Virus record (IMG/VR): IMGVR_UViG_3300027771_000048
Span: 1 to 34,091 of that record
Length of the DNA: 34,091 nucleotides
Direction: 5' to 3' (one strand)
DNA from: a virus
Within the stretch, counting starts at the first letter, position 1; each line of letters starts with the position of its first letter. A program made the translations under genes and the position numbers. The notes under the pieces were generated by a model. The model searched no databases. It had not been told where the DNA came from and was given only the letters and a program-made list of their open reading frames with translations. This document shows positions 1 to 34,091 of the stretch, piece after piece.

Positions 1-4
1 TTCA

Positions 5-193
5 TTACATTGCCTCTTTTAGGCTGAAAGCAGGGTGAGTTTCATAGTCGGAGGAGCTTATCACAGCTGTTAACGCAGCTACATAGCTGTCTTCAACTAC
101 TAAGTTGTAGCAGTCAAGTGCTTCTAAGTGTGTTTCAAACACTTCCCAGAAGTCCTGGTCGTTCATGGTCCAACACACAATATATGATCTCAT
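5..193 (-). CDS. Small phage protein, unknown function (62 aa)
   Basis: I do not recognise this gene. The start at 193 is chosen because its ATG overlaps the TGA stop of the DUF932 gene (ATGA) and an AGGAGA ribosome site lies about 9 bases upstream; the longer frame to 223 has no ribosome site. The product begins MRSYIVCWTMNDQDFWEVF and is acidic and rich in aromatic residues, with no membrane segment or catalytic motif. It is the last visible gene of the leftward operon and is probably translationally coupled to the DUF932 gene. The reading frame is probably real; the role is unknown. Confidence 0.7.
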   Translation of the reverse strand: MRSYIVCWTMNDQDFWEVFETHLEALDCYNLVVEDSYVAALTAVISSSDYETHPAFSLKEAM

Positions 194-1047
194 GCCGCTA
201 TTGTCTCCTGCGCTATGTCCCATAGCTGACGGTTGACAGCTACGCTTTCTTTGATTGAGCTCAGTGCTTTGGCTTCTTTGTAGCCATCGAACCTACGCCC
301 GTGTCGTTTTCGATCGCCGATGACGGCAAAACCACCACGGACGATTGACTCTTGGACGCGGTTGAACATTGTCCACGCGTCGTCTGCTACATCTTGAGGC
401 CGTGAAGGGCTCAACACTTGCGAGATCGTGCGGTTGGTATAGGCGTTGCGAGTACGTGCATCTTTGGCGATTGTGTCTGAATCGTAGCGCAAGCTGAGCG
501 CTTTGTTTGCAAAGCTTTGTACTTGGGCGTATTCAGGCGTGATGTTTTTCATGTTGTGAGTTAGCTGAGCGATGTCTTCGAGGCTGTTAGCTGTGTATTT
601 GAGTAGGTCTTCGAAGCTATCTAAGTTACTTTTATAGTGGACCATCTTTTGATCGAAGCCGTCGCCTGCAATGATGCCGTTGCTACAGATAAATCGGTAT
701 ACGCCCGCGAACAACTTCATCGATGACTTGCCATCATGAGAGTTGTAGAAGATTATCTCTGGTTGTTCGTCTGTGAATGCGCTTACATCATGGCGCTTAG
801 CGAAAGCCATTAGATGTTGCCCATGTAGGTTGGCAGTTGTTGTGCGTCCTGTGACCTGTGCTGCTTGTGTCACGCCGTAGCCATAGTCATTCATGACTTC
901 GATAGCTTGTGATGAGTTGAAGTTGCCATACTTGTTAGACAGGTCTTCCGCATGGTCATGTGCGAAGACAGCTGGTGCTCTAGCGCGTACTTGATCGGAT
1001 GTTAAGAAGTCGTTGTTACCGTTTCTTGAATAGATTAAGTCTGGCAT
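190..1047 (-). CDS. DUF932 family protein (phage/plasmid type)
   Basis: A 285-residue protein of the DUF932 family, which is common on phages and plasmids and lacks an agreed biochemical role. The recognisable core is in the middle: IIFYNSHDGKSSMKLFAG followed shortly by FICSNGII. The NSHDG and CSNG signatures are typical of the family. The start at 1047 (MPDLIYSRNG) is preferred over a longer frame because AAGGAG sits 7 bases before it. The gene lies in a run of small leftward accessory/early genes, one base downstream of a 54-aa gene and overlapping the next gene by 4 bases. The family call rests on motif recognition; the role is not inferred. Confidence 0.85.
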   Translation of the reverse strand: MPDLIYSRNGNNDFLTSDQVRARAPAVFAHDHAEDLSNKYGNFNSSQAIEVMNDYGYGVTQAAQVTGRTTTANLHGQHLMAFAKRHDVSAFTDEQPEIIFYNSHDGKSSMKLFAGVYRFICSNGIIAGDGFDQKMVHYKSNLDSFEDLLKYTANSLEDIAQLTHNMKNITPEYAQVQSFANKALSLRYDSDTIAKDARTRNAYTNRTISQVLSPSRPQDVADDAWTMFNRVQESIVRGGFAVIGDRKRHGRRFDGYKEAKALSSIKESVAVNRQLWDIAQETIAA

Positions 1048-1048
1048 A

Positions 1049-1213
1049 TCAGTGCTCCTTGAGTAGTGGGCCGAGGCCAATATTTAAGGCAAATTGCTTG
1101 TCATACATTTCTATCTGCTTGTCGTGTTCGTCGTCAGGGTTAGGGGGAGGTGGAAAAATTTCGTCGTCGTCCCATTGTGGTCCGTCGGTAATGCTGCATG
1201 GCATGCGGTTCAT
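1049..1213 (-). CDS. Small acidic, proline-rich protein (54 aa)
   Basis: Read directly from the minus strand. The ATG at 1213 has a GGAGG ribosome site 7 bases upstream, and the ATG overlaps the stop of the upstream gene (ATGA). The product starts MNRMPCSITDGPQWDDDEI, followed by a proline run (PPPPNP) and a charged stretch. The stop lies one base before the DUF932 start, so it fits exactly into the operon. No family recognised. It is probably real because its ribosome site and coupled spacing match its neighbours. Confidence 0.7.
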   Translation of the reverse strand: MNRMPCSITDGPQWDDDEIFPPPPNPDDEHDKQIEMYDKQFALNIGLGPLLKEH

Positions 1214-1344
1214 GATTTGTCCTCCATCAATATTTTTTTAAGTTCGGGAACTGTTAATCCGGTTTCGCATGACAGATCTAACAACGTCATGTTTCCGTTG
1301 CGATCGTAGAAATCACATATTTCTACAGGGGTCATTTCGTTCAT
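1210..1344 (-). CDS. Small possible helix-turn-helix protein (44 aa)
   Basis: Read directly from the minus strand. The ATG at 1344 overlaps the stop of the upstream Cys-rich gene (ATGA), and a GAGGA ribosome site lies about 7 bases upstream. The product starts MNEMTPVEICDFYDRNGNMT and continues with LLDLSCETGLTVPELKKIL, which has the spacing of a helix-turn-helix (residues about 20-40). It is too short for a confident fold call. Its stop overlaps the next start, so all three genes are translationally coupled. Confidence 0.65.
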   Translation of the reverse strand: MNEMTPVEICDFYDRNGNMTLLDLSCETGLTVPELKKILMEDKS

Positions 1345-1547
1345 GATTCGTCCTCTTGCTCTTCAATTTCGTATGTGTCGATTAAGCTGCAGTCTTGAAA
1401 GCAGCGTTCGCACCATGCTGCGCAGTCTGGGTCATCGCTAAATTTGTCACTGCCATGAAGTACAAATAAGTTGTAGTGAATTTTGTCGTTGGTGTGACAG
1501 GTGTCGCAGACTCTTTTTTCGTCGTAGTCAAACGTGGCTATTGTCAT
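1341..1547 (-). CDS. Cys-rich, probable zinc-binding small protein (68 aa)
   Basis: The protein has a CxxC pair (C14, C17) and a second cluster (C42, C46, C49, C53), which suggests a zinc ribbon or knuckle, followed by a very acidic C-terminus (EIEEQEDES). Such proteins in phage early regions may bind nucleic acid or host proteins, but nothing here fixes the partner. The ATG at 1547 overlaps the upstream stop; GAGGAAG lies about 10 bases before it. No named family recognised. Confidence 0.75.
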   Translation of the reverse strand: MTIATFDYDEKRVCDTCHTNDKIHYNLFVLHGSDKFSDDPDCAAWCERCFQDCSLIDTYEIEEQEDES

Positions 1548-1717
1548 GATTCGACTTCCTCTAAGTCATTATCGTCTATGCCTTCTGCAAGGTATGAACA
1601 GTCATAGTCAGGGGCTTCAAATAGTTGTACGTGGCCCTTGTTGTCAGTCAGGGCGTCTCCGTCTTCGTTTACTTTGTAAAACTTTAAGTCCCACACTGCT
1701 ATTGAATAGTCGTTCAT
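1544..1717 (-). CDS. Small acidic protein, unknown function (57 aa)
   Basis: Read directly from the minus strand. The ATG at 1717 follows AAGGAG at 8 bases, inside a leader (AAGGAGCGTGAATC) nearly identical to that of the first gene of the operon at 3767. The product starts MNDYSIAVWDLKFYKVNEDG and is strongly acidic, with a β-rich look. It ends in a 4-base overlap with the Cys-rich gene. Family not recognised. Confidence 0.7.
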   Translation of the reverse strand: MNDYSIAVWDLKFYKVNEDGDALTDNKGHVQLFEAPDYDCSYLAEGIDDNDLEEVES

Positions 1718-1720
1718 GAT

Positions 1721-1891
1721 TCACGCTCCTTGAGTGGTTTCTACTTTTTTGTTATTGAATAACTTAGTAAAGACTTTCTGAGTACTTCCGCTGACACCTG
1801 TTTCTATGTGATGGATAACCCCACCGTTTGAAAGGAAAGCCGCTACGTGTGCAGCGACAGTTTTTTTCTTTGGGTTAGGTCTACTGTTCAT
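1721..1891 (-). CDS. Small basic protein, unknown function (56 aa)
   Basis: Read directly from the minus strand. The product starts MNSRPNPKKKTVAAHVAAFL and has a basic N-terminus and a GGVIHHIETGVSGSTQKVF segment that may form helix-turn-helix-like secondary structure. The ATG at 1891 overlaps the 3' end of the upstream helix-turn-helix gene by 11 bases in another frame. No clear ribosome site is visible, so translation may be coupled. The next start is 3 bases past its stop. Probably real because it fills the operon without gaps. Confidence 0.6.
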   Translation of the reverse strand: MNSRPNPKKKTVAAHVAAFLSNGGVIHHIETGVSGSTQKVFTKLFNNKKVETTQGA

Positions 1892-2330
1892 GCATATGTA
1901 ACAGAGTTGTTGTTAGCGAAAGGATTGTGTTTGTCATGTTGGCGGTTAGTCGGTTGTCCGCGATAATTGTTAGTAATTGGATGCGAGCGCAAGTGTCTGT
2001 TGGCTGCGTAGTTAGTGGTTGTGGCTTGTCTGCCATAACGAAACCGCTCAGGTCACCTGATGGCTTAGGATCGTTTTCCGACATCCATTGCATGTTGACC
2101 TTGGGTTTATGCTGTTTACGAGTGTGGCGAATCCTTGCGACTGGTACATGCAGTAGGTTAGCTACAGTAACGACGTGTCTTTTTGGCACGCCAGTTTTTT
2201 TCCATGTGCTTAAATTTGTAGCGGCTATGTTGAGTTCTTTAGCGATATCTAATTGTAGCCATACGGATTGTTTAAGAGCTTCTTGGAAGTTTTTTCCGAC
2301 TGCTAGTTGTTTTGTTGTGTTCTTGCTCAT
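1881..2330 (-). CDS. CI/Cro-like helix-turn-helix protein, candidate phage repressor
   Basis: A 149-residue protein with an N-terminal DNA-binding domain at about residues 20-70: WLQLDIAKELNIAATNLSTW, then a second helix pair (PKRHVVTVANLLHVP). This is the arrangement of CI-type phage repressor N-terminal domains. The C-terminal half (about 80-149) has no LexA/S24 protease signature and may be for multimerisation. The ATG at 2330 has GGAGG 8 bases upstream; the longer frame to 2369 lacks one. It overlaps the upstream helix-turn-helix gene by 59 bases in another frame. It is a plausible reader of the palindromic operators in front of the phage's transcription units, one of which controls its own operon; that link is inference. 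Confidence 0.75.
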   Translation of the reverse strand: MSKNTTKQLAVGKNFQEALKQSVWLQLDIAKELNIAATNLSTWKKTGVPKRHVVTVANLLHVPVARIRHTRKQHKPKVNMQWMSENDPKPSGDLSGFVMADKPQPLTTQPTDTCARIQLLTIIADNRLTANMTNTILSLTTTLLHMHEQ

Positions 2331-2577
2331 ACTGCTGCCCTCCAGGGCGGTTAAGTGTGTATAGCGCATCTTCTATGCGTGTTGTGATTTCTATAGTCGG
2401 AGGTGTTTTTCCAACTAAGAAATCGATGTAGGCATCGAGTGTGATGCCTGCTTGGTCCGCGACGCGTTGCCTACCTTTAGTTACATAGGCTTGTAAAATA
2501 ATCTGAGGTAATCGTTCTTTTATTAGTAGGGCGTTGCGCAGTATTGCGCTAGTACTTGTTATAAAATCTTCGCTCAT
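2272..2577 (-). CDS. Small putative helix-turn-helix regulator (101 aa)
   Basis: Residues 35-75 (GRQRVADQAGITLDAYIDFL, then a proline-bounded helix TIEITTRIEDAL) resemble an XRE/Cro-type helix-turn-helix. The C-terminal tail (about 78-101) is rich in Q, K, S and T and overlaps the next gene. The ATG at 2577 has an AGGG about 6 bases upstream. Two adjacent overlapping DNA-binding candidates suggest a repressor/anti-repressor or repressor/activator pair. No catalytic motif seen. Confidence 0.7.
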   Translation of the reverse strand: MSEDFITSTSAILRNALLIKERLPQIILQAYVTKGRQRVADQAGITLDAYIDFLVGKTPPTIEITTRIEDALYTLNRPGGQQYEQEHNKTTSSRKKLPRSS

Positions 2578-2585
2578 TATTTGCC

Positions 2586-2792
2586 CTACGTGGATTCGTG
2601 TTCTCTAATCATGGTTCGTGCATCGTGCTCATCTTGAGCGTATTTGCAGGCTAAGTTCCAAGCCATCCATGCAGCTACTTGCGCTACTGTTCCTTCTCCT
2701 CCGTTGAAAAGCGCAAGATAATCTTGCAAGGCTTTCATATCGTCGGGCGTTGCATATAGCCCGACACTCATGTCTTTTAGTTGTGTGTTCAT
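2586..2792 (-). CDS. Small helical protein, unknown function (68 aa)
   Basis: The sequence MNTQLKDMSVGLYATPDDMK leads into a helical region (ALQDYLALFNGGEGTVAQVA, then AAWMAWNLACKY). The AGG at about 7 bases before the ATG at 2792 is a weak ribosome site. It lies between the coiled-coil gene and the helix-turn-helix pair with short gaps. Not recognised. Confidence 0.65.
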   Translation of the reverse strand: MNTQLKDMSVGLYATPDDMKALQDYLALFNGGEGTVAQVAAWMAWNLACKYAQDEHDARTMIREHEST

Positions 2793-2801
2793 ATTGGTTG
2801 C

Positions 2802-3143
2802 CTAGCGGGTGGTTATTACTAAATTTTCAGAGACTTGTTCGATGACGCTGTCTATGTTTATTGCATCTAAGTCGTTTACCGTGTCTTCGAGCTCGCTAAC
2901 TCTTATGTTTATCGTGTCTTCGTTCTCGCTAACTCTGTCGTTTATATCTTTTAGCGACCTTGCTACTGCTCCTTCCCAGAATTTGTTTTTATCTAGCCGG
3001 TCTACCGATTCCTGTAGATCGGATATTTTTAAAGACATTTCATTTTTAGCTGCTTCCGTCGTGTGCGTGTTCACTTGCACGGTCAGTCGTTCGTCGATTT
3101 TCTTCGTGATCCACGCTTCGAAGCTTTGGATTAATGAGTCCAT
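2802..3143 (-). CDS. Coiled-coil protein (113 aa)
   Basis: Almost the whole protein has heptad-like spacing of hydrophobic residues: LKISDLQESVDRLDKNKF, then VSENEDTINIRVSELEDTV. A VSE(N/L)EDT segment occurs twice in tandem. There is no membrane segment or signal peptide. The start at 3143 has AGGAG 7-8 bases upstream. Possibly an oligomeric adaptor or host-interaction protein; no specific function can be assigned. Confidence 0.7.
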   Translation of the reverse strand: MDSLIQSFEAWITKKIDERLTVQVNTHTTEAAKNEMSLKISDLQESVDRLDKNKFWEGAVARSLKDINDRVSENEDTINIRVSELEDTVNDLDAINIDSVIEQVSENLVITTR

Positions 3144-3148
3144 TGTTT

Positions 3149-3331
3149 TTACTCCTGGGTAGTTGGTTGGTTGTTGTGATAATTTGCGTTGATTTGGTAT
3201 TCGTCAGTGCCTACTTCGTCAACGAAACCGCTGAGTAGTGCTTGTTGCAGCAACTCGTCAGCGTTCTTTTCAAAGTTAAAGTTGGGCGCTTGTTGCATAT
3301 AAAGTTCGTGTTTGCTTACGATTAGTTTCAT
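3149..3331 (-). CDS. Small acidic protein sharing its start segment with its neighbour (60 aa)
   Basis: The product starts MKLIVSKHELYMQQAPNFNF. The first eight residues and the ribosome region are nearly identical to the upstream 79-aa gene (MKPIVSKH), because a 32-base segment around both starts is duplicated with one mismatch. The rest is acidic and unlike the neighbour. GGAG lies about 8 bases before the ATG at 3331, and the ATG overlaps the previous stop (ATGA). Function unknown. Confidence 0.65.
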   Translation of the reverse strand: MKLIVSKHELYMQQAPNFNFEKNADELLQQALLSGFVDEVGTDEYQINANYHNNQPTTQE

Positions 3332-3567
3332 AAATTCACTCCGGTTCTTCCTTTCCGCCAGTCTATTCGCCGCATTGATATAACTCCTGGCTTAATACCT
3401 ACTTGCCAGGCTGCGTCTTGTATATCGATTAAGCGGACTTTTCTTTGGTCCATTAATTTAAAGGCTATGCCGTATGTGTCCCACTTTTGAAAATGTTGAA
3501 ACGCAACCTTTAGGTCGATTAATGCTTCTTTATTTCTAGTCGGGTGTTTGCTTACGATTGGTTTCAT
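3328..3567 (-). CDS. Small basic protein, possible DNA-binding (79 aa)
   Basis: The start at 3567 (MKPIVSKHPTRNKEALIDLK) is chosen over a longer frame because AGGTGA precedes it and because the downstream gene begins with an almost identical sequence. Residues about 44-66 (VRLIDIQDAAWQVGIKPGVI) have helix-turn-helix-like spacing, and the C-terminus is basic (RRIDWRKGRTG). It overlaps the next gene by 4 bases. No family recognised. Confidence 0.65.
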   Translation of the reverse strand: MKPIVSKHPTRNKEALIDLKVAFQHFQKWDTYGIAFKLMDQRKVRLIDIQDAAWQVGIKPGVISMRRIDWRKGRTGVNL

Positions 3568-3575
3568 AAATTCAC

Positions 3576-3767
3576 CTAAGAATGCGTGTGGCCATCGAGT
3601 TCGATGCCTAGCCACATATTGCTCCAACGCACCATTGCGTAGTCATGGCCTACTAGTACTGTTCTGCGGAACGCTAAGTAGCTCATGCGTTGGTCGTTTC
3701 TTAACCAGACACGTTTGAGGGAGGTTTGTTGGGCTTTGTTGAGCGGGGTTTTTGATTCGTTGTCCAT
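3576..3767 (-). CDS. First gene of the leftward operon, unknown function (63 aa)
   Basis: A small basic protein starting MDNESKTPLNKAQQTSLKRV. The ATG at 3767 has GAGGAG 8 bases upstream within a leader almost identical to that of the gene at 1717. It is the first gene behind the promoter/operator at 3795-3830, so it should be the most promoter-proximal gene of the unit. No catalytic motif. Function unknown. Confidence 0.7.
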   Translation of the reverse strand: MDNESKTPLNKAQQTSLKRVWLRNDQRMSYLAFRRTVLVGHDYAMVRWSNMWLGIELDGHTHS

Positions 3768-3794
3768 GATTCACGCTCCTCGTGATTAATACCT

Positions 3795-3830
3795 GCCCTA
3801 ATATTAGGATAGGTATTATATGAATGTCAA
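3795..3830 (-). promoter_or_regulatory. Leftward promoter with degenerate operator (site 6)
   Basis: On the minus strand a consensus -35 TTGACA (3825-3830) is followed 17-18 bases later by CTAATAT (3801-3807), the conserved right arm of the repeated element. The left arm is imperfect (TAATAC, against TATTAG elsewhere). It lies about 30 bases upstream of the first gene of the operon running from 3767 to beyond the left edge. Confidence 0.65.
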
Positions 3831-3857
3831 CCATTTGGTATTGTTAGTGGCGGACAT

Positions 3858-3897
3858 AAAAAAACCCACCCGACCGTTTTGGCCGAGTGGGTTGGTT
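3858..3897 (-). terminator. Leftward rho-independent terminator
   Basis: On the minus strand AACCCAC...GGCC, loop AAAA, GG...GTGGGTT, then a run of seven T. This is a strong GC-rich stem directly after the stop of the 227-aa gene (3910-4593). It separates that gene from the operon promoter at 3795-3830. Confidence 0.85.
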
Positions 3898-3909
3898 TTA
3901 CTACTTGAT

Positions 3910-4593
3910 TTACGCTGCTTTCTTAGCTGCTTTGGGTTTCTGCTTAGCTCCGAACACGTGCGTTGCTGCATGGTCACGCTTCTTGGTGTTCGCAAGCTCG
4001 CCAAGCTCTTTAGACTTTTCTTCCAACACTGCCAACATGTCGTTGAAGTCCATGATCATGTGAGTATGCTCGTAAACTTGCTGCTCTTCGTCGACGCACT
4101 CTTTCTCTGCAAAGAGGAACAGTGGATCGAGGTCTGTCATGTAGTTCATCTCACTGCACATCCACGAGTGGAGCTCATTGAGGATCTGGAAATCATCCAT
4201 GAGGGTTACTTCGACATCTGCCAGCGCTGCTGATGTGATGTTGCCTGCCTGCTCTGCAATTGACTGCGAGAAATCCAAACCATTTGCCATATCTCGCTTT
4301 TTGCCAGAGTTGGCTACCCTGCGGGCTGCCCAACAGCTGTTGTTCATGACCTGTTGCACGAACGAGAGCATGTGCTCTGGCTTCTCAGCCATCTCCGGTG
4401 CTGGAACACCTGATCGCACTGCCTCTATACGCGCTGTCTGTCGTTTTTCTGCGAGATCTAGCATGACGTTTGCAATACGGTTAGCGGATAGTGGTGCGTC
4501 GTTCGAGTCGACCAGGTTGGCGATGGCACCGGTGCGGTTCTTGTTGCTAGACATGTTAGTGATTACGGTATCTATAAAAGTTACATTGTTCAT
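3910..4593 (-). CDS. Unknown 227-aa protein, single-gene unit between terminators
   Basis: The start at 4593 (MNNVTFIDTVITNMSSNKNR) has GGAGG 6 bases upstream; the longer frame to 4638 begins inside the preceding terminator. The protein is mostly helical, with a region LSANRIANVMLDLAEKRQ, an acidic middle with several Cys and Met residues, and a basic Ala/Lys tail (KQKPKAAKKAA). No family recognised. It sits alone between leftward terminators at 3858 and 4638, so it is probably expressed independently or by read-through. It could be a structural or DNA-associated protein, or an accessory cassette; neither can be decided here. Confidence 0.7.
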   Translation of the reverse strand: MNNVTFIDTVITNMSSNKNRTGAIANLVDSNDAPLSANRIANVMLDLAEKRQTARIEAVRSGVPAPEMAEKPEHMLSFVQQVMNNSCWAARRVANSGKKRDMANGLDFSQSIAEQAGNITSAALADVEVTLMDDFQILNELHSWMCSEMNYMTDLDPLFLFAEKECVDEEQQVYEHTHMIMDFNDMLAVLEEKSKELGELANTKKRDHAATHVFGAKQKPKAAKKAA

Positions 4594-4637
4594 AGCGTCC
4601 TCCAGGACAAAAATCCTCAAGCTGAATGCTCGAGACA

Positions 4638-4684
4638 TAAAAAAAACCGACCGATAATCATGTAATGATTATCGAAATCGGCTT
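4638..4684 (-). terminator. Leftward terminator with long palindromic stem
   Basis: The minus strand reads GATAATCAT, loop TAC, ATGATTATC, framed by CCGA and TCGG and followed by eight T. The stem is perfect over 9 pairs but AT-rich. It follows the 56-aa membrane protein gene (stop at 4696) and directly precedes the 227-aa gene, so it may also act as an attenuator. The inner palindrome could alternatively be a protein-binding site. Confidence 0.7.
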
Positions 4685-4695
4685 GGTATCACTGC

Positions 4696-4866
4696 CTAGC
4701 TCTGTACTAGGACTACTACTATCGTTAATAGAATTGCTGCAGCTGGGAGTAATATGATTGTTAAGACAGCCGCTCCTATTGCATCGAATACATCACCGAC
4801 TAAACGAAGCGCGGCTCGTTGTTCGTGGCTCGGGAATTCGCGTTCATCACTTTTATGAATTTGCAT
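4696..4866 (-). CDS. Small membrane protein (56 aa)
   Basis: The start at 4866 (MQIHKSDEREFPSHEQRAAL) has GGAGG 9 bases upstream. The same frame stays open far upstream, but there it overlaps the better-supported 107-aa gene, so the short form is preferred. Residues about 27-53 form one strongly hydrophobic segment (AAVLTIILLPAAAILLTIVV). The N-terminal motif DEREFPSHxQRAALRxVG is shared with the neighbouring upstream gene, owing to a duplicated DNA segment. It could be a small inner-membrane protein such as a holin-like or superinfection factor; no evidence decides this. Confidence 0.65.
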   Translation of the reverse strand: MQIHKSDEREFPSHEQRAALRLVGDVFDAIGAAVLTIILLPAAAILLTIVVVLVQS

Positions 4867-5176
4867 TTGTATATACCTCCATACCATGTGCAAAACGAAT
4901 CGCGTTGATCCATTTATTGAGCTTGTAACGCTCTTTGTGGCAAGCATTGCCGATGGTGTCTTTAGCGGTGTACGGGCGCTTTTCGCCATGCTCTCTGAAG
5001 ATAGTCCAAGCACGGTCATCCACATGCCTGTCAACATTTCCGGTGTATCCAACGTGGAAGCCCTCTGGGAGAAAATCACATAGTTGATCAAACTTGTCGT
5101 TTGCTCGTTCAACGCTGCCAACTCTACGAAGCGCGGCTCGTTGTACGTGGCTTGGGAATTCGCGTTCATCGTTCAT
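4853..5176 (-). CDS. Unknown 107-aa protein with REFPSH N-terminal motif
   Basis: The start at 5176 (MNDEREFPSHVQRAALRRVG) overlaps the preceding stop (TGATG) and has AGGAG 7 bases upstream; a GTG one codon earlier is less likely. The N-terminal DEREFPSHVQRAALR is nearly the same as in the downstream membrane protein gene. The rest (for example FDQLCDFLPEGFHVGYTG and AWTIFREHGEKRPYTAKDTI) is soluble and mixed in charge. No known family recognised. It overlaps the next gene by 14 bases. Confidence 0.65.
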   Translation of the reverse strand: MNDEREFPSHVQRAALRRVGSVERANDKFDQLCDFLPEGFHVGYTGNVDRHVDDRAWTIFREHGEKRPYTAKDTIGNACHKERYKLNKWINAIRFAHGMEVYTNANS

Positions 5177-5346
5177 CACTGGACTCCTGCTAGTTCGTTA
5201 TAGTTCCACGGAGCGTCTTGCTCTTCGTCATTGGTGTATGAATCACAGATATCGGTTAGGTCTGCGTTAGTAAAGTCAAATGCAGATGGTTCGTGGTTCA
5301 CGGTTAACATGTCCCAACGATCTGCATTAAGGTTAATTGCTTGCAT
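5176..5346 (-). CDS. Small acidic protein, first of a three-gene leftward unit (56 aa)
   Basis: The start at 5346 (MQAINLNADRWDMLTVNHEP) has a strong AGGAGG site 7 bases upstream and lies just behind the palindromic promoter/operator at 5367-5383. The protein is acidic, with NDEEQDAPWNYNE near its end, and has no membrane segment. Its stop overlaps the next start (TGATG). Not recognised. Confidence 0.7.
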   Translation of the reverse strand: MQAINLNADRWDMLTVNHEPSAFDFTNADLTDICDSYTNDEEQDAPWNYNELAGVQ

Positions 5347-5365
5347 TGTAATTCCTCCTACAGGA

Positions 5366-5398
5366 ATATTAGTATAACTAATAAAGAACAAGACAGAA
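5366..5398 (-). promoter_or_regulatory. Leftward promoter/operator (site 5)
   Basis: An exact inverted repeat TATTAG-N5-CTAATA at 5367-5383, oriented with the CTAATAT arm toward the leftward gene at 5346. On the minus strand TTGTTC stands at the -35 position, in the same register as TTGTAA at the tail-gene promoter. The -10 would be TAATAT or TATTCC, overlapping the right arm. Confidence 0.65.
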
Positions 5399-5401
5399 TG
5401 T

Positions 5402-5446
5402 ACTTATTCATAAGACAAACCGACCGATTACCGCGTAGCGGTCATC
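5402..5446 (-). terminator. Possible leftward terminator, relative of the one at 4638
   Basis: The minus strand reads GATGACCGC, loop TAC, GCGGTAATC (one mismatch), then GGTCGGTTTGTCTT. The TAC loop and GGTCGGTTT tail match the 4638 terminator, but the T-run is broken. It would insulate the promoter at 5367-5398 from leftward transcription entering through the iteron region. Confidence 0.45.
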
Positions 5447-5493
5447 GTGATTCGTGGTTCACGGTTAGTGGACATAGTGGGCGTGATTTTGGA

Positions 5494-5798
5494 ATGTGTG
5501 CGCTTAACAGGGGATGTGTGCGCAGTGTGTGCGCAAATGTGTGCGCACTTTGAAACAGTAAAAAGTCAGCAACCATGCGGGTTCTAGAGATGTGTGCTGT
5601 GTGTGCGCACTTATTTTGATCAAAGTTCGATTTGAAAAATAAAAGGGGTATGTCAATTAGATCTGTAAACGAACTTGAAAAAGCCAGCACACAGCGCACA
5701 CAGCGCACACATTTACGTAAGTCATTGATAACGTTAACAATTGTGTGTGCGCGAATTGGGTTATGAAGTGCGCACACATTTTTCAAAGTGCGCACACA
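5494..5798. repeat. Iteron-like array of TGTGTGCGC, candidate replication or partition site
   Basis: Ten copies of the 9-mer TGTGTGCGC occur in about 305 bases. Plus-strand copies start at 5495, 5515, 5526, 5538, 5600 and 5744; minus-strand copies at 5694, 5703, 5770 and 5790. Partial copies are at 5591 and 5687. Several extend to the palindrome GTGCGCAC. Copies at 5495/5515 and 5770/5790 are each 20 bases apart, about two helical turns. The copies flank an AT-rich core at about 5610-5680. The stretch 5347-5821 has no credible gene. Clustered short repeats around an AT-rich core are the hallmark of iteron origins, partition sites or dense regulator-binding regions. Confidence 0.7.
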
Positions 5799-5821
5799 CC
5801 TGTTCAGCCGCCGAGCGCGGG

Positions 5822-5929
5822 TCATAGTCGCCGAGCCACAGCATCGTGGGCCTTGAACCGTGAATCGCGGTCCGTGTATCCCGCACGTTGAAAGTAAGCG
5901 TACCAATATTGATATGTAAACTTTTTCAT
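5822..5929 (-). CDS. Very small basic aromatic protein (35 aa)
   Basis: Read directly from the minus strand. The ATG at 5929 has GGAG 7 bases upstream. The product starts MKKFTYQYWYAYFQRAGYTD and ends AVARRL; it is rich in Tyr, Phe, Arg and Lys, with no Cys or membrane segment. A longer overlapping frame (5442-5966) is rejected because it merely translates the repeat array. The gene lies between the iteron array and a strong terminator at 5964. Function unknown. Confidence 0.5.
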   Translation of the reverse strand: MKKFTYQYWYAYFQRAGYTDRDSRFKAHDAVARRL

Positions 5930-5963
5930 GGGTTATCTCCATTCGTTGTTTATGAGTCGTACA

Positions 5964-5999
5964 CAAAAAAACCCGACTCGCGAAGCGCGGGTCGGGTTC
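5964..5999 (-). terminator. Leftward rho-independent terminator
   Basis: The minus strand reads AACCCGAC, then CGCG, loop CTT, CGCG, GTCGGGTT, followed by a T-run. A strong GC-rich stem just downstream of the 63-aa gene ending at 6024. Confidence 0.85.
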
Positions 6000-6000
6000 A

Positions 6001-6023
6001 TGGTTCGTGGTTCGTAGTTCGTG
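6001..6023. repeat. GTTCGTGG short-repeat cluster
   Basis: Three close GTTCGTG/GTTCGTA units in 23 bases. Related GGTTCGTGGTTCACGGTTA copies lie at 5288-5306 and 5451-5467, with weaker relatives at about 4820 and 5140. They lie next to terminators or within small genes. Confidence 0.5.
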
Positions 6024-6215
6024 TTACGCGGTGTACGATTCCCAGCCCGCGAGACTGACTTTGCCTTTCTTGGCCATGATGCCTTTGCATACTTGCATGG
6101 CTGCTTTGCGAGAATGAACGTGCATGAACCAGCGTTCGTTCTTCTTGTTAGTGCCGATGATGATTGTCTTGTCGTTGCTCGGCGAACATACGTTCTTGAA
6201 AGTTACTGTCTTCAT
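6024..6215 (-). CDS. Small basic protein, unknown function (63 aa)
   Basis: The product starts MKTVTFKNVCSPSNDKTIII and continues through an ERWFMHVHSRKAAMQVCKG stretch. It looks like a β-strand followed by a helix and is basic, which would fit nucleic-acid binding, but no family is recognised. AAGGAG lies 7 bases before the ATG at 6215. That ATG abuts the stop of the 71-aa gene. A strong terminator follows. Confidence 0.7.
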   Translation of the reverse strand: MKTVTFKNVCSPSNDKTIIIGTNKKNERWFMHVHSRKAAMQVCKGIMAKKGKVSLAGWESYTA

Positions 6216-6430
6216 TAGATTACTCCTTCGGTGATTGCTGTCATGACTTCTAAGGTGAAGCTCGATTGAGCTAGGTCTGCCGCTGTGTCGACGTCTTCCA
6301 TAATCAGAGCGACAGCAGCAACAGATGCGATCTCTCTCCAGTTGTCCATGCCAAACTGTACTGCCTTCTTAGTTCGTGGGTCGTTGATGAAGCGGCTGAA
6401 CTTGCTTGTCTTGGTAACTAAACTTTTCAT
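6215..6430 (-). CDS. Small helical protein, unknown function (71 aa)
   Basis: The start at 6430 (MKSLVTKTSKFSRFINDPRT) has AAGGA about 7 bases upstream; the longer frame to 6613 runs through the intergenic region without a ribosome site. The N-terminus is basic, followed by a moderately hydrophobic helix (REIASVAAVALIMEDV) and an acidic end. It is the first gene of the two-gene leftward unit next to the divergent intergenic region. Not recognised. Confidence 0.65.
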   Translation of the reverse strand: MKSLVTKTSKFSRFINDPRTKKAVQFGMDNWREIASVAAVALIMEDVDTAADLAQSSFTLEVMTAITEGVI

Positions 6431-6662
6431 GGTGTGTTCCTTTGATTGGTTGAAAACACTTGCGACTCCGACCGTTTTTGCTGTAAGCAATAAACGTGAC
6501 AAGGTTCCTGAGCCGGAAACAGGAATCAAGGTTCCAGATTCGAAATCGGGGAAAGGGGTTGGTAAATACTCTAAGTAGAGGGAATGAGTGAGAGGTATAA
6601 ACGTACTTTTCAAATTTTTTTTTAAAAAAAACTCCTACTATTAATAGCTTAGCTAATATAGT
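6431..6662. other. Divergent intergenic region
   Basis: This 232-base stretch lies between leftward (6430) and rightward (6663) genes and has no credible coding frame. It holds a direct repeat AAGGTTCC (6501-6508 and 6528-6535), an inverted repeat TTCCTG/CAGGAA (6505-6525), a T9A8 tract (6615-6631), and promoter/operator site 1 at its right end. I see no convincing sigma70 promoter for the leftward gene. Confidence 0.6.
6642..6662 (+). promoter_or_regulatory. Rightward promoter/operator (site 1)
   Basis: TAATAG-N5-CTAATA at 6642-6658 is a one-mismatch copy of the repeated palindrome. A -10-like TATAGT (6657-6662) overlaps the right arm. No clear -35 is seen. The start codon of the HNH gene follows at once, so the transcript would have almost no leader. 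Confidence 0.6.
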
Positions 6663-7139
6663 ATGGCCTACATGGCCAAAGTTAAGACGTGTAAAAAATG
6701 TGGTATGACCGACGAGAGTAGTCATTTTGACCACGGGCGTTTAACCTGCACCCCCTGCCGTATACAAGAAAAGCAAATCAGTACATCCGCCACATACGAA
6801 GCGTACCTCCTACATCTATTCGTGAACGCGAGGTCTAAGGTTAGCCACGGACAGCGGACCAGGACTCTTGCTTTTACAATCACACATGCAGACCTAGTAA
6901 CGCTTTGGCAGCGACAAGAAGGGAAGTGCGCGATATCCGGTGTGTTTCTCACGCACCATAAAGATGGGTCAGGCACCAAAGATTTCAACGCCTCTATCGA
7001 TCGGATATCGAACGCGAAGGATTACACCCCCGACAACATCCAATTAGTGGCATATCGTATTAACTTAATGAAACACACGCTGTCTGAAGACCTTTTTTAC
7101 TGGTGGATCAAGACAATTCACGATTCTTCTTGTGATTAA
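6663..7139 (+). CDS. HNH endonuclease-like protein with N-terminal zinc finger
   Basis: A 158-residue protein. Residues 10-32 carry CxxC-x15-CxxC (C10, C13, C29, C32), a zinc finger. The C-terminal half carries an HNH-like ββα region: CAISGVF (C89), then FNASIDRI (D113), YTPDNIQLV (N125) and YRINLMKH (N134). SIDRI...DNIQLV is typical of HNH nucleases in phages. HNH proteins next to terminase genes often help DNA packaging (HK97 gp74 is the known example), but a free-standing homing-type nuclease is also possible. No ribosome site precedes 6663; the second ATG at 6672 would suit a leaderless transcript from the -10 at 6657. Confidence 0.8.
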   Translation: MAYMAKVKTCKKCGMTDESSHFDHGRLTCTPCRIQEKQISTSATYEAYLLHLFVNARSKVSHGQRTRTLAFTITHADLVTLWQRQEGKCAISGVFLTHHKDGSGTKDFNASIDRISNAKDYTPDNIQLVAYRINLMKHTLSEDLFYWWIKTIHDSSCD

Positions 7140-7140
7140 T

Positions 7141-7165
7141 TATTAGTAAGGCTAATATATATACT
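7141..7165 (+). promoter_or_regulatory. Rightward promoter/operator (site 2)
   Basis: An exact TATTAG-N5-CTAATA at 7141-7157 lies directly after the HNH stop. TAATAT (7153-7158) or TATACT (7160-7165) could serve as the -10. The ATG of the next gene is at 7166, so the message would be leaderless or nearly so. It is expected to drive the packaging genes. Confidence 0.6.
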
Positions 7166-7432
7166 ATGGACGAGATTGAAGTTCTAGCGTTAAGTGGCCT
7201 AGATGAGGCGATTGTAGGGACAACCTTGCGGAACGATCGTGAGGTGCTCGCTTATAACTACGATATAGCCGTAGCCATAATTATGGCAAAGGGGCATACA
7301 GAAGAGTATGCAGAAGACTGGATAGCAGAAGTGTCGTCAGACAAGTTCGATGGCGCCCCTGCATTCGTGTATTTCGATAACCACCAAGAGCACTATGGAA
7401 ATAGCCCCCCAGCTGGAATCACAGTCCACTGA
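7166..7432 (+). CDS. Small acidic protein upstream of terminase (88 aa)
   Basis: The product starts MDEIEVLALSGLDEAIVGTT, is acidic and has no Cys cluster or membrane segment. No ribosome site is visible; the ATG is immediately downstream of promoter/operator site 2, which suggests leaderless translation. Its 3' end overlaps the terminase small-subunit gene by 38 bases. Small acidic genes at this position occur in many phages, but I cannot assign a function. Confidence 0.65.
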   Translation: MDEIEVLALSGLDEAIVGTTLRNDREVLAYNYDIAVAIIMAKGHTEEYAEDWIAEVSSDKFDGAPAFVYFDNHQEHYGNSPPAGITVH

Positions 7433-7910
7433 CTTAGTTAGTGAACATACCGAATTCCAATCGCATATGCCGTACATGGGCATTAGCCGTGGATCACTAA
7501 CCATGCAGCAAGAAAAGCTGGTCTCGCTCATTAGTTCGGGTATGACCACAGCGGCTGCGGGTCGCGGTGCAGGATACTCGTCGCCCCAGGCCACCTATGC
7601 GGCTGCAAAAGTCCCAGATGTCCAGCAAGCGATCGAATATTTCCGCCAGGAGATGCGTGAAGAGGTGAAGTTCACCAATCAGCACGCGCACATGATGTAC
7701 ATGGAAGCCTATAACACCTCAGCGAACGCCACTGAGATGAAGAACACCACCGATTCCCTGGTCAAGCTGCACGGTTTGGCTGCACCAGAAAACGCTACCC
7801 AAGTGAATATCAACATTAACGGCACTAAGCAGCTCGAGCGCATGAGTGACGAAGACCTGTTGAAGATCGCGGGTAAAGACCTCGACTACCTCGAACCTAA
7901 GAGTGATTAA
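7395..7910 (+). CDS. terS: Terminase small subunit
   Basis: A 171-residue protein that would recognise the phage pac or cos site and hand DNA to the large subunit. Residues about 36-72 (LTMQQEKLVSLISSGMTTAA, then GAGYSSPQATYAAA) form a helix-turn-helix of the type seen at the N-terminus of small terminases. The middle is helical (oligomerisation core), and the acidic C-terminal tail ends DLDYLEPKSD. The ATG at 7395 is preferred over the upstream 7350 start, although its ribosome site (AAGAG) is weak. Position ahead of the large subunit supports the call; three small genes intervene. Confidence 0.75.
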   Translation: MEIAPQLESQSTDLVSEHTEFQSHMPYMGISRGSLTMQQEKLVSLISSGMTTAAAGRGAGYSSPQATYAAAKVPDVQQAIEYFRQEMREEVKFTNQHAHMMYMEAYNTSANATEMKNTTDSLVKLHGLAAPENATQVNININGTKQLERMSDEDLLKIAGKDLDYLEPKSD

Positions 7911-7912
7911 TT

Positions 7913-8041
7913 ATGGCTAAGACTGTTTATAAGCGGACAAAAGCAATCGTGAGAAACGCCGCAGTATCAGGCAAACCTGGCGGCAAGAAGATCTCAAAAA
8001 CCAAAATTACAGGGATGCCTGTTAAAAGGAAGAGGAAGTAA
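7913..8041 (+). CDS. Very small Lys/Arg-rich protein (42 aa)
   Basis: Read directly. It starts MAKTVYKRTKAIVRNAAVSG and ends PVKRKRK, and is extremely basic. The ATG is two bases after the terminase small-subunit stop, and the stop is two bases before the next ATG. Its final codons (AGG AAG) double as the ribosome site of the next gene. It is the first of three consecutive basic proteins between the terminase subunits and may bind DNA non-specifically. Confidence 0.65.
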   Translation: MAKTVYKRTKAIVRNAAVSGKPGGKKISKTKITGMPVKRKRK

Positions 8042-8043
8042 TT

Positions 8044-8568
8044 ATGCCAGCCCCTTTAGCAATAGCCGCCTATCAGGGCGGAGCAGCAGTAGCTAGATAT
8101 GTAGCAACACACGGCGTGAAGAAAGCCGCAGAAAAATATGGCAAAGCGGCATTAAAGAAGGTGGCAACTAAGAAAGCGGCTGGAAGTGCTGCGATCAGAA
8201 CGGCCCTCGTATCAGGTGAAGGCGCTGCTGTAAAAGCGGTCAATAATCGAAGGGCGAAAGCTAATCCAGGTAAGAAGAAAGTGGACGAGAATAAAGCAAA
8301 CTTAGTAGCGACTGCCGAACAAAAGACTCAAGAATCATTCCATCGCGCTGCAAAACAAAAAGCTGACGAGAAACGCCGAAAGGCCGCTAAGAAGCCTGCC
8401 GCTAAGAAGCCTGCCGCTAAGAAGCCTGCCGCTAAGAAGCCTGCCGCTAAGAAGCCTGCAGCAAAGAGAGAGCCCAGCATTTCAGTAAAGAAGAACAAGA
8501 CACCCCTTCTCACAAAGATCGGAAGAGTAAGAGACAAGGTCTATAAGCCTGTTAATCAGAGGAAGTAA
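8044..8568 (+). CDS. Histone H1-like Lys/Ala-rich protein (174 aa)
   Basis: A strongly basic, low-complexity protein. The N-terminal part (about 1-75) is Ala/Lys-rich and may be helical. Residues about 113-140 consist of a PAAKK repeat encoded by five 15-base units, as in H1-like tails. The C-terminal part remains basic (SVKKNKTPLLTKIG). Such tails bind DNA through charge, and together with its place between the terminase subunits this suggests DNA condensation or packaging. No enzyme motif. GAGGAAG at 6-8 bases upstream is its ribosome site. Confidence 0.7.
   Translation: MPAPLAIAAYQGGAAVARYVATHGVKKAAEKYGKAALKKVATKKAAGSAAIRTALVSGEGAAVKAVNNRRAKANPGKKKVDENKANLVATAEQKTQESFHRAAKQKADEKRRKAAKKPAAKKPAAKKPAAKKPAAKKPAAKREPSISVKKNKTPLLTKIGRVRDKVYKPVNQRK
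8386..8460 (+). repeat. Five tandem 15-base repeats encoding AKKPA
   Basis: The unit GCTAAGAAGCCTGCC is repeated five times without change except for the last base. It lies in frame within the H1-like gene. Identity at synonymous positions points to recent expansion by slippage or recombination. Confidence 0.9.
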
Positions 8569-8570
8569 TT

Positions 8571-8768
8571 ATGTCTACAAAAACAAATGCCCAATTAGCC
8601 AAGATGCTAGGCGTTAAGGTTTCAGAACTCGGCAGCGACAAAGCTAGATTAGCTGCTATAAAAGTTAATGCTAGAAATCTGCCTGCAAAGAAAAAACCTA
8701 TGCCTAAACCTAAATCTAAGCCCAAGGCTAAAGCTAAGCCTAAAAAGAAGGCGGTCAAGTCCTACTAG
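8571..8768 (+). CDS. Small basic protein with KPK-rich tail (65 aa)
   Basis: Residues 1-35 (MSTKTNAQLAKMLGVKVSEL onward) look like a small folded helical domain. Residues 36-65 are a Lys/Pro/Ala tail (KSKPKAKAKPKKKAVKS). GAGGAAG before its ATG comes from the 3' end of the preceding gene. The stop abuts the terminase large-subunit ATG. Probably DNA-binding, with a possible SAP/LEM-like N-terminal fold (weak). Confidence 0.65.
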   Translation: MSTKTNAQLAKMLGVKVSELGSDKARLAAIKVNARNLPAKKKPMPKPKSKPKAKAKPKKKAVKSY

Positions 8769-10415
8769 ATGGCAGACGTTATTAAGGTCGAATGTATACG
8801 CTGCAAAGCGTCGCACCCCGAGACTCTTTATTCGGGGGATGACCGACTCTGCGTGTATTGCAAAGCGGATATCGCGGAGCAAGAACCGCAACCCGCAGCC
8901 ACTGAGAAAGAAGAGGCTGCGGCTACCACACTAGAAGAAAAGGCGCGCGCGGAGCTTGCACTCCGGTTCTTAACCCGCAAACGCCTTCTACCTTTTGTAG
9001 AACGATTCAACCCTGACTATGAAGCAGGGTGGGTCCATAAAGATATATGTAATCGCTTAGAGGAGTTTAGTCGAGATGTCGCTGAAAAGAAGTCTCCAAG
9101 ACTTATGCTATTTATGCCACCCAGACACGGCAAGAGCACGCTCGCGTCAGTTGCGTTCCCAGCTTGGCATCTGGGTAGACATCCAGAGCATGAGTTTATC
9201 AGTTGCTCGTATTCAGGTTCTCTCGCGATGGCGTTTAGCCGAAAAGTCCGTGGTCTCTTACGTGAAGAGGGATTTAAATCTGCTTTTAAAACCCGCCTCG
9301 ACGCTCAGTCTCAGTCTGCTGAAGCGTGGCTTACTACTGCTGGCGGCGGTTATGTTGCTGCCGGTGTTGGCGGTGGTATTACTGGTAAGGGTGCTCATAT
9401 CCTTGTCATCGACGATCCGGTAAAGAACCGTGACGACGCCGAATCATCGAACGCACGTGAGAGTACATGGGACTGGTATACAAGTACGGCGTACACACGT
9501 CTTGCGCCTGGTGGTGGCGTGTTGGTTATTCTTACTCGCTGGCACGATGATGATCTTGCAGGAAGACTACTTAAAGCAGCAGCAGACAACGGCGAGCAGT
9601 GGGAGGTTGTTAATTACCCGGCCATTGCAGAGGTCGACGAAGATTTTCGAAAACAGGGTGAAGCCCTACACAAAGAACGCTATGACGAAGAAGCCCTCGC
9701 CCGAATAGAAAAGGCGGTAGGCCCACGAGATTGGTCTGCGCTGTACCAGCAGAACCCCGTTGCTGATGACGGCGACTACTTCACCCGAGACATGATCCAG
9801 TACTACGACCGTGACGACATAGACCTTGATCGCATGAAGTTCTATGCCGCGTGGGATTTGGCGATCGGTAAAAACGATAGAAACGACTACACCGTGGGCA
9901 TGGTGATCGGGGTCGACGAACAAGACTGCCTGTACATAGTAGATGTGGTGAGAGGTCGATACGACGGTTTCGAAATCGTTGAGCAGATACTCGATATGTA
10001 CGAAACGTGGAAGCCCTCAATTATTGGTATTGAGAAAGGGCACATTGAGATGGCCCTCGGACCGTTCCTCGAGAAGCGTGTGCGTGAGCGCGGACTCTAC
10101 GAAGCGTACTTCAAAGACTTAAAGACAGGCCGCAGGGATAAAGAAGCGCGTGCTCGAGCAATCCAGGGACGAATGCAGCAGGGCATGGTGTTCATGCCTA
10201 AAGAAGAACAATTTACTGGCCCACTGGTAGCCGAGTTATTGCGGTTCCCAAACGGCGTACATGACGACCAAGTAGACGCACTCTCTTGGTTAGGTCTGAT
10301 GATGACAGAGTTCAGCACCTTCCATGAAAAGATAGAGCACGTCCCGTCTTGGAGAGATCGCCTACCTGGATTACTAAAAGGCGAACGAACTAACAAATCT
10401 GCAATGAGCGCATAA
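8769..10415 (+). CDS. terL: Terminase large subunit with N-terminal zinc ribbon
   Basis: A 548-residue packaging motor ATPase and headful/cos nuclease. Residues 9-31 carry CxxC-x15-CxxC (C9, C12, C28, C31), an additional zinc ribbon. ATPase: Walker A MPPRHGKS (116-123), Walker B ILVIDD (211-216), and ILTRWHDDD (254-262), which fits the coupling motif. C-terminal RNase H-like nuclease: AAWDLAIG (D363), GIEKG (E422) and HDDQVDAL (499-506) as likely acidic ligands. Length and motif order are normal for the family apart from the zinc ribbon. The ATG abuts the previous stop; no good ribosome site, so translation is probably coupled. Confidence 0.95.
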   Translation: MADVIKVECIRCKASHPETLYSGDDRLCVYCKADIAEQEPQPAATEKEEAAATTLEEKARAELALRFLTRKRLLPFVERFNPDYEAGWVHKDICNRLEEFSRDVAEKKSPRLMLFMPPRHGKSTLASVAFPAWHLGRHPEHEFISCSYSGSLAMAFSRKVRGLLREEGFKSAFKTRLDAQSQSAEAWLTTAGGGYVAAGVGGGITGKGAHILVIDDPVKNRDDAESSNARESTWDWYTSTAYTRLAPGGGVLVILTRWHDDDLAGRLLKAAADNGEQWEVVNYPAIAEVDEDFRKQGEALHKERYDEEALARIEKAVGPRDWSALYQQNPVADDGDYFTRDMIQYYDRDDIDLDRMKFYAAWDLAIGKNDRNDYTVGMVIGVDEQDCLYIVDVVRGRYDGFEIVEQILDMYETWKPSIIGIEKGHIEMALGPFLEKRVRERGLYEAYFKDLKTGRRDKEARARAIQGRMQQGMVFMPKEEQFTGPLVAELLRFPNGVHDDQVDALSWLGLMMTEFSTFHEKIEHVPSWRDRLPGLLKGERTNKSAMSA

Positions 10416-10417
10416 TA

Positions 10418-12523
10418 ATGGCTAAAGATACAAAAATATCCCCCGCAAAAGAAGAAGAGATTACGCGATCTCAGTGGGCGCGATACGAGCGAGCCCGAGA
10501 TAATGGGCACTTAGAATATGTATGGATGGCGCAGAAGTGCGATGAGTACTACCGAGGCGATCAGTGGGACGAAGATGACGCAGCAGCACTAGAAGCAGAG
10601 GGTCGCCCCGCGCTTACTATTAATACAATTCTACCTACTATTAATACAATACTGGGTGAGCAGTCCACGCGCCGGGCTGATATCCAGTTCAAGCCACGGC
10701 GAGGTGGTGAGGCCGAGGTGGCGACTACCCTTACCAAGCTATACATGCAGATCGCAGATAACAACAAGTTAGATTGGGTAGAACAACAGGTGTTCAGTGA
10801 CGGCCTGATCATGGACGGGCGTGGGTACTTCGATGTACGCATGGACTTCAGCGACCACGTTGAAGGCGAAGTTCGAATCACGGCAAAAGATCCGCTAGAC
10901 ATACTCATCGACCCTGACGCAAAAGACGCCGACCCAAAGACCTGGAACGAAGTGTTTGAAACTAAGTGGATGACACTTGACGAGATCGAAGAACTGTACG
11001 GAAAAAAGAAGGCGGAGAGATTACTCTTCGTTGCAGAAAACGGCATGTCCTTTGGCGCAGACTCTGTTGAGTACCAGGAGTCCCGTTTTGGAGATAACGA
11101 AAACGCAAACGATTTCTTTGGAGACTCTGTACCAGGAGACGATGAGTATCGCACCGTTAGGTCGCTACGCGTCGTTGAGCGTCAGCATAAGAAACTAAGC
11201 CGCGCATCTTTCTTCGTTGACCCCGACACAGGGGATCAGCGCCAGTGCCCGGATGAGTGGAAAGAGGCGAAGTGCAAGAAGTTTGCAAAGCAGTACAACC
11301 TGACTTTAATCAGTAAGGTCATACGTAAGATTCGTTGGACAGTGACCTGCGACCAAGTTGTACTCCATGACGATTGGTCACCCTATAACCAGTTTACGAT
11401 TATCCCGTTCTTCTGCTACTTCCGAAGAGGTAAGCCCTTTGGGATTGTACGTAACCTCCTATCTCCACAGGAGCAGTTGAACAAGATTGCTTCTCAAGAG
11501 TTGCACATAGTTAATACCACAGCCAACAGCGGTTGGATGGTCGAGAGCGGGTCACTGGTCGGTATGACAGCAGACGATCTCGAAGAGCACGGAGCAGAAA
11601 CCGGACTCGTACTTGAATATGCGCGAGGTACAGCACCCCCATCTAAGATTCAACCTAATCAGATCCCGACAGGGCTCGACCGCATCGCTATGAAGGCAGC
11701 CGCGAATATTAAGACTATCTCGGGTGTTAACGACTCGATGCTAGGTACTGATAGCGCAGAGGTATCAGGTGTGGCGATTCAGGCTAAACAGAATCGTGGT
11801 GCCATTATGATCCAAGTGCCGCTCGACAACCTACGTAAGGCTCGTCAGTACCTGGCTGAAAATATACTGAACCTTGTTCAGACCTTTTATACCGAGCAGC
11901 GAGTCATACAAGTAACGAACGAAGCAGACCCCCTCCAGCCTCGAGAAGAGATGGTTATAAACCAAGAGACTCCTGAAGGTATGGTTATCAACGATCTCAG
12001 TCTGGGTGAGTATGACGTGATAGTTGCAACCGCCCCCGCTCGGGATAGCTTCGATGAAGTTCAGTTTGCAGAAGCGCTTAGCCTAAGACAGGTCGGCGTC
12101 TCAATACCTGATGATGCGATTATTGAATACAGCCACCTGTCTAAAAAGGGCGAGCTAGCGAAACGTATCCGTGTCGCGACTGGCCAAGAGCCTCCGACTC
12201 AAGAGCAAGCAGAAGCTATGCAGCAACAGCAGCAAATTCAGATGCAGCAGGTCCAGCTTGAGATTGCGAAACTGGAAGCAGAAGTTCAGAAACTACAAGC
12301 AGAAGCAGCAGTGAATATCGCTAAGGTGCAAGACATAACTGACGTAGATCCGCAGATGAGAATGCAGGAACTGCAAGCCAAGGTCGCGATGAATGAAGCC
12401 CAGTTAGAGCTAAGACGTGAGCTTTCATCTGCAACTAACCAAGCGAAAGCTGATCAATCACAAACATCTGCCGCGACTAAGTTAGCGACAACCGCTTTTC
12501 AAAATAGTAATAAACCCCAATAG
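10418..12523 (+). CDS. Portal protein (P22-like)
   Basis: A 701-residue protein in the normal portal position after the large terminase. It matches the size class of P22 gp1-type portals. The N-terminal region (AQKCDEYYRGDQWDEDDAA, then GRPALTINTILPTINTI) is typical of these portals. A late segment has NDSMLGTDSAEVSGVAIQ, and the C-terminus is a Gln-rich coiled coil (about 600-670; QQQQQIQMQQVQLEIAKLEA), comparable to the barrel helix of P22 portals. Twelve copies would form the packaging vertex and bind the connector proteins encoded downstream. Confidence 0.9.
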   Translation: MAKDTKISPAKEEEITRSQWARYERARDNGHLEYVWMAQKCDEYYRGDQWDEDDAAALEAEGRPALTINTILPTINTILGEQSTRRADIQFKPRRGGEAEVATTLTKLYMQIADNNKLDWVEQQVFSDGLIMDGRGYFDVRMDFSDHVEGEVRITAKDPLDILIDPDAKDADPKTWNEVFETKWMTLDEIEELYGKKKAERLLFVAENGMSFGADSVEYQESRFGDNENANDFFGDSVPGDDEYRTVRSLRVVERQHKKLSRASFFVDPDTGDQRQCPDEWKEAKCKKFAKQYNLTLISKVIRKIRWTVTCDQVVLHDDWSPYNQFTIIPFFCYFRRGKPFGIVRNLLSPQEQLNKIASQELHIVNTTANSGWMVESGSLVGMTADDLEEHGAETGLVLEYARGTAPPSKIQPNQIPTGLDRIAMKAAANIKTISGVNDSMLGTDSAEVSGVAIQAKQNRGAIMIQVPLDNLRKARQYLAENILNLVQTFYTEQRVIQVTNEADPLQPREEMVINQETPEGMVINDLSLGEYDVIVATAPARDSFDEVQFAEALSLRQVGVSIPDDAIIEYSHLSKKGELAKRIRVATGQEPPTQEQAEAMQQQQQIQMQQVQLEIAKLEAEVQKLQAEAAVNIAKVQDITDVDPQMRMQELQAKVAMNEAQLELRRELSSATNQAKADQSQTSAATKLATTAFQNSNKPQ

Positions 12524-12576
12524 GTCGACATACCAAATATGCGGCCCCCCCAAAATGGAACGATAGGAGTTCTTAA

Positions 12577-13581
12577 ATGAGTGAGCAAAAAGACGACCAA
12601 GCAGTAGAAGACACCTTGCAGTACGAAGTTATGCCAGGCGCTGATCGGCCAGAAGATGAGTCGCCGCAACTTGACCTCAGTTTCGCTGAAGTCGAAGAAG
12701 CTATAAAGGCAGATGACGATGAGGACGAAGAAACTGTGGCAGAAGGTACAGAAGAGGAAGCCGCTACCGAAGAATCCGAAGAGGTTATGGATGATGAACT
12801 CGAAGCCAGCGAAGAAGAGCCCGAAGCCGAGCTCGAAGAACAACCTGTAGCTGAAAAGCCTACTAAAAAACCGATGGTGCCTAAAGCTCGATTGGATGAA
12901 GTGTTAGCTAAACAGAAAGCCCTCCAAAAACAGCTTGACGAGGTTAACGCGGCGAACGTAAAAGCCGAAGACGCCCCCGAAGAGTATGATTTTGACGCGA
13001 AAGAAGTCGAATATCAGAATATGGTACTCGACGGAGAGTCAGCAAAAGCAGTTGCCCTTAGACGGGAGATCAGAAAAGCCGAACGCGCGACTTTAGAGTA
13101 TGAGATGCGTCAGGAAATGTCCCAAACGGTCAACCAAGATCGCCAAATGACAGCGCTTCAACAGGCAGCTACCGCGATGGAAGAGGCTTACCCAGTATTC
13201 AGCCGTGATGCCGCTGAATTCAACGAAGATTACACAAACGAAGTCGTTGAGCTGCGCGATATGTTCATGATGAAGGGTTATGAGGCGGTTGATGCTCTGT
13301 CAAAAGCCGTGAACTACGTCGTAAAGGACCACGATCTTGGTGAGTCTGGCCAATTAGCGCCAAGTTTGGCTGGTAAGGCGCAAAAAACGGACGAGTTATC
13401 TAAAAAACGCGCCCAGATTAACAAAAAACTGAAGGCTGCTGAGGCGCAACCCCCAGAATTACCTGGCGAAAGCTCCTCAACCCACGGGGAGAAGACGCTC
13501 GACCTGTCCTCGATGACTGAAGACGAGTTTGCAGCACTCCCAGAAGCAACTTTGAAGCGTTTGCGCGGCGATATTATCTAA
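12577..13581 (+). CDS. Capsid scaffolding protein
   Basis: A 334-residue protein located between portal and major capsid genes. The first 90 residues are extremely acidic (EETVAEGTEEEAATEESEE). The middle is coiled-coil-like (KQKALQKQLDEVNAANVKAE and REIRKAERATLEYEMRQEM), and the C-terminus is basic around 265-285 (KKRAQINKKLKAAE) and then ends in a short helix. This acidic, helical profile with a basic patch fits phage scaffolds that bind capsid protein during procapsid assembly. TAGGAG lies 7 bases upstream of the ATG. No protease motif is visible. Confidence 0.8.
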   Translation: MSEQKDDQAVEDTLQYEVMPGADRPEDESPQLDLSFAEVEEAIKADDDEDEETVAEGTEEEAATEESEEVMDDELEASEEEPEAELEEQPVAEKPTKKPMVPKARLDEVLAKQKALQKQLDEVNAANVKAEDAPEEYDFDAKEVEYQNMVLDGESAKAVALRREIRKAERATLEYEMRQEMSQTVNQDRQMTALQQAATAMEEAYPVFSRDAAEFNEDYTNEVVELRDMFMMKGYEAVDALSKAVNYVVKDHDLGESGQLAPSLAGKAQKTDELSKKRAQINKKLKAAEAQPPELPGESSSTHGEKTLDLSSMTEDEFAALPEATLKRLRGDII

Positions 13582-13591
13582 AGAGGTAACA

Positions 13592-13882
13592 ATGGCAACT
13601 ACAAAAGACCCACGATTAGCCCGAGCAGGAGTCTCGGGCTTTAACAAACCCAAGCGGACCCCTAGCCATGCTAAAAAGAGCCATGTTGTTGTGGCGAAAG
13701 AGGGCGATAAGGTCAAAACAATACGGTTCGGTGAGCAAGGCGCTTCGACAGCGGGTAAACCGAAGGCTGGAGAAGGCGACAAGATGAGGGCCAAGCGTAA
13801 AAGCTTCAAAGCGCGTCATGGCAAGAACATCGCCAAGGGAAAGATGTCGGCAGCTTATTGGGCCGATAAGGTTAAGTGGTGA
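13592..13882 (+). CDS. Basic DUF6321-like phage protein (96 aa)
   Basis: A small, highly basic protein. Its sequence pattern (RLARAGVSGFNKPKRTPSH, SHVVVAKEG, VKTIRFGEQG, SFKARHGKNIAKGKMSAAYW) matches what I recall of DUF6321, a family from marine phages and large viruses with no established function. AAGAGGT lies just upstream of the ATG. The stop overlaps the next ATG (TGATG). Position between scaffold and capsid and the strong positive charge suggest a virion DNA-associated or head protein; this is inference. Confidence 0.7.
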   Translation: MATTKDPRLARAGVSGFNKPKRTPSHAKKSHVVVAKEGDKVKTIRFGEQGASTAGKPKAGEGDKMRAKRKSFKARHGKNIAKGKMSAAYWADKVKW

Positions 13883-14277
13883 TGGCTAGAAGCGATGAAC
13901 CAAAGTGGAAACGCATTGTAGCTGCTGTAAAAGCGGGGACTAAAGGCGCTGCTGCGGGGAAGTGGTCAGCGCGTAAAGCTCAGCTAGCAACCCAACGCTA
14001 TAAGAAGGCGGGCGGAAGTTATTCTGGTGCCAAGACTAAAGCGCAGAAGTCACTTACTAAGTGGACGGGTGAGAAGTGGGGCACTAAGTCAGGTAAGAAT
14101 AGTACTCAGGGCAAGAAGGCTACAGGCGAACGGTACTTACCCAAAGCGGCTCGTGACTCATTAAGTAAAAAAGAGTATGCCAAGACCAGTGCTAAGAAGC
14201 GCGCGGATACTGCTAAAGGTAAGCAAGTCAGTCAGCAGCCTAAGAAGATAGCCAAAAAGACAGCTAAGTATCGATAG
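13882..14277 (+). CDS. Basic DUF5872-like phage protein (131 aa)
   Basis: The start at 13882 (MARSDEPKWKRIVAAVKAG) overlaps the previous stop; upstream in-frame GTG codons are less likely. The core WSARKAQLATQRYKKAGGSY, then LTKWTGEKWGTKSGK and GERYLPKAARDSLS, matches the pattern I know as DUF5872, widespread in giant viruses and marine phages. The C-terminal tail is Lys-rich (QQPKKIAKKTAKYR). Charge and location suggest DNA binding in the capsid. No enzymatic motif. It is the last gene before the capsid promoter. Confidence 0.75.
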   Translation: MARSDEPKWKRIVAAVKAGTKGAAAGKWSARKAQLATQRYKKAGGSYSGAKTKAQKSLTKWTGEKWGTKSGKNSTQGKKATGERYLPKAARDSLSKKEYAKTSAKKRADTAKGKQVSQQPKKIAKKTAKYR

Positions 14278-14533
14278 CGGTTGCATTGTTTTATTAGCTG
14301 TACTAATATGATTGATACGTCTATCAGTACGATAACTGATCGGCCCGTAGCCGCTAAAAACGTACCCCTCGCCTGTACAGGCGTAAAACTTGCCGAGGAC
14401 GACCCTCGTTAATCAACGCTAAACGTTCTTCTACACGATAGTAGAAAAACGGATTAGCCGCTCCTAAAGTCGGCTACTTATATTAGTGACAATAATGTCG
14501 CTGGTAAATTATCTTACTTATACGGAGCCTATA
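14278..14533 (+). promoter_or_regulatory. Capsid promoter/operator (site 3) and long structured leader
   Basis: An exact TATTAG-N5-CTAATA at 14292-14308 overlaps a -10-like TATGAT (14307-14312); TTGTTT upstream is a poorly spaced -35. The remaining 220 bases have no gene but contain several hairpins: GCCTG/CAGGC (14371-14382), TTCTAC-ACGATA-GTAGAA (14429-14446) and AGCCG/CGGCT (14456-14475). GGAG at 14524-14527 is the capsid ribosome site. The long folded leader may stabilise the most abundant late message. Confidence 0.6.
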
Positions 14534-15688
14534 ATGGCCTTAACAAATTTCGGTACGCTCTCGGGCGACCAACTTCAAACTTGGAGTCGCGACTTCTGGA
14601 AAGTAGCTCGCAACCAATCATTCATCAACCAATTCGCAGGTACTGGCTCAAACGCTATGGTACAACGCGTAACTGAGATGACCAAAAACAACAAAGGCAC
14701 CAAGGCTAACATTACTTTGCTTGCCGATATGACTGGCGACGGTATCACTGGTGATTACACTCTGGAAGGCAACGAAGAAGCCCTCCGCGCGTATGACATC
14801 AGTATCGAGCTTGATCAGCTACGTTTCGCTAACCGCATCGCTGGCCGAATGACTGACCAGAAGACTGTTGTTAACTTCCGTGAGCAATCTCGCGACGCAC
14901 TTGCTTATGCAATGGCTGACCGTTGTGATCAGTTGGCATTCTTAACTCTGTCAGGTGTTGCTTACACTAATAAGAACAACGGCGCATTACGTACTGTTGT
15001 TGGTGGCGCTGTAAACGGCCAAGAACTTGTTGACCTCTCTTATGCGTCTGACGTATCTGCTCCTACAGCTGCTCGTCACCGTCGTTGGGATGCTACTGGC
15101 GGTCTTACAACTGGTGCTACTAACGCAGTAGCCGCAGTTGATAAGATTAGCTACGAGTGTATCGTTAACCTGAAAGCCTACGCTAAAGACCAGTATATTC
15201 GTGGTATTCGCGGTGCGGGTAACCAGGAAACTTTCCACATGTTTGTTACTCCACAGCAGATGGCTGACCTGAAACTCGATGCGAGCTTCTTGGCTAACGT
15301 TCGTAACGCCGGTGTACGCGGTACTTCGAACAGCTTGTTCAGCGGTTCTTCTAGCCTGATGGTTGACGGCGTAATGATCCACGAGTTCCGTCATGTGTTT
15401 AACACGTCTGGCGCTACTTCCGGTTCTAGCGGCAACGCTGGAGCAGCTGGATACAAGTGGGGTGCTAATGCAGACGTAAACGGAGCGCGCGCTTTGTTCT
15501 GCGGAGCACAGGCTCTAGCCCTAGCTGACATTGGTCTGCCTGAGATGGTTGAAGATACTTTCGACTACGGTAACCAGTCTGGTATTTCAGTAGGCAAGAT
15601 CTTCGGAATGCGCAAGCCTAAGTACAACAGTGATATCACTGGTGACGTACAGGACTTCGGCGTTATCTGTTTAGATACTGCACAGTAA
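14534..15688 (+). CDS. Major capsid protein, N4-gp56 type
   Basis: A 384-residue HK97-fold shell protein. The start at 14534 (MALTNFGTLSGDQLQTWSRD) has GGAG 6 bases upstream; a longer frame from 14486 lies in the leader and is rejected. Family features include RDFWKVARNQSFINQFAG, an E-loop-like region (ITLLADMTGDGITGDYTL), the long helix FREQSRDALAYAMADRCDQL, and the C-terminal PEMVEDTFDYGNQSGISVGK followed by KIFGMRKPKYNS. These match the N4-gp56 major capsid family. It is a single-gene unit with its own promoter, leader and terminator, which fits very high expression. Confidence 0.9.
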   Translation: MALTNFGTLSGDQLQTWSRDFWKVARNQSFINQFAGTGSNAMVQRVTEMTKNNKGTKANITLLADMTGDGITGDYTLEGNEEALRAYDISIELDQLRFANRIAGRMTDQKTVVNFREQSRDALAYAMADRCDQLAFLTLSGVAYTNKNNGALRTVVGGAVNGQELVDLSYASDVSAPTAARHRRWDATGGLTTGATNAVAAVDKISYECIVNLKAYAKDQYIRGIRGAGNQETFHMFVTPQQMADLKLDASFLANVRNAGVRGTSNSLFSGSSSLMVDGVMIHEFRHVFNTSGATSGSSGNAGAAGYKWGANADVNGARALFCGAQALALADIGLPEMVEDTFDYGNQSGISVGKIFGMRKPKYNSDITGDVQDFGVICLDTAQ

Positions 15689-15699
15689 GTAAGTCGATC

Positions 15700-15732
15700 G
15701 CCTCTCCTCCTTTACAGGGGGAGGGGCTTTTT
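15700..15732 (+). terminator. Rho-independent terminator after the capsid gene
   Basis: GCCTCTCCTCC, loop TTTACA, GGGGGAGGGGC, then TTTTT. A very stable stem placed 12 bases after the capsid stop. Downstream genes are probably reached by partial read-through, because no copy of the palindromic promoter is seen before them. Confidence 0.85.
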
Positions 15733-15758
15733 AATATATAGATCAGGAATTAAATATC

Positions 15759-16148
15759 ATGAAGATTGTAAGTGACAAAGAGCTACGCATTACCACACTT
15801 GCTGGCGCGGCTATCGTGTTTCAAGCAGGAGATCCAATAACGGTTTCAGATGAGATCGGGCATTTAGCACTACAAGCTGGTGCGAAAGAATATAACGGTA
15901 AGTACATCGAAGAGAAAGGTGCTGAAGAGGCGGTTTTTGAAGAAGTGGCCCCAGAAGCGGCTACGGAAGCAGTGCCAAATTCAAACGCGCTGCTGACTAC
16001 TGTACTCGAGAAGATGATGGATGATGGTGATCCAAAGAATTTCAAAGCTGACGGCTATCCAAAAGCCTCAGCAGTAAACAAGCTGATGGGCGAAACGATC
16101 GGCACAGATGAGCGTGAAGCCGCTTGGGAATCAATACTTAATTCATAG
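15759..16148 (+). CDS. Small head-region protein, unknown function (129 aa)
   Basis: The N-terminal part (KIVSDKELRITTLAGAAIVF) is β-rich. An acidic Ala/Glu linker (about 50-70) follows. The C-terminal part (about 75-129) has VLEKMMDDGDPKNFKADGYP and ASAVNKLMGETIGTDEREAA, a compact helical motif (GDPxxFxADGxPK...W) that I know from several phage head-region proteins. AGGAA lies 9 bases before the ATG. Could be a head decoration or completion factor; this is not certain. Confidence 0.7.
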   Translation: MKIVSDKELRITTLAGAAIVFQAGDPITVSDEIGHLALQAGAKEYNGKYIEEKGAEEAVFEEVAPEAATEAVPNSNALLTTVLEKMMDDGDPKNFKADGYPKASAVNKLMGETIGTDEREAAWESILNS

Positions 16149-16157
16149 GTACACATA

Positions 16158-16847
16158 ATGGCAACGACAGTACAGAGCGTAATTGATAGGGTTCAAGCTG
16201 TATTGCAGGACACCACTGGAGTCAGATGGCCAGTGGTTGGCGAACTCGTTTTATGGGTAAACGATGCGCAGCGTGAAATAGCTTTGTTAAAACCAGACGC
16301 CTCTGCTGTTAATGAGACTATAACCCTTGTCACTGGCACCAAGCAATCTATACCTACTGCGGGTAACCGACTTTTAAAAGTCGTCCGAAACATGTCGTCT
16401 GCTGCTAGTAACGGCACAGGTAAACGGGCAGTGCGACTAGTTGGCATTGAGGTTCTAGACGGGCAGAGCCCAGACTGGCATGACCCTACTGTGACTGGCG
16501 ACGCGGCTCACACCTCCATCATAAAGCATTACGTTTATGAAGAGTCCAATCCGAGAAACTTTTACGTTTATCCTGGTGTTAGCGGTAATTCATATATTGA
16601 GATTATGTATTCATCTAATCCCGCAACCGTCGCTCTGGCGGGTAATCTGTCAATCCCGGATATTTTCGCAAACGCAGTTATGAACTACGTGTTGTACATG
16701 GCGTATATGAAAGATGCTGAGTATGCAGGTAATGCGCAGCGTGCATCTAGCCATTTCCAGTTATTTACAACTTCCGTTACCGGCAAAGCACAGATCGACG
16801 CGCTAACTAATCCAAACATTGAACGTAGAGCTCAGGCTGGAGTATAA
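16158..16847 (+). CDS. Head-to-tail connector/adaptor protein (DUF6682-like)
   Basis: A 229-residue protein. The N-terminus (VQSVIDRVQAVLQDTTGVRW, then LVLWVNDAQREIALLKPDA) and the C-terminal helical part (FANAVMNYVLYMAYMKDAEY, then SHFQLF) match the phage adaptor class I know as DUF6682, found after the capsid gene in many podoviruses. It would bind the portal ring and build the neck, comparable in role to T7 gp11. No enzymatic motif. The gene is closely followed by a second adaptor-like gene. Confidence 0.75.
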   Translation: MATTVQSVIDRVQAVLQDTTGVRWPVVGELVLWVNDAQREIALLKPDASAVNETITLVTGTKQSIPTAGNRLLKVVRNMSSAASNGTGKRAVRLVGIEVLDGQSPDWHDPTVTGDAAHTSIIKHYVYEESNPRNFYVYPGVSGNSYIEIMYSSNPATVALAGNLSIPDIFANAVMNYVLYMAYMKDAEYAGNAQRASSHFQLFTTSVTGKAQIDALTNPNIERRAQAGV

Positions 16848-16849
16848 AA

Positions 16850-17536
16850 ATGGCGATTTCTTATGAAGCGCTCCTCCCCGAAATTTTGCCTATGGTCGCG
16901 GGCTGTCCAGATACTTTGATTGAAAGAAATATTCGGTCGGCTGTTATTGAGTTCTGTGAAAAGACTGGTATATATCAGGTTGAGCTTGACCCGATTACAA
17001 CAGTAGGCAATATCTACGAATACGATCTAGAACCACCGGCAGGCACGTCCGTGCATAAAATAATGTCAGCGGTTTTTAATGGTAAAGATCTCGAACCGAT
17101 TTCAAGTGGGCTTATCGAGCAGCGTAAACCTAAGTGGCGCGAGCAGTCTAATGCAGGGACTCCTGAGTACTACATAAAACAAGGAAAGTCACTTGTTTGG
17201 TTAGTGCCAGTACCGTCATCTACGGAAGTTTCTAGTACGGCTATAAGAGCGCAGCTAAAACCTACAACTACGTCTACAGCGTGTGACAGTGAAATTATGG
17301 AGGAGTACCGCGACACTATTATCAATGGCACATTGTTCCGACTTCTTCGCACTCCTGGGCAAGCTTGGACTGATATAACAGGCGCACAGATTTACGGATC
17401 GCTATTTTCTGAAGGCGTTAATTCAGCGGAACGAAAAGCGCGACACGCTGATGAAGGCGTCGTTAGGAGAGTTATCTATGGTGGACTTGGAAGCGGTCGA
17501 AATTCACGGCGCAAAAGATATGGCTCAGGCGGCTGA
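16850..17536 (+). CDS. Second adaptor or tail-tube-like protein (228 aa)
   Basis: The pattern is that of phage neck proteins: an N-terminal helix with LIERNIRSAVIEFCEKTGIY, a central β region (TVGNIYEYDLEPPAGT and SLVWLVPVP), and a C-terminal helical part (MEEYRDTIINGTLFRLLRTP). The C-terminus is Gly/Arg/Ser-rich and overlaps the next gene by 59 bases. Location after the first adaptor suggests it continues the neck or tail tube. Assignment is by architecture, not a named family. Confidence 0.65.
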   Translation: MAISYEALLPEILPMVAGCPDTLIERNIRSAVIEFCEKTGIYQVELDPITTVGNIYEYDLEPPAGTSVHKIMSAVFNGKDLEPISSGLIEQRKPKWREQSNAGTPEYYIKQGKSLVWLVPVPSSTEVSSTAIRAQLKPTTTSTACDSEIMEEYRDTIINGTLFRLLRTPGQAWTDITGAQIYGSLFSEGVNSAERKARHADEGVVRRVIYGGLGSGRNSRRKRYGSGG

Positions 17537-17933
17537 TCCAATAATTGCGGATATTAATAAGAGTATCGAATGGGTAGCACCTGCCGTTCAGGAGATTTTA
17601 GATGATAACCCGCAATTTACCTATTCGGTTAGTGACGTGTATCTGGCTTGCCACTCTGGCGCTGCAACACTCTGGTCAACGGAAGACGGTTTTGTAGTTA
17701 CTACAGGTGAGACGGATACGTTTACGGGTGATAGGACGCTGTTGATCTGGCTAGCCTGGGCATACAAGCGCGGCATGGATCTCGTAACAAGACACCAAGA
17801 TTTTTTTATTCAGCAAGCTAGAGATGGCGGATACAAGAATATAGAAACACGATCCGCTATACCTGAATTAAAAGATCACCTAGTTACGCAAGGATGGCAG
17901 ATCGACACAATTATTTATACGAGAGAAATCTAA
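17478..17933 (+). CDS. GNAT-like (Gp13-like) virion-region protein (151 aa)
   Basis: The start at 17478 (MVDLEAVEIHGAKDMAQAAD) has AGGAGA 7 bases upstream, better than 17451. The pattern VYLACHSGAATLWSTEDGFV, then RTLLIWLAWAYKRG, a helix FFIQQARDGGYKNIETRSAI and a final GWQIDTIIYTREI resembles the compact GNAT-fold Gp13-like proteins found in the structural operons of podoviruses. The acetyl-CoA loop is not clearly recognisable, so enzymatic activity is doubtful. It overlaps the second adaptor gene by 59 bases and the next gene by one base. Confidence 0.55.
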   Translation: MVDLEAVEIHGAKDMAQAADPIIADINKSIEWVAPAVQEILDDNPQFTYSVSDVYLACHSGAATLWSTEDGFVVTTGETDTFTGDRTLLIWLAWAYKRGMDLVTRHQDFFIQQARDGGYKNIETRSAIPELKDHLVTQGWQIDTIIYTREI

Positions 17934-18637
17934 TGGGCAGTGGACCAAAAAAATCAGATTACGTAGCTTCTCCAGCGGAGCAAGCGTCTGCGGCTGTAGC
18001 GATGGCGGAAAACAAATACTTCAAAGAGAAGTATGACCCGTTGTTACAAAATATGCGCGATTCGTCGTTAAAAGACGATTCCGCAGATGTATTGCGAGGC
18101 CGTGCTAACGCCGACACCATGCAAACATTAGCGAGCGGAGCCAGCTATGACCGCGCAGCGACAGCTGCATCAGGCGGAGAAGAGGCACAAGCGTATCAGG
18201 CGCAGCTAGCGCAAGCAGACAAAGCTGGGCTAACCATTAAAAACAATGCGCAGCTTGGCGTTCTAGGTACTGCTCGGGGGCAAGCAGCCGACGCGCAGAC
18301 TGGTATGACTGCTGCGGGAAGCATGGGTGCTTCTAGAGTACTTACTAAAGCTAGTGCCTCCCAGACAAAACGCTCCGCTAAAACTGCAGCACTTGGGCAA
18401 ATAGGCACTTCTCTGATATTACAGGGGGGGAAGAATATGAAGACTGGCGGAAAGACGATGTTCGAGAAAGACGCGAAAGGTAATGATACTACGACGCCAA
18501 TGAAAAACAAGGATGGCTCTGTGATGAAGACAGAGAAAGGTTCGTTCTTTGCGCCACGCGACGAGGATGGTAACTCAGTTACCGGCTTTGGGGCGCGGCT
18601 CAACTACGGCGGTATGTTCAGCACTGACCCTTATTAA
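17933..18637 (+). CDS. Putative internal virion (ejection) protein, Ala/Gln-rich (234 aa)
   Basis: The start at 17933 (MGSGPKKSDYVASPAEQASA) overlaps the preceding stop by one base. The protein is rich in Ala, Gln, Gly and Lys and largely helical, with a segment GQIGTSLILQGGKNMKTGGK near the C-terminus. It is the first of four genes whose order and increasing size resemble T7 gp14-gp15-gp16, the ejectosome proteins. No catalytic motif. Function inferred from place and composition. Confidence 0.6.
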   Translation: MGSGPKKSDYVASPAEQASAAVAMAENKYFKEKYDPLLQNMRDSSLKDDSADVLRGRANADTMQTLASGASYDRAATAASGGEEAQAYQAQLAQADKAGLTIKNNAQLGVLGTARGQAADAQTGMTAAGSMGASRVLTKASASQTKRSAKTAALGQIGTSLILQGGKNMKTGGKTMFEKDAKGNDTTTPMKNKDGSVMKTEKGSFFAPRDEDGNSVTGFGARLNYGGMFSTDPY

Positions 18638-18649
18638 TAGGATATAACG

Positions 18650-19234
18650 ATGACTATAGCGTTAGACATACCCGATTATGCCACGCTGGGCGGGAACCAA
18701 AATGCTACTACGGGGTTACCGAATGTAGCAGACCCTGATCAAGCCTACGCGAGCATTACTCGAAATGATTATCTCGATTATGTAAAAAACTATCGCGAGT
18801 TCGAAGAAGGTCTATTAGATCGTGCGCAGAACGACACGTCTCTGATTGATGATGCGCGTGTGAATGCAACAAACGCTCAGGGGTTGATGTCGGGTGTTGC
18901 TGACCGTAACGCATCACGCTACGGAGTTAACCTGACTCCTGCGCAGCGGCAAGAACAAACGCGAGGTTTAGCCAGAGCAAATAACCTCGGGCTATCACAA
19001 TCTGTTAACGACGCCCGAATAGCCCAAAAAGACTCAAACCAAGCAGCGATTGGTGACTTAATAAATATTGGGCAAGGCGTAAATCGGTCGTCACTTAGCC
19101 AGATGCAAGGCGCGGCACAGAACGCTACCCAGCGCAAAAATGCTTATGATTCGGCCAAAGCCGCATCTAAAGCCCAAACATATAGCACGATAGGCGGCCT
19201 AGCTTCTGCCGCCATCTTTGCGTTCGCATTTTAA
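18650..19234 (+). CDS. Putative internal virion (ejection) protein (194 aa)
   Basis: An Ala/Asn/Gln-rich helical protein with a motif (LLDRAQNDTSLIDDARVNA, then RYGVNLTPAQRQEQTRGLAR) of a kind seen in small internal or gp14-like proteins of marine podoviruses. The C-terminus is hydrophobic (IGGLASAAIFAFAF) and may insert in the membrane during DNA ejection. AGGAT lies 8 bases before the ATG. Function is inferred from context. Confidence 0.6.
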   Translation: MTIALDIPDYATLGGNQNATTGLPNVADPDQAYASITRNDYLDYVKNYREFEEGLLDRAQNDTSLIDDARVNATNAQGLMSGVADRNASRYGVNLTPAQRQEQTRGLARANNLGLSQSVNDARIAQKDSNQAAIGDLINIGQGVNRSSLSQMQGAAQNATQRKNAYDSAKAASKAQTYSTIGGLASAAIFAFAF

Positions 19235-19245
19235 GGTAACTAAAT

Positions 19246-21474
19246 ATGTCTATTCTTGAAGGCTCATTAGCCGCATTGCAAACTGGTCAACAGGTTTTCG
19301 CTGACCAGTACACCAAAAACCGGCAGCGACAAGGTCTGAAGATTAGCCGCGAACAGCAGGATAATGCCAACGAACAGCAGACTTTAATTAGAAGAAAAGA
19401 TGACGCACGTACCCTTGTTGGGGGCATTAATGCGCACTTTGGTTCTATGGGAAAAGAGTGGAACAAGACAGATGGTTTAGCCTTATTAGAGGACCCTCAA
19501 GCAAAACAATTTGCGATCAGTATGCTCAATGATTCGGCTATGGAACAGTACAGAAACTTTACTAATGAAAAAGGGCAGAGTGTCGGAGCGAATATAGTAG
19601 ATGTAATAAAAAATGAGGACGGTTCTTATACCCCAATGGTAAAGCGCAGCGACACAGGTGAAATAGTCGTGATGACAGAAGGGCGCAACGCAGACCCGAT
19701 GGGAAACGCAACGAAAATTGATCCTACCACCATGTCTGGCGTATTGAACTCGCGGTATCAGGCAGCGGTGAATGATGGTGGTCTTGAGTCTACGGGCTCG
19801 GTCTTAGCATCTGCCGCAGCCATCACCGCTAATATGGCTAAGCAACAGGCGCTCGATCTAGCCGTTACCAAGATAGATGATCAGGCCCAGCTATCTCAGT
19901 TTGGCCTCCAGATTAATAGTATTGATATCGAAGCGCCAGGTGCAATGAAAGCGCTGTTAGACGTTTTTAAGTCTCTGGGCGGTGATGCAGATGCACTAGT
20001 CGCAAAAGGACAGGCGCGATCAGACGAGCTGTTCCTTAAAGAGGTCGAAGAGGGAGGTGGCTATCCAGCTGGTTCACTAGCAGAGCGTCTCGTTGATAAC
20101 GGCGTGACGCGCGAGAAGTGGAATGGTCTTACTCCAGAAGAGAAGGCCACGGTAAGCGAACGACTAAGTGATGGCCAGTCCCTAGGCCAATTATGGGACA
20201 AAACGGCGGGCGTGATAGCAGCGGGCACAGAAGATACAGTGTCAGCTCCGTTCAAAGCAGCGGGTCAGGTTTGGGATGCGTTTAAAACAAGTTTTATAGG
20301 TCGAAAGTTAGGGCTGTCTGAGATTACAGATATGCCTGCTGATTCGCCTAACTACTTCGCGGCGAATGAAGCTAATGACGAAGAGATTGCAGCCGGTCGT
20401 AAAGATATTACACAAGGTCGTGTTGACGTTATGCTAAATGGCCAACCAGCGTCTGCCCAATCTACTGGCGGACGCACGCCAAAGGGCACGGACGTTGGTG
20501 GACCAGCTTCTACCACACCTGACCCAGTGATCTCTCCACCGTCTTTCACGCTAACTGCAGAGAATGTACAAAAAGCGATCTTAGAGCAAACAGAAACACC
20601 TTCTGAAAAGCAGATCGCCACGATGGATAAGTTCTTAAAAGATCGCGGCATTGATAATGAGGCTGCGCTTGCAAAGGCGATAGAGGCCGGAGAGATTAAT
20701 GCCCAAGAAGGCCAAATGCTCGCTTGGGTCATGGGCGCTACTGCGGAAGGCGACACCGCTGTAAAAGCAGGCGTTGCCCAAGGAATTAGTAATTTACTTA
20801 ACAATGGTGATCAAGAGGTAGGCACGTTACAAGCCGCGCAGATTAGGTCCGCTGAAGCACAGGGCCAAGCCGCGACCCGGAACGCCCGAACCAAGTTGCA
20901 AGACTTACAGCTAAAACGTCAACAATACGACATGGCCGCTGTGGGGCCGATGATAGAATCCGGCGATCCTGTCCTTCTCAAGATGTATCAAGAGCTCGGC
21001 ATGATAGACAAGGAATCTACGACACTAGCTGATGCCACCTGGACAGACACACCATTCTCGGGCGACGAAGATGACGCAGTCATAATCTCTCGTTTGATTT
21101 CGGGTTTTATACCTAAACTAAAGAATGCGCAAGGCGGTGTCTCCGCTGCAGCGGGTATGGATATTATTAATCCCATGCTAAGTCTGTACCTCCAATCTAA
21201 GGCTAACGCAGATCCAGGTGGTTTATTCGATGGCGAAACTTACAAAGATTTCTTCCGAAAAGATGCTGACGGAACTATAGATTTCGATCTCAACAACGTT
21301 CGAGTTGGCAAGACTAAAAATGGTAAACCCACATCGATTGTATATGTAGACCAAGAAGGCGTCAGAAGCGAGGCACTCAAGGTGGAAGATCTACAAGAAG
21401 ATTCTAAAGTAATAGCTAGACTCCTCATAACAGCTGCGCAAAAGAATGGTACAGCCGCTGAATATAACAAATAA
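19246..21474 (+). CDS. Internal virion protein, gp15-like position (742 aa)
   Basis: A long helical protein. The N-terminus (LEGSLAALQTGQQVFADQYT, then QGLKISREQQDNANEQQTL) is a coiled-coil-type opening common to podovirus internal proteins. The middle (about 385-440) is low-complexity and Pro/Thr-rich (PDPVISPPS), followed by a helical region (EKQIATMDKFLKDRGIDNEA). No transmembrane segment or catalytic motif. It occupies the place of T7 gp15, just before the giant protein, so it probably forms part of the ejection channel. Confidence 0.65.
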   Translation: MSILEGSLAALQTGQQVFADQYTKNRQRQGLKISREQQDNANEQQTLIRRKDDARTLVGGINAHFGSMGKEWNKTDGLALLEDPQAKQFAISMLNDSAMEQYRNFTNEKGQSVGANIVDVIKNEDGSYTPMVKRSDTGEIVVMTEGRNADPMGNATKIDPTTMSGVLNSRYQAAVNDGGLESTGSVLASAAAITANMAKQQALDLAVTKIDDQAQLSQFGLQINSIDIEAPGAMKALLDVFKSLGGDADALVAKGQARSDELFLKEVEEGGGYPAGSLAERLVDNGVTREKWNGLTPEEKATVSERLSDGQSLGQLWDKTAGVIAAGTEDTVSAPFKAAGQVWDAFKTSFIGRKLGLSEITDMPADSPNYFAANEANDEEIAAGRKDITQGRVDVMLNGQPASAQSTGGRTPKGTDVGGPASTTPDPVISPPSFTLTAENVQKAILEQTETPSEKQIATMDKFLKDRGIDNEAALAKAIEAGEINAQEGQMLAWVMGATAEGDTAVKAGVAQGISNLLNNGDQEVGTLQAAQIRSAEAQGQAATRNARTKLQDLQLKRQQYDMAAVGPMIESGDPVLLKMYQELGMIDKESTTLADATWTDTPFSGDEDDAVIISRLISGFIPKLKNAQGGVSAAAGMDIINPMLSLYLQSKANADPGGLFDGETYKDFFRKDADGTIDFDLNNVRVGKTKNGKPTSIVYVDQEGVRSEALKVEDLQEDSKVIARLLITAAQKNGTAAEYNK

Positions 21475-21498
21475 TATAGTTAACTAGAAGGAAGCTAT

Positions 21499-24400
21499 GT
21501 GTTACAGGGTTACGCAGCAAATTTACAAGCCCCGATGCTCGATAAAGAGTCATCGGGCGACTATTCGGCTATCAACCAGTTGGGGTATGTTGGCGGATAT
21601 CAGTTTGGTGCATCGGCACTAGAAACACTAGGTTATTTAAAGTCTGGGAGTTCTAGTGCGGGTAACAAATCTGCTATGAATAACCCCGCAAATTGGACTG
21701 GAAAAAGCGGCGTTTCTAGTCTTCAAGATTTCTTACAAAACACTGATGTGCAAGATGCCGCCTTCCAAGAGAATGTAGATTTTAATCTCAAGTCTTTAAA
21801 GCAAAGGGGTACGGTCGACGCGTCTACATCAGACGACAAGATTATGGGGCTATTAGCGGCGTCCCATCTATTGGGAGCGGGTGGCGCTTCGAACGATTTG
21901 TCGGGAACTGATGCAAATGGAACGTCAGGCCAAGACTATTACAATATCGGTTTTGCGGCTTACACCCCAACTAACGGATCTACAAACGATGCAGTGGAAC
22001 AGTTTTTCTCATCGAGAATCACAGGCGTCACACAATCTAACCCAACACCCGCAGGCGCACAAGATGATGCAGTAGCGCAATTTTTTACAAAAAGACTCGT
22101 AGCTCCTGCTGCTAAACCAGCGCCAGCGCCAGCACCAATGCAAGCTCCGGTAGACTCAGCAACGGCGGTTATGAACGCCGCCTACAATACCAGCTCTCCG
22201 AACGATGCTGTAATGGCGCAAGCATATAACACTGGGTTCGACGGACCTATTACGGGGGCCAACGTAGGTTCTGTTATTACTACTCCACTTGACCCACTAC
22301 CGAGTGATGATCTAGTAACAACCTTTCGCCGTGGCGTTACCTCGGGCGCTGAAGGAGTAGCGGCTGACTTAAATTATATGGGCGCCGCGTGGAGCGCGCT
22401 TTTTGGCGATGAGCAGGGCGTAGCTGACTCTATTGAAAATGCGCGTATCCAAGAAGAATTCGCGGGTATCCCATTAGCAGGGATGAAAAAATTTAGTGAG
22501 GTTCTTGATGAACCGACGTTCGAAGGCGTGCTTGACCAAATTACAGTGGGCGTAGGGCAGCTAGTCCCTAGCGTAATTAGCGCGATCACAGGTGCTGGTA
22601 TTGGCAGCGTGACGATGTTGGCAGGGAAGCAGGTTCTTACGCAGTCGACCCGCCAAGCCGCCAAGAGCATCATCAAAGACTCTTTAAATGCTACTGCAAA
22701 AAAGACCGCTACCCCCGATCAACGTGCTATTGCGCAGGCAGCTTTTGAAGCTACAAAAGAAGCGCATGTACTTACTAGAAACCGCTACCTACGTAACAAA
22801 ACTGCTAAGCAGGGCGCCCTACTTGGCGCAGGGCTATCCGAATATGCACCATTAACGGGATCTAATGTTAGTGAAGCACTTGAGTCAGGGCGTGAGTTAG
22901 ATAGAACGCAAGCGATGAGAGCAGGATTAGTAGCTTTACCGCAAGCAGCGATCGGGGTCTTTGGCGAGGCTGGACTATTAAGCCTGATAAGCAGACAGGC
23001 TAGCAAGAAATCAGCTGGCCCTAAGTCTGTTATGGGCAGGCTAGCGGCTGCGACCGGCACGGGTTTTGTAAAAGGCGGCGTGTTAGAGGGAGCCGCAGAA
23101 CTAGCTCAAGAAGAACTCGCGATCCGTAACCGTATGGATATGGATGCCACATTCACCGACGCTGACGCTAATCTCCGTCGTATCCAAGCAGGCTTTATTG
23201 GATTCTTTGGTGGCGCAGCAGCGGGTGGCGGAGGCTCGGGACTCGTGCAAGCTGCTAATGAAATACCTGGTGGCGTCGTTAGTACCGTCGCCGCCGTAAC
23301 TGAAAAAGCGGCAGAGATGTCAGACTCTATCAAAGAGTTCATGACCCGTTCGCAAGCGAGTAGTGAGATATCTAGGATTGCTCCAGGGCAGACTACTCAG
23401 GAGTCTAAGCGCGACATAGACGCTCAAGTCAACGCGATGATCGACCCCAGTAGTTCTAAAGAAGCCGTATGGATAAGTGGCACTACGCCGGACCCTCGGT
23501 ATGCCAGCGGTAGTGGCCGTATCAAAAAAGTTATTATAAACGGGTCTCGTGCGTACTCCGCTTTTGTTCCTGGTCGAGGCACCATAATTTCCACTGATGT
23601 CGACATTGTCGAAAACGTGATTAAGGGAGAAGCGTCTGATGCGGTTCTTGCTGCAGCGTTAGGCTACAGTTCGGTTAAGACGGGCACTGAGAGTGATGTC
23701 TTCAGGGTTTACGACGCGGAGGGGGGCATTATCTCAGAGCAGGTGGTCAGCCGCGATGGTGACGAGATTATCGCAGCGCGTGCTGCCGCCGAAAAGCTAA
23801 TGCCTAAAGGTGGGCGCATCGAGTTTATGCCAGTCGAAGATGCCCTTGCTGACCGCGCGCGCCGAGCAGAACCTGATGTTAAATTTATGGACGACGACGT
23901 CGATCCCCTTGAACAAGACCAGACTCCAAACGAAAGAGACGCTGATCAAGAATTCGAGCCGGAAGTTCGTACACATTCATTTACCCAAGGCGGTAAGACC
24001 ACTGAAACTTACCAAGCGGTAGAGGGCGACAATAGCTTCGATGGTATAGAAGCGGCGAGGGCAGCTTACGCGGATATGCTCGGGTTCGCTGTCGATTTCA
24101 CTACTAATTTCTACAAACGCATGTCTAAAAGCATGCTTAACACTGCTGTGTCGTTACAAAAAGCCAACCCAGATGAAGTAGTACAGGTCGCGATCAACAG
24201 CGATGGCTCTTATCGTATTGACATAGAGACTACTCCTGATACACAGAAAATAAGAATCCGCGATAAAAAAGGTATTGAAGACGAAGTCTCGATGTCAGAG
24301 TTTTTACGCAGATCAATTAGTAAAGCTGCTAGTAGTATCCAAAAGTTTCGCACTATAAATATTACAGCTCCAGGCGCCGATGCAGCTATTAGCGTCAACC

Positions 24401-27400
24401 CTGTAGATCTGATGAACGCGGGTCGACGTATTGTGGAATCTTTAGAGGGTTCTTTTACGGGGGCAGGGGCAACCCAATCAACTCGCGAAGGCTTACTAGC
24501 TATACTGGGTGAACTTCAGATGCGCGGGTATGAGGTTGATATTCAAGGCGTACCGCTATCTGTAATTATGGAGAACTTGGCTAACCCCAGAATTAAATTA
24601 GATCCAAAAATAGCTAATATAACCGTCGGTTTCAATGACGCGGGTAAGAAAGTTAGTTTAGGTTATTTGCTAAAGCCCTATGTGCCAGGATCGCGTGGCG
24701 CAAATATCGTGGAGACGCTTCTTGATGAAGAAACCGAAACAGTTGAGCCTTACGATATGGCGGAAAACAATGCTCGGACAGATGATGGGATACCACTTAC
24801 TAGAGGTAATATTGAAGAGGGCGAGCGTAATATAGATAGTAGGCAAAACCGTCCAATAGGTAGCTCTCCGAGTACAGGTCCAACTCCGTCAGATAAGCCC
24901 CCCTTAGATATCCCATCGGGGGTTACGTTCCCCTTCGGTGAAGTGAATACGTTAGTCACTTCATTGGTTAAGCGGATCTCTCGCGCCATAAAATTAAAGA
25001 CCCCTACCGCCATACTAAGTTTAAAAGGCATAGATACTAAAACCCGTGAAATCATTGCTGGGTACATAAACAACAAGGCAAGTGCGAAAGGTAAGATTGC
25101 GCTAAGAACCTTAATGGGTGATTCAAAAATTAAGCCTTTGGATCTTTCGGACCTGAACGCAGTGGCTAGCTTTGTTAGAGGTCTTCAGACAGACGGTTTA
25201 CTCAAACCGGCGATGGATAAATATGTTTCTGATGTGGCGGATGCCACTTTACTAGGTCACACCTTTTTAAGGCGTGTCACCTATGAAACTATCGCGCCCC
25301 TAACTAACTCGTCTCCAGTTGCGGAAACAATGACCGACTGGATTATGGACCTGCGTAGTAAAGCACTAACTCGAAAAGGGGTCTCCCTTGGTTTCCAAGG
25401 CGCATCCGTAATTATACTTAACGATGTTAATAATACTAACGAAGCCGCCATTGCTATGACTGCGGCTCACGAAATGGGGCACGCCTTGTTTCGAGAAGAG
25501 ATAAACGGTACGTTAAAAAACGAGCCCCTAATGAAGCGGTTGACTGCTGCTTTTATTAGAGACCGAAAGAAAGCCCGAGATGATGGCAAACCTATAAGAC
25601 AGTGGGAAGAGGAAGGGTTCGAAGAGTGGTACGCAGACCAAGTAGCCGCGTGGATCAAGCAGGATATGCAAGCTGACGATCGCAGCGCGAAGAATGCGAT
25701 TGACAGCCACTTTAAGCGAATCGCTGAGAAGTTCAAAAAGCTGTGGGCAGCGATGTCAACGCACCCCAGTCAGATATTCCGCCGCACTGATAAAGTGAAA
25801 CCTAGCTTTAAAAAGTATATGGACGACGTGACCGCAGCGCGAGCCGCTAACCGCGAAAGCTATACGGCCCCAGTGTATAACGACAACGGCGAGATAGTTG
25901 CGTGGGCGTCGGGAATAGGCGCGGCTCGAATAGATGCAGAACCGGCGAATGTCCGCGAAGAGGAAAGCACTGTAACAGAAGATGCTGTTGAGGCTAGTAT
26001 TCCAGACCCCGCAGAGGGTAGCATCCCAGAACCCGCAGAGGCTTCCTGGGAACAAAAGGCTCTTGTCCAGGCGATTAAGGCCGAGATAAATATTCAGACT
26101 GGTGCAGCCGCCCGTGAGACGGCGTTCCGGCAGAAGCTGTCGGAAATGCAAAGTGCTTTCCTAGCCAAGAACCCGTGGGCTACACAAATACTTGGGTTGG
26201 TCCGTACCGCAGATGGCATGCTTCGTATGGTTGCAGGCGACGAAATCGCGGACCTGTTTTATGTCAGATCTAACACGACCGCCGGACTAGGGTTTACTCA
26301 GGCTAGACAGCTAGCTCGCGATGAGTGGCGTGCTGGGTTATTTGATGCGATAGGCGCAGATTGGACTACTGACGATGTACAGAATGCGTTGGAGGAAGCG
26401 CAGGGCAGTACACCTACCAGTGAACTTAAAAACCCGAAAGCCGTAGCAATACGGAAGTACCTTCAGCGGATGCACGAAGAGTATGTTGCCCCCTCGAACT
26501 CTGATATTGGTTTCCGAAATGATTACTTCCCTGTACTACTCGAGCTAGCGGAAATAACAGCTGACCCAGAGGCATTTATACAGCTGGTCGTTGATGGTAA
26601 TAAGCGCGCCGGTGTAAAGACTGATATGCAGGTGTTGAGGCAGACTGTTAATAAATTAATTAAGTATCAGGGCAATATTGACGAGGGGGGTAAACCAGAA
26701 AGCACCGATGCACTTGATCCTGGAGCTGTGGTAGAAGCCACGCTCGACCTGACTAAAAATGTAGAACGCTCTGTGCTTAGAGATACTATGTTTTTGATGG
26801 ACCCTGAAGTGGCGCTAATGAAGTACATCGACAATATTACAAAACGCGTTGAATGGAACAAAGCTACAAAAGATGCGAACGGTAAGGATAAGCTGCAACC
26901 TCTTCTTGCGACTCTTAATAAAGAGGAAAAGGCAACAGCTGAGTCTGTTATTAATGCATACCTCGGCAACGTGACGCACTTATCTCCATTCTGGCGCAAG
27001 ACCACTAGCTATCTCGCGACAATGAACTTGGTGACCCTATTACCGTTTGCCACGCTTGCCTCTATACCAGATTTTGCGGGCTCTATTGTTCAGACAAAAG
27101 AGTTCAAAGGCATAGGTATGTTCTTTAAAGAAATCGTCAATCAGATTCAAAACAGGGAAGTGGCGAAACGCTTAGCGAATGATATTGGGGTTGTTATGCC
27201 TGAAGCAGCCGCGACCGCGTGGATGTCTCAGGCTGATAGCGACATGTTAGACCCTACGGCTCGGAATGCTACCGATAAATTCTTCAAATACACGGGACTA
27301 CAGGCGTTGACAACTCTATCTCGCGAGTTCTCTGCGGGTATGGGTAAACAATTTCTAATCGAGCACGCTTATTATCCTAATGAGCGATCAGATCGATACT

Positions 27401-28089
27401 TAGCTCAATTAGGCGTTACAGCGGAGCAGGTGCGCGCATGGAACGATAGTGGTGAGTCATTCGATAGTGAAGAAGGCCAAGCAGTAAAAGCGGCGCTTAG
27501 CAGATTTGTAGAAAGCTCTGTACTGAGACCGAATGCTGGGGAGCGGCCTATATGGGCGTCTGATCCACGCTTTGCTTTAGTCTGGCAGCTAAAGTCTTTT
27601 ATATATGCGTTCAACAAAGTAATCCTAGAAGGCGTTTTGCGAGAAGGGAGAGAGCGGTATAAAGAAGGTAACTCAATAGCTGCCTCTATGGGCCCGTTAC
27701 TTATTCTGACTATGGCTGCGTTTATGCCTTTAGCGGCCCTTGGCCTTGAGCTTAGAGAATACGCAAAAGTCGGGTTGTCGTATGCCCTTCCAGGAATTGA
27801 CGGCAGCTTGAAATACCTCCGATCCGACAAGATGGACTACGGCACTTATTTTGTGGAACTGTTTAGCAGAGCGGGGCTTGACGGTCCGATAGGTATGTTG
27901 ACTATGGCGCAGCGATCAGGTGACTGGGGCGGTTCAGCTTTAGCAACGCTCCTTGGCCCTACGGCGGAGCTTGCCGATAAGATGTTACAAATCGGTCCAA
28001 TTGATGGCGCATACGGTCGAATGAATTCTCCACAGGATCAGGCAGGTATTCTATTAGGTATTGGGGCCGTAGCGAGAACTGTACTGTGA
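21499..28089 (+). CDS. Giant virion protein with N-terminal lysozyme-like and internal metalloprotease motifs (2196 aa)
   Basis: It starts with GTG at 21499; AAGGAAG lies 4 bases upstream, and the overlapping ATG at 21497 is out of frame. Residues 1-150 resemble a phage transglycosylase (DKESSGDYSAINQLGYVGGY, likely catalytic E17). A PAPAPAP linker is at about 205. A hydrophobic Gly/Ala segment at about 350-380 and another at 565-590 may contact membrane. HEMGH at 1324-1328, with EEWYAD at 1375-1380 as possible third ligand, suggests a gluzincin zinc protease. A Pro/Glu repeat lies at about 1500-1517. The C-terminal part (from about 1830; TTSYLATMNLVTLLPFATLA) resembles large polyvalent-protein domains. 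It sits in the T7 gp16 position but is far longer. It is probably ejected with DNA to cut peptidoglycan and act in the host. Confidence 0.8.
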   Translation: MLQGYAANLQAPMLDKESSGDYSAINQLGYVGGYQFGASALETLGYLKSGSSSAGNKSAMNNPANWTGKSGVSSLQDFLQNTDVQDAAFQENVDFNLKSLKQRGTVDASTSDDKIMGLLAASHLLGAGGASNDLSGTDANGTSGQDYYNIGFAAYTPTNGSTNDAVEQFFSSRITGVTQSNPTPAGAQDDAVAQFFTKRLVAPAAKPAPAPAPMQAPVDSATAVMNAAYNTSSPNDAVMAQAYNTGFDGPITGANVGSVITTPLDPLPSDDLVTTFRRGVTSGAEGVAADLNYMGAAWSALFGDEQGVADSIENARIQEEFAGIPLAGMKKFSEVLDEPTFEGVLDQITVGVGQLVPSVISAITGAGIGSVTMLAGKQVLTQSTRQAAKSIIKDSLNATAKKTATPDQRAIAQAAFEATKEAHVLTRNRYLRNKTAKQGALLGAGLSEYAPLTGSNVSEALESGRELDRTQAMRAGLVALPQAAIGVFGEAGLLSLISRQASKKSAGPKSVMGRLAAATGTGFVKGGVLEGAAELAQEELAIRNRMDMDATFTDADANLRRIQAGFIGFFGGAAAGGGGSGLVQAANEIPGGVVSTVAAVTEKAAEMSDSIKEFMTRSQASSEISRIAPGQTTQESKRDIDAQVNAMIDPSSSKEAVWISGTTPDPRYASGSGRIKKVIINGSRAYSAFVPGRGTIISTDVDIVENVIKGEASDAVLAAALGYSSVKTGTESDVFRVYDAEGGIISEQVVSRDGDEIIAARAAAEKLMPKGGRIEFMPVEDALADRARRAEPDVKFMDDDVDPLEQDQTPNERDADQEFEPEVRTHSFTQGGKTTETYQAVEGDNSFDGIEAARAAYADMLGFAVDFTTNFYKRMSKSMLNTAVSLQKANPDEVVQVAINSDGSYRIDIETTPDTQKIRIRDKKGIEDEVSMSEFLRRSISKAASSIQKFRTINITAPGADAAISVNPVDLMNAGRRIVESLEGSFTGAGATQSTREGLLAILGELQMRGYEVDIQGVPLSVIMENLANPRIKLDPKIANITVGFNDAGKKVSLGYLLKPYVPGSRGANIVETLLDEETETVEPYDMAENNARTDDGIPLTRGNIEEGERNIDSRQNRPIGSSPSTGPTPSDKPPLDIPSGVTFPFGEVNTLVTSLVKRISRAIKLKTPTAILSLKGIDTKTREIIAGYINNKASAKGKIALRTLMGDSKIKPLDLSDLNAVASFVRGLQTDGLLKPAMDKYVSDVADATLLGHTFLRRVTYETIAPLTNSSPVAETMTDWIMDLRSKALTRKGVSLGFQGASVIILNDVNNTNEAAIAMTAAHEMGHALFREEINGTLKNEPLMKRLTAAFIRDRKKARDDGKPIRQWEEEGFEEWYADQVAAWIKQDMQADDRSAKNAIDSHFKRIAEKFKKLWAAMSTHPSQIFRRTDKVKPSFKKYMDDVTAARAANRESYTAPVYNDNGEIVAWASGIGAARIDAEPANVREEESTVTEDAVEASIPDPAEGSIPEPAEASWEQKALVQAIKAEINIQTGAAARETAFRQKLSEMQSAFLAKNPWATQILGLVRTADGMLRMVAGDEIADLFYVRSNTTAGLGFTQARQLARDEWRAGLFDAIGADWTTDDVQNALEEAQGSTPTSELKNPKAVAIRKYLQRMHEEYVAPSNSDIGFRNDYFPVLLELAEITADPEAFIQLVVDGNKRAGVKTDMQVLRQTVNKLIKYQGNIDEGGKPESTDALDPGAVVEATLDLTKNVERSVLRDTMFLMDPEVALMKYIDNITKRVEWNKATKDANGKDKLQPLLATLNKEEKATAESVINAYLGNVTHLSPFWRKTTSYLATMNLVTLLPFATLASIPDFAGSIVQTKEFKGIGMFFKEIVNQIQNREVAKRLANDIGVVMPEAAATAWMSQADSDMLDPTARNATDKFFKYTGLQALTTLSREFSAGMGKQFLIEHAYYPNERSDRYLAQLGVTAEQVRAWNDSGESFDSEEGQAVKAALSRFVESSVLRPNAGERPIWASDPRFALVWQLKSFIYAFNKVILEGVLREGRERYKEGNSIAASMGPLLILTMAAFMPLAALGLELREYAKVGLSYALPGIDGSLKYLRSDKMDYGTYFVELFSRAGLDGPIGMLTMAQRSGDWGGSALATLLGPTAELADKMLQIGPIDGAYGRMNSPQDQAGILLGIGAVARTVL

Positions 28090-28409
28090 GCCCCTTAAAA
28101 CTAGAGCCAGGGTCTAAGTACTCAGAATTTGACTTAGATCAAGATGGCACCGTGACGGATGAGGAAATCCAAATGCACCAGGAAATGGTGGAGTTACAAC
28201 TGAGAGAAGAGAAAGCAGATTCTCAGCGAAGGATGGCATGGGTAGCAATGATAAGTATGTGTGTCTACGCGCTACTACCTATCCTTCCCTTTATCCCTGA
28301 AGACAGGTTAGCGACGTTAGCTTCTCTGTCAGACATGTTGTTCTTATCACAGGCTTCTGTGGTGGGGCTTTACTTTGGCGCAACCGCTTACATGGCACGA
28401 GGAAAATAA
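28086..28409 (+). CDS. Membrane protein with canonical EF-hand loop (107 aa)
   Basis: It starts with GTG at 28086, overlapping the giant gene's stop (GTGA). Residues 16-27 (DLDQDGTVTDEE) fit the EF-hand consensus DxDxDG...E exactly, with ligands D16, D18, D20, T22 and E27. Two hydrophobic segments follow, about 50-70 (WVAMISMCVYALLPILPFI) and 78-104. It is the first gene of the lysis cassette. A calcium-responsive holin or antiholin is a reasonable guess, but the loop alone does not prove binding. Confidence 0.65.
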   Translation: MSPLKLEPGSKYSEFDLDQDGTVTDEEIQMHQEMVELQLREEKADSQRRMAWVAMISMCVYALLPILPFIPEDRLATLASLSDMLFLSQASVVGLYFGATAYMARGK

Positions 28410-28410
28410 A

Positions 28411-28809
28411 ATGTTACAAGCACTAATCGGTCCAGTATCAAACCTGTTGGATAAGTTTATTTTAGACAAAGACGTCAAGGCCAAGCTAAGTCACGAAATT
28501 AGCACAATGGCAGAGCGTCATGCTCAAGAAGTAGCCAAGGGGCAATTAGAGGTCAACAAGGTTGAAGCCGCTTCTAAGTCTATGTTCGTAGCTGGCTGGC
28601 GCCCGGCTGTCGGGTGGGTGACTGTAATAGGCATGGCCTCAAATTACATCCTGATTCCGATGAGCAACTTTGCTTTAGCTATTGCTGGTAGTGAGATAAC
28701 CATCCCCCTACTTCAGATGTCTGAAATGATGCCCGTGCTCTTAGGCATGCTTGGTCTCGGCGGTATGCGTACCGTAGAAAAAATTCAGAAGGTGAGCCGG
28801 AATAAATGA
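28411..28809 (+). CDS. Holin of the 3TM family
   Basis: A 132-residue protein. The start at 28411 (MLQALIGPVSNLLDKFILDK) has GAGGAAAA just upstream and is one base after the previous stop; an earlier ATG at 28375 is inside the preceding gene. The signature NKVEAASKSMFVAGWRPAVG (49-68) followed by hydrophobic segments at about 66-85 and 105-118 is that of the 3TM holin family (GTA-type), which permeabilises the inner membrane to release endolysin. Just upstream of a coiled-coil membrane protein and an M15 peptidase, as expected for a lysis cassette. Confidence 0.85.
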   Translation: MLQALIGPVSNLLDKFILDKDVKAKLSHEISTMAERHAQEVAKGQLEVNKVEAASKSMFVAGWRPAVGWVTVIGMASNYILIPMSNFALAIAGSEITIPLLQMSEMMPVLLGMLGLGGMRTVEKIQKVSRNK

Positions 28810-29093
28810 CTGACTTCAATACGGAAGTAGGGAAACGCTTTGACCGCCTTGAAACCAAGATAGACCGGCTGACAGAGGTCATGGCAAATGTAGCGCGCGT
28901 CGAAGAGCAGATCAATGGCCAGAATGGGCGGCTGAAGCGCCATGAATATCGACTAGATGAGACCGAAAAAAAGCTAGAAGACATTATGGAGTTAGTCGGT
29001 AAGAACACTTTTGCGGCTAAGTTAGGTACGGGGATACTTGGCACGATCTGGGTAGCTGCTTTAGGGGCAATAATGTACCTATTTGAGGACTGA
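28806..29093 (+). CDS. XhlA-like coiled-coil, single-TM lysis accessory protein (95 aa)
   Basis: Residues about 8-65 form a charged coiled coil (FDRLETKIDRLTEVMANVAR). One membrane segment lies near the C-terminus (TGILGTIWVAALGAIMYLF, about 74-92). This arrangement matches XhlA/hemolysin-type lysis proteins. The ATG overlaps the holin stop (ATGA). It could alternatively be an Rz-like spanin, but Rz proteins have the membrane segment at the N-terminus, which argues against it. Confidence 0.7.
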   Translation: MTDFNTEVGKRFDRLETKIDRLTEVMANVARVEEQINGQNGRLKRHEYRLDETEKKLEDIMELVGKNTFAAKLGTGILGTIWVAALGAIMYLFED

Positions 29094-29095
29094 GA

Positions 29096-29446
29096 ATGTT
29101 TAAGTATTTTAAGCTAGAAGACTTCGCGTGTAGCGAGACAGGGGAGAATAATATCTCTCATGACTTTGTGCATCGTCTAGACGATTTACGCGAGGCTTGT
29201 GGGATACCGTTCTATATAACAAGCGGCTTTCGATCAAAAGAGCACAGCGTAGAAAAGCGTAAGGCAAAACCTGGCACTGGCACTCATGCGCGGGGTATTG
29301 CCGCTGATATAGCAGTACAAGGAGGAGTCGAACGCCTCCTTCTGGTAGAGAAAGCTTTAGAGCTAGGTTTCAAAGGCGTTGGTGTAGCAAAGGGCTTTGT
29401 ACACGTCGATATGCGGGACACAACTCCAGTACTTTGGTGCTATTAA
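29096..29446 (+). CDS. Endolysin, M15 peptidase (D-Ala-D-Ala carboxypeptidase type)
   Basis: A 116-residue zinc peptidase that cuts peptide stems in peptidoglycan. Catalytic motifs are intact: THARGIAADI (H64, D71) and FVHVDMR (H103, D105), preceded by ITSGFRSKEH (R46). This is the M15A fold. There is no signal peptide, so release depends on the upstream holin. It lies two bases after the XhlA-like gene. Confidence 0.9.
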   Translation: MFKYFKLEDFACSETGENNISHDFVHRLDDLREACGIPFYITSGFRSKEHSVEKRKAKPGTGTHARGIAADIAVQGGVERLLLVEKALELGFKGVGVAKGFVHVDMRDTTPVLWCY

Positions 29447-29450
29447 ACCG

Positions 29451-29480
29451 TTGTAAATTATTAGCTTGACTAATATAATG
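29451..29480 (+). promoter_or_regulatory. Tail-gene promoter with exact operator (site 4)
   Basis: A good sigma70-type promoter: -35 TTGTAA (29451-29456), 17-base spacer, -10 TATAAT (29474-29479). The exact palindrome TATTAG-N5-CTAATA (29459-29475) fills the spacer and overlaps the -10, the classic position for a repressor-controlled promoter. It should drive the tail-fibre block from 29503. Confidence 0.75.
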
Positions 29481-29502
29481 AAGTACTCTATAGGTAAATA
29501 AG

Positions 29503-29877
29503 ATGGCATACAGTCAGACACTAAATCTCGTGGTAGGTGACACGCTCCCGGAACTGACTTTCACATTGAAAGATAGTAACGCTGCTGCGGCAAATAAAAC
29601 CTTAAACCCTAATGATAGTAGTACCTGGGCGCCGATTGTAATAACTGGTGCGTCCGTAAAGCTACGGATACGTGAACTAGGTTCAACCGTCCTCAAAAGC
29701 ACGCTCACTTGTACCGTGACGGAACCCACCGCTGGGAAATGTACTACTAACTTTCCTACCGGCACATTGAATGCCGCTGGCACCTTTGAGGGTGAGATCG
29801 GTATAACGTTTGCTAACGGTGGTATTCAAACAGTAAACGAGTTGATTAAGCTTAAAGTAAGAAGTGATTTTGATTAA
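29503..29877 (+). CDS. BppU-like tail/baseplate N-terminal-type protein (124 aa)
   Basis: A β-rich protein with the opening LVVGDTLPELTFTLKD, then ASVKLRIRELGSTVLKSTL, and the end EGEIGITFANGGIQTVNELI. This is the pattern of BppU-like domains that attach fibre proteins to the tail (ligands of polymer-like order: strands with KLRIR and GTFEGEI). The ATG has AGG about 8 bases upstream. First gene of the fibre operon. Its stop overlaps the next ATG (TAATGG). Confidence 0.7.
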   Translation: MAYSQTLNLVVGDTLPELTFTLKDSNAAAANKTLNPNDSSTWAPIVITGASVKLRIRELGSTVLKSTLTCTVTEPTAGKCTTNFPTGTLNAAGTFEGEIGITFANGGIQTVNELIKLKVRSDFD

Positions 29878-30569
29878 TGGCAGCTAGTGCAGACATCACC
29901 TTCGTAAAACTATCTGCCGAGGCGGCACATAGTATTGCGTCGGGCACAGTCAGTTTCGCGTCCATACAAGCGACAGAAATACTTTTAGACGCGTACCCTA
30001 TTAATCAATACTTTACCCACGCTTTTGCATTTTCAGAAGCTACGGTAGTGTCAGTTTCGAAAGTTTTCTTAGACAGTTTTGGTCTTAGTGAAGCGCAAAT
30101 ATTTGAGCTACAAAAGAATGTAGCCGATACGCTTACTCTAAGTGAAGTAGTAAGCGTGGCGCTCATAATAAACAGAGCGCATACCGATTCGGTTAGCGTA
30201 GCGGACGTTACTGTCTTAGCCGTTAATAAAGTTTTTGCAGAAGCTATTAATTTTTCTGAGGTAGCAGTACTAGAATTTCAGGCAAATAAATCTGACGCAG
30301 TAACTTTGTCAGAGACACAGATATTTGCAGTAGAAACGGCGCCGACTGAATCAGTCAGCGTCCTAGATACTTTAACTTCAACCACTAATTATGTTCGGGC
30401 CTTCTCTGACGCTTTCTCCTTAGACGACTTATTTGCCGGCGGGAGGATTATTACAGAGGACAAGACAAATATTGTTAGCTTATCCGATAGCTTTAGCTAC
30501 TCATTGATAATAGGTAACAACGCGGTACTAAATGCTTCAACCCTAAACACATTTACCCTTAACAGATAA
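29877..30569 (+). CDS. Repeat-containing tail protein (230 aa)
   Basis: The protein is mainly repeats of about 20-22 residues with the form FxDxFxLSExxVxxVxK, for example FLDSFGLSEAQIFEL, ADTLTLSEVVSVAL and SDAVTLSETQIFAV. Such repeats are likely to stack into a β-solenoid or extended shaft. There are no cysteines and no enzymatic motif. Its place in the fibre operon suggests a tail appendage. Confidence 0.65.
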   Translation: MAASADITFVKLSAEAAHSIASGTVSFASIQATEILLDAYPINQYFTHAFAFSEATVVSVSKVFLDSFGLSEAQIFELQKNVADTLTLSEVVSVALIINRAHTDSVSVADVTVLAVNKVFAEAINFSEVAVLEFQANKSDAVTLSETQIFAVETAPTESVSVLDTLTSTTNYVRAFSDAFSLDDLFAGGRIITEDKTNIVSLSDSFSYSLIIGNNAVLNASTLNTFTLNR

Positions 30570-30581
30570 CAGGAACATCTC

Positions 30582-31007
30582 ATGATAAATTCATTAATTA
30601 AACTCACAGGCCACGTTACTGTTGCGCTAAATGGTGAGGTTGTCCAAGAAATTCCTAACCTTGTTGTTACCGCTGGTAAAGGGTATGTAGCAAGTCGTAT
30701 GAAGGATACAAGTGCGGGTGCGATGAGCCACATGGCTGTCGGCACTGGCTCTACAGCTGCGGCTGCTGGAGATACTACGCTCGGTACAGAGTCTGGCCGC
30801 GTAGCATTAGCATCTACCACAGTGTCGGGAGCTGGAATTACTTATGTAGCCACTTTCCCCGCAGGCACCGCTACAGGTGCATTGACTGAAGCTGGCACGT
30901 TAAACGGTTCGTCAGGCGGAACTATGCTTTGCAGAACGGTTTTCTCGGTCATAAATAAGCAAGCCTCGGATTCAATGACAATTAGTTGGATTATAACCGC
31001 ATCGTAA
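30582..31007 (+). CDS. Tail fibre or appendage protein (141 aa)
   Basis: A β-rich Gly/Ala/Thr protein with NLVVTAGKGYVASRMKDTS, then HMAVGTGSTAAAAGDTTLG and a final SMTISWIITAS. This pattern (AVGTGSTAAAAGDTxLGxE) is common in tail fibre or T4 gp-like structural proteins of marine phages. AGGAACATCTC lies before the ATG. A specific role is not assigned. Confidence 0.65.
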   Translation: MINSLIKLTGHVTVALNGEVVQEIPNLVVTAGKGYVASRMKDTSAGAMSHMAVGTGSTAAAAGDTTLGTESGRVALASTTVSGAGITYVATFPAGTATGALTEAGTLNGSSGGTMLCRTVFSVINKQASDSMTISWIITAS

Positions 31008-31028
31008 GTAGGTAGTCAGGGGATATAA

Positions 31029-32750
31029 ATGGCAGTTCTATTTAGTAATAATGCGGCAACTACATTAGCGTCTAGCGTCAGCTCATCCGCAACTTCAATA
31101 ACAGTTGCGGATGGGGCGGTATTTCCAGCTGTGTCTTCGGGTGATTACTTCTATGTCACGTTGGAAGATGTAGGTAATACAAAACGAGAAATCGTTAAAT
31201 GTACAGCACGCAGTAGTAATACTCTCACCATTGTCCGTGCGCAAGACAGCACGACGGCGCAAACGTTTTCGTCGAGTGACAAGGCTGAGCTAAGACTGAC
31301 AGCTGCTGCGCTCAACGCCGCGACTTCGAGCAATGATTTCACGAACGCTGACCATTCAAAGTTAGATGGTATTGAAGCTAGTGCGGATGTCACAGACGCG
31401 GGGAATGTTGTCGCTGCGCTAACTGCCGGCTCCAATGTAGCTATCGCCGCTGACGGTACTATAAGTTCTACTGATACAAACACGACATACAGTATCCAAG
31501 ACGGTGAGCTGTCGCAGAATAACTTTACGAACGCTGATCACACCAAGCTAAATAACATTGAAACTAGTGCCGATGTAACTGATGCTACCAATGTAGGAGC
31601 CGCTGGCGCTTTGATGGACAGCGAAGTTACTAATCTCGCAGAAGTAAAAGCATTTGATTCTTCAGATTACGCGACGGCAGCCCAAGGCACTTTAGCGGCC
31701 AACGCTTTACCAAAAGCCGGTGGCACTCTCACAGGGGCTTTGGTTTTGAATGGTACTGGCTCACTCAAGCTGCCAGTTGGAACAACAGCGCAGCGTGAAG
31801 CATCTGCTTCAGCTGGAATGCTTCGGTACAACTCTACGACGAGTAAACTAGAAAGCTATACGAATACGTGGAAGCCTGTAGGCGATGCAGCTGATTTCAA
31901 CCTAAACGCTTTTACAGGTAACGGCTCAGTAGTCGCGTATACGTTATCAACCTCGCCGAGTGAAGACAATACTCTTGTATACATAGATGGTGTGTACCAA
32001 AACAAAACCAGCTATGCGATTGTTGACAACGTACTAACGTTTTCCGGTGCGCCTGAAAGCGGTGCTAGTATTGAAATCACAGCGGCTACGGTAGCGCCAG
32101 TAATCGCAAGCACTGAGTTTAAACTAAGTCAGTTCACTGGTAACGGTTCAGCCACAGCATTTAGTTTATCTGAAGCCACACCAGAAAATAATACCAATGT
32201 TTATTGGGATGGTGTGTACCAAAGCAAAGCCAACTACTCTGTCTCAGGCACTACGCTTACCTTCAGCACAGCACCTCCTAATGGCGTAGCTGTAGAAGTT
32301 ATGGCAGCACACGCTGTTGTGGTGTCTGTAAGCACACCAGATGATAACACTGTGTCAACAGTCAAGATCGTCAACAGCGCAGTTACAACAGCAAAGATAG
32401 CTGACGCTAATGTTACTACGGCTAAGATAACTGACGGAGCAATTACTTCTGCCAAGCTAGGCGCAGGTGTAGGTGGCGCATTCAATGACTTTGCTATCAA
32501 GACATCTGCGTACACAGCAGTTACACGCGACCAGCTCATAGTCAACTCAAGCAGCACAGTGACAATTACTCTGCCTGCGTCACCTGCGGCTGGCAACGTA
32601 GTCTTCATAAAGAACGCTGGCACAGGCACAGTCACAGTGGGTCGTAATGGCTCTAAGATTAATAGCACAACAGACGATGGTTCATTGGCGGCAGACGCTG
32701 GTGCGACCTTGGTATTTGTTGATGCGACTATTGGATGGAAGGAGCTATAA
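31029..32750 (+). CDS. Tail fibre protein with duplicated modules (573 aa)
   Basis: The N-terminal attachment domain (about 1-95) has VLFSNNAATTLASSVSSS and LTIVRAQDSTTAQTF. Residues about 100-200 hold two copies of FTNADHxKLxxIExSADVTD. Residues about 292-425 hold two copies of an FTGNGSxxAxxLS...VYxDGVYQxK module typical of marine phage fibres. A DGAITSAKLGAG-type repeat region follows (VTTAKIADANVTTAKITDGA), and the end is a β domain (STVTITLPASPAAGNVVFI). GGGGAT lies before the ATG. Confidence 0.8.
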   Translation: MAVLFSNNAATTLASSVSSSATSITVADGAVFPAVSSGDYFYVTLEDVGNTKREIVKCTARSSNTLTIVRAQDSTTAQTFSSSDKAELRLTAAALNAATSSNDFTNADHSKLDGIEASADVTDAGNVVAALTAGSNVAIAADGTISSTDTNTTYSIQDGELSQNNFTNADHTKLNNIETSADVTDATNVGAAGALMDSEVTNLAEVKAFDSSDYATAAQGTLAANALPKAGGTLTGALVLNGTGSLKLPVGTTAQREASASAGMLRYNSTTSKLESYTNTWKPVGDAADFNLNAFTGNGSVVAYTLSTSPSEDNTLVYIDGVYQNKTSYAIVDNVLTFSGAPESGASIEITAATVAPVIASTEFKLSQFTGNGSATAFSLSEATPENNTNVYWDGVYQSKANYSVSGTTLTFSTAPPNGVAVEVMAAHAVVVSVSTPDDNTVSTVKIVNSAVTTAKIADANVTTAKITDGAITSAKLGAGVGGAFNDFAIKTSAYTAVTRDQLIVNSSSTVTITLPASPAAGNVVFIKNAGTGTVTVGRNGSKINSTTDDGSLAADAGATLVFVDATIGWKEL

Positions 32751-33644
32751 ATGGCTATTACATTAGGTGGAGGCGGTAGTGCCTCACAAGTAAATGAGAC
32801 AGTAGATATCAACTCAGCAGAGAATCTGATTACTCTAGATGATGGCCGCGTGTATCTCAAGGGTGGCGTGTCTTCCACAGACTTATCTACGTATCCTGAC
32901 GCTACAGCAGGTTTTGCGTACAGTGGGACAAGTTTTTCTGTTGCTAGTCAGCGCACAAGCCCTACAGGGATTACGTGGGACGGAACACACTTTTGGGTTA
33001 TAGGGCCAACGTCCCCTCAGAGAGTGTATAAGTACAATGCTGCTGGAGTTTATCAGAACGTGCTTTTTGATGTAACCGCTCAAGGCACTAGCCCCACGGA
33101 CATTGTCTGGGATGGTAGCTTTTTCTGGGTGATTAATAATGCAGCCTCTCCGTACAAACGGGTTAGTAAATATAATGCTAGTGGCGTTTATCAGAATGTA
33201 TTTTGGGAGTATAACGCTGTAACTACTATGGACGGAGAAGGGTTAGCATGGGATGGCACGTTCTTTTACGTGGTAGGCAATGTCACAGACACTATACGCA
33301 AATTTAACGCTGCTGGTGTAGACCAAGGAGTAAGTTATTCTGTTGCTGCTCAAGAAACCAATCCAAAAGGGATTACCTTTGACGGGACGTATCTTTGGGT
33401 AGTCGGTACTGCTTCTGGTAAAGCTCATAAATATAATACTTCAGGCGTTTATCAAAATGAAAGTTTTGCTGTCAGCCCTCAAGACACCAGTACTCAGGGG
33501 CTTGCATGGGATGGTACTGCTCTGTGTACGGTTGGCCTGGCGACTGATAAGGTATATAAATATGCAAACCAAATTGGCGTGATTATTAACCCTTCAGCTA
33601 GTGCAAGAGCTAGTGGCAGACAAAACTACGTGAGGATTAAATAA
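32751..33644 (+). CDS. Tail protein with five β-propeller-like repeats (297 aa)
   Basis: The N-terminal domain (1-55) has QVNETVDINSAENLITLDDG and LKGGVSSTDLSTYPDATAG, a tail module shared with other marine phages. Residues about 61-275 are five repeats of about 42-46 residues: GITWDGTHFWVIG...KYNAAGVYQN and variants. They resemble NHL/Kelch-type propeller blades. The C-terminus is short (ASGRQNYVRIK). A propeller at a fibre end would fit receptor or sugar recognition. The ATG is the base after the previous stop. Confidence 0.7.
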   Translation: MAITLGGGGSASQVNETVDINSAENLITLDDGRVYLKGGVSSTDLSTYPDATAGFAYSGTSFSVASQRTSPTGITWDGTHFWVIGPTSPQRVYKYNAAGVYQNVLFDVTAQGTSPTDIVWDGSFFWVINNAASPYKRVSKYNASGVYQNVFWEYNAVTTMDGEGLAWDGTFFYVVGNVTDTIRKFNAAGVDQGVSYSVAAQETNPKGITFDGTYLWVVGTASGKAHKYNTSGVYQNESFAVSPQDTSTQGLAWDGTALCTVGLATDKVYKYANQIGVIINPSASARASGRQNYVRIK

Positions 33645-33865
33645 TGGCTTTACTAATTCAAGCTGACTTGGTATCACCAACATCAGCAGCTATCTTCTGG
33701 CGTGACGCTGAACTCCTACGCACAGACATAGCCGCCACAGTATCAGACTATCCGAACGCAGCAGCTATCCTAGTGTACCGCGAGGCACTCAGGCAATGGC
33801 CTGCTACAAACGAAGCTGGTGAATACATCAACGGCTTTCCAGATACAAGACCAGAGGTGACCTGA
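33644..33865 (+). CDS. Tail-fibre assembly-chaperone-like protein (73 aa)
   Basis: A small helical protein ending YREALRQWPATNEAGEYING and FPDTRPEVT. The YRxALRxWP...FPDTRP pattern is common to small proteins encoded beside fibre genes, generally regarded as assembly factors or fibre-linked helpers. Start and stop overlap both neighbours by one base. Confidence 0.65.
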   Translation: MALLIQADLVSPTSAAIFWRDAELLRTDIAATVSDYPNAAAILVYREALRQWPATNEAGEYINGFPDTRPEVT

Positions 33866-34091
33866 TGGCTTTAACAAAAGTAAAAGCAGGTGTAATTGCT
33901 GATGACAGCATTGGCTCCGCGCAAATAGCTGATGGTGCTGTAGGTACATCTGCTCTAGCCTCTACTATAGCCGCAGGTATTACCACAGTAGCCACAGCCT
34001 CATCGTTGACAGCCACAGTGAATACTCATGTCTACGTGAGCGCAGCAGGTCAGACCATAACGCTGCCTTCTTCACCTACTGCTGGTCAGCG
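33865..34091 (+). CDS. Tail fibre protein, 3' end cut by the window
   Basis: Only the first 75 residues are visible. They start MALTKVKAGVIADDSIGSAQ and continue with IADGAVGTSALAS and VYVSAAGQTITLPSSPTAGQ, related to the C-terminal modules of the 573-aa fibre. The ATG overlaps the previous stop (TGATG). The remainder lies beyond the right edge. Confidence 0.75.
   Translation, partial: MALTKVKAGVIADDSIGSAQIADGAVGTSALASTIAAGITTVATASSLTATVNTHVYVSAAGQTITLPSSPTAGQ

Follow-up and report, generated by a model that had tools for sequence, protein, structure and literature searches.

Ten copies of a 9-bp repeat, TGTGTGCGC, in the window (the whole 34,091-nt stretch of phage DNA analyzed here) most likely mark the start of replication in a family of temperate marine phages. 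Among relatives, the spacing and direction of the sites are kept while the sites themselves change jointly, which we read as the trace, left in nature, of coordinated change in a DNA-binding protein and its target. Under the resulting hypothesis, the array serves a temperate phage as its replication origin, and the phage's own DUF5906 primase-helicase, encoded approximately 8–18 kb to the left, beyond the window, would bind the ten iterons via its winged helix, assemble on both sides of an AT-rich core, open this core, and prime replication where the two gene arms meet. The nearly fixed TGTG half of each unit would be read by the helix and the last four bases by the wing; changes in the wing would accompany replacement of the unit in all slots, and the slots would persist because they position the helicase. 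Taken as a whole, this reading appears probable to us. All support comes from sequence, mostly that of metagenome contigs, from which we infer binding, melting, the start of replication at this site, and the presence of the same initiator in the window's own phage.

Within the window, exact TGTGTGCGC occurs ten times, exclusively between positions 5495 and 5798, compared to a mean of 0.37 and a maximum of 3 copies in dinucleotide-preserving shuffles. Five plus-strand units (5495–5503, 5515–5523, 5526–5534, 5538–5546, and 5600–5608) are separated by the AT-rich core, the candidate melting site (5609–5693, 68% AT), from units 6 and 7 on the minus strand (5694–5702 and 5703–5711), unit 8 on the plus strand (5744–5752), and units 9 and 10, again on the minus strand (5770–5778 and 5790–5798). 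All ten are exact matches, and the slot of unit 1 is retained in relatives. An earlier sequence-only reading of this DNA had described a ten-copy array with six plus- and four minus-strand copies, two pairs exactly 20 bp apart (5495/5515 and 5770/5790), and an AT-rich stretch between the groups, all of which is borne out. Its further statement that no gene covers the array holds for conserved genes: the only long frame crossing it (5442–5966, minus strand, TTG start) consists largely of repeats and was not seen preserved as a gene in any relative. The pattern of iteron plasmids, i.e., evenly spaced direct iterons accompanied by DnaA boxes, was not found here, as orientations are mixed, gaps are uneven, and the DnaA-box motif TTWTNCACA is absent from 5400–5900. 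An RNA element or tRNA was rejected, as neither an Rfam nor a tRNA match was obtained. No similar DNA was found in annotated phages.

The genomic position of the array is consistent with an origin as well: the intergenic region that holds it (5441–5920) lies between a leftward early arm and a rightward arm with terminase and virion genes, and is the sole point at which the two arms diverge. The AT-skew minimum coincides with the array, where the arms part. GC skew, which had been suggested as a check, tracks the coding strand and thus lends no independent support to an origin. The window encodes terminase, portal, capsid, tail fibre, holin, and endolysin; the neighborhood of the array includes an HNH/endonuclease VII-like gene in the rightward arm (6663–7139, plus strand) and the first larger gene of the leftward arm (3910–4638, minus strand), which is kept in relatives and has no family match. 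The product of the latter was rejected as a reader of the array: its model is of low confidence (mean pLDDT 71), and the leading fold matches are without a DNA-binding fold. Further repeats occur in this part of the window. TTCGTGGTTCACGG-like repeats are dispersed around the array (2609–2626, 5287–5306, 5448–5467, and 5998–6037), and near-identical direct repeats of 53 nt (4796–4848 and 5118–5170) and 32 nt (3308–3339 and 3544–3575) lie near gene starts of the leftward arm, which suggests partial gene duplications. Farther right, a basic protein with a repeated AAKKP motif (8044–8568, with 15-nt tandem repeats at 8383–8482) is encoded immediately upstream of the large terminase gene.

The window is a 34-kb fragment, and two relatives with end overlap measure approximately 57.0 and 57.7 kb. 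Because complete relatives are of this size, roughly 20 kb of the window's genome, including the early replication genes, are missing. Genes for an integrase and a CI-like repressor are found in complete relatives, one of which is a prophage; the family is therefore temperate, not lytic. In one genome (G008), a tyrosine integrase gene is accompanied by a leftward arm encoding an HTH_17 protein, a CI-like HTH_3 repressor, a small nuclease/helicase-like protein, a helicase, an exonuclease, a DUF5906/VapE-like primase-helicase, and a family A DNA polymerase. A chromosomal prophage of Motiliproteus coralliicola C34 shares most of this gene set; its array (G022 contig 5, about 1,396,290–1,396,742) has about ten TTGTGTCA units in a different layout. 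Integrase and integrated copies were thus both found, in relatives only. The description of the window as a “lytic-looking” podovirus is unsupported in the light of these relatives, and with the family temperate, the argument that an iteron origin would be unusual in such a phage no longer applies. In many relatives, the early arm also has genes for a MoxR-type AAA ATPase, DUF2201 (a metallopeptidase together with a VWA-like part), and Nmad5 side by side, as at 14788–17648 of contig L250; considered as possible readers of the array, these three were not found in some array-bearing genomes (G004 and G006).

Comparison across the family reveals that the layout is kept and the unit is switched. 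One contig (L043) is 99.9% identical to the window. Another (L017, the same contig as L212) has the window's array, with 97–99% identity in the array halves, 81% in the core, and 68–80% in nearby non-coding DNA; between the window and L212 or L210, the array is better conserved than its surroundings. In L210, the HNH gene is 98% identical to that of the window and the left arm approximately 40%, marking a sharp mosaic boundary near the array. In more distant relatives, which were collected via the large terminase, TGTGTGCGC arrays are absent, and a different 9-mer is repeated across roughly the same 300-bp stretch that precedes the terminase genes. Among the units seen in relatives are TGTGTGACG in G001 and TGTGTGTCA in G003. 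Other units occupy the window's slots in several relatives when the layout is held fixed and ungapped, and gaps and orientations are preserved when small drift is allowed. For the sequence-only reading, repeats that were missing or rearranged in close relatives would have been counter-evidence; the opposite was found.

A layout finder applied to 386 sequences returned 111 matches, 69 of them distinct, with median gaps of 20-11-12-62-94-9-41-25-20 bp and orientations +++++--+--. These arrays were selected by the true layout, and the fit of 69 out of 69 is thus not an unbiased rate; when gaps and orientations were shuffled, ten such layouts reached the threshold in 0–6 of the 69 (mean 1.4). Roughly 15 further arrays, found by repeat density alone, do not fit the layout, i.e., it is common in the family, not universal. 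The core has a mean AT content of 0.694 over the 69 arrays, compared to 0.526 for their contigs, and is the richer of the two in 68 cases. The unit profile has nearly fixed bases at p3 (T), p4 (G), and p5 (T) and variable ones at p6–p9: TGTG is nearly constant, the last four bases differ between arrays, and 20 distinct p3–p9 strings occur among the 69 (about 20 unit types). The unit changes in concert, affecting nearly all copies of an array at once. Arrays with two unit types were also observed (L366/L381, L133, and L129). L133 contains a single TGTGTGCGC copy in an array of TGTGTGACG units, and in L366 the types differ between the left and the right of the AT-rich core. Such mixed arrays may be intermediates of unit switching or recombinants.

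A reader of these arrays may be provided by the DUF5906 primase-helicase, which is present in relatives complete enough to hold its gene, 8–18 kb to the left of the array; the window ends before this gene. The protein comprises a primase domain, an SF3-type helicase, a VapE-like domain, and a C-terminal winged helix, and matches the primase-polymerase of phage NrS-1 (PDB 6k9c/6k9e) with an E-value of 1e-26. Its last 205 residues were modelled with a winged helix, where pLDDT is about 90; in a fold search with this model NrS-1 ranked first, but matches were weak, with nothing at E ≤ 0.001. Pairing of arrays with initiators yielded 39 usable pairs, in which individual residues follow individual bases of the unit. 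At position 801, R occurs in 25 of 26 xCA types (x not T) and in 1 of the remaining 13; at position 787, Q occurs in 4 of 5 AGCA types and in 0 of the remaining 34; and at position 798, N or H occurs in 21 of 24 types with G at p6 and in 2 of the remaining 15. The plain Fisher p values take no account of kinship. Permutation of the unit labels inside clades gave 0/400 for both 798/p6 and 799/p7, 1 for 805/p6, and 6 for 801/p9; in the wing segment, 2 of 76 tests stood at 0/400, compared to 4 of 4988 elsewhere. The residue rule was spotted by eye in the earlier pairs and then fitted 7 of 8 additional pairs, which include close relatives of the earlier ones. For the window's own phage, whose unit ends in CGC, the rule would lead one to expect something other than R at the equivalent of residue 801. 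The rule is violated at 787, 798, and 801 by one contig (L297), which has an AGCA-type array at its end (20–226) and an initiator wing resembling another type at these three positions; we attribute this mismatch to a mis-joined contig or a recent swap.

In the model, residues 787, 798, and 801 fall in the wing (residues 785–806), and the helix (SQREF) is largely conserved. A variable wing next to a conserved helix would fit units with a variable half and a conserved TGTG half. However, a segment-by-segment distance test over 17 proteins was not decisive and did not single out the winged helix, since segments of the HNH, exonuclease, SNF2, and p233 proteins score about equally or above. The DUF5906 primase-helicase is thus the best candidate for a reader of the array, not a proven one.

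The sequence-only reading had left three options side by side: an origin, a partition site, or a platform for a cooperative regulator. The first is best supported, by iterons flanking an AT-rich core, the divergence of the arms, and the primase-helicase of relatives, and the other two less so. Regulation could nevertheless be combined with an origin, with which it is compatible, if the iteron-binding initiator also repressed or activated the flanking promoters. Initiators of this kind often regulate such promoters, ten sites across 300 bp are more than a minimal origin requires, and the array fills the gap between the arms, but no promoter-like site was detected adjoining it, and we consider this dual role rather unlikely. 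Less likely still is an operator array, in which a repressor or Cro-like protein would bind the ten sites and control the divergent arms, with the unit following immunity type. The location between divergent arms, the temperate lifestyle, and the variable recognition helices of small HTH proteins in some genomes would all suit such a function. However, the recognition helix of the CI-like repressor (WSQGAISHYLNN type) does not change with the putative operator, being the same across genomes with different units, and only 5 of the genomes compared yielded the small Cro-like HTH protein; both were rejected as readers of the array on these grounds. Moreover, the sites are asymmetric and spread across 300 bp with a conserved AT-rich core. 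Partition sites, too, vary between relatives, and the repeats lie in a non-coding region, but the centromere of a plasmid-like prophage is very improbable in a family with integrases and a chromosomally integrated member, and neither ParA nor ParB was among the proteins scanned (a subset of genes). Equally improbable is a packaging (pac) site: the gene for the small terminase that would read it is located approximately 1.6 kb downstream of the array (7350–7910), but this protein is about 85–94% identical between relatives with different units, too conserved to explain the switch, and was dismissed as a reader.

An origin read by a DUF5906 primase-helicase would resemble several known systems. 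The origins of phage-inducible chromosomal islands (PICIs) always consist of two iteron sets around an AT-rich region (PMC6092414), and the SaPI proteins Rep and Cch2 recognize iterons via their C-terminal domain (PMC7581432). Here, too, two iteron sets flank an AT-rich region, the candidate initiator, as found in relatives, is an SF3 helicase/primase, its specificity is predicted to reside in the C-terminal domain, and iterons differ between elements, as they do among PICIs/SaPIs (PMC6092414; PMC7581432). In contrast to these small, helper-dependent satellites, in which the origin lies directly 3' of rep, the phages described here are full temperate phages of about 57 kb with virion genes, the candidate initiator gene of relatives is 8–18 kb away, and about 20 unit types share a nearly fixed layout. 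In P4, the primase-helicase alpha likewise binds origin repeats with a winged helix (summarized in PMC4234260); alpha, however, has a bacterial-type (Toprim) primase, whereas DUF5906 is NrS-1-like, and the comparison does not extend to the P4 origin itself. NrS-1 is a sequence relative over the helicase region (PDB 6k9c, 6k9e), but its 8-nt recognition site is present twice, once per strand, at the genome centre (PMC7102993) instead of in an array of ten. GTG can serve as a priming site for the NrS-1 and pRN1 enzymes (PMC8718748), and one may speculate that the fixed TGTG half might have a second role in priming. For PLE satellites, origin iterons and the DNA-binding domain of RepA covary and must match (PMC8263062), as proposed here; that system has a RepA_N initiator and three iterons of approximately 30 bp in two types, compared to about 20 types in this family. 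The Pseudomonas phage KPP25 group and Aeromonas phage phiA008 possess a related terminase and DUF5906 initiator (29–32% identical), but no comparable array was found at their divergence points (KPP25 record 23756–24083, L576; phiA008 record ends, L572 and L577), and they may use another kind of origin.

How a protein and many copies of its site shift specificity together is a long-standing question, to which this family offers about 20 natural solutions on one scaffold. Wing positions appear to track single bases, and a recognition code could thus be proposed. A tentative extension, to which we give slightly less than even weight, is that the origin repeatedly switches its recognition sequence, ten sites and wing together on a fixed scaffold, and that a given lineage can start replication at no origin but its own, under pressure to avoid cross-talk with resident or co-infecting relatives or to escape origin-directed nucleases. 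If the array is indeed an origin, complete temperate phages would possess a PICI-like origin, and the diversity of units would suggest divergence among relatives as a way of not using one another's origins.
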